This document shows, piece after piece, positions 1 through 40,442 of a stretch of DNA of 40,442 nt (positions within the stretch are counted from its first letter, which is position 1; each line of letters starts with the position of its first letter). Location: NCBI GenBank assembly GCA_024648695.1, contig JACAVV010000040.1, forward strand, positions 1-40,442. Reading direction: 5' to 3'. The notes beneath the pieces are model-generated. The model had not been told where the DNA came from and did not search any database. It saw only the letters and a program-made list of their open reading frames with translations. This DNA comes from Nitrospina sp. (lineage in GTDB: Bacteria; Nitrospinota; Nitrospinia; Nitrospinales; JACRGP01). The position numbers and the translations under genes are program-made.

Positions 1-25
1 GATCAAAAAATCCAGGTTGGGACAT
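1..25 (-). CDS. Partial transposase N-terminus, IS5-like (runs off left edge)
   Basis: On the minus strand an ATG at 25-23 opens a frame reading MSQPGFFD before the window ends. A good Shine-Dalgarno (AAAGGA, complement of about 34-39) lies 8 nt upstream, so the start is well supported. The QPGFFD opening is typical, from memory, of one group of IS5-family DDE transposases. Only eight residues are visible, so the family call is inference and no catalytic residue can be checked. If correct, an insertion sequence enters from the left edge and its end should lie in 25-150. Confidence 0.45.
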
Positions 26-348
26 GGCAGGGTTCCTTTCAAACAGGGGGGAATGCTGTAAAACGCTTAACATACGTATTTTAATTCATTCAATAACTTT
101 TTGCCCTATTTTTAGAGGCACCCTTAATTTTTAAGGGGTTTTTGGTTTTTCTGGTTTTAGATGGTGTTCTTTTGGTTGTGAGGTGATTTGCGGCCGGGAC
201 TAATCAACCTGAAAACCTTCTTTTTTGGGCGAGCTGTTTATTGCTGGGTTATGGATGGGTTAGTTGACTCCCTGCAATTTTTAGATTCAACCGGAAGCAA
301 TGTTGAACTTGTGTCAATATGGGCTTGCAATAGGTTTGCGTGGCAGGA
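26..348. other. Gene-free stretch between IS5-like edge and mutS2
   Basis: No convincing gene is visible. A perfect hairpin (CCCTTAA, loop TTT, TTAAGGG) lies at 121-137, followed on the plus strand by T-rich sequence. The GAGGCACCCTTAA at 115-127 could be the terminal inverted repeat of the IS whose transposase starts at 25, but the other end is outside the window. The rest (140-348) is the region downstream of mutS2, where I see no clear terminator. Confidence 0.4.
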
Positions 349-2739
349 CTAAAACTCAATCACCGTCACGCCATCGCCTCCTTCTTCCAGGGTTCCCGGG
401 CCGGAATGCTTGGCGAGGCCGGTGCGTTCCAGGTAATTGCGGACAAGCTTTTTGATCGTGCCGGTCCCATGTCCATGGTTGATGATGATTTTTTTCAATT
501 TATTGGCAAGGGCCTGACTGACAAATGATTCTACCGCCTCTTGTGCTTCTTCGTAACGCATGCCATGTAGGTTACAGGAATTACTCGGCGGAGCTTTGGC
601 CTGGACGTTTACGGTTATAGCTGAATTTTTTTGCGATTTGGGACCGGATCGTGATTCATGCTTGTGTCCGCGTAGTGCCTTTTTATCAACTAATGTGGCC
701 ATGTTACCCATTTGGACACGGACTCGGGATTTGCCTTCAGGGTCTTCCAGCAAGGTTCCCTTAGAACCGTATGTTTGAATCAGGACGGTATCGCCTTTTT
801 TGAGTTCATCTGGCGCCAGAGTCCAACCCTCCGGAATGTCGATCCATTTTGCCGGAATGGGCGATTTGCTTGTGATGCGTTTCTCGATTTTTTTGAGTCC
901 CTGCGGGTTCTGGATTTTCTTCGCCTGTTCAATCAATTTTCGGATTTCGTTCTTTTTCTCCCGAACAAAGGATTGAATCTGCTTGGCTTTAGACTTCTCA
1001 AAATCGCGCAATTCCTCGCGCAGGCGGTGGGTCAGTTGGTTCTGCTCTTTATTCAATTGTTCGGTGCTTTCCTTAAGAGAATGAAGGCGCACCTTTTCTT
1101 CGTTCAGTTCCAGCATTTGGCGGTTGAGGTCTTGCAATAAATAATATTCCTGAGGGTTTTCCTTTTCGAACAGATGTCGGGCATTCTTTATAATGGTGTC
1201 AGGAAGCCCCAATCGCTCCGCAGTATCCAGGGCGGCGCTGTTTCCGGGGACCCCCAAAATGAGCCGGTAGGTCGGGTTGAATGTTTGGGTGTTGAATTCC
1301 ATACAGGCATTCAAAAATCCCTCCTCGGTTTGGGCCAAAAGTTTTAATGACAAATAATGGGTGGACACCAGGGTCACCATGTCGCGCCTTTTCATTTCCT
1401 TTAAAATGGCCTCCGCAAGCGCCGCACCTTCTGTGGGGTCGGTGGAGATCCCCAATTCATCGAGTAAAATTAAAGACCCCGGGAGCGCTTCATCCAGAAT
1501 CTGGATTACCTTCTTTATGTGACCCGAAAAAGTGGACAGGTTCAGCTGGATACTTTGTTCGTCGCCAATATCTGCATAGACTTCCGGGAAAAAGGGAATT
1601 TCCGAGTCTCCTTCGACGGGCAAATAAAGGCCTGAGCGGGCCATTAATGCCATGAGACCCAGGGTTTTCAAGGTGACTGTTTTGCCGCCGGTGTTGGGAC
1701 CCGAAATCAGAATGACCCGTGTCTCAGGTGACCAGGTGATGTCGTTGGCGATCACGTTCTGTTCATTAAGGATCAATTCCGGATTGCGCGCGCCAACCAG
1801 GTTCATACAGCCTTTATCGTTTAAATGGCAGGGCAGGGCGTCCATCCAGCGGGCCAGGCGTGCTTTCGCGTGAATCCGGTCGAAGGTTTCCAGGATCCCC
1901 AGATTCTGCATCAAAGAGGCCGCGGCTTGATGAATTTCAACCGCCAATCTCCCCAGGATTTTGCGTTTTTCGCGTTCCACCCGAAGGGTATCCATTTTCA
2001 ATCGATTGTTGAGCGGAACCATGGAACTGGGTTCCAGGTAAACCGTGGCGCCACTGCCAGAGGTGTCATGAACGATCCCTTCAATACGCGACCTCATTTC
2101 CGATTTGATCGGGATCACCCAGCGGCCCTCACGTTGAGTATGATAAGAATCCTGAATGGCATCTTTAGTGCGGGAACTTGAAAGAATCTTTGCCGACATT
2201 TCCTGCAACTTTCCCTGGCTTTCATTCACGTCCTTAAATGCCTGTTTGAGTTCCGGGCTGGCGTTTGGGCGTATTTCGCCATCGTCATCAATGCAGGTTT
2301 CCAGCGATTTTAACAGGGCCGGTAAAGGTTCCAGCGTTTCACCCAGACCATTCAATGAGGATTCCTCCTCGCGTTTTCGAAAATATTGGTCGAGGTTTCG
2401 CACCAGTTTCAGGAGACGAATAAAGAGAAGTGCCTGATGAGACTCAATCATCATCCGGTCTTTGGCTTCTTTTAAAAAAGGACGGATGTCCTCAAAAGAC
2501 TCCAGCGGAAAACCATCCGGCGAATCAAGCAGAGAAACCATGTCGCGGGTTTCTTGCAAAGCGCTTTCAGCTTCCTCCATTTGGCTATAAGGGAGCAATG
2601 ATTGGAAACACTCGGCGGTGTAGGGAGATAAGGCGAATTCTGCAAGTTTTGCGCGAATGCGGTCCCAACCCAGAATTTGTAAGGATTTGTCCAGCAGGGG
2701 GGAAACAGTAGCCGCAGTTTTACCTTGGGTTGAGTCCAT
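349..2739 (-). CDS. mutS2: MutS2 family DNA mismatch/ribosome-rescue ATPase with Smr domain
   Basis: MutS2 is a MutS-like ATPase that suppresses recombination in some bacteria and splits collided ribosomes in Bacillus. The N-terminal two thirds carry the MutS core, with Walker A GPNTGGKT near residue 347, Walker B LILLDELG and the STHY switch motif. A basic coiled-coil region follows. The C-terminal 80 residues form a Smr endonuclease-like domain, with NLHGMR and HGHGTG motifs. Length (about 796 aa) is normal. The frame is open to a TTG at 2793; ATGs exist at 2760 and 2739, none with a clear ribosome binding site. I chose 2739 because homologues have only a short lead before the first helix. 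It overlaps the end of the upstream hydrolase gene, so the two are probably co-transcribed and translationally coupled. Confidence 0.93.
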   Translation of the reverse strand: MDSTQGKTAATVSPLLDKSLQILGWDRIRAKLAEFALSPYTAECFQSLLPYSQMEEAESALQETRDMVSLLDSPDGFPLESFEDIRPFLKEAKDRMMIESHQALLFIRLLKLVRNLDQYFRKREEESSLNGLGETLEPLPALLKSLETCIDDDGEIRPNASPELKQAFKDVNESQGKLQEMSAKILSSSRTKDAIQDSYHTQREGRWVIPIKSEMRSRIEGIVHDTSGSGATVYLEPSSMVPLNNRLKMDTLRVEREKRKILGRLAVEIHQAAASLMQNLGILETFDRIHAKARLARWMDALPCHLNDKGCMNLVGARNPELILNEQNVIANDITWSPETRVILISGPNTGGKTVTLKTLGLMALMARSGLYLPVEGDSEIPFFPEVYADIGDEQSIQLNLSTFSGHIKKVIQILDEALPGSLILLDELGISTDPTEGAALAEAILKEMKRRDMVTLVSTHYLSLKLLAQTEEGFLNACMEFNTQTFNPTYRLILGVPGNSAALDTAERLGLPDTIIKNARHLFEKENPQEYYLLQDLNRQMLELNEEKVRLHSLKESTEQLNKEQNQLTHRLREELRDFEKSKAKQIQSFVREKKNEIRKLIEQAKKIQNPQGLKKIEKRITSKSPIPAKWIDIPEGWTLAPDELKKGDTVLIQTYGSKGTLLEDPEGKSRVRVQMGNMATLVDKKALRGHKHESRSGPKSQKNSAITVNVQAKAPPSNSCNLHGMRYEEAQEAVESFVSQALANKLKKIIINHGHGTGTIKKLVRNYLERTGLAKHSGPGTLEEGGDGVTVIEF

Positions 2740-4342
2740 GGAGCGAGGCGAGGTTAACATCTTTAACCAGTGAAATGGTGATCCTGGCTTCAAACAGGCG
2801 GCTGAGGTCCCGGTAATTTTTGTAGTCCCTCAGCAGGAATCCAATATCCCGTGGAACGATACTTTTGAACACCAGCTTTTTCTCACCAGGAATGAGTTGG
2901 TTTTTTTCGCGTACAATTTTCTGGTGGGAGATGCTTACGGGTTTGTCGAAGTCGACCATGTCAGAGTTCAAATAGATGTCGTATTCCAGAACATTCTCAC
3001 CCATGACTTCAATGGTATTGTTTTTTCGGTTGATGGCGAAAAGGGTGGCAATTTTTCCGTCACGTACTAATAAGGGTTCCCCTTCCGGACCTGGTACCTG
3101 AAGGGCGGCCAGTTGCTTGCCTTTGGTGACTTGTACCCACTGAACCCGGTTTAAGTGATTCGCTTCCCGGGTCATGCGCACAACTTTGGAGTTGCCCGGC
3201 CGCTTTTGCGATTTCATCCAGCGCACCAGACCGCTCACTTCCGACTGCGGTAAAAAGTGACCTCCATGAGCTTTCCCTTTTTCCTGATGTTCCCGGAAAA
3301 CCACCGGGTATCTCATGTCTGACAAAATTCTATGAATCCGCTGACTGAATTTAATTGGAAAAATAGGATCGTATTTCCCGTGAATAATGTAAATGGGAGT
3401 ATTGTTCAAATTCACCAGAAAATTCATATAACGTTCAGTAATGGTGCCTGCGATAGGTGCGAGTCCTGCAAAGATATCAGGATTGAATGTACCTATCATA
3501 TAGGCGCCAACTGCACCATTCGAGACACCACTTAAAATGACCCTGTTGGGATCCACAGGGTATTGGCTTTTCAGTTTTTTGATCAGGTTCAGAACCAGCA
3601 ATTCAGCGTTTCGGGTCCACCACGCTCCGGCCAGATAGGTAGGGCAGGCGATAATGAAATCGTCTCCCATACGTTCGACCCAGCGGTCGATGGCTGTGGT
3701 CCCGCTACTTCCTGCTCCATGGAGCATGATTAATAGCGGATACGAATCATTTGCCCGAGCGGATTTGGGGACATACAAGGCATATGAATATGATTTACCC
3801 TTGCTTGTGATTTGCTCAGTTCGTCGAAGTCCCTTGGGACCCATATTTTTATTGGGCAAACGCTTTAATATTGATTTTATCTGGCTCGGGGTAATATCAT
3901 TATCATTGAGCCTGTCCAAAGCTTTTTTTTCCTCACTGGACCCAAAAGAATTCAAAAACTTTTCAACATCCACGTCAGCGTGATATGTCGGCCTGGGTTT
4001 CGGGGCAGGGGAAGGAACGGGCGCGGGAACTGGGGCCGGTCCCGGTTTTACCTGGGGCTTAATGACATCCACCGAGGCCTGCGATTTTGGAGGCGCCTGG
4101 GTTTTTGGTTTTATTATGATCGTTGATTGTCTCGAAGGTTCCGGTTTCGCTTGCATGGGTTTTTGTGCAGACGGTGGGGTGTTGGGCACCGGTTTGATGA
4201 TTATTGGCGTGGATGGATCCGGCTGAGGAACACTTTCCGCAGTTTGCTCACCCGGTTCAACGTCCATTTCCGAGTCCATTTCGGAAGTGGTGGCGCAGGC
4301 AGTAACGAATAAGGCAAATAAGCAAAGGATCAGGTTTTTCAT
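2720..4342 (-). CDS. Lipoprotein alpha/beta hydrolase (esterase/PHB-depolymerase-like)
   Basis: This 540-residue protein starts with a lipoprotein signal peptide (lipobox FVTAC, Cys16) and a long Pro/Lys-rich linker to about residue 120, which could span the periplasm. The following domain has alpha/beta-hydrolase features: LHGAG for the oxyanion loop, GVSNG nucleophile elbow with Ser near 274, Asp in HGKYDP near 323, and His in KAHGGHFLP near 359. This matches the PHB-depolymerase/feruloyl-esterase-like branch. The last 150 residues are probably beta-rich and unassigned. The substrate cannot be told. A perfect TATAAT lies just upstream of the ATG, suggesting a very short leader. Its 3' end overlaps mutS2. 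Confidence 0.8.
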   Translation of the reverse strand: MKNLILCLFALFVTACATTSEMDSEMDVEPGEQTAESVPQPDPSTPIIIKPVPNTPPSAQKPMQAKPEPSRQSTIIIKPKTQAPPKSQASVDVIKPQVKPGPAPVPAPVPSPAPKPRPTYHADVDVEKFLNSFGSSEEKKALDRLNDNDITPSQIKSILKRLPNKNMGPKGLRRTEQITSKGKSYSYALYVPKSARANDSYPLLIMLHGAGSSGTTAIDRWVERMGDDFIIACPTYLAGAWWTRNAELLVLNLIKKLKSQYPVDPNRVILSGVSNGAVGAYMIGTFNPDIFAGLAPIAGTITERYMNFLVNLNNTPIYIIHGKYDPIFPIKFSQRIHRILSDMRYPVVFREHQEKGKAHGGHFLPQSEVSGLVRWMKSQKRPGNSKVVRMTREANHLNRVQWVQVTKGKQLAALQVPGPEGEPLLVRDGKIATLFAINRKNNTIEVMGENVLEYDIYLNSDMVDFDKPVSISHQKIVREKNQLIPGEKKLVFKSIVPRDIGFLLRDYKNYRDLSRLFEARITISLVKDVNLASLHGLNPR

Positions 4343-4351
4343 GCCCTACAG

Positions 4352-4378
4352 ATTATAGGAAATTGATTCAATTGTAAA
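4352..4378 (-). promoter_or_regulatory. Candidate promoter of the lipoprotein hydrolase gene
   Basis: On the minus strand TTTACA (4378-4373) and a perfect TATAAT (4357-4352) are separated by 15 nt, short for a sigma-70 promoter. The expected start of transcription is 3-4 nt before the ATG at 4342, so the mRNA would be nearly leaderless. No Shine-Dalgarno is present, in agreement. Confidence 0.4.
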
Positions 4379-4443
4379 GTTAGCCCTTAGGTTTTGCGGA
4401 CCCGAAAATGTTTTTGAAATTTTAATCATTTAAAAGGGAACTG

Positions 4444-5208
4444 ATGAAGATTCCTCCAAAACAAAGCTTGCATGAAAATCCTGGGAGTGTGTTGATCGGA
4501 GAAGGCAAACCCGCTTTGTACAAAGGTCGAGCCGGATACCGGATCCTTTTTTGTTGTCGCAAAGGCGGTTGGGATTATTTGGGGCAATTAAAAATCGTGG
4601 AACAGACGAAAGACATCTCCCTGGAACTGTTTAATGAATCGTATTATTCGCATTTCAGGAATTCCCTTGCAATGGTATGCCAGGCTTTGAAAATCAAGGT
4701 TCTGCGTGCGGCATTGGAAAACCTGCCGGTCCCGCAAAAATTTCAGAATCAAATTCACGATGTTCTGGAAAGACCGCCCATGGTCAAGACTCCAGCAATC
4801 ATCAACCAAACTTTGCAGGGAAAATCTAGGGGAAAAGACCTGCAGGAAATAATGGATCGGCTCAACAAGACTTACTTTGAAGGAAGGATCTGCGCCCAAA
4901 TAGAATGGGGCCGTAATTCCACAAACCGGAATTTGACATCAATACGATTTGGATCCTACCACCTCAAAAAACGCAGGATATTGATTCACCCGCGGCTTCG
5001 GCAGGATTTCGTGCCGCAAATAGTACTGGAGTTGACCATTTATCACGAGATGTGCCATCAATACCATCCCCCCATTCGAAAAAATGGAAGAACCCGATAT
5101 CATCACGCCGCTTTCAAGCAAAAGGAGCGGGAGTATCTCTATTTTCAGCAAGCGCGGGAATGGGAGCAGAAAAACTGGAGAAAACTTTTACTGCCTCCAA
5201 AAGTTTAA
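4444..5208 (+). CDS. SprT-like zinc metalloprotein
   Basis: The protein has 254 residues. The C-terminal half carries the SprT/Spartan signature: YHEMCHQYHPP (HExxH, zinc-binding His and catalytic Glu) followed about 15 residues later by HHAAF, matching the family's third ligand region (HGxxF). The N-terminal 110 residues match nothing I recognise. Bacterial SprT-like proteins are poorly characterised; eukaryotic Spartan cleaves DNA-protein crosslinks. AAGGG at 4433-4437 is well placed for the ATG at 4444. The gene is divergent from the lipoprotein hydrolase and lies 88 nt upstream of the P-II gene. Cleavage of DNA-bound proteins is a family-level guess. Confidence 0.75.
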   Translation: MKIPPKQSLHENPGSVLIGEGKPALYKGRAGYRILFCCRKGGWDYLGQLKIVEQTKDISLELFNESYYSHFRNSLAMVCQALKIKVLRAALENLPVPQKFQNQIHDVLERPPMVKTPAIINQTLQGKSRGKDLQEIMDRLNKTYFEGRICAQIEWGRNSTNRNLTSIRFGSYHLKKRRILIHPRLRQDFVPQIVLELTIYHEMCHQYHPPIRKNGRTRYHHAAFKQKEREYLYFQQAREWEQKNWRKLLLPPKV

Positions 5209-5296
5209 ATCCGGTTTCAGTGCCTCAAAGCTCATTTTTTAAATGTTTTATTAGATTGCAAACGTTCGGAATTTCCTCTAAATTATCGCTACTACT

Positions 5297-5644
5297 ATGA
5301 AAATGATCAAATGTTACATAAAACACCAAAAGCTGGAGCCTGTCCGGGAAAAACTGTTTGAATTGGGCGTTCCTGGCGTTTCGGTAAGTGATGCCCGGGG
5401 TATTGGCAAACCCTTGAGTCAATTGAGAAACTCATCGGAAACCGGATCTGCGCACGTACCTCAGTTCCTTCCCAGTCTGGAACTCACCATTGTTCTGGAA
5501 AATGAGGCGGTGGAGGAAGTGGTGCAAATGCTCCAGGTCACCGCAAAAACCGGTAATCTGGGTGATGGAAAGATTTTTGTCCTTCCCGTTGAAGAGGCGG
5601 TGCGTATCCGAACCGGAGAAACCGGTCCGCAAGCCCTTTATTGA
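5297..5644 (+). CDS. P-II family nitrogen-regulatory-like protein with atypical T-loop
   Basis: This 115-residue protein aligns end to end with GlnB/GlnK. The start (MKMIKCYIK), the FLPSLELTIVL strand after the T-loop, TAKTGNLGDGKIFV (B-loop, with the Lys equivalent to E. coli Lys90) and the RIRTGE C-loop are all recognisable. P-II trimers sense ATP/ADP and 2-oxoglutarate and bind transporters or enzymes through the T-loop. Here the T-loop (about residues 37-56) is unusual: it is about two residues longer, has no tyrosine at or near position 51 for uridylylation, and has Pro where Gln39 normally helps bind 2-oxoglutarate and Mg. Nucleotide binding may be kept while the output differs. No clear ribosome binding site. 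The yggS gene follows after 37 nt. Confidence 0.82.
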   Translation: MKMIKCYIKHQKLEPVREKLFELGVPGVSVSDARGIGKPLSQLRNSSETGSAHVPQFLPSLELTIVLENEAVEEVVQMLQVTAKTGNLGDGKIFVLPVEEAVRIRTGETGPQALY

Positions 5645-5681
5645 ACGATCAAAAAGAGAGTCTGTCACATCCGGCAAATCA

Positions 5682-6383
5682 ATGGGCGCGAATACCTTGA
5701 TTTCTGAAAACTTGGCGAAAACTCGGGATCGAATTGCAGGAGCCCTTAAAAAATCCGGGCGCTCCCCCGAAGATGTCCAGTTAGTGGCTGTATCCAAGAC
5801 AGTGGATGTTGAACGGATAGTCCAGGCCAGGGAATGTGGCCAATTGGTTTTCGGGGAAAATAAAATTCAGGAAGCCAAGGATAAAGTTGATACTTTGGGC
5901 ACCGACGATTATGAGTGGCATTTTATCGGTCATTTACAGAAAAATAAGATCAAATTCCTTTTCGACCGGTTTTCTTTAATCCATTCTGTGGACAGTGTGG
6001 CTTTGGCCGAGAGCATTCATCATGCCAGTGAAAATCGTTCCAAGGTGACACCGATTTTGGTTCAGGTCAACATTTCCGGAGAGGCTTCAAAACAGGGAGT
6101 GGCGCCGGAACAACTGGAATCCTCCTTAAAGCAAATGGGCCTTTTTTCAGGTGTGTCGGTGCGAGGATTGATGACCATCCCTCCCTTCGATCCGGATCCT
6201 GAACAATCACGAACCTATTTCATACAGTTGCGCGAGTTGCGTGGCGCGATGAACCAGCTCGGCTTAGAACGGGTTTCTCTGGATCATTTATCAATGGGCA
6301 TGTCCAATGATTTTGAAGTTGCCATTGAAGAGGGGGCGACTCTGGTTCGAGTGGGTACAGCAATATTCGGGAACAGAGCCTGA
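5682..6383 (+). CDS. yggS: YggS/PLPBP family pyridoxal-phosphate homeostasis protein
   Basis: A PLP-binding protein of the alanine-racemase-like TIM-barrel fold, which buffers PLP and influences amino-acid and keto-acid pools without known enzymatic activity. The PLP lysine is Lys39 in LVAVSKT; FGENKIQEA, WHFIGHLQKNK and the C-terminal LSMGMSNDF and RVGTAIFG signatures are present. Length is 233 residues, normal. The frame is open upstream to 5490, inside the P-II gene, but homology supports the ATG at 5682; its ribosome binding site is weak. It sits between the P-II gene and proC. The yggS-proC pairing is common in bacteria; the cyanobacterial homologue PipY belongs to the P-II/PipX network. 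Confidence 0.93.
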   Translation: MGANTLISENLAKTRDRIAGALKKSGRSPEDVQLVAVSKTVDVERIVQARECGQLVFGENKIQEAKDKVDTLGTDDYEWHFIGHLQKNKIKFLFDRFSLIHSVDSVALAESIHHASENRSKVTPILVQVNISGEASKQGVAPEQLESSLKQMGLFSGVSVRGLMTIPPFDPDPEQSRTYFIQLRELRGAMNQLGLERVSLDHLSMGMSNDFEVAIEEGATLVRVGTAIFGNRA

Positions 6384-6436
6384 CCGTAAATAAGTGGAGT
6401 GAATTAAATTTAACCAAAATTTAAGGAATTTTAAGA

Positions 6437-7300
6437 GTGCTGAAAAATAAAAAGCTTGGATTTCTGGGTGGCGGCAATATGGCGGAAGCCATGATCAAGG
6501 GGCTGGTAACAGCTGGTTTTATCGATGCCAAAAGTATTTTTGTTTCCGATCCCCTGCAAGCTCGTTTGGATTATTTGCATCAGGAATACAAGGTAAAGGT
6601 GAGCATTGAAAATCGCACCGTGACCGAAAAATGCGATATCCTGATTTTAGCTGTGAAGCCGCAAGTGATTGTCAAAATGGTAAAAGAGATCCATGACCTG
6701 ATTCATAAAGGACATTTATTGATTTCAGTCGCGGCTGGCATTCCTATCAGTGTTATAGAAGACATCGTAAACATCGCTCCCAAAAAGAAAATTCCTGTTA
6801 TTCGTACCATGCCCAACACTCCGGCATTGGTGCAGGCGGGTGTCACTGCCGTCGCTTCGTCAAAGAGTGTTTCAAAATCAGACAACCAGATTGCCCACCG
6901 CATTTTCGAAGCCATTGGACGAACCGTTGACGTACCTGAGGAGAGTCTGGATGCAGTTACCGGGTTGAGTGGAAGCGGGCCTGCTTATATTTTTATGGTG
7001 ATTGAGGCTTTATCCGATGCAGGGGTTAAAATGGGGCTTTCGCGCGAGGTCTCTAATATCCTGACCATGCAAACGGTTCTGGGATCGGCGGAGTTAGCGA
7101 TCAAAACCGGGAAACATCCTGGTGAACTGAAGGACATGGTCACCTCACCCGGTGGCACGACGATTAGCGGATTGCATTCCCTGGAAGCCGGGGGATTGCG
7201 GACGACGCTTATGGACGCAGTGGAAGAGGCCACTCTCCGTTCCGCAGAACTGGGCGAGGCCACACGGAAAAAACAATCCGGAAACCCTGAAGAATCTTGA
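6437..7300 (+). CDS. proC: Pyrroline-5-carboxylate reductase
   Basis: ProC reduces 1-pyrroline-5-carboxylate to proline with NAD(P)H in the cytoplasm. The N-terminal Rossmann motif LGGGNMAEA starts near residue 10. VKPQ, RTMPNTPALV, SGSGPAYIF and the dimerisation/active-site region TSPGGTTISGLHSLE are intact. At 287 residues it is slightly longer than the usual 270, with a charged C-terminal tail. The start is GTG at 6437, supported by AAGGAA at 6424-6429. It lies 53 nt after yggS in the same orientation and likely in one transcript. Downstream is the structured element at 7311-7471. Confidence 0.95.
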   Translation: MLKNKKLGFLGGGNMAEAMIKGLVTAGFIDAKSIFVSDPLQARLDYLHQEYKVKVSIENRTVTEKCDILILAVKPQVIVKMVKEIHDLIHKGHLLISVAAGIPISVIEDIVNIAPKKKIPVIRTMPNTPALVQAGVTAVASSKSVSKSDNQIAHRIFEAIGRTVDVPEESLDAVTGLSGSGPAYIFMVIEALSDAGVKMGLSREVSNILTMQTVLGSAELAIKTGKHPGELKDMVTSPGGTTISGLHSLEAGGLRTTLMDAVEEATLRSAELGEATRKKQSGNPEES

Positions 7301-7310
7301 GTTGGACCCG

Positions 7311-7338
7311 TTGACAAACCCATTATCGGACTTATATT
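7311..7338 (+). promoter_or_regulatory. Near-consensus sigma-70 promoter
   Basis: TTGACA at 7311-7316 is a perfect -35 and TATATT at 7333-7338 is a 5/6 -10, with a 16-nt spacer. It points away from proC into a 160-nt region with no annotated gene, so it should drive a short transcript starting near 7345. Confidence 0.6.
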
Positions 7339-7391
7339 TATAGTAGGAACGGTGCAGACCGTTCACCTAGCCGAAAGGAAGGGGTTTACTG

Positions 7392-7424
7392 GTGAGTGAA
7401 AAAATCTGTTCGGCTAAAAATTAG
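7392..7424 (+). CDS. Possible 10-residue leader peptide
   Basis: GTG at 7392 opens a 10-codon frame (MSEKICSAKN, stop TAG at 7422-7424). A strong Shine-Dalgarno-like AAGGAAGGGG lies at 7378-7384 and just upstream, about 7 nt before the start. The frame sits inside the loop of P2, so ribosome entry would compete with or be controlled by that helix. It is too short for coding statistics. Confidence 0.25.
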   Translation: MSEKICSAKN

Positions 7425-7427
7425 GAT

Positions 7428-7471
7428 GGGGGGTTGCCTGATTGAATGTTTGCTGGTTCAGGCAACCCCCC
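7428..7471 (-). terminator. 14-bp hairpin, likely terminator of larE operon
   Basis: A perfect GGGGGGTTGCCTGA/TCAGGCAACCCCCC stem with a 16-nt loop. On the minus strand it lies 30 nt past the stop at 7501 and is followed by ATCCTAATTTTTA, a late T-rich stretch. On the plus strand no T-tract follows. It may therefore end the larE transcript, or both converging transcripts. Confidence 0.45.
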
Positions 7472-7500
7472 TGAAATACTTCGGCCTTGTTCATAGGCGA

Positions 7501-7734
7501 TTATTCAGCTTTCAACCTTTGGATCAGGCCCCATCCTGCTAGAGCCAGTCCAATCACCATCAAAAAAGACGGTTTCAGAACGTCTTCGGGATGCGTGAAC
7601 ATCAGAATCAGCATTATGAACACTCCCGCCATCGCTATGAAAATGCCGGAATACATTTTTTCCGTTCCTTTGGTAAATAGTTCCGGGTCCTTGATCTGTT
7701 TTTTGAATTCCGGTTTGAGTTCGACTTGAAACAT
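7501..7734 (-). CDS. Small membrane protein, unknown function
   Basis: This 77-residue protein has a charged N-terminus (to about residue 27) and two predicted transmembrane helices, about 29-46 and 55-71, ending in RLKAE. I do not recognise a family. It starts 5 nt after the larE stop, with AAGGAAG about 12 nt upstream of the ATG, so it is almost certainly the second gene of a larE operon. Confidence 0.6.
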   Translation of the reverse strand: MFQVELKPEFKKQIKDPELFTKGTEKMYSGIFIAMAGVFIMLILMFTHPEDVLKPSFLMVIGLALAGWGLIQRLKAE

Positions 7735-7739
7735 AAGAT

Positions 7740-8570
7740 TTATTCTTCCTTCTGTTGACGATTTAAAACCTCGTTCATGCTTCCACTCCGATACCCCAGA
7801 ATATCGACCGCTACGTAACGAAACCCGATCTCTTTGAACCGGGACTGGGTTTTTTCCGCAAGCCCTTCTTTAAAAAAACGCAGGATATCCTGTGTAGGCA
7901 ATTCAATGCGGGCAACGTCTTCATGGTAACGGACCCGGTTCTGAGAAAAGCCTTCAGCGATTAAAAAGTCCTCCGCCAGCTCGATTTTTTCCAGTTTTTC
8001 GGGACTGATGGTATTTCCGTAAGGAATGCGTGAAGACAAACAGGCCATCGCTGGTTTCTCCCAAGTGGGTAAATCCAGGTACCTGGAAAGGTCCCGGATA
8101 TCCTGTTTGGTGAACCCCAAATCCGCCAGAGGTGTTTTTACATCGGCCTCGCGCGCGGCTGTGATGCCCGGCCGGTAATCGCCCAAATCATCAACGTTGA
8201 TGCCATTTACGATGTGGGAAAAGCCTTCTTCTTTGGCGATGGATTTAAGTTTTCCGTACAACTCCGATTTACAAAAATAACAACGGTTGGCCGGGTTTTG
8301 CAAATAATTCTCGGATTGCATTTCCTCAGTTTCGATAACCCTGTGGTAGGTTCCCAGGGATTCGGCAAGAGATCGGCAAGCGTCCAATTCACGCTTTGGC
8401 AGGCTGTCCGATTCGGCAGTGACCGCCAGAACCTTTTCCCCAAGAACCTCAATGGCAACGCCCAAAACCAGAGTGCTGTCGACACCTCCGGAAAAGGCCA
8501 CTAGAATACGGTCCATTGACATTAAATGTTCTTGCAAGGCCTGGTATTTTTCTTCGAGTTCCTTGTTCAT
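7740..8570 (-). CDS. larE: ATP-dependent sacrificial sulfur transferase LarE
   Basis: LarE is a PP-loop enzyme that adenylates the carboxylated nicotinate precursor and donates sulfur during assembly of the nickel-pincer nucleotide cofactor of lactate racemase and relatives. The PP-loop SGGVDS is at residues 27-32. Cys177 in ACLSSRIPYG matches the sacrificial Cys176 of Lactobacillus plantarum LarE. There is no further cysteine after it, which argues for the sacrificial rather than the [4Fe-4S] type. A CYFC pair (97-100) is also present. Length 276 is standard. No larA, larB or larC is in the window, so the target enzyme is unknown. TTTGGAG is well placed before the ATG at 8570. Confidence 0.88.
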   Translation of the reverse strand: MNKELEEKYQALQEHLMSMDRILVAFSGGVDSTLVLGVAIEVLGEKVLAVTAESDSLPKRELDACRSLAESLGTYHRVIETEEMQSENYLQNPANRCYFCKSELYGKLKSIAKEEGFSHIVNGINVDDLGDYRPGITAAREADVKTPLADLGFTKQDIRDLSRYLDLPTWEKPAMACLSSRIPYGNTISPEKLEKIELAEDFLIAEGFSQNRVRYHEDVARIELPTQDILRFFKEGLAEKTQSRFKEIGFRYVAVDILGYRSGSMNEVLNRQQKEE

Positions 8571-8913
8571 GATTCTCCAAAAAGAGTTCTAATAAACAGT
8601 AGCATAAAAAGAACTGGGGAGACCAATAATTTAGGCAGTCTGGTTTTCTTAATTTGAAAGTTTGGTGCGTAATCCCAGCATTCTATCCCGAAAAAGTTAA
8701 AAGTTTAAATGAACAATTTGAAATCCTTTAGTGGGGAAGTCTGGAAGTATTTGATATGCAAACAGGAATTTGGGTTCTATTGAAATGAACAATGGGTTTT
8801 GAGTTTTGCGGGTCAACCAGATCTTGAACCTCATTTGACTACCAAAATTTTTCATGTGAGAATCGGGGAAAGGAGTAGTTTTTAAGCATTAATAATTTAC
8901 AAGGGATTAAATT
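8571..8913. other. Divergent intergenic region, larE / secreted paralogue cluster
   Basis: These 343 nt hold no gene. They should contain the promoters of larE (minus) and of the three-paralogue cluster (plus). The best plus-strand candidate is described at 8835-8863. I see no long inverted repeat or recognisable riboswitch. Confidence 0.5.
8835..8863 (+). promoter_or_regulatory. Candidate promoter of the secreted paralogue cluster
   Basis: TTGACT (8835-8840) and GAGAAT (8858-8863) are 17 nt apart, and TG at 8855-8856 gives an extended -10. Transcription would start near 8870, about 44 nt before the first gene, whose ribosome binding site AAGGG is at 8901-8905. Confidence 0.4.
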
Positions 8914-10545
8914 ATGTCCTTTAAATATATTAAGATTTTATCTTTAGTTTGTTTATGGTTAATGCTCTCAAACTCAGTCCTTGCCCATGACATCACTCCA
9001 AACTCTCTTATTTTTGACAAATCAGTAAATGATGACTTTGAAAATCCTCCAACCCTGACCTTTGAAGTTACCGACAATACAGGCTGTAATGCCGATATTA
9101 CTGCAACCTCGAATGACACAGAAGTTGTAAGGGTAAGCCCATCTGCCCAGGAAGGGGTTTCTGTGGAGTTTGAAGTGATCAGGGCAGGAAAGTTTGGTCC
9201 AGCCTCCACAACAATACTTGTTACTTTTAAAGGTAAGGGAACTAATTCAGAAGGCGTTGAGTGTAATGATGATGCGTCTGGAATTGTTAATGTTGAGGTG
9301 AAACCTGGAATCCTTGAAGTCACTCCAAATGCGGCAACCCACTTTGTAATGAGCCAGGGAGATCTATCGTCAAAAAAAAGTAATAATACAAGTTATACAG
9401 CATCCAATGTGGGTGATGATTTTTTAGCTTTTAAACAGAGTACAGCCACAGAGTGGATTAATGTATCGCAAGATACATTGCTTCACATTAGTTTACCCGT
9501 ACCTTTAACAAAAGTTGAATTGGTAGATAAGGTGGTTGAGTTTTATAATCAAGGATTATATTCGGGAAAAGCTGATGTTATTAATGCGACAAATGGAATG
9601 GGAAGCACTTCGATTCCTGTTTTTCTTTTGGTTGGCTCCAAGGATGAAGTAATAGCCCTCCCTCCTGATAGCTTCTTTGCCTGCAACCGTATGGGTAAAT
9701 GCGATCCCGCCAATCCGACAGTGGCTATGGGGAATGCAAATGAAACCTCCCAGGAGGTTACGGTCAGTTCGGATCAAGATTGGCTGGATATACTCATTGA
9801 GGAGATTACATCTGGAAATGATGTAAAAAATGATGTCAAGCCAGAACAGGGGTTTTTAAAGTACCAGGCGCAAACTGCCAATACAACATTGGAACCAGGG
9901 AATATCGTCAATGTTGCTACGACTCCCAATTCCAATGTTTATAACCTGCCCGACGGGAAACATTCGGCAACCTTGACATTTACAGATACCAACACTCAGG
10001 AAATATTGGCAACCCGCATGGTCTCAATGACATTGGCTGAAGACGCCTTTTTTAAATTCCCCAACGACTCGAAAGTGGTTTCCCCTTATTGGCAAACGGA
10101 TTCGGGTACCTATACCTTTATGTCCGTTTCGCACCCGTCCCTTTCAGGAATGAGTTCCCGTATAGGGGTTTCGGTTTCAGCCGTTGCAAACTCTGGACTT
10201 TCCATTGATGTGCCTGCAGAATTCACAATATCTTCCGGTGAGTCTGAGAAAGTTTTCATTGTGACGACCAACAACTCTGTAATCAACCCGACGAACCTGC
10301 CGAACGATCAACTCATCACAGCCAACGAATCGGGTGGACACGGGCAGGTGATCATCAATCCGGTCGCATCCAATCCCAAGGAACGTGCCGGCAGTGATGG
10401 TGCCGGATTTCGCGATGTAACCATGCTCAGTCTTTGGGGGGCTGTGGTTATACTGAATAACTCAACAGGTTTCGCCATGGAGTTTGTGGGCGATTTGAAA
10501 GATTCGCGCGCGGTGGATTCAGGTAAGTTCAGCGGAGTGAATTGA
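8914..10545 (+). CDS. Secreted multi-domain protein, paralogue 1 of 3
   Basis: Of unknown function, 543 residues. A Sec signal peptide ends at SVLA-HD (after residue 24), leaving His at the mature N-terminus. A first beta-rich Ig-like domain (about 25-135) has Cys in TGCNADITA and VECNDDA, likely a disulfide. Two further beta-sandwich modules follow (about 135-245 and 245-380), with WINVS and DWLDI and PGxxV spacing that resemble BACON-type repeats; FFACNRMGKCDP carries a second Cys pair. The C-terminal domain (about 385-543) contains YWQTDSGTYTF and ends in FSGVN. No enzyme motif or sorting signal is recognised. AAGGG at 8901-8905 sets the start. It heads a three-gene tandem array. Confidence 0.85.
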   Translation: MSFKYIKILSLVCLWLMLSNSVLAHDITPNSLIFDKSVNDDFENPPTLTFEVTDNTGCNADITATSNDTEVVRVSPSAQEGVSVEFEVIRAGKFGPASTTILVTFKGKGTNSEGVECNDDASGIVNVEVKPGILEVTPNAATHFVMSQGDLSSKKSNNTSYTASNVGDDFLAFKQSTATEWINVSQDTLLHISLPVPLTKVELVDKVVEFYNQGLYSGKADVINATNGMGSTSIPVFLLVGSKDEVIALPPDSFFACNRMGKCDPANPTVAMGNANETSQEVTVSSDQDWLDILIEEITSGNDVKNDVKPEQGFLKYQAQTANTTLEPGNIVNVATTPNSNVYNLPDGKHSATLTFTDTNTQEILATRMVSMTLAEDAFFKFPNDSKVVSPYWQTDSGTYTFMSVSHPSLSGMSSRIGVSVSAVANSGLSIDVPAEFTISSGESEKVFIVTTNNSVINPTNLPNDQLITANESGGHGQVIINPVASNPKERAGSDGAGFRDVTMLSLWGAVVILNNSTGFAMEFVGDLKDSRAVDSGKFSGVN

Positions 10546-10581
10546 TTAGCTCTTTTATTTTAGTGCAAAAGGAATCCTGAA

Positions 10582-12231
10582 ATGAATATTTTAAAACAAA
10601 ACAAGGCCGTTCTATTATTAATTTTTGTTTTTGTAATGGGTGTATTCATTTCTCCCGGTTTGGCCCATGAAATCACTCCCAGTTCCCTGGTTTTTGATAA
10701 AACCGTCAATGTCAATGAACATCCCAATTTGAAGATTCGAGTGAAAGATAACACAGGATGCAATGCGGATATTACGGCTACCGTCTCCGACACTTCAGTT
10801 GTTGAAGTCATTCCAACCGAACAGGAAGGAGTGGATGTAGAATTCACCGTTGAAAAGATTGGATTTGGGCCTGCTTCCACTACTATAAGGGTGACTTTTA
10901 AAGGCAAGGGTACCAATTCTATGGGGGGAGCTTGCACTGACGATGCTTTTGCAGATGTCAATGTCGAAATCAAACCAGGGGTTCTGGAAGTCTCTCCGGA
11001 AGTGGCTTCAGTTTTTGTATTTACCCAGGGGAGTTTAAGTATAAAGAGCAAGCAAGTGAACTATTCTATTTCTAATGTTGGGGATGATGAAATTTCGGTA
11101 TTGGGTAGAAATTTCCAAAAATGGGCGCAGATAAATGAAGCGGGCACTTTAAATCCCCTGATAGAATTTGTCGCACCGGGGCAAACCAGTTCCACGCAGG
11201 CTCGTGTGAGTATTGTGGATGTCGCTTTGGGTGTAGGTTTACATAAGGATATGGCGACTATTACCAATGGTACAAATGGTATGGGGAACACTTCTATTCC
11301 CATTTTTTTCTTGATCGGTTCGGCCAATGATACGCTTGTGGTGGTTTCTGACAGTTTTTTTTCCTGTAACCGTAGTGGCAAATGCGATCCGGAACAGCCC
11401 AGTGTTGCCATGGGAAATGCTGAGGATAGTTCAAAAGGGGTTACGGTGACCTCCAGTGAGAATTGGGTGGACCTCGCTATTGCCGATATAACTGCAGGAA
11501 GTGATTCAAAAGCGAATATTGCCGGTCAGGTTTTTATGGAACCACAAGCTCAAACCGCGAACACAATTGTGGAGTCTGGCGATATTGTTAATGTAAACAT
11601 CACACCCAACAGCAATAGTGCAAATTTGCCAAACGGAAAGCATGAGGCGGTTCTGACATTTGCAGACACGGATACTAACGAAGTGCTGGCCACTCGAACC
11701 GTTTCTTTTGCCTTGACGGATGACCCCTTTCCCCAATTTGCCAAAGACTCAAAAATTGTTTCTCCCTATTGGCAGGCCGATTCTGCAACTTATACTTTTA
11801 TGTCCGTATCGCATCCTTCCATGTCGGGGATGAACTCCCGCATTGGGGTATCTATATCAGCGGTTTCCAATTCCGGTGTTTCCGTCGACGCGCCTGCAGA
11901 ATTTACTATTTCCTCCGGAGAGTCGGAGAAAATTTTCATCGTGACGACCAATAACACCGTTATCAATCCGACGAATCTGCCAAACGATCAACTCATCGTT
12001 GCCGACGAGGATGGAGGACATGGGCAGGTGATTATCAATCCAATAGCATCTAATCCCAAGGAACGACGGGCCGGGGGTGGTGAGGGCGCAGGATTTAGGG
12101 ATGTCACCATGTTGAGCCTTTGGGGGGCTGTGGTGATCCTAAATAATTCAACCGGTTTTGCCATGGAATTTGTGGGCGATTTGAAAGACTCTCGTGCCAT
12201 TAATACGGGTGTATTTAGTGGGTTGAATTGA
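10582..12231 (+). CDS. Secreted multi-domain protein, paralogue 2 of 3
   Basis: The 549-residue protein is collinear with its neighbours. The signal peptide ends at GLA-HE (after residue 28). The Ig-like first domain starts EITPSSLVFDKTVN and has Cys in TGCNADITA and GACTDDA. Two BACON-like modules follow, the second opening with FFSCNRSGKCDP. The C-terminal domain has YWQADSATYTF and HPSMSGMNSRIG and ends in FSGLN. It starts 36 nt after paralogue 1 with AAGGAA upstream. The codons of the conserved C-terminal block differ at many third positions from the neighbours, so duplication is old and the protein sequence is under constraint. Confidence 0.85.
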   Translation: MNILKQNKAVLLLIFVFVMGVFISPGLAHEITPSSLVFDKTVNVNEHPNLKIRVKDNTGCNADITATVSDTSVVEVIPTEQEGVDVEFTVEKIGFGPASTTIRVTFKGKGTNSMGGACTDDAFADVNVEIKPGVLEVSPEVASVFVFTQGSLSIKSKQVNYSISNVGDDEISVLGRNFQKWAQINEAGTLNPLIEFVAPGQTSSTQARVSIVDVALGVGLHKDMATITNGTNGMGNTSIPIFFLIGSANDTLVVVSDSFFSCNRSGKCDPEQPSVAMGNAEDSSKGVTVTSSENWVDLAIADITAGSDSKANIAGQVFMEPQAQTANTIVESGDIVNVNITPNSNSANLPNGKHEAVLTFADTDTNEVLATRTVSFALTDDPFPQFAKDSKIVSPYWQADSATYTFMSVSHPSMSGMNSRIGVSISAVSNSGVSVDAPAEFTISSGESEKIFIVTTNNTVINPTNLPNDQLIVADEDGGHGQVIINPIASNPKERRAGGGEGAGFRDVTMLSLWGAVVILNNSTGFAMEFVGDLKDSRAINTGVFSGLN

Positions 12232-12260
12232 AAAAATATTATTTCGAAACAAGGTAGGAT

Positions 12261-13913
12261 ATGGGGCTTATGTTGAGTTTTAAGAAAATCTTGAAAATGA
12301 TGGGATTCCCAATCATCCTTCTTGTTTTTAGTAATCCAGTATGGGCGCATGATATTACTCCGAGTTCACTTGTTTTTGATAAAACCGTGAATATCAACAA
12401 TCCAGCGACTCTGACCTTCGAGGTGAAAGACGAAACCGGATGCAATGCCGATATTACTGCCACCGTTGAAGATACTTCCGTAGTCACCGTGAGCCCAGCC
12501 GAGCAAGAGGGGGTAGAAACTTTATTCACCGTGACCAAAGTAGCAAGGGGTCCGGCTTCTACAAGTATTCGTGTGATTTTTAAAGGTAAGGGAACCAATC
12601 CCATGGGAGGGGCCTGTTTGGACGATGCTTTTGGGGATGTGGATGTAGAAATCAAACCGGGTATTCTCGAAATAACGCCAAAAACAGCCACGGTTTTTGT
12701 TGCCAAGGATGGCGAAATGTTTGGTAAAGGAAATGATATTGAATATTCCGCAACAAATACAGGCGATGACGCTATTTTCATGGATTCGGACGGGAGTCAA
12801 TCCTGGGTTTCTGTGGAAGACCCTACAGGGGGATTTTTTAATGGTTTTCTTGACCCCGGTGAAACTGCGTCAGATAAAGCCATAATTTCCTTGTTTTTAC
12901 CTAATCCCCTGGGAACAGGATTGTTTGAGGGAACCGCTAACTTTAAAAATGAAACTAATGGTTTAGGCGATACCTCAATTCCTGTTTTCTTTTTGGTAGG
13001 AGAAAAGGAAGAGGTGGTTGCTTTATTGCCCAATCAGTTTTTCTCCTGCAACAGAAATGGCAAATGCGATCCAGAAAACCCTACCCTTACTTTAGGAAAC
13101 CCGGAGGATACTACTCTGGAAGTGACCGTTACTTCCGATCAAGACTGGATTGATTTAGCTGTTTCATCGTTTCCTACCGATGAAAACTCTCAACCAAACC
13201 CGGAATCTGGAAATGGTTTTGCATTGCCTAAAGCCCAATCAGCCGATGTTACTCTGGAGCCGGGGCGAGTGGTGATCATTGATTTTACTGCGAATAGTAA
13301 TATCAATAATTTACCCAATGGGAACCACCAGGCGACGATTACTTTTACGAATATAATCACCAATGAAGTATTGGCGACTCGTAAACTCACTGCCACTTTG
13401 ACAGACGACCCTTTGCCAAAGTCCCAAAATGAATCAAAGGTTATAGCCCCCTTTTGGCAAACCGATTCAGGCACCTACACCTTTATGTCGATTGCGCATC
13501 CCTCCCTGGAAAGAATGAATTCGCGAATAGGAGTTTCCATTTCAGCCGTTAAAAATTCAGGGGTCTCCCTGGCATTACCAAAGGAGTTTACAATCTCATC
13601 CGGGGAGTCTCGAAAGATTTTCATTGTTGCTACCAATAATATAAACATCAATCCGACCAACCTTCCTGACGATGAGCTTATCATTGGCAATGAGGAGACC
13701 GGACACGGTATGGTAGTGATTAACCCTGTTGCCAGCGATCCTAAAGAAATGTCCGGGAGCGGTGAAGGCGCAGGTTTCCAGGATGTTACGATGTTGAGTC
13801 TTTGGGGCGCAGTGGTGATTCAGGGTAATTCGACGGGATTCGCCATGGAGTTTGTGGGAGACTTGAAAGATTCGCGTTCGGTAAATTCAGGGAATTTCAG
13901 TGGGGTGAATTGA
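12261..13913 (+). CDS. Secreted multi-domain protein, paralogue 3 of 3
   Basis: The 550-residue protein repeats the same order: signal peptide ending at VWA-HD (after residue 29), Ig-like domain with TGCNADITA and GACLDDA, two BACON-like modules with FFSCNRNGKCDP, and the C-terminal domain with FWQTDSGTYTF ending in FSGVN. It is the most divergent in the middle modules (long NPESGNGF insertion region). The ATG at 12261 has AAGGTAGG just upstream; a second ATG at 12270 is possible. It lies 29 nt after paralogue 2. Location is probably periplasm, outer surface or medium; function unknown. Confidence 0.85.
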   Translation: MGLMLSFKKILKMMGFPIILLVFSNPVWAHDITPSSLVFDKTVNINNPATLTFEVKDETGCNADITATVEDTSVVTVSPAEQEGVETLFTVTKVARGPASTSIRVIFKGKGTNPMGGACLDDAFGDVDVEIKPGILEITPKTATVFVAKDGEMFGKGNDIEYSATNTGDDAIFMDSDGSQSWVSVEDPTGGFFNGFLDPGETASDKAIISLFLPNPLGTGLFEGTANFKNETNGLGDTSIPVFFLVGEKEEVVALLPNQFFSCNRNGKCDPENPTLTLGNPEDTTLEVTVTSDQDWIDLAVSSFPTDENSQPNPESGNGFALPKAQSADVTLEPGRVVIIDFTANSNINNLPNGNHQATITFTNIITNEVLATRKLTATLTDDPLPKSQNESKVIAPFWQTDSGTYTFMSIAHPSLERMNSRIGVSISAVKNSGVSLALPKEFTISSGESRKIFIVATNNININPTNLPDDELIIGNEETGHGMVVINPVASDPKEMSGSGEGAGFQDVTMLSLWGAVVIQGNSTGFAMEFVGDLKDSRSVNSGNFSGVN

Positions 13914-13929
13914 AGCTTAGAAAGCTTAT

Positions 13930-13946
13930 AGATGAAATCATCTTTT
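13930..13946 (+). terminator. Weak hairpin after the paralogue cluster
   Basis: GATGA/TCATC with an AA loop followed by TTTT lies between the convergent genes. It is short and only a weak candidate for ending the cluster transcript. Confidence 0.25.
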
Positions 13947-14358
13947 ATCGAACAGGTTCCATGGGAAATCCTTCGGGCTGTTTTCCTGGTAATCTCATGG
14001 GAAATGATTTCCCCGCTGGAAGAGCGTAAATCCTGCCATCGGGTTCCCATTGGGCCTTGAATATTCTTTTGGTCCAAGGTCCCCATCCAACAAATTCTAT
14101 GAAACTGGAATCCAGGGATGGAGTTTCATAACGCCAGGTTTGGCTGTCACTGAATATTTTAATTGAAGAGTATCTGCAGTTTTCGATTTCAACGGCTGTT
14201 TGGGATTCAAAGTCCCAAGCGAATTCCTGGATGTCTCCCCTCAATTTTATCACCTTTAAGTTTTGATACGAATTATTGTACAATTTACAGCTTGCCGGAA
14301 TGGTGCAACTGCTGGTTAATGCTAACGATAGTGTCAAAAGAAAAATAATTCGCTTCAT
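13945..14358 (-). CDS. Small lipoprotein, unknown function
   Basis: The 137-residue protein has a clear lipoprotein signal (lipobox LTSSC, Cys18) and a compact mature domain with three further cysteines or so near the start (PASCKLYNN, ENCRYSS) and a Pro-rich tail. I do not recognise a family. GGGATAACAG lies before the ATG. It converges with the paralogue cluster and is divergent from the ABC operon with only 32 nt between starts, so the promoters of the two must overlap each other's genes. Confidence 0.65.
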   Translation of the reverse strand: MKRIIFLLTLSLALTSSCTIPASCKLYNNSYQNLKVIKLRGDIQEFAWDFESQTAVEIENCRYSSIKIFSDSQTWRYETPSLDSSFIEFVGWGPWTKRIFKAQWEPDGRIYALPAGKSFPMRLPGKQPEGFPMEPVR

Positions 14359-14390
14359 CTGTTATCCCGGATTTATACAAACCGTTCAAA

Positions 14391-15098
14391 ATGCTATCTG
14401 AAACTTTCAGCCCTTTAATCCAACTGAAGGCCGTCTCTAAATTCTACCAGACTGGGGAGACGCGCGTGTGCGCTCTTTCGGATGTGAATGCAGAATTGAA
14501 TCGTGGAGATTTTGTCACGGTCATGGGTCCGTCGGGGGGCGGCAAGACGACGTTTCTCAATTGCGTCGGTGGATTGGACACGCCTGATGAAGGTGAGATC
14601 GTTTTGAATGGGCGGTTGATGTCGGGCATGGACGATAACGCACTCACCCTTTTGCGCCGAAAGGAAATCGGGTTCGTCTTCCAGTTTTTCAATTTACTGC
14701 CGACTCTGACCGTTTGGGAAAATGTTGAATTGCCCCTCCTTCTTGCCCAATGGAAACAGCAGGACGATCCGCGCATTCAGGAATTGCTGGAGTTTGTCGG
14801 CCTCGAAACCCGCGCGCAATCCTTTCCCGCCGAACTTTCCGGAGGGCAAATGCAAAGAGTCGCCATCGCGCGGGCTCTGGTGCATCGGCCATCCATCATT
14901 TTAGCCGATGAACCTACCGGAAACCTGGACTCCGAAAACGGTGCTAAAATTCTGGATTTGCTTAATCAGGTTTCCACCGAATTTCAAGCGACCATCGTGA
15001 TGGCCACACACAATCCGCTGGGAGCGAGCTACGGCAACCGGCATTTTGAAATCCGCGATGGCCGCATGACGGAACACACCTCTTCCAAACAACCTTAG
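14391..15098 (+). CDS. ABC transporter ATP-binding protein, LolD/MacB-type
   Basis: A 235-residue ATPase of the family that powers FtsX-type permeases. Walker A GPSGGGKT is at residues 46-53, signature [15 protein letters not shown] near 149, and Walker [13 protein letters not shown] near 168, the last being typical of the LolD/MacB/FtsE group. The following permease starts immediately after its stop (TAG then ATG), so they form one unit. The start lacks an obvious ribosome binding site. Function could be lipoprotein release or export of a peptide or lipid; it cannot be resolved from sequence. Confidence 0.9.
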
Positions 15099-17675
15099 AT
15101 GTCCATGCGTTATTTTTGGGACCTGTTCAAAGCGCTCATTCTTCGTCCTCTTTTAGGGGATCCCTTTCGCACGCTTATCACTGTTTTGGGTGTTGCTATT
15201 GGCGTTTCCGTATTTCTAAGCATTCAATTGGCGAATCGCCAGACGATGCTGTCGTTTAAGGAAAGCGTCGATCTGGTGGTGGGCAAGGCGGATGCGGTGA
15301 TTCACGCCGAGGGGATGTCCTTCGATGAAAAATATTTTGCCGCTTTGCATCCCCTTAGGGAATGGGTCAAGCCGTACCCTGTGATCGAAGGTTATGGTGT
15401 GGAACAAAATTCAAACGAGGTGGTGGAAATCCTTGGAACCGATTTGCTTCAGGACAGTGGCATACGGGATTTTTCTCTGCAAACCGTGGGAGACGGATTG
15501 AAGGGTCTGCTTCCCATCATCATGGATCCTGTGGGCATTGTGTTGCCGGAAAAATTCATACCTGATTCCAGTTTTAAGGTGGGCGACTCTATACATTTTC
15601 AAATACAGGGCAAAACCAAAGAGTTGAAGGTGAATGCCATTCTGGAGAGCAAAGGAATCGCCAAGGCTCTGAACGGTAATTTTGGCATGATGGACATCGC
15701 CGCCGCCCAAAATGTTTTTGGCAAGATTGGCAAACTGGATCGCATCGACCTTGTCTTTTTAAAGGACCGGAAATTTGACCGCATGCGGAAAAAACTAAAA
15801 GATGTGCTTCCGGAGTTTTTACGCATTGACCGCCCCAAGCGCAAGAACCAGCAAGTCGAAAAAATGTTGCGCGCGTTTCAATACAATCTTTCGGCGCTCA
15901 GTTTTGTAGCTTTGCTGGTGGCTTTGTACCTCATCTACAACATGATTGCGCTTTCCGTTGTACGCCGTCGCACCGAGATAGGCACCTTACGCGCTATGGG
16001 GGCCACTCCCTGGGTCATTGCTTTTATTTTTTTACTGGAAGCGGGCATCGTTGGAAGCATCGGATCGATAATTGGTATTTTTCTGGGAGCGGGTTTTGCC
16101 CAGTTTTCGCTGGATGCCATATCTATAACTGTCAACAACCTGTACGCTCCATCCTACGCGACAGAAATCGATTTTCACTGGGAAGAAATGGGGCCCTATT
16201 TTTTGATGGGTGTTGGCTTGTCTTTCGTCTCCGCACTCATTCCGGCCTACGATGCTTCAAAAACTCCGCCTACCCTGGTGATGCGACGGGGCAGTTACGA
16301 TTTAAAAGTATATCGGGGTAATCGACGGCTCGATCGTTTTGCTTGGGTCACCTGCATCCTCGCCGGAATATGCACTCTGCTTCCTGCCATCGACAACTTT
16401 CCCTACTTTGGATTTTTTTCGGTGTTTTTGCTGATCCTTGGATTGTCCCTGTTCTCGCCTTCGCTTTTGTTGAAGGCCCGTCAGGTTTTGCGGGTTCCCT
16501 GCAAACGCTGGTTTGGCGGCGAAGGTTTGATGGCCTGCATGAACCTGGCGCAAAATGTGGGGCGCAACGCCATTTCCGTTTCAGCCCTTGCCATCGCATT
16601 CATGATGATCATCAGCATGTCGATAATGGTTCACAGTTTTCGGCAAACGGTGGTGGTGTGGATCAACCAGACCTTGCAGGCGGATGTGTTTGTCCGTCTG
16701 GTGGCAGGGAAGAATATCGATTATCAATACACACTCCCGGCCAGGCGGGTCGAGGATTTAAAAAAATTGCCCGGCGTGCGGGCTGTCGATTTGTTTCGCG
16801 CGCTGGATATATCTTACGACGACCAACCGGCGATTTTAGCTTCAGGAGATTTTTCGGTAGTCTCTCAACTCGGAAACCTGGTGATCAAAGACGGACCGCC
16901 TTCTGCCGAACTTGCCGGATTTATGGTGGACCAGCCGCGGGCTATGATCTCGGAAGCGTTTTCCCTGAAACACAAACTGAATCGGGGCGATCCTATCACC
17001 TTGCACACACCCGGTGGAAAACTTGACCTGGAAGTGGCGGCTGTATACTACGACTATTCCCAGGAACGCGGTTATATCATCATTGATCGTTCGACCTACT
17101 TGAAATATTATCAAGATCCCACCGTTAACAGTTTTGTCATTTATCTGGATGACAAATCCGAATTGAACCAGGTTCGCAAGCAAATCGTTGCAGGAATCGG
17201 TAAGGATTTCAGCATTCTCATTCGATCCAACTCGGAACTAAAAAAGGAAGTGCTCGAAATTTTTGATCGTACCTTCGCCATCACCTATTCTCTGGAGATC
17301 ATCGCCATTCTGGTAGCCATGCTTGGCCTGTTCAATACGCTTGTGTCCATGATTCTGGAGCGCAAACGTGAAATCGGGATTTTGCGTTTTTTGGGAGCTT
17401 TTAAACAGCAGATCAAAAAGATGGTTTATGTCGAAGCGTGGATATTGGGCATGATCGGCTCTGCGGTGGGTTTGCTTGCGGGGGTCCTGGTTTCTTACAT
17501 ATTGATTTTCGTGATTAACAAGCAGTCCTTTGGCTGGACCATCCAGGTTTATTTTCCCTATGGATTTATACTTTTTGCTACAGTGGGATTCTGGTTTATA
17601 GCGACTTTGGCGGGAATTTACCCTGCCCGATTGGGTGCGAAAGTAAATCCCATGGAATCGGTACGCGTGGAATGA
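15099..17675 (+). CDS. FtsX-domain ABC transporter permease (two FtsX domains)
   Basis: An 858-residue inner-membrane permease. The first TM helix (about 24-44) is followed by a periplasmic MacB-like domain, then three helices (about 264-385) forming the first FtsX domain. Two to three more helices lie around 415-450 and 500-520, then a second periplasmic domain, and three C-terminal helices (about 720-850) make the second FtsX domain, ending in PARLGAKVNPMESVRVE. RRTEIGTLRAMGAT and RKREIGILRFLGA are the two conserved cytoplasmic loops. A single chain with two FtsX domains can serve as a full transporter with the ATPase upstream. Such transporters in other bacteria act on lipoproteins, lipids or peptides. 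Confidence 0.88.
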   Translation: MSMRYFWDLFKALILRPLLGDPFRTLITVLGVAIGVSVFLSIQLANRQTMLSFKESVDLVVGKADAVIHAEGMSFDEKYFAALHPLREWVKPYPVIEGYGVEQNSNEVVEILGTDLLQDSGIRDFSLQTVGDGLKGLLPIIMDPVGIVLPEKFIPDSSFKVGDSIHFQIQGKTKELKVNAILESKGIAKALNGNFGMMDIAAAQNVFGKIGKLDRIDLVFLKDRKFDRMRKKLKDVLPEFLRIDRPKRKNQQVEKMLRAFQYNLSALSFVALLVALYLIYNMIALSVVRRRTEIGTLRAMGATPWVIAFIFLLEAGIVGSIGSIIGIFLGAGFAQFSLDAISITVNNLYAPSYATEIDFHWEEMGPYFLMGVGLSFVSALIPAYDASKTPPTLVMRRGSYDLKVYRGNRRLDRFAWVTCILAGICTLLPAIDNFPYFGFFSVFLLILGLSLFSPSLLLKARQVLRVPCKRWFGGEGLMACMNLAQNVGRNAISVSALAIAFMMIISMSIMVHSFRQTVVVWINQTLQADVFVRLVAGKNIDYQYTLPARRVEDLKKLPGVRAVDLFRALDISYDDQPAILASGDFSVVSQLGNLVIKDGPPSAELAGFMVDQPRAMISEAFSLKHKLNRGDPITLHTPGGKLDLEVAAVYYDYSQERGYIIIDRSTYLKYYQDPTVNSFVIYLDDKSELNQVRKQIVAGIGKDFSILIRSNSELKKEVLEIFDRTFAITYSLEIIAILVAMLGLFNTLVSMILERKREIGILRFLGAFKQQIKKMVYVEAWILGMIGSAVGLLAGVLVSYILIFVINKQSFGWTIQVYFPYGFILFATVGFWFIATLAGIYPARLGAKVNPMESVRVE

Positions 17676-17683
17676 TTATAGGG

Positions 17684-19417
17684 TTACTGGCTTTCCCGTA
17701 AATCCAGAAGCTTCATCTGCGGCGATTCCTTGCCGTTCCAGTTGTTGATCTGCAGTTCGTAAACCAGGTCGAACCGGTTCTGCAGGTTCAGGCACTCAAA
17801 AGTGGAGCGGAAATGAAAGGCGATGCCGTCACATTCGGCATTGTCCATTCGCGCCTGAAACCGTACATGACTGCCGTCTCTTCCCATAAACCGGCAGTTT
17901 TTCAGGGATACGTTTCTGCTTACAAAAATGGGTAGAGGGTTCATCTGACCAAAGGGTTCCAGGCTATGGATTTCGCGTATTAAATCCAGTGAGATTAGAT
18001 CCAGTCCAATTTCGGTATCGACATTGATATCGGGAATAAGGTCATCGTCCTTCAGGTATTGAGTTCCCACTTCATTGATGGCTTTCCTGAAATCATCCAC
18101 CTTGCCTTCGATGATGTTGAGTCCGGCCGCATAAGCGTGTCCACCGTAGCGTGCAAGGTGCTCCCTGCAATTTTCAAACGCTTTAAACAGGTTGAATTGT
18201 TTGATGCTTCTGGCCGACCCTTTACCTTCCCCATTTTCCAGGGCGATCAGCACCGTGGGACGGTAATACTTTTGCACGAATTTTGCGGCAATAATGCCGA
18301 TGACCCCTTTGTGAAAGTTTTCAGAAGCCAACACGATCACGCGGTCCCGGTCCAGATCGACTTGTCGGTCGAACAGGTATTCCGCTTCCTCCTGGGACCA
18401 TTTTTGAACCTCCTGGCGTTCCTGATTGATCTTGTCCAGGGAATGAGCCATGCCGCGGGCCTCATTGAGTTCTGTGCATGTCAACAAATGCAAACCCGCA
18501 TCGGCTTTACCCATTCTTCCGGCCGCATTCAGCCGGGGTCCCAGACCGAACCCGATGGAGCGGGCATCAATACGCCCATTCAGGCCAGCAACAGATTTCA
18601 ATGCGATCAATCCCGGCTTGAGGGTTTGGGTCATTTGCGCCAAACCGTGTGAACACAGGACATGATTTTCTCCAACCAGAGGAGCAACATCCGCAATGGT
18701 TCCCAAAACAAGCAGGTCGAGGTGTTTCTTGAGATTGGGGAGACGGTCCTTGTCCCAGCCCTCCTTGTACAAAGCCGAGCGCACTGCCGTTGCGAGTTTA
18801 AAGACCAATCCCACACCGCTCAAAAAACGGAATGGATATTCGCAATCCGGTTGGTGCGGATTGAGCACGGAAACGGCAGGCGGCAGGCCCTGTTCCCCGA
18901 CCTGATGGTGATCGGTGATAATCACATCCAGTCCCATCGCATTGGCCGCCTTCACTTCCTCGACTGCAGTGATTCCGCAATCGGCAGTGATCACCAGACT
19001 ACTGCCCCCGGATTTGATCTTATCGAGAGCCTGTTCATTGAGGCCATAGCCTTCTTCCATACGGTCCGGCAGGTAATAGGAAAAGGGAATGCCCAGTTCG
19101 CGAAAAAAATGAACGCAGAAGGCGGCAGAAGTCACGCCATCGACATCGTAATCACCAAACACGGTGATTTTTTCTCCATCTTCAATAGCTCGAACGATGC
19201 GGTCTACGGCTTCTCGCATGCCGAGCATCAGGAAGGGATCGTGCAGGGTCTTAAGATCCGGTTCGATCAGGCATTTGCCAGCGTCCACCGAATCAATACC
19301 CCGATTCACCATCAATTTGGCGACCACAGGACTGATGGTCAGTCCAAGAGCCAACTCCTCGGATTTATTGGGGCAGGGTTCAGCGACCAGCCATTTTTTT
19401 CCCTGGAAACTCAGCAT
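17684..19417 (-). CDS. recJ: Single-stranded-DNA-specific exonuclease RecJ
   Basis: RecJ degrades single-stranded DNA 5' to 3' in recombination and base-excision/mismatch repair. The DHH domain shows VFGDYDVDGVTS near residue 86, DCGIT, and ITDHHQVGE near 165; GLGPRLNAAGRM is present. The DHHA1 part has SARS and GGHAYAAGLN near 424. A C-terminal OB-like domain follows. Length 577 is normal. It starts 19 nt after the rnhB stop and is convergent with the ABC permease, 8 nt apart. Confidence 0.95.
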   Translation of the reverse strand: MLSFQGKKWLVAEPCPNKSEELALGLTISPVVAKLMVNRGIDSVDAGKCLIEPDLKTLHDPFLMLGMREAVDRIVRAIEDGEKITVFGDYDVDGVTSAAFCVHFFRELGIPFSYYLPDRMEEGYGLNEQALDKIKSGGSSLVITADCGITAVEEVKAANAMGLDVIITDHHQVGEQGLPPAVSVLNPHQPDCEYPFRFLSGVGLVFKLATAVRSALYKEGWDKDRLPNLKKHLDLLVLGTIADVAPLVGENHVLCSHGLAQMTQTLKPGLIALKSVAGLNGRIDARSIGFGLGPRLNAAGRMGKADAGLHLLTCTELNEARGMAHSLDKINQERQEVQKWSQEEAEYLFDRQVDLDRDRVIVLASENFHKGVIGIIAAKFVQKYYRPTVLIALENGEGKGSARSIKQFNLFKAFENCREHLARYGGHAYAAGLNIIEGKVDDFRKAINEVGTQYLKDDDLIPDINVDTEIGLDLISLDLIREIHSLEPFGQMNPLPIFVSRNVSLKNCRFMGRDGSHVRFQARMDNAECDGIAFHFRSTFECLNLQNRFDLVYELQINNWNGKESPQMKLLDLRESQ

Positions 19418-19436
19418 TTTGACTTTCTAAAAACCT

Positions 19437-20081
19437 TTATCGGTTATCGTTTGCAATGAACTCTTTAACTCCAGCAAATGTTTTTCGATGAATGGGACAC
19501 GGTCCCCATCGTCGAATCTGTTCCTTGTGTAATTTTGTGGGGTATCCTTTATGGCTGTTGAAACCATATTGAGGATACTCCTTATGATAGGCCTGCATCA
19601 AGCGGTCTCGAGTCACTTTAGCAACAATGGAGCCGGCGGCTATAGATTGGCTGAGGCTGTCCCCCTTGACCAACGCTTTCTGGGAAATATCGATATCCAG
19701 TTGCTGATTGCCATCGATTAAAACAAAATCCGCTTTCAAAGGCAATTTTTCTACAGCCTGTTTCATAGCCAGCCGGGACGCTTGCAATATATTAATTTCA
19801 TCAATCACCCTCTCATCCACAACGGCGATTCCCACCGCCAGTGCCTCTTGATGAATAAAATCCATCAAACGATCCCGGGCTTTAGGACTCAACTTTTTTG
19901 AATCGTCAATATCATCCAGGCGAATTCCGGGTGGCAAAATGACAGCCGCAGAGACCACGGGGCCTGCCAGGGGACCTCTTCCTGCCTCGTCGACACCGGC
20001 GATATTTTGGAATCCCTCTGCCAGCAAATCCGATTCATGCCTCAGCATATCACGATTCAAACCGTCAACCTGACCTTTCAT
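19437..20081 (-). CDS. rnhB: Ribonuclease HII
   Basis: RNase HII removes RNA from RNA-DNA hybrids and single ribonucleotides from DNA. The DEAGRG motif begins at Asp31-Glu32; DDSKKLS, the Asp in FVLIDGN and SIVAKVTRDRLM complete the active site. YGFNSHKGYPTKLH is the conserved C-terminal substrate-contact motif. Length 214 is standard. Followed by recJ 19 nt later, giving a DNA-repair pair. The start region lacks a clear Shine-Dalgarno. Confidence 0.95.
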   Translation of the reverse strand: MKGQVDGLNRDMLRHESDLLAEGFQNIAGVDEAGRGPLAGPVVSAAVILPPGIRLDDIDDSKKLSPKARDRLMDFIHQEALAVGIAVVDERVIDEINILQASRLAMKQAVEKLPLKADFVLIDGNQQLDIDISQKALVKGDSLSQSIAAGSIVAKVTRDRLMQAYHKEYPQYGFNSHKGYPTKLHKEQIRRWGPCPIHRKTFAGVKEFIANDNR

Positions 20082-20111
20082 GTAAAAAAAATTTCTGGTG
20101 GTGCAGATTCC

Positions 20112-20140
20112 TTGTTAAAAATATACCAGTGCAGTACAAT
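20112..20140 (+). promoter_or_regulatory. Candidate promoter of the M48 peptidase gene
   Basis: TTGTTA (20112-20117) and TACAAT (20135-20140) are separated by 17 nt. Transcription would start near 20147, about 63 nt before the ATG at 20210. Confidence 0.45.
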
Positions 20141-20209
20141 TTTAAGCAAATACTACAGAGAATTGGATACCCTAATTTTTGAACAAGAACCAAAAAATAA
20201 AGCCCGACT

Positions 20210-21076
20210 ATGCATACTATTAAATTTTTCCTGATGCTACCCTTGTGTTTGTGGATTGCTGGTTGTGTCAGCACACCAGTGTCCAACCGCTCTGCCCTGA
20301 TCCTCGTTCCCTTTTCACAGGAAGTATCTTTGGGGCAACAAAGTTATCAAGCCATCCTTTCCAAGGAAAAGGAATCGACCGACCAAAAAATGTCCGCAAT
20401 CGTTCGCCGGGTCGGCGAGCGGATAGCCGCGGTGAGTGATCTCCCCCGGTTGAAATGGGAAAGCCGCCTGATCGAATCGGATCAGTATAACGCGTTTGCC
20501 CTGCCGGGTGGAAAGATAGCTGTGTATTCGGCCATGCTTCCTATTTGTGAAAATGAAGCCGGCTTGGCTACAGTTGTGGCACATGAAGTGGCGCATGTGG
20601 TTGCTCGGCACGGTGCCCAACGCATGTCCCAGGATCTTTTGATCGATACTGCCTTGTTGGGAGCCTCCATAGGCTTATCGGGCAATCCCAACAGCCAATC
20701 CATTATGGGAGCTTTGGGCGTGGGGGCAACCTATGGTATCCAACTACCCTATAGCCGTGCTCACGAAACGGAAGCTGATGAAATTGGGCTCATCTATATG
20801 GCAAGGGCGGGATACGATCCGAATGAAGCGGTGAAATTTTGGAAGCGTTTCTCCAGAGTGACTCAGGACCAAAAACCACCTGAGTTTTTGTCGACTCATC
20901 CGGCTGATTCGACACGCATCAACAGCATTCGAGGAATGCTTCCGAGGGCTCTGGCAGAATACAGGAAAACCCGGACCCAATATGGCCTTGGGGTGTCACT
21001 AACTGCGGCCAAGCCTGCAAGCGATAGCAAGAGTGTGTCCTCTATTTCGAATGTGCTGAACTCGTTTGCACCCTAA
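20210..21076 (+). CDS. M48-family zinc metalloprotease, lipoprotein (LoiP/YggG-like)
   Basis: The 288-residue protein has a lipoprotein signal (lipobox WIAGC, Cys19) and an M48 catalytic domain: HEVAH with the first zinc His near residue 125, and the third ligand Glu in HETEADEIG near 188. NAFALPGGKIAVYS is the family's conserved pre-catalytic segment. LoiP and BepA-type proteases degrade misfolded outer-membrane proteins. The gene stands alone, divergent from rnhB and convergent with the kinase gene. No clear ribosome binding site. Confidence 0.88.
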   Translation: MHTIKFFLMLPLCLWIAGCVSTPVSNRSALILVPFSQEVSLGQQSYQAILSKEKESTDQKMSAIVRRVGERIAAVSDLPRLKWESRLIESDQYNAFALPGGKIAVYSAMLPICENEAGLATVVAHEVAHVVARHGAQRMSQDLLIDTALLGASIGLSGNPNSQSIMGALGVGATYGIQLPYSRAHETEADEIGLIYMARAGYDPNEAVKFWKRFSRVTQDQKPPEFLSTHPADSTRINSIRGMLPRALAEYRKTRTQYGLGVSLTAAKPASDSKSVSSISNVLNSFAP

Positions 21077-21092
21077 CCGGGACCCTAATGGT

Positions 21093-22109
21093 TTAAGGAA
21101 GAGGCGGATTGATATCGTTATAAAGTTTTAAAATCTTGCCCATGTCCTTTTGCGACTCCATGGGCATGCGCCCACCGAGTTGAGTGACTACCTGGCTGGA
21201 GCAATAAGCTCCCAATACCGCGCACTCCTGTAAATTTTTTCCCTGCACCAAACCGTAAAGTGCGCCAGCCGCATAAAGGTCCCCGGCTCCTGTAGTGTCG
21301 ACGGCCTGAACCGGAAAGACGCCCGCAGAAAACCTGGTTTCACTAGCTTTTCCAGCCCAGGATCCTTTTTTACCCAGCGTCAAAAATACGGTGTTGGCCA
21401 AAGCCTGCAATTTGTCAAATGCATTTGAAGGATCGGAAGTTTCCGCCATGGATTTGGCTTCCACCTCATTGCAAAACAGGATGTCCACATTGCTTCGAAT
21501 AAAGTCGGTCAATTGTTCCTTGTAACTATTGACGATAAACGGGTCGCTCAGGGAAAGGGCTACTTGGAGACCCTCCGATTTGGCATGATGCGCCAGTTTG
21601 TGGGCCGCTTCCCTGGTTTCGTCTCCGGTCCATAAATACCCTTCAATGTAGACCACCTTGGAACCTTGAACGATGGTGTCGTCTACGTTATCCGGATGCA
21701 AAGCTGAGGATACTCCCAAATGCGTGAACATGGTTCGCTCGCAATCGGGAGTCACGAGGATCACACAAGTACCCGTGCCTTCCTGCTCCGATCCAGGACC
21801 CGGAAACCCGACGCCGCAATGTTGCATATCCTTTGTATAATGGACGCCAAAACTGTCGTTAGCCACTCGTCCCAGGTAATACGATTTTCCCCCCAGTACG
21901 CTGATGCCGTGGATGGTGTTGGCGGCGGAGCCACCGGACGAATTTTTAGTGGATTTATCAGAAAGGGCTTCAAGGATTTTTAACTGTTGTTCGGGAGAAG
22001 ACAGGGTCATACCTCCCTTTGCCAGGGAATTTTGCTCAAGAAATGAGTCGTCGACCTGGACTTCTATGTCTACCAGTGCGTTTCCGATTCCTATAACATC
22101 GTAGTTCAT
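21093..22109 (-). CDS. PfkB-family carbohydrate/nucleoside kinase (adenosine-kinase-like)
   Basis: A 338-residue ribokinase-fold enzyme. GGSAANT near residue 60 is the PfkB signature-1 region, NEVEAK precedes the ATP site, and VDTTGAGDLYAAGAL near 270 carries the anion hole and catalytic Asp. The N-terminus (VIGIGNALVDIEVQVDDSFL) and length resemble bacterial adenosine-kinase-like proteins, but the substrate may be another nucleoside or sugar. It is a single gene divergent from dacB. Confidence 0.85.
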   Translation of the reverse strand: MNYDVIGIGNALVDIEVQVDDSFLEQNSLAKGGMTLSSPEQQLKILEALSDKSTKNSSGGSAANTIHGISVLGGKSYYLGRVANDSFGVHYTKDMQHCGVGFPGPGSEQEGTGTCVILVTPDCERTMFTHLGVSSALHPDNVDDTIVQGSKVVYIEGYLWTGDETREAAHKLAHHAKSEGLQVALSLSDPFIVNSYKEQLTDFIRSNVDILFCNEVEAKSMAETSDPSNAFDKLQALANTVFLTLGKKGSWAGKASETRFSAGVFPVQAVDTTGAGDLYAAGALYGLVQGKNLQECAVLGAYCSSQVVTQLGGRMPMESQKDMGKILKLYNDINPPLP

Positions 22110-22236
22110 ATAAATTTATTACTATCTCTTTTAAGGGTGAATCATTACATTGACGATGGGGTAACATAACACAAATCATGAAAGCGGTCTAAAGTTTCCA
22201 GGAAATGTGGGCTATATTAAACTGGAGCAGATTGAT

Positions 22237-22265
22237 TTGTAATCCGTCACATTTAAAGCTAGAAT
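22237..22265 (+). promoter_or_regulatory. Candidate promoter of dacB, possibly leaderless mRNA
   Basis: TTGTAA (22237-22242) and TAGAAT (22260-22265) are 17 nt apart. The expected start of transcription is 1-2 nt before the ATG at 22274, and there is no Shine-Dalgarno, so the mRNA may be leaderless. Confidence 0.4.
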
Positions 22266-22273
22266 TTTAATTT

Positions 22274-23833
22274 ATGAAAGCAGTATGCCTCAAATTCCCC
22301 GCCTTTTTGTTTGCCTTTTTGTGGATCGCATTTTTTTCTTCTTCCAGTCTGGCGCATGAAGAAGACTCTAGCGCCGCCGCAAAACGATTCCGGAAAAAAC
22401 TGGATTCCATTTTGTCCCATTCCTGCCTGCGGAAGAAGAATTTCGGTGTGAAGTTTTATTCCCTGGACAGACAGCGTTCGTTATACGAATTTAACAACCA
22501 GCGCCTGTTTATCCCGGCATCGAACATGAAGTTGATAACAACCGCAATGGCATTGAAAGAACTGGGTCTGGATTACCATTTCCCTACAAATATTTACCAT
22601 ACTGGAACTTTAAAAGATGGGGTGATTCACGGCGATCTATACATCAAGGGCTACGGCGACCCCAAATTTGTTTCCGAGCAGATGTGGTTGCTGGTGAACC
22701 AGATCCGAAACGCTCCGATCCGAAAAATTGAGGGCAATATCATCGCCGATGATTCTTTTTTTGATGGGAAACGCCGGGTCAGCACCTGGAGTAAGCGTTT
22801 TGGTCCGGAGGCATATAACGCCCCTTTAGGCGCATTATCCCTGAACTTCAATACGGTGACGGTTTACGCGGAGCCCGGAAGCAGGCCTGGTAAACCTCCG
22901 AAAATCATTATCGATCCGGATACCCAATATATAAGGGTTCGCAACAAAGGGACCACCCTGTCCAGAAAACGACGGGGCCATTTGATTATCAATCGGGTCA
23001 AGCATGTGGGTTACGATGAGATCACCGTGGACGGTGGTATTCCCATTCACAAACCACGGGAGCAATATTTTTTAAGCATTTCGGATCCGGCCAAATACAC
23101 CGTCACTGTTTTTGGCGAGTTTCTCCAAAAAGAGGGAATCGAGGTTACAGGCGATCTGGGATTTGGTGAGGTGCCGGAAAACGCACAGTTGTTGTTAACG
23201 CATGAATCGGAACCCTTGCCGGTTATTTTGCAGGGCCTGAACAAATACAGCAACAATTTTACTGCCGAGCAAATCATGAAAGCCATTGCCGCCAAACGCT
23301 TTGGCCCACCGGGAACGATGGATCACAGCCGAGCCGTGGTTGAGGAATATATGGGTTCTTTAGGGTTTTCCCCGAAATGGTACAGGATCTACGATGGGTC
23401 TGGCTTGTCGCGCCAAAACCGTTTATCGCCTAACCATATCGTCAAGGTTCTTGAATCTGTTTATAACGACTGGTCGATTTACCCGGAATTCTTTTCCGCC
23501 TTAGGGATTATGGGAACCGACGGCAGTGTGAAAGACCGGTTTAATGGTGTGAAAGACGCACAAAAAGTACGAGTGAAAACCGGGACTCTCAATTTCACCA
23601 GCGCTCTTTCCGGATACCTTCAATCAAGAGATGGCGAACGTTTCGCTTTTTCAATTTTGATGAACGACTTGAAATGCTCCAACGGAAGCGCCAAACGTAT
23701 CCAGAATGCCATAATAGCGGAAGGTTTGAAGTTTCATCGGTCTGACGACCATATGAAACAAAGCTCGGTTCAAACCCTGGACGGAGAGAACACCGTTATT
23801 GAAAAAAGCGTAAGTAAAGTAATAAATAAATGA
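22274..23833 (+). CDS. dacB: D-alanyl-D-alanine carboxypeptidase/endopeptidase, PBP4 type
   Basis: A periplasmic low-molecular-weight penicillin-binding protein (peptidase S13) that trims or cleaves cross-links in peptidoglycan. The signal peptide ends at SLA-HEE. The active-site motifs are SNMK (Ser83, Lys86), SNN (326-328) and KTG (435-437). The large insertion between the first two motifs (about 90-320) is typical of PBP4. Length 519 includes a short, polar C-terminal extension. Convergent with the disordered-protein gene, 10 nt apart. Confidence 0.93.
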   Translation: MKAVCLKFPAFLFAFLWIAFFSSSSLAHEEDSSAAAKRFRKKLDSILSHSCLRKKNFGVKFYSLDRQRSLYEFNNQRLFIPASNMKLITTAMALKELGLDYHFPTNIYHTGTLKDGVIHGDLYIKGYGDPKFVSEQMWLLVNQIRNAPIRKIEGNIIADDSFFDGKRRVSTWSKRFGPEAYNAPLGALSLNFNTVTVYAEPGSRPGKPPKIIIDPDTQYIRVRNKGTTLSRKRRGHLIINRVKHVGYDEITVDGGIPIHKPREQYFLSISDPAKYTVTVFGEFLQKEGIEVTGDLGFGEVPENAQLLLTHESEPLPVILQGLNKYSNNFTAEQIMKAIAAKRFGPPGTMDHSRAVVEEYMGSLGFSPKWYRIYDGSGLSRQNRLSPNHIVKVLESVYNDWSIYPEFFSALGIMGTDGSVKDRFNGVKDAQKVRVKTGTLNFTSALSGYLQSRDGERFAFSILMNDLKCSNGSAKRIQNAIIAEGLKFHRSDDHMKQSSVQTLDGENTVIEKSVSKVINK

Positions 23834-23843
23834 GCGGGACGCT

Positions 23844-24701
23844 TTAACCTTTCCCGAACACCTTCATATTTTCTTTTCTGTCCTCTTCCAGAATTTTGTC
23901 CCAATCACGTTTAATGTGTGGGGCGGCCTGGAAATCTTCATAAATGGTTTTGGCCAGTTCCGTGCGGTCAATACCTTCAGGAGCCACCTGGATATCCAAC
24001 TGGGCAAGCGCCATATCAAAATCCAGTTCCAGCAGGGATGCCGGGTCCATGGAATATTCTTTCAACGCTTCCTTGATGGTTGCCGGGTTCACGCTGAATC
24101 GACGTGCCACTTCATGAATATTTGAGGGTTTATATTCTTTTTTGGGGCCAATACCCAGATGGTAGGCACAGAACAATTGAAATGCATCGATATTGGCAAT
24201 CATTTCCTTTTGCGGTTTACCCAAAGACGCATTATTGTTCCGGTTTTGAGGTTCCTTTTTACGGTCCTGAAAATCGCGCTTGGGCCGTTGGCCTGATCTC
24301 GGCTTCTGAAATCCGTTTCCATTGGAGGAATGAGATTTATTTTTATCGAATTGGTTACGGTTTTTCGGCTTGGATTTATAGCCCTGGTTTCCGTTCCCGT
24401 TTCCATTCCCGTTAGAGGTCTGTTTTCTAGAAAAACCCGGACCCGTCTGGGCCAGAATATGGGACGTGAAGGTGCCCGATGAGGGCTCCATCCATTGCTT
24501 GACCGCTTCCGCATTGCTTTTGTTGTGTCCGGAACGGTATTGTCCATTGGGATTGTGGGACCGGTGCTGTCCGTTTGAAGAGCCTGAACGGAACTGACCT
24601 TGCCCGTTGGAATGGGAACGGGCAGGGCGGCCATTCCCATTGTTATTGCGCTGGAAGTTTCCCGGGTTTTGGGGACGCCGGGACTGGTTTTGTTTTTTCA
24701 A
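23844..24701 (-). CDS. Asn/Gly/Arg-rich disordered protein with conserved C-terminal helical domain
   Basis: The first 165 of 285 residues are low complexity, dominated by N, G, R, Q, S and K, with runs such as NGNGNGNGN and repeated SNGQxxRS units. The last 115 residues look folded: QLFCAYHLGIG, then EVARRFSVNPATIKEAL, which resembles a helix-turn-helix, then DFDMALAQLDIQVAPEG. The start is TTG at 24701, chosen because AAAGGAT lies about 10 nt upstream and no ATG occurs in the first 70 codons. Basic, disordered tails of this type often bind RNA or form condensates; that is inference. I recall similar C-terminal domains in delta-proteobacterial hypotheticals. Confidence 0.72.
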   Translation of the reverse strand: MKKQNQSRRPQNPGNFQRNNNGNGRPARSHSNGQGQFRSGSSNGQHRSHNPNGQYRSGHNKSNAEAVKQWMEPSSGTFTSHILAQTGPGFSRKQTSNGNGNGNGNQGYKSKPKNRNQFDKNKSHSSNGNGFQKPRSGQRPKRDFQDRKKEPQNRNNNASLGKPQKEMIANIDAFQLFCAYHLGIGPKKEYKPSNIHEVARRFSVNPATIKEALKEYSMDPASLLELDFDMALAQLDIQVAPEGIDRTELAKTIYEDFQAAPHIKRDWDKILEEDRKENMKVFGKG

Positions 24702-24769
24702 AACTTCAATCCTTTATGAAGATGGTTGGCGTTGAGGGAAGGTCCCTAGTTCGAAACAGTCTCGAACAA

Positions 24770-26578
24770 TCAGGCACACAGGGATTCCAGTTCATCAACT
24801 AGTCTGGAAAAGGTGCTCAACGCTGTTTGTATCGGAGCGGGGTGGGTCATATCAATGCCCGCTCCTTTAAGTAAATCGATCGGGTACTCGGAACCACCTG
24901 ATTTCAGAAAGTTCAGGTAGTCCTGCAATTCCTGCTCACCCCCGTTCAATACCCGGTCGACTAAAGCATAGGCGGCGGAGATTCCCGTCGCGTATTTGTA
25001 AACGTAAAACCCGAAATAAAAATGGGGAATACGAAAACATTCGAGGTTCAGGCAGTCGTCGAGGACCACGCCTTCGCCGAAATAAAGTTCCAGTAACTTT
25101 TTGTAAGTTTCTTGAAACGCCTCAACCGTCATAGGCTGATTTTCCTGGACGGCTTTATGGATGAGGTGTTCAAACTCGGCAAACATCGTTTGCCTGTAAA
25201 GAGTCCCTCGAAAATTATCAATCTCCCGGCAAAGCAAATAGATTTTCATTTCCCGGTCGGGATTTTGATCCATAAAGTAGCGGGTCAACATAGCCTCGTT
25301 GAAAGTGGAAGCCACCTCGGCTACGAAAATTGTGTAATCCGCATAAACGTAGGATTGATGGGATCTCGAAAAATAACTGTGCATCGAATGGCCCGCTTCA
25401 TGGGCCAAAGTGTAGAGGCTGTTGATATGGTCCTCTTTATAGTTTAACAGAATAAATGGGTTGGAGTCATAACAACCTGAGGAATACGCTCCACTGCGTT
25501 TACCTTTGTTTTCAAACCGGTCGACCCAACGGTCTTCCAGCAATCCTCGCTTTAAAATGGAACCGTACTCTTCGCCCAAAGGTTTCACCGCTTCCAGGGT
25601 TTTGTCGACGGCTTCCTCATAAGTCATGGACCATTTAAAATCTTTTACCAGTGGAACGGCGCAATCGTAAATGTGAAGTTCTTCCAGGCCGAGTATCTTT
25701 TTTCTGAGAGCAAAATATTTATACAGGGGTTCCAGGTTTTCATGAACGGTTGTGATGAGATTGTCGTAAACCTGAACCGGTATGTTCTCGTCAAACAAGG
25801 CTTTTTCACGTGTGGATGCATGACTGCGAGTGCGACTGTAAAACAAATCTTTTTTCAGGTTCGACGCGAGCAAGCTGGAAAACGTATAGCGATGATTCTC
25901 ATAAGCTTTGTAAAATGTTTCAAACACATTTTTACGAAACGGCCGGTCGTAACTTTGTAACAGGCTTCCGAAATTACCGTGTGTGATCCGGGTTTCCTTT
26001 CCTTCTGAATCCTTTACCGTTCCAAACTGAAGGTCCGCGTTATCGAGCATGCCAAAGGCGTCATACGAAGCGCGTGAAAGCTCTGCGCAGGAAGCGAGTA
26101 AGGCTTCTTCCTTTTCTGAAAGAATATGATCCTGAAACCTGAGAATTTTTTGAATATGATATTTGTAATCTGCCAGATCATCATCTGCTAGAAAAGTTTC
26201 CATCGTTTCTGTCGGGATTGCGACGAGTTCCGAATCGATGAAACTTCTTGCCTGCATCCATTGGGTTCGGATACGCATGGATTTTTCATATTTTTGCTGG
26301 TTGCCCGAGTGGGTCTTGTCTTCATCGTTTCGCAAATGCGCGTAGTTGAAAATACGTTCCAGCTTGCGCGCGCAATCCATATCGAAATCGAGACAATGTT
26401 TTATATGCCGGGCCGATTGACTGAGAGTTCCGCGAAACTCCTCATAGCCTGGAATCCCGGATTCCACAGTCTTGAATAATTCTTCCCAGTCCTGGTCACT
26501 GGCAAAAAGCCCAGACAAATTCCAGGTCGCTTGTTCAGGAATGCTTTCCCGGGAAACCCATTCTACAGTAGCATCCAT
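24770..26578 (-). CDS. pepF: Oligoendopeptidase F (M3B family)
   Basis: A cytoplasmic zinc peptidase for short peptides. HEAGH (near residue 393) within YTLAHEAGHSMHSYFS is the M3 zinc site, and the downstream ligand Glu lies in FVAEVASTFNEAML. The N-terminal helical domain and length (602) are normal for PepF. It lies 62 nt downstream of valS in the same direction and 68 nt upstream of the disordered-protein gene. Confidence 0.92.
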   Translation of the reverse strand: MDATVEWVSRESIPEQATWNLSGLFASDQDWEELFKTVESGIPGYEEFRGTLSQSARHIKHCLDFDMDCARKLERIFNYAHLRNDEDKTHSGNQQKYEKSMRIRTQWMQARSFIDSELVAIPTETMETFLADDDLADYKYHIQKILRFQDHILSEKEEALLASCAELSRASYDAFGMLDNADLQFGTVKDSEGKETRITHGNFGSLLQSYDRPFRKNVFETFYKAYENHRYTFSSLLASNLKKDLFYSRTRSHASTREKALFDENIPVQVYDNLITTVHENLEPLYKYFALRKKILGLEELHIYDCAVPLVKDFKWSMTYEEAVDKTLEAVKPLGEEYGSILKRGLLEDRWVDRFENKGKRSGAYSSGCYDSNPFILLNYKEDHINSLYTLAHEAGHSMHSYFSRSHQSYVYADYTIFVAEVASTFNEAMLTRYFMDQNPDREMKIYLLCREIDNFRGTLYRQTMFAEFEHLIHKAVQENQPMTVEAFQETYKKLLELYFGEGVVLDDCLNLECFRIPHFYFGFYVYKYATGISAAYALVDRVLNGGEQELQDYLNFLKSGGSEYPIDLLKGAGIDMTHPAPIQTALSTFSRLVDELESLCA

Positions 26579-26640
26579 ATTCAGATCAGGTGTTTAAATT
26601 AATGAAAATAGCCGAGTCGACAACGGTGAGATAGCCTGCA

Positions 26641-29289
26641 TCATGCGAGGGCTTCTTCGACTGTTTTTAAATTCAATTGCAATTTGGCTTGCTTGTCCGA
26701 AAGAGTATCGAGCCTGAGTTGGTCTTTTTCGATGACCTCGGGAGGAGCCTTTTTTACAAAGTCCTCGTTGGAAAGCTTCTTATTTATGAATATGATGTCT
26801 TTTTCAATTTTTTTCAACTCTTTTTCGATGCGTTTTTTCTCATCGGAAAAATCCATCAAGCCTTCCAGGGGAATGTAAATCTCCATTCCCTGCAAAACAC
26901 AAGAAGCGGCAACTTCGGGTTTGGTCAAATCCGGGCCTACGGTCAGGTCTTCCACCCGTGCCAAATCCTTAATATATGGGGCATATCGCTCTAGCAGGTC
27001 CTTACTCTTCTGATCGTGTGTTTTGATCAGAACCTTGAGCATTTTTCCCGGATTGATATTCATTTCCCCGCGAATGTTGCGAATTCCTGTTATAGCGGAC
27101 TGCACTTCCGCCATTTGTGTTTCAGCTTCCACATACCGTTTTTCATCCATATATTGTGGAAAATCCGCTCGCATCAGAGTGTCCCCTTGAACGGGAAGTT
27201 TCTGCCAGATTTCCTCGGTGATGAAAGGCATGAATGGGTGAAGCAATCGCAACCCTGTTTCCAGTACATGAACCAGAACATTTTGTGTGACCGGTTTGTT
27301 CGGCCCATCGGACATCAAAACCGATTTGGAGAGTTCGATGTACCAATCGCAAAATTCATTCCAGATGAATTTGTAAATCGCCGAGGCACCTTCATTGAAC
27401 TTGAACTCGTCCAGAGCCTGGTTTACCTCTTTACAAGTTTCATTGAGTCGGCTCAGAATCCAGCGATCCGCCAGGTTTCTTTCTTCATGAGTTTCCAGTT
27501 CGGTACTGCCCGCATACCCTTCCAGGTTCATGAAAGCGAAGCGCGATGCATTCCACAACTTGTTACAAAAGTTTCTGTAACCGGAGATGCGCTCTTCCGC
27601 CAGTTTGATATCGCGTCCTTGCGCCGCAAATGCGGCTAACGTAAAGCGAAGGGCATCGGTTCCATATTTATCCATCATCACCAGCGGATCGATGACATTG
27701 CCTTTGGTCTTACTCATTTTAGCGCCTTCGGCATCGCGAATCAGGGCATGGATGTAAACATGGGTGAAAGGAACCTGTCCCATGAATTTCAGGCCCATCA
27801 TCATCATTCGAGCAACCCAGAAAAACAGGATGTCGAATCCGGTACAAAGCACGGAAGTGGGGTAATACCGTTTCAAGGATTCCGTTTGTTCCGGCCAGCC
27901 AAGGGTAGAAAAAGGCCATAAAGCGGAACTGAACCAGGTGTCCAGAACATCGCTTTCCTGAGTTATATTCTTATTTCCGCATTGTCCGCATGCTCCTGGT
28001 GTTTCGCGGGAAACAGTCAGGTGATCGCAAGATGAGCAATTCCAGGCCGGGATTTGATGCCCCCACCAAATCTGCCGCGAGATGCACCAGTCGCGGATGT
28101 TTTCCATCCATTCGAAGTAGGTGTTCTCCCAGAATTTGGGAACGATTTGAGTGGTTCCTTCTCGAACCGCTTTCATCGCTTCGTCTGCAAGAGTTTTGGT
28201 TTTGACGAACCATTGCTTGGACACATAGGGCTCGATTACGGTCCGGCACCGGTAACACTTTCCAACCGAGTGCTGAAGGTCTTCCATGTGGGACAGTTGA
28301 CCCTTCTCTTTCAAATGCTCAACCAATTCCTCCCGGCATTTGTATCGGTCCATACCCTTATAGGGACCGGCGTTTTCATTCATCGTCCCATCAGGGTTCA
28401 TAATATTGATGGATGGCAATTCGTGTCGGCGGCCAATTTCGAAATCGTTAGGGTCGTGCGCGGGAGTTACTTTCAATGCACCGGTACCGAATTCAGTGTC
28501 CACGTAACTGTCTTTTATGATCGGAATTTCGCGTTCCAGAATCGGGAGGATCACCGATTTGCCATCGATATTGCTGTAGCGGGGATCATCCGGGTTCACG
28601 GCGACAGCCGTGTCCCCCAACAAAGTTTCGGGTCGAGTCGTGGCAATAGTCAGAACCTCGTCACTGCCTTTTATTGAATATTTGATATGGTACAAATGGC
28701 CTTTAGATTCTTCGAATTCCACTTCCAGGTCGGAAAGTGCGGTGTGGCACCGGGGACACCAATTGATGATGTAGTCCCCTTTGTAAATCAACCCTTCTTC
28801 ATAAAGCGAAACGAACACCTCGCGAACGGCCCTGGACAAACCGTCGTCCATCGTGAAACGGTTGCGGTCCCAATCGAGAGAGGCTCCCAGCTTTTTGAGT
28901 TGATTCTCAATCGTTCCACCAGACTCCTCCCGCCATTTCCAAACCCGCTTGACGAACTCTTCACGTCCCAGAGTTTCCCGATCTGTACCTTCAGCTTTCA
29001 ATTGGCGTTCAACCACATTTTGGGTGGCAATGCCGGCATGGTCTGTTCCCGGTTGCCACAAGGTGTTGAAACCCTGCATACGTTTTCTGCGAACGAGGAT
29101 ATCTTGCAGGGTATTGTTGAACGCATGGCCGATGTGCAGTGAGCCGGTAACGTTAGGGGGAGGAATGACAATACTGAAGTGAGGATGATTTTTGGTTTCA
29201 TCCGCACGGAAGTAGTGGTTGTCCATCCAATACCGGTTCCATTTATCTTCTACGGTTTTGGGGTCGTACTGTTTTCCTAATTCCATCAT
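26641..29289 (-). CDS. valS: Valyl-tRNA synthetase
   Basis: Class I aminoacyl-tRNA synthetase charging tRNA-Val. HIGH is at residues 52-55 in PPPNVTGSLHIGHAF, and KMSKTKGN (near 523) is the KMSKS loop with Thr in the last position, a common variant. The editing domain (about 190-340), anticodon-binding domain and C-terminal coiled coil (about 815-882) are present; length 882 is normal. Two consecutive ATGs (29289 and 29286) are possible starts; the ribosome binding site is weak. I see no T-box leader in the 280 nt upstream. Confidence 0.97.
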   Translation of the reverse strand: MMELGKQYDPKTVEDKWNRYWMDNHYFRADETKNHPHFSIVIPPPNVTGSLHIGHAFNNTLQDILVRRKRMQGFNTLWQPGTDHAGIATQNVVERQLKAEGTDRETLGREEFVKRVWKWREESGGTIENQLKKLGASLDWDRNRFTMDDGLSRAVREVFVSLYEEGLIYKGDYIINWCPRCHTALSDLEVEFEESKGHLYHIKYSIKGSDEVLTIATTRPETLLGDTAVAVNPDDPRYSNIDGKSVILPILEREIPIIKDSYVDTEFGTGALKVTPAHDPNDFEIGRRHELPSINIMNPDGTMNENAGPYKGMDRYKCREELVEHLKEKGQLSHMEDLQHSVGKCYRCRTVIEPYVSKQWFVKTKTLADEAMKAVREGTTQIVPKFWENTYFEWMENIRDWCISRQIWWGHQIPAWNCSSCDHLTVSRETPGACGQCGNKNITQESDVLDTWFSSALWPFSTLGWPEQTESLKRYYPTSVLCTGFDILFFWVARMMMMGLKFMGQVPFTHVYIHALIRDAEGAKMSKTKGNVIDPLVMMDKYGTDALRFTLAAFAAQGRDIKLAEERISGYRNFCNKLWNASRFAFMNLEGYAGSTELETHEERNLADRWILSRLNETCKEVNQALDEFKFNEGASAIYKFIWNEFCDWYIELSKSVLMSDGPNKPVTQNVLVHVLETGLRLLHPFMPFITEEIWQKLPVQGDTLMRADFPQYMDEKRYVEAETQMAEVQSAITGIRNIRGEMNINPGKMLKVLIKTHDQKSKDLLERYAPYIKDLARVEDLTVGPDLTKPEVAASCVLQGMEIYIPLEGLMDFSDEKKRIEKELKKIEKDIIFINKKLSNEDFVKKAPPEVIEKDQLRLDTLSDKQAKLQLNLKTVEEALA

Positions 29290-29466
29290 AAATCTAAAAA
29301 GGGAAAATTACATTTCGAGATCTTCGAAACAAGTGCGATGTCAATTTAATGAACTTGAGATTTTCTGATCAATAGTTATCAATACTCGAATGATTTGAAA
29401 TTCCGGGGGCTTCTCTATGGAAGGATGGTTCTTAAGAGGGCCTCTGATAACTCTATCGTTTAAAAG

Positions 29467-29513
29467 TTCCTGACTTCAAGCAGGAAAATTTTTCTGTGGC
29501 CTCGATGGCCACA
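29467..29513 (-). terminator. Tandem hairpins downstream of the receiver-protein gene
   Basis: On the minus strand, past the stop at 29571, TGTGGCC/GGCCACA (29513-29495, 5-nt loop) is followed by GAAAAATTTT, then TTCCTG/CAGGAA (29486-29467, 8-nt loop) followed by CTTTT. Either or both could end the transcript before valS. The rest of the 280-nt gap (29290-29570) shows nothing else definite. Confidence 0.4.
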
Positions 29514-29570
29514 AGCAATGCCCGGATATGCTTATATATCAGTTATAGCACATTCCCAGGCTAAATGGGA

Positions 29571-30992
29571 TCACTTCTTTTCCGCCTCACGAATTTTACG
29601 AATTTCCTCCTGAATGATTTCCCGGGCGATTAGCGGTGTGACTTCACCGATGGTTTTTTTAACCAATTCAAGAATGGAATCGGATAGCCCGGCAAGTTCC
29701 TTTTTCAGGCTGGTGTTTAACGAACGTTCTACAATTTGAAGGATGTGCTCGTCTGTGATTTGAGGCAAAACTTTTTGTTCTACAGTTTCCGGATGGGATG
29801 GTACTCCTCCAGACACGGGCTTGTCAAGTGCCGGTTCTTTGGATCCATTGGCCGGTTTTTCAGGGTCGCTTTGAGAGAATCCTAAAGTCTCTTTTATCAA
29901 GTCCGGTTTCAAAGGATTGGTATCTGAAAAAACAGAGGGAGCGATTTGTTCCAGTAAATTATCTGGTTCCAGACCCACATCGTTTAAGTCCGGAAGGTCC
30001 TCAAACTGAGGGTCTTCAGAACCCTGTGGTGTAGACGCTTCTTGAGGGTCAGCAGAGGTGCTCTCAATCATTTCGCTTAATTCGCGGAAAGCTAAATCGA
30101 GATCGTCAATGGAATCCATTTCCGTGGCCGACACATCTGCCAATTCATCATCAACAGTTTCTTCCGTGTCGTCCAGAGAGGCCACGGAGTCGCTCATTGT
30201 GGATTCTGCATCCGGTTCTGTTTCACCAGAGACTTCGGACAAAATATCATCAGGAATTTCAGATGCATCCATAGAGGAATTGATGGGGCCCCATGTATTG
30301 ACTTTTTCTTCCGGGGACTCTTCGGGCATTTCCTGTTCTTCTAGATCCTGGACAACCGAATCTTCCTCTGACTCTACCGGTTCTTCCTCTGGACTCTCTT
30401 CGGTTTCATCTTCCGTTCTCAATTCTTCTTCGGATGGAGATGTGTCTGAGGAAGTTGACTCCTCTTTTTCCTCTTCAACAACGGCTTCCATAGAAAGCTG
30501 GACGACATCCTTTTCCGTATTGGCTTCAACCGGGTCCCCTTCCGGGATATCTTCATCTTCTTCGATGATGTCCGATTCCGAAAGGGAAATGATATAAGGT
30601 TCGGTGGGTGTATCATCTTGCGGGTTTTTTTGCAGAAGCTCCCTTATCTTTTGAATGATATCTTCCGATTTAAAAGGTTTGGCAATAAAGTCATCTGCCT
30701 GCGATTCGTTAAAAAGGGTTTCGTTGAACTCTTCAAAATCGCTGGTGAGGAGGAGAACCATAATCGATTGGAATCCATCCGTTTCCTTTATTTTTTTGCT
30801 GAGTTGATATCCGTTCAAGCCGGGCATGTCGGTATCTGCCAGAACGATTCGCGGATTCATTTCGGTCAATTGCTCGAAGGCTTCGTTACCATCGCCGATC
30901 CCTTCAACAGAAATATCTTCCGTTTCAAACGCCATGGCTACGATTTTTTGAATCGCTAAACTATCGTCGGCAACCAGGATTTTTGTTTTCAT
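29571..30992 (-). CDS. Response regulator receiver with acidic linker and helical C-terminus
   Basis: Residues 1-120 are a receiver domain: acidic pocket Asp9-Asp10, phospho-acceptor Asp53 in LADTDMPG, Thr83 and Lys105. Residues about 125-390 are strongly acidic, rich in E, S, D and P, and probably disordered. The last 75 residues are amphipathic helices (EHILQIVERSLNTSLKK, then APLI-like REIIQEEIRKIREAEKK). No DNA-binding or enzyme domain is seen. Similar short C-terminal helices occur, as I recall, in delta-proteobacterial regulators. AAAGGAAG precedes the ATG. Confidence 0.8.
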   Translation of the reverse strand: MKTKILVADDSLAIQKIVAMAFETEDISVEGIGDGNEAFEQLTEMNPRIVLADTDMPGLNGYQLSKKIKETDGFQSIMVLLLTSDFEEFNETLFNESQADDFIAKPFKSEDIIQKIRELLQKNPQDDTPTEPYIISLSESDIIEEDEDIPEGDPVEANTEKDVVQLSMEAVVEEEKEESTSSDTSPSEEELRTEDETEESPEEEPVESEEDSVVQDLEEQEMPEESPEEKVNTWGPINSSMDASEIPDDILSEVSGETEPDAESTMSDSVASLDDTEETVDDELADVSATEMDSIDDLDLAFRELSEMIESTSADPQEASTPQGSEDPQFEDLPDLNDVGLEPDNLLEQIAPSVFSDTNPLKPDLIKETLGFSQSDPEKPANGSKEPALDKPVSGGVPSHPETVEQKVLPQITDEHILQIVERSLNTSLKKELAGLSDSILELVKKTIGEVTPLIAREIIQEEIRKIREAEKK

Positions 30993-31355
30993 GGAAAAAC
31001 TTCCTTTTTCTGGGCGGGATAAGGAATCAGGATTGGGATTATTGTTAAGCCAGTTTTGGCATTTGAGGCATGGTCCCCAAACCGCATAATCATATCATAT
31101 TTTGGCATCATGAACCAACAAAACGGGACGGAAGAAATAGAAATTGTCAACTTTTTTCAATAAGTTGCGGGAAATGGCCCGGAGAAATTTTAGTGTAAAG
31201 CTGTTTTGCCAGAAGGGCATTTTAATGGTAGGATATTTGTTTCAAATTTCCCATTTAATTTCAAACACGTACATAATTTACGAAAGGCCTTTGTGTCCAA
31301 ACTGATCCCATTGCATAGAAGTGCTTTTGCAATAGACTCCAAACATGGTTTTTTA

Positions 31356-33335
31356 ATGGGTCGGGAAGTGCGCAAAATTGATCAGTTGAAACATTCAATT
31401 TTCAAAATTTTCCTTACTGGAATGTTGTGCATCCTGTTTTGTGCTTTTTCAATTCCGGTTTCGGCGGAAGTTGACTATAAGCAAATCGATGCGGTGATCG
31501 ATGTAAAAACCAAATATAGCGACGGGTGCTCCACAATTCAGGAACTGGCCAATGTGGCGAAACATCGAAAAATTGATGCGGTGGTGTACGCCGATCACGA
31601 TTTGCAGTCCCTGGAATACGGCTTTTGGCCTTTGGAACGAATTATAAAACGCAGGGAAGAGTGGTCTTCAATTTTGGCAACCAGTCCTTCCACGTATCTC
31701 GCAGAAATTAATGCGGGCGATAAAAGCTTTAAAGATCTGGTCCTGATTCCAGCAGTGGAATCGTCTCCCTTTTATTACTGGACCGGAGACTACGGGGACG
31801 ACAGCCTGGTAGCCAATGACTGGGACAAGCATCTTTTGATCATTGGCCTGCCTAACGCCCGTGACTATGAAAAACTTCCGGTTTTAAACGGAAAACTTTC
31901 GAGCCGGTACACACGGGACTTGTTGATGGGGTTTTTGTTGTACCTCGTTTTGTTTGGCGGTTGCTTCGTTCTGGTTTATTACCGCATTTTCCGGAAACTG
32001 ACAATTCCCCTGTTGGTTTTCATGTTTCTCATGCTTGTCAATAATCATCCGTTTCAAAGTTCACTGTTTGATCAATATCATGGGGATCGGGGCATACAAC
32101 CTTATCAGGAAATGATCGATTACGCCGCCTCCCAAGGCGCGATGGTGTTCTGGAACCATCTTGAATCGATAACAGAAAATGGTCCAAAAGGGCAAGTGCA
32201 GGTTCAGACGGAACCACATCCGGAAGATTTAATCCTGTCCACTAATTACACTGGATTTCAGGCGGTTCATGATCAACCTGTTATTGCGTCGGAGCCTGGC
32301 AACGAATGGGACCGCTTGTTGACCGAATACATTCGTGGAAAAAAAAGACAGGCGATCTGGGGGTATGGCGGTAACGATTTTCATTGTGAAGGCAAAGACA
32401 AGCATGTTCTGGGTGGAGTACGAACGGTCCTTTTGGTTAAAGAAAAAAACAGGACGGAAGTTCAAAATGCCATGCGCGCCGGGCGCATGTACGCCACCCG
32501 GCAACCGGATGAGAACCGAAGGCTGTCCCTGGATACGTTTGAGCTGGCCGACAAAGTCACAGGAAAAAGTGCCACTCTTGGTGAGGATTTGCAGACACTG
32601 AATCATCCCCTACTTAAGATCGGTTTGACTTCCCGTAATCCCGAAGACAGAAACGTAAAAGTCAGCCTGGTCCGCAATGGTACCCTGGTGAAGGAATTCC
32701 GTGGCACACTTCCTTTTAAAATGGAATGGAAGGACCGCGAGGTGGCCAGGCAGGGAAAGGCGTATTACAGGATCAAGGCCGAGGTTTCACCGGATAATTA
32801 TTTATTGTCCAACCCCATATTTACCAGTTTCAGCAAGGAACCGGCGCAGGTGGCTTCGCTCCCTCCCAGGAAGTCCCCTGCAAAAATCAATTCAGGTGCG
32901 GCTCCAGTCAATACGCCGAAACCCGGGCCTCAAGCCATATCGCCTCCACCTATTAATAAGCCTCAGCCCATCCCTGGACTTGGAAGTCATGGGAAGGCAA
33001 ACAAACCACCTGTGGGAGCCGTATCGCAAACGCCCATTGTTAAAGAGTTGCCATTTTTGAAGTCCAGGACCCAGCCATTAAAAAACTCCGGGTTCACTGG
33101 AAATGTTGTTCCCGGTTCGGGAAGTGGGTTTGTTAGGCCTAAACTGGATGGAGTTGCTTTAAAACGTGAACCCGGAAGTCACTTTCCTCCAGCGGTCCTG
33201 GTCAACAGGAATGATCGCCTGAGTTTGCTGGGCCAAACGGACGTTTTGTTTTATGGCAAACCCTGGTTGAAAGTGATGAAAGGAAATGAAACTTTTTATG
33301 TTTGGGAACCTTTGGTTGAAAGGTCGGATTCCTGA
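31356..33335 (+). CDS. PHP-like membrane protein with degenerate metal site
   Basis: The signal peptide ends at VSA-E (residue 37). A PHP-type fold follows, with KYSDG, YADHDLQS, PAVESS, WNHLES and GGNDFHCE corresponding to PHP motifs. The first motif, normally HxH before the SDG, reads DVKTKYSDG, so two usual metal-binding His are missing. Two transmembrane helices (about 189-232) are inserted inside the domain. A Pro-rich segment (about 500-600) and an SH3-like tail end the protein. The frame is open to 31206, but the ATG at 31356 gives a proper signal peptide; no ribosome binding site is clear. Function unknown; phosphoesterase activity is doubtful. Confidence 0.72.
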   Translation: MGREVRKIDQLKHSIFKIFLTGMLCILFCAFSIPVSAEVDYKQIDAVIDVKTKYSDGCSTIQELANVAKHRKIDAVVYADHDLQSLEYGFWPLERIIKRREEWSSILATSPSTYLAEINAGDKSFKDLVLIPAVESSPFYYWTGDYGDDSLVANDWDKHLLIIGLPNARDYEKLPVLNGKLSSRYTRDLLMGFLLYLVLFGGCFVLVYYRIFRKLTIPLLVFMFLMLVNNHPFQSSLFDQYHGDRGIQPYQEMIDYAASQGAMVFWNHLESITENGPKGQVQVQTEPHPEDLILSTNYTGFQAVHDQPVIASEPGNEWDRLLTEYIRGKKRQAIWGYGGNDFHCEGKDKHVLGGVRTVLLVKEKNRTEVQNAMRAGRMYATRQPDENRRLSLDTFELADKVTGKSATLGEDLQTLNHPLLKIGLTSRNPEDRNVKVSLVRNGTLVKEFRGTLPFKMEWKDREVARQGKAYYRIKAEVSPDNYLLSNPIFTSFSKEPAQVASLPPRKSPAKINSGAAPVNTPKPGPQAISPPPINKPQPIPGLGSHGKANKPPVGAVSQTPIVKELPFLKSRTQPLKNSGFTGNVVPGSGSGFVRPKLDGVALKREPGSHFPPAVLVNRNDRLSLLGQTDVLFYGKPWLKVMKGNETFYVWEPLVERSDS

Positions 33336-33350
33336 TGTTGCAAAGCCGGG

Positions 33351-33896
33351 TCAGGAATAACCATTAATGTGATTTCCCTTGTTTAATTGATAGAGAAAGA
33401 GGGTTCCTTTGGGATCGATTTTGCTGGGCGCAAGGGAACGCATGCAAAAGCGGTAGCATACGATTTTAACATCGGGTGCCAAACGTTCTTTCATGGCAGG
33501 TAATAGCCGGTCCAAAGCTTGGTGGCTAAGGTAGATGAACAGAATGTCGCCATCGCGAAAATCAAAGTTGTAAAAGTTTTTTCTGTAGATCTTAACATTC
33601 TTGCTCAAGCCAAACCACCAGACCAGCTTTTTTGATATCCAGGCTTTGATGGGGTCGATCTCGAATCCCACGCCCTCCAGGCCATAATATTTTGCCGCCA
33701 TGATTAACACGCGTCCGTCGCCACTTCCCAGATCATAAATTTTCTGGCCCGGTTTCGATTCACAAAAGTCTAGTATTCTTCGAACTTCCTTGAGGGAGGT
33801 GGGATGCCAGGGTGCGCCAAAAAATACCGGAATGAAAATCATGCCGGCCAAAAGTAGAGTCGCCAGCAGTGCAAAAGATGTGATGAAAATTTCCAT
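33351..33896 (-). CDS. Membrane-tethered class I methyltransferase, FAM173-like
   Basis: The protein (181 residues from the ATG at 33896) starts with one transmembrane helix (about 5-25), then a class I SAM fold: YDLGSGDGR (motif I), GVGFEIDPIKAW (motif II region), NVKIYRKNFYNFDF and a CYRF segment. This layout matches the FAM173/ATPSCKMT group, whose eukaryotic members methylate a lysine of the mitochondrial ATP-synthase c subunit. Prokaryotic members are mostly uncharacterised. The frame extends upstream to a TTG at 33944, less likely. Convergent with the PHP-like gene. Confidence 0.78.
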   Translation of the reverse strand: MEIFITSFALLATLLLAGMIFIPVFFGAPWHPTSLKEVRRILDFCESKPGQKIYDLGSGDGRVLIMAAKYYGLEGVGFEIDPIKAWISKKLVWWFGLSKNVKIYRKNFYNFDFRDGDILFIYLSHQALDRLLPAMKERLAPDVKIVCYRFCMRSLAPSKIDPKGTLFLYQLNKGNHINGYS

Positions 33897-34068
33897 TGAT
33901 CTCAATTGGAATGAGGACAGGGTCTTGTTTAATCTCTTATTCAATCATTGAATAACAACAAAACCCTTTTTTTTATAAGGAAACTTTTGTACAAATAAGG
34001 TGCCGGTGCCTGCCGGGATTTAAATTCAATCTTCATTCGCCGATAGTTATATCCTTTTTAGAGGATAA

Positions 34069-36390
34069 ATGATACTCCGTTCATCATACCCTGCATTGGC
34101 TTTCTCCCTTTTTTGCGGAATGCTTTTGCTTATCCAGTCGGTCGGCGTCCCTTCCGCCGAAGCTCATAACAATCCTGTTGAAGACAATGGAAAGCGAAGG
34201 ATCTGTTACCGGGAAGTGAAATCGCTTTTGAAGCAGGGGAAATGGATCGATGGGAGAATTGTCCGGAGCAAATACATCGTCCGGTACCTGAATGATCCCG
34301 ATCTCTCCCTCAACGACAAGCCTATCCGTATTCGTAATTCTATCATTGAAAACGGATTGGATTTGACGCAGGTTTCTTCTGAATCATCTAAAGGCTCCGA
34401 CCCGGCCCCCATAGTCAGTATAGATCAGGATATTTTTATCCAGGAAACCGAATGGTATTTTAGCTGGAAAGGGGAGGGGCCCTATCCGCTTCTGGTCAAT
34501 GCCCAAAATGTCCAATTCAAAACGCTTGTGCTGGAGAAGGTTGAATTTGGGGGAGCCGTTGATTTTTCGGGAGCGAGCTTTAATGGAGAAACCCGTTTTA
34601 ATAAGTCGCTTTTTCATGGCGATGTGATTATGAATTCGGCAGAATTTAAACAAGATGTCGAATTCGAAGCTGTGGTATTCGAGGCCAAATCCGGTTGGAA
34701 TCAATCGCATTTTGTCGGAAAAGCAAAGTTCAAGAATTCGACAATTAAGGGACCTTCTGATTTTAGAAATGTAGTTTTCGAGAAATTGGCCGATTTTGGC
34801 AAGGTCCAATTTGAACAGACAGTAAGGTTCGGTTCAAGCGAAACCTCTGATATTCAGCAAACAGTTTTTAAAAACGATTTAATTTTCAATGAAGCAAAAT
34901 TTAATCAATCCCCAGACTTTTCCAAAATAAGTTTTATGGGGAAAGCAGATTTTAATGCGGCCCGGTTTAAAGGAGCGCGTTTCGATTCCAGTACATTTTC
35001 TGGGGACGCAGTGTTCGAAGAAGCCCAATTTGGCTCGGAGCGAGGTTTTTTTACGGGTGTTAAATTCGAGCAGTCCGGAAACTTTAAAAACGCCCGATTC
35101 GATTGGGTGACATTCGAAAAGTCTTTGTTTGAAGGTTCCGCGCAATTTAAAGATTCTACAATTAAAACATCAGGGGTTTTCCGTTTTGCCAGATTTTTAT
35201 CCGTTGCAAATTTTGAAGACAGCAATTTGGGATTCTTGAGTTTTGATGACGTCGAGTTTCATAATGATCTTTACCTGTCTACTTCAAATATTGGCTGGTT
35301 GGGATTCAATGGCTCTGATAAAGCGTTAGCGGTAAAGGGGCAATCAGATTTTAAATTGGCACACATCTGGCAGGCTGTGATTGAAAATGTTCGCTTTGAA
35401 AGTCTGGTTGATTTTTCCAATGCGGAGTTTGGAAAACCTTTGATGAACCTTGAAACCGAATCAGGACCGGGAATGTATTGGTTGCAGGATGTGGCTTTCC
35501 AAGGTGGGGTCAAATTTGACAATAGTTTTTTTAAGGATCGTGTTTATTGGGATCATGTTGAATTTGAAAAACCGGTAGATTTCTCTTCCATTCGTTTTGA
35601 TATTGATGGTTCATGCTTGTTTTTTTTCCAGATCAACTTTAAAGAACCCAATTCATTCATCAATCATTTACCTCCGCTAATAACCTGGCCCAAAAATGCA
35701 GATGAATTTCAGGAGTGCTATCAGCATTTTCGCCCAAAATCAGATGGATCCCCATATCAAACTGTTTTACAGTTTCTGGAACAATTGAGATCCCAATATA
35801 GAGCCCTGGGTCAAATCGAGAATGAGAATCGTGCTTTCCTTATGATAAAGGCAAAAGGAAAGGAGAGGATGGGAGAGGGGAGTATTGTAAAAAAAATCTG
35901 GAGTCAATTCTATCACTATTGTGTTCTTGGAGAATGGGCGGAGTATTACAATGATTGGAAGCGTGTGCTGATTGTATTTTTGATTTTGCACCTGATGTTT
36001 GTTGCCCTCTATTTTCGATGGGCCAAAATGTGGGGTGCACGCTTGGTCCTCCGTCATCCTGATCAAACTTTTCGTCCCCGTTTACTTGCGAGTCCAGAAA
36101 CCTTTTTTATTAAAGCTCAATCGGGCTTTTTAGGTTACGAAGCATTGAATAACCGCAACCCCCTGGCTTTGTTTTTGGCCGCATTTGAATACAGCTTTAC
36201 CCTTCTTTTTAAAATGGGTCGAATGAGAATCAAGGCACTCAGGGAATCAAGCGGAATGTTACGCTCGGGGAGTGTTAAACTGGAAAATAAATTTCGTTTG
36301 TTTCCTATCGTCTATCTGGAGTGGGTACTGGGTTATTATGCGGTCTATTGTTTATTAAGAACCCTGATACAAAACGCTGCTGTTTTCTAA
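34069..36390 (+). CDS. Membrane-anchored pentapeptide-like repeat protein
   Basis: A 773-residue protein. A signal peptide ends at AEAHN (about residue 33). Residues about 155-510 consist of repeats around F-x-x-A/S-x-F (VDFSGASF, ADFNAARF, AVFEEAQF), a relaxed form of pentapeptide repeats that folds as a right-handed beta-helix. The C-terminal region has three predicted transmembrane helices (about 630-650, 696-715, 745-766). The repeat domain would be periplasmic. AGAGGAT lies upstream of the ATG. Function unknown. Confidence 0.78.
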   Translation: MILRSSYPALAFSLFCGMLLLIQSVGVPSAEAHNNPVEDNGKRRICYREVKSLLKQGKWIDGRIVRSKYIVRYLNDPDLSLNDKPIRIRNSIIENGLDLTQVSSESSKGSDPAPIVSIDQDIFIQETEWYFSWKGEGPYPLLVNAQNVQFKTLVLEKVEFGGAVDFSGASFNGETRFNKSLFHGDVIMNSAEFKQDVEFEAVVFEAKSGWNQSHFVGKAKFKNSTIKGPSDFRNVVFEKLADFGKVQFEQTVRFGSSETSDIQQTVFKNDLIFNEAKFNQSPDFSKISFMGKADFNAARFKGARFDSSTFSGDAVFEEAQFGSERGFFTGVKFEQSGNFKNARFDWVTFEKSLFEGSAQFKDSTIKTSGVFRFARFLSVANFEDSNLGFLSFDDVEFHNDLYLSTSNIGWLGFNGSDKALAVKGQSDFKLAHIWQAVIENVRFESLVDFSNAEFGKPLMNLETESGPGMYWLQDVAFQGGVKFDNSFFKDRVYWDHVEFEKPVDFSSIRFDIDGSCLFFFQINFKEPNSFINHLPPLITWPKNADEFQECYQHFRPKSDGSPYQTVLQFLEQLRSQYRALGQIENENRAFLMIKAKGKERMGEGSIVKKIWSQFYHYCVLGEWAEYYNDWKRVLIVFLILHLMFVALYFRWAKMWGARLVLRHPDQTFRPRLLASPETFFIKAQSGFLGYEALNNRNPLALFLAAFEYSFTLLFKMGRMRIKALRESSGMLRSGSVKLENKFRLFPIVYLEWVLGYYAVYCLLRTLIQNAAVF

Positions 36391-36411
36391 TTTTGAAGGG
36401 ATAATAAAATT

Positions 36412-36462
36412 ATGGACAGGAACCTTCGTTGGGCTTGCAAACAGGTAGTGGCAAATATATGA
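36412..36462 (+). CDS. Possible 16-residue peptide
   Basis: ATG at 36412 opens a 16-codon frame (MDRNLRWACKQVVANI) with AAGGG at 36396-36400 upstream. Its stop overlaps (ATGA) a second 28-codon frame that runs through the terminator hairpin. Too short to support by coding statistics. Confidence 0.15.
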   Translation: MDRNLRWACKQVVANI

Positions 36463-36493
36463 TGGATACAACAGGCGTGCGTTATAAAATCAT

Positions 36494-36534
36494 AAGCCCC
36501 GGTCAGGTCACCGCCGGGGCTTGTTTTGTTTCTC
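36494..36534 (+). terminator. Intrinsic terminator
   Basis: AAGCCCCGG (36494-36502) pairs with CCGGGGCTT (36514-36522), 9 bp with an 11-nt loop, followed by GTTTTGTTTCT. It should end the pentapeptide-like gene transcript. It lies only 15 nt before the next gene's ATG. Confidence 0.75.
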
Positions 36535-36548
36535 TCATTATTTAAACA

Positions 36549-36926
36549 ATGGCTAAAATCCTTCTCATTGAAGATGAAGAACTGAACCGCGATTTGCTTT
36601 CCCGTCGATTGAACAAAAAAGGCTATCAAATCCTCTCGGCCGGAGATGCCCATCGTGGCCTGGCGTTGGCCCGATCCGAGTCACCCGATTTGATATTGAT
36701 GGATATGGGTCTGCCGGGTATGGACGGTATGGAAGCATCACGAAGACTAAAAGGGGATAAGGTCCTTGCCTCCATACCGGTGTTGGGACTTTCAGCCAAT
36801 GCATCCTCCAGCGACCGGGAAAAAGCGCTTGAAGCGGGATGCGATGATTACGATACCAAACCCATCGATTTTCCGAGGTTGATAGAAAAAATCGAAGCCC
36901 TTTTAAAAGAACCGCATTCTAGTTAG
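36549..36926 (+). CDS. Single-domain response regulator (CheY/DivK-like)
   Basis: The 125-residue protein is a bare receiver domain with Glu8-Asp9 pocket, phospho-acceptor Asp52 in LMDMGLPG, Ser in LGLSANA and Lys104 in DTKP. No output domain follows, so it must act by binding a partner or relaying phosphate. It is preceded by a strong terminator and I see no promoter between the terminator and the ATG, so expression must come from read-through or from a leader upstream of the terminator. Confidence 0.88.
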   Translation: MAKILLIEDEELNRDLLSRRLNKKGYQILSAGDAHRGLALARSESPDLILMDMGLPGMDGMEASRRLKGDKVLASIPVLGLSANASSSDREKALEAGCDDYDTKPIDFPRLIEKIEALLKEPHSS

Positions 36927-36972
36927 ATGCTTAAAAATTCTTTAAACTTTACTGAATCCATTCTATTACCTA

Positions 36973-38289
36973 TCAAGGTAACAAGAAGCAAGGACCCATA
37001 TTCCCCAGTAAACACTGCATTCGAATAGATGTATTTCGCAAAACCCGGATATCTTCTGACCCCAGATTTTCTTTGTTGGCTATCTTTCGTTTTAGTTCGG
37101 CGACTCGTTTCCTGTCTCTTTTGAGTTTCCATAAGGTAACCCAGCCTGTTTGAGGGATTTTTGTGTTCCAGTCAGAGGAATTTTTCAACAGGACTTGCAT
37201 AGTCTCAATATCATTATTCAGGTTTTCCCTGTTGGACTGAAAGGAAAGGGTCTTTCCAGACTGATCCAGAGCATTGAGTAAATTCAGTAACCATAATGTG
37301 GTTTGGCCCATTCTGTCGTAATGCAATTTTTCATGAGTGTCTGAGGTACGGTGGTAATTGGGGGTTCTTCCGGCGCTTAAAAAGAGGAAGGGGACATTAT
37401 AGGCGCGGAAATGATAATAATCGCTGAAAGGTTTTCTGGCAAAACCGGGGATGTGTTCTATCATATGGATTCCCAAAGGTTGAATGTCCACTCCTCCTTC
37501 CGGTACGGATTTCATCAGGGATTCCAGTTCTCTGGTTTTTTCCTGGCCCATCACAAATACGGTGTTCCGCAGAGGTTCCCAAAACACACCGCCCATGAGG
37601 TCCATTACGATTCCCAATTGAACCGCCTTTCGCGGAATCCCTAACTCATCAATGCGAAGCAGGAACTGATACGAGCCCATCCACTGAGTTAAAAAATAAG
37701 GGGACTCTTCGGAATTGAAAGCCACGAACAGAACATTCCAGTGCTTCATCACCTGCGACTTTTGAAGTCCTCGGGCAGTCTCAAGCAGAATGGCGACTCC
37801 TGACGCATTGTCATCAGCCCCTAAAAAACTTCCATCTTTTTTATGGCCTAAATGATCATAGTGAGCGCCAATAATGATCCACGGGTTTTTCGGCCGATAG
37901 GGTTTTAAAGCGGAAACCACATTGTTTCCTATTCTGGGATCCACCATTTGCAGGCGGTGTCCCGAGGGAGCAGATTCCAAATCCATTTGCAAAAAGCGGC
38001 TTAGTATATACTGTTCCGCCATACGGTTACCAGGTGTTCCCGGAGCGCGGCCCATTAAACCCGGAGACGCGAGAAACCGCACATGATTGTGCAAACTGGA
38101 AGAAAGTGATTGGAAATTTTGATCAAGTGCTGGCAGGTTTTCCGGTTTGATCAGGCCCGGGTGAAAGAAGAAGTAATCCCAAAGAAGAATACAAAGCAGT
38201 CCGTAACAAATGATTCGGGAAACGGTTCGGATACGATGGGTTTTACGGTCTGGAGGGTCTTGAGGCTCGGGAACGCTTTGAGAAGACAT
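36973..38289 (-). CDS. Membrane-anchored M28-family metallopeptidase
   Basis: From the ATG at 38289 the protein has 438 residues with one N-terminal membrane helix (about 25-45) and an extracytoplasmic M28 domain. Zinc-site segments are GAHYDHLG near 141, GADDNASG, SEESPYF and HRTSDTHEKL, typical of aminopeptidase Y/QC-like proteins. The frame is open to a TTG at 38337, with no support. A C-terminal basic region (about 400-438) is unassigned. Convergent with the response regulator at 36549-36926. Confidence 0.85.
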   Translation of the reverse strand: MSSQSVPEPQDPPDRKTHRIRTVSRIICYGLLCILLWDYFFFHPGLIKPENLPALDQNFQSLSSSLHNHVRFLASPGLMGRAPGTPGNRMAEQYILSRFLQMDLESAPSGHRLQMVDPRIGNNVVSALKPYRPKNPWIIIGAHYDHLGHKKDGSFLGADDNASGVAILLETARGLQKSQVMKHWNVLFVAFNSEESPYFLTQWMGSYQFLLRIDELGIPRKAVQLGIVMDLMGGVFWEPLRNTVFVMGQEKTRELESLMKSVPEGGVDIQPLGIHMIEHIPGFARKPFSDYYHFRAYNVPFLFLSAGRTPNYHRTSDTHEKLHYDRMGQTTLWLLNLLNALDQSGKTLSFQSNRENLNNDIETMQVLLKNSSDWNTKIPQTGWVTLWKLKRDRKRVAELKRKIANKENLGSEDIRVLRNTSIRMQCLLGNMGPCFLLP

Positions 38290-38398
38290 AAAGATTTGTT
38301 GCCAAGCCCTAGAGCAGATGTGTGAAACGCAGGGCAAGGGTCATTCCCATAGCCTGGCGGAAACCGTTAAATTGTAAACTCAAGGCCGGATCCAAGGG

Positions 38399-39721
38399 CT
38401 ACAAATTGTATTCTGCGGAATCCATTTCAACGGGGATTTTTTCCTGGGAAACCTCAAGCGGCAAATCAATGATAAAGGTGGCACCATGACCATAATTGCT
38501 TTCCACTTCCATAGACCCCGAATGTTTTTCGATAATAGCATGACACACAGACAAACCCAGCCCCGTGCCTTTATCTTCCGGTTTGGTTGTAAAAAACGGA
38601 TCAAACAATTTATTCATGTCCTCCTTGCGGATTCCTGGGCCCGTGTCCTGGAAAGAAATCCTGAGGAAGGGAATGCCGCCGGGAATGTGTTCATTCGAAT
38701 CGGTGATACGCTTATCGGATAACCTGCGTTTTCTCCGGTCCTTGAAAATCGTTTGGGTCGATACCGTAAAGCTCCCTCCATTTTGCATGGCATATTTGGC
38801 ATTGTTGATAATATTTAAAAACACCTGCCGCATACGGTCGGAGTCGATAAAAACCCTGGGCAAATTTTCCGAGTAATCCCGCACCAGTTCAATATTGGCA
38901 AGGAGCATTTCTTTTTCAACTATCGATAATACGGAATCCAGTTCCTGATTAATATCTATGAATCTCAGTTCAACCTCGCCTTTGCGGGAAAATTTTAACA
39001 AGCCGCTAATGATTTTCTCAATGCGGTTGATCTCCTCCATGATGGAATTCATATCTTCCGCCAAAGACTCATCTTCTGTTCTTTCCATATTGAGAGCCTG
39101 AACATGGCCGGAAATAATGTTGAGCGGATTCAGGATTTCATGACACACACCTGCGGCGAGGCGGCCGATGCCAGCCAGTTTCTCCGAGCGCAAAATCTGG
39201 TTTTGAGCCGTTTGTAGCTTTTTTAAGGAATCCTGCAGTTCACTGTTTTTACGGGTCAGTTCTTCGTGGGATTTCTTTAGCAGGATTTCGGCTTCTTCCC
39301 TTCTTTTGGCTTCGTGATGCAATTGAATCGAATAGCGTATCGAATTGCACAGGGTTTCCGAAGTGAGTTTTCCCTTGGTGAGGTAATCGTTGGCTCCCGC
39401 TTTCATGGCTTCAACGGCAACTTCCTGATCGCCTTGCCCCGTTAAAACAATGATGGGCGCGGTGATCCCCATTTCGCGAGTCATATTGAGCAAATAAATG
39501 CCGTCGATAGCTCCCAAACGGTAGTCGAACATACAAATATCGTATTGCGTGGTTTCAAGTTGTTTGAGAGCCTCTTTATGCGAGGCGTAGTGGTCGATGA
39601 CGGGTGGGGATGTAGACATCCCTTCATGTATCATTTCTTTAATGATAAAAACATCATCTTCGTCATCTTCAACGAACAAAATTCTTAATTGGGAGTCTTT
39701 TAGATTATTTTTATTCAACAT
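38399..39721 (-). CDS. Receiver-histidine kinase, cytoplasmic
   Basis: 440 residues. An N-terminal receiver (Asp66 in FDYRLG, with EDDEDD pocket) is followed by a coiled-coil segment, a HisKA domain with the phospho-acceptor His194 in GVCHEILNPLN, and a HATPase domain (N-box NIINNAKYAM, DTGPGI, GTGLGLS). There is no membrane helix or PAS/GAF sensor, so the receiver itself must be the input. The frame is open to a TTG at 39760, but the ATG at 39721 has AGGTAACTAAA upstream. It starts 5 nt after the stop of the response regulator gene, forming an operon. Confidence 0.92.
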   Translation of the reverse strand: MLNKNNLKDSQLRILFVEDDEDDVFIIKEMIHEGMSTSPPVIDHYASHKEALKQLETTQYDICMFDYRLGAIDGIYLLNMTREMGITAPIIVLTGQGDQEVAVEAMKAGANDYLTKGKLTSETLCNSIRYSIQLHHEAKRREEAEILLKKSHEELTRKNSELQDSLKKLQTAQNQILRSEKLAGIGRLAAGVCHEILNPLNIISGHVQALNMERTEDESLAEDMNSIMEEINRIEKIISGLLKFSRKGEVELRFIDINQELDSVLSIVEKEMLLANIELVRDYSENLPRVFIDSDRMRQVFLNIINNAKYAMQNGGSFTVSTQTIFKDRRKRRLSDKRITDSNEHIPGGIPFLRISFQDTGPGIRKEDMNKLFDPFFTTKPEDKGTGLGLSVCHAIIEKHSGSMEVESNYGHGATFIIDLPLEVSQEKIPVEMDSAEYNL

Positions 39722-39726
39722 TTTAG

Positions 39727-40173
39727 TTACCTGTAAGGTAATGTTACAGTATTTAACCAATAATCAGTAAAAACCTCGATCACATGAACAAAATCCTGAA
39801 ACTGGACAGGTTTTTGTATATAAGAATTCCCACCCCTTTCATAGGTAAATTGAATATCTACTTCGGCTTTTGATGTAGAAAAAATAATAGTGGGAATGAT
39901 TCTTAGTATGGGGTCTTCCTTAATCTCTAAAAGCACCTCACGACCATCTTTTTTGGGCATATTCAAGTCTAACAGGATCAGGCAGGGATAAACGGAATGC
40001 CCATCGGAGTTCTTACTTCCCAAGAGGTCCATTAGCTCATCACCATCTTTTAGCCAAAGGATTTCGTTTTTGAGTCCTGCCTCCTTAAATACCTCCAAAG
40101 CAAGGAGGTAATCATCCTCGTCATCATCTACGATCAAAATTTTTTCCAAAAACTCTCTACCAGTGTCATTCAT
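39727..40173 (-). CDS. Response regulator, Rcp1-like
   Basis: From the ATG at 40173 the protein has 148 residues. The receiver has DDDEDD pocket (16-21), phospho-acceptor Asp69 in LLDLNMP, Ser in FSTSKAE and Lys in QKPVQF; length and spacing fit the Rcp1 type that partners phytochrome kinases. A TTG at 40200 is an alternative start. It is co-transcribed with the receiver-kinase downstream, which may be its phosphodonor or acceptor. Confidence 0.9.
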   Translation of the reverse strand: MNDTGREFLEKILIVDDDEDDYLLALEVFKEAGLKNEILWLKDGDELMDLLGSKNSDGHSVYPCLILLDLNMPKKDGREVLLEIKEDPILRIIPTIIFSTSKAEVDIQFTYERGGNSYIQKPVQFQDFVHVIEVFTDYWLNTVTLPYR

Positions 40174-40319
40174 ACCCGTAATCACTAATTCGAAAAACAA
40201 ATTAAGGTTTATTAATTAATAATTTGCAACATGAGGATAGCATATTTCAGGGATTTTTTAAATATTTCATATGCATGTAATGTAATATAAAAAATAATGA
40301 ATAAATATTAATAATATAT

Positions 40320-40338
40320 GGTTCATGACTAGTTAACG
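40320..40338 (+). repeat. Candidate IS terminal end
   Basis: Sequence composition changes from very AT-rich (40201-40319) to mixed at GGTTCATGACTAGTTAACG, just before a transposase-like frame at 40366. This may be the left end of an insertion sequence; the matching right end is outside the window. Confidence 0.3.
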
Positions 40339-40365
40339 TCCTCCAAAGAGGGCTAAAATGTAGTT

Positions 40366-40442
40366 ATGAAGCGGCGAAACCCGATTTTAAAACGCGCCCG
40401 AATTTCGACCAAGAAATTTAGGGAACTTTTGAGGTACTTTTC
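40366..40442 (+). CDS. Partial transposase N-terminus, IS1595-like (runs off right edge)
   Basis: ATG at 40366 opens a frame of 25 codons to the window end, rich in Arg and Lys and ending KKFRELLRYF. This resembles, from memory, the N-terminus of IS1595-family (ISXO2-like) transposases, where a helix-turn-helix follows. AGAGGG about 13 nt upstream is a weak ribosome binding site. Too little sequence for certainty. Confidence 0.4.
   Translation, partial: MKRRNPILKRARISTKKFRELLRYF

Follow-up and report, generated by a model that had tools for sequence, protein, structure and literature searches.

The window, i.e., the whole stretch of 40,442 nucleotides that was analysed, contains three tandem genes (Table 1). 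The coordinates, codon counts (543, 549 and 550) and order given for them in the original prediction are exact. The spacers between the genes measure 36 and 29 nt, which fits a single operon or transcription unit; promoter and terminator scans gave a signal near the shuffled expectation and were left out of the interpretation. A LolD-like ABC ATPase followed by an 858-aa duplicated FtsX/LolCE-like permease lies 477 nt downstream (14391-17675 of the window), and no evidence ties this pair to the trio.

Table 1. Position in the window of the three paralogues and of their parts.
Feature	Position	Strand	Length	Description and basis
Paralogue 1	8914..10545	+	543 aa	Signal peptide, three beta-sandwich (Ig-/BACON-like) domains, putative C-terminal display domain; layout transferred from the paralogue 2 model
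Paralogue 2	10582..12231	+	549 aa	Layout as paralogue 1; AlphaFold model
Paralogue 3	12261..13913	+	550 aa	Layout as paralogue 1
Putative C-terminal display domain, paralogue 1	10048..10542	+		Genome and profile searches
Putative C-terminal display domain, paralogue 2	11728..12228	+		Modelled alone as a beta-sandwich, pLDDT 87.5
Putative C-terminal display domain, paralogue 3	13413..13910	+		Genome and profile searches
Putative signal peptide, paralogue 2	10582..10665	+	residues 1-28	Hydrophobic N-terminus; helix 3-22 in the model; cleavage expected, by eye, after ...GLA
Passenger, paralogue 2	10681..11721	+		Three beta-sandwiches, residues about 34-131, 135-247 and 252-380; full length in the trio only

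The three proteins are 57-62% identical (61% and 57% to the first paralogue). The alignment confirms (i) two invariant Cys pairs, C58/C117 and C257/C263 (CNRxGKCDP; numbering of the first protein) and (ii) an almost invariant ending, DVTMLSLWGAVVI...MEFVGDLKDSR...FSG(V/L)N, both of which had been predicted. In the codon analysis synonymous change is saturating (pS 0.72-0.80; pN 0.25-0.29), and dN/dS is about 0.08-0.13 over the full gene length and about 0.07 within the C-terminal domain: the genes are old duplicates under purifying selection, as had been proposed. At the protein level the first domain is 67-73% identical, the middle part 43-47% and the C-terminal domain 71-84%; the most constrained part is the C-terminal end.

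In the AlphaFold model of full-length paralogue 2 (mean pLDDT 78.5) a signal helix is followed by three beta-sandwiches in a row and then by the C-terminal domain (about 388-549). Foldseek matched this model only to generic strings of Ig, cadherin or adhesin-type domains, with an rmsd of 12-36 A. With 280 residues of the passenger as query, the only full-length matches among 77 Nitrospinota genomes were the three window genes, and the first 250 or so mature residues are private to this genome. The name «BACON-like» given to the inner modules is supported indirectly: Pfam has no match in the window proteins themselves, and a BACON_2 match is found in the relative L027, inside the region that aligns to residues 134-549 of the middle paralogue. 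A search of a viral library returned one marginal capsid match, which is read as a beta-sandwich resemblance.

The object of main interest is the C-terminal domain rather than the trio. With the middle paralogue as query, its own genome (G000; 4.2 Mb, 56 contigs) gave 50 matches; beyond the trio nearly all of them lie within, or cover, query residues ~380-549. The profile search found 46 copies of this domain (~165 residues) in the genome, and 40 domain-bearing regions were retrieved. In nearly every case the domain forms the very C-terminal end of an ORF that is otherwise unlike the rest, with lengths of about 480 to 5370 aa; together these ORFs account for about 4.2% of the genome bases. A hydrophobic, signal-peptide-like N-terminal segment is present in 36 of 43 of these ORFs; of the remaining seven, several run into a contig edge or are borderline. 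The passengers are very acidic (median pI 4.1). The proteins of the trio are secreted, ancient paralogues of an uncatalogued kind, as the original prediction held, but they do not form one private family of ~545 residues: their C-terminal domain is a separate, mobile module, of which stand-alone versions exist throughout the order. The largest cargo is an ORF of 5368 aa with 37 cysteines and the domain at its end (L036:1208-17311, contig C5).

The carboxyl tail is highly constant. Nearly all copies end in GDxxDSRA...(F/V)SGxN-COOH: among 43 own-genome copies, GDxxDS is present in 42 and is spaced from the carboxyl terminus by exactly 18 residues in 36, and 39 end in [SA]GxN, where x is V, L, I, M or T. 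The Gly and Asn of the tail end are invariant in 33 aligned tagged proteins. There is only one clear exception to the C-terminal position, L074:753-5276 (minus strand; contig C34, about 178552-183075), in which the domain directly follows the signal peptide and precedes Calx-beta and RHS/YD repeats.

AlphaFold2, with 62 sequences, models the domain as a nine-strand beta-sandwich (pLDDT 87.5, pTM 0.82) with a tail end of low confidence. A conserved, unfolded carboxyl tail of constant length suggests that it is recognised by, or inserted into, a partner. Against the 62 domain members, Pfam and NCBIfam gave no consistent model, i.e., only scattered chance matches to single members. The PDB sequence search found no match (best E 0.18) and Foldseek found nothing in the PDB below E 0.001. 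The best short structural neighbour is TM1070 of Thermotoga maritima (PDB 1nc7; probability 0.92-0.97, TM-score by target 0.55-0.57, E-value 0.03-0.09), at 8-9% identity and an rmsd of 4.7-6.3 A, which is a likeness of fold and does not imply kinship. Nothing relevant on a tail domain or a secretion system of Nitrospinota came up in the literature searches. On the basis of these searches and of the model, the domain is a previously uncatalogued folded module. The claim that the trio carries no known sorting tag is correct insofar as no catalogued tag matches; it missed that the shared end recurs as a C-terminal module in its own right.

The cargo of the domain is mixed. Pfam scans of most passengers of this genome found FG-GAP repeats, Calx-beta, BACON_2, He_PIG, HYDIN-like Ig domains, NHL and SBBP beta-propeller repeats and DUF7948. 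The enzymes are two subtilases (L053, L056) and three M12B reprolysin-like metalloproteases (L038, L049, L057). Single-linkage clustering of the passengers was uninformative, as shared repeats merged 37 of 39. One terminal domain on unrelated extracellular enzymes and giant repeat proteins is the pattern that would be expected of a localisation or export tag. Five consecutive large genes on the same strand (L046, L044, L037, L047 and L060; about 1400-2500 aa; contig C45, 149992-176174) each carry the domain at their end, with FG-GAP repeats in all four members that were scanned and, mostly, Calx-beta.

This cargo bears on two other explanations. The trio could be a self-contained adhesin or sheath family whose conserved end is merely its most constrained domain, as tandem duplication, purifying selection and the private passenger would suggest; this is very improbable and largely refuted by the diversity of the cargo, since the same end is common to about 40 proteins with unrelated other domains. 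An adhesive role of the trio passenger itself, apart from that reading, may still hold. Alternatively, the domain could be an effector or an adhesive or ligand-binding (e.g., sugar-binding) module fused to many surface proteins and devoid of any localising role. Its beta-sandwich distantly resembles TM1070 and agarase beta-sandwich domains and secreted stand-alone forms exist; we consider this explanation improbable, since it leaves unexplained why the position hardly varies, why the tail length is fixed and why the SGxN end recurs on unrelated cargo, proteases included.

The survey of distribution and copy number found the domain in 40 of 77 Nitrospinota genomes. There are 46 copies in the own genome, 9 and 11 in two genomes of a sister genus (G006 and G007, respectively) and 0-6, often 2, elsewhere, so that the expansion is lineage-specific. 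The usual two copies are stand-alone secreted proteins of about 200 aa each, i.e., a signal peptide plus the domain; some of the stand-alone proteins end in PAAP and not in SGxN, so that the terminal tail is not universal. In the own genome this pair (L054:3223-4498 and L077; contig C53, about 24000-33050) is divergent from a pilus cluster that encodes PilC, a conserved unknown protein, two PilT/PilU-family ATPases, a RodZ-like protein and a PilW/Tgl-like TPR lipoprotein; another TPR lipoprotein is on its other flank. The neighbourhood of the pair with pilC, pilT, pilU, the rodZ-like gene and the PilW-like TPR lipoprotein gene is conserved across Nitrospinota genomes.

In the maximum-likelihood tree, which is midpoint-rooted and whose bootstrap is not fully settled (inner support values are thus rough), the second gene of the pair (type B, support 100/99) is split off from a set (100/99) in which type A, the first gene, is united with almost all of the fused tags. 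Because of this split the tags group with type A rather than with type B. Apparently a small secreted protein became a C-terminal tag, and relatives preserve copy numbers in between. In the sister genus the cargo again includes a subtilase, an M12B protease, Calx-beta and SBBP/DUF7948 proteins; endings such as GDMQDSRAFSSANFSGVN occur there. In another Nitrospinaceae lineage (L018, L019) the domain is found on an M12B protease encoded just after a stand-alone pair, and this recruitment looks independent.

Beyond Nitrospinota the only matches were L013 and L014, filed under «Alphaproteobacteria» and «Gammaproteobacteria», respectively; the scan over genome contigs used a few peptide patterns, so that distant relatives may exist elsewhere. 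Both look like mis-binned Nitrospinota DNA, the domain being on one short contig per genome. In the tree, L013, whose contig holds the Nitrospinota pair, falls with that pair, and the copies of L014 are nearest to those of Nitrospinaceae (L015, L016). The genome of L014 is the only one with matches among 299 of the phylum in which it is filed.

The domain was compared with known sorting and secretion systems. The proteins exported by the type IX secretion system (T9SS) are a mixed cargo that combines a signal peptide with a folded C-terminal domain, whose terminal motif is essential (PMC10202324). The likeness with its type A (PF18962/TIGR04183) and type B (PF13585/TIGR04131) domains extends to a folded beta-sandwich, a conserved terminal motif and mixed Sec-exported cargo that includes proteases and giant adhesins (PMC10202324); the N-terminal Sec signal feature is likewise present on most tagged ORFs. 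The differences are that (i) the present domain, of about 165 aa, is twice as long as the 72-position TIGR04183 model; (ii) it has stand-alone copies beside pilus genes; (iii) it comes from Nitrospinota, whereas the T9SS is described from Bacteroidota. None of the four models matched the 62 domain members, and TIGR04183 is absent from the own and 8 related genomes while the positive control was detected. Membership of the T9SS is thus rejected. SprA_N, searched for the translocon (SprA/Sov), had no match in the genome, but none in the control genomes either.

The main rival explanation is that the domain is an outer-membrane secretion signal for a T9SS-like or T2SS-like translocon, perhaps cleaved afterwards, with anchoring as a secondary matter. 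It has the same logic as T9SS cargo (PMC10202324), and a GspD-like secretin above the curated cut-off is present in the genome. We regard it as rather unlikely: besides the absence of the T9SS tail domain, the secretin is phylum-wide, genomes devoid of the domain included, and it was not detected in G006 and G007 (85-86% complete, 9-11 copies of the domain). The distribution of the secretin does not follow that of the domain, so that co-occurrence does not support a T2SS link; since it occurs also without the domain, the secretin would be at most a general export route. The N-terminal and the stand-alone copies also count against a purely terminal signal.

PEP-CTERM-type tags finish with a transmembrane helix followed by a basic tail. 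With the PEP-CTERM/exosortase and similar short signals the domain shares its recurrence at the C-terminus of many unrelated exported proteins of one genome. Unlike them, it has neither a transmembrane helix nor a basic tail (highest 19-residue hydropathy 1.55; about one Lys or Arg in the last 15 residues), nor does it match any NCBIfam CTERM model; this type of sorting is thus rejected. An exosortase-family protein (L113, PF09721 over the cut-off; contig C21:7169-7948) is encoded in the genome and presumably serves other cargo. Type I secretion (RTX-type), whose cargo has an uncleaved C-terminal signal and no N-terminal Sec signal, does not fit either, most intact proteins having a signal-like N-terminus. 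By analogy, the domain would work like known C-terminal sorting or anchoring domains, yet the tests of membership that were run for these speak against it.

On balance we lean towards the reading that the domain is a lineage-specific C-terminal module for surface display, i.e., anchoring or assembly, with the trio as three of its passengers and a scaffold that perhaps includes the stand-alone pair. In such a scheme, each tagged protein would be exported by Sec and would then cross the outer membrane. The folded beta-sandwich and its exposed GDxxDSRA...FSGxN-COOH tail would be recognised by, or dock into, a cell-envelope scaffold, in the periplasm or at the outer membrane. Homology and gene order suggest that this scaffold may be, or contain, the two stand-alone copies beside the type IV pilus genes. 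The passenger, which in the trio consists of three acidic Ig-like domains with Cys pairs, could then be kept on the outside of the cell, where it would serve adhesion or the building of a matrix. The N-terminal copy in L074 favours such a docking module over a strictly C-terminal signal. Against display count those Nitrospinota that had no detectable copies in the profile search of 77 genomes and thrive nonetheless and, as far as a strictly terminal tag is concerned, L074 and the stand-alone proteins that end in PAAP.

In this scheme the trio would be three surface-displayed Ig-like proteins, probably adhesive or structural. Of the surface adhesive or sheath role first suggested for them, the surface is plausible and the adhesion is inferred. 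A wider proposal, which we hold only tentatively as a possibility, is that Nitrospinota have a surface-assembly system of their own: the pilus-linked pair of stand-alone beta-sandwiches would be an envelope scaffold, and one lineage would have made a tag for the C-terminus out of the first of the two, by whose conserved SGxN end about 40 giant proteins and proteases are routed onto the scaffold.

Nitrospinota include major marine nitrite oxidisers, and the literature searches turned up nothing on the way in which these bacteria present proteins at the cell surface. By means of the domain, about 40 exported proteins of one species can be recognised as likely to use a single pathway. The domain also names candidate surface adhesins and proteases, and the stand-alone pair is a place to look for the machinery. 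Lastly, stop-riddled remnants of the domain, including a ...SGIN or SGLN end, are found in the genome (L075, C26:345-473; L076, C1:79661-79765); these are decayed copies, and the domain family thus turns over.
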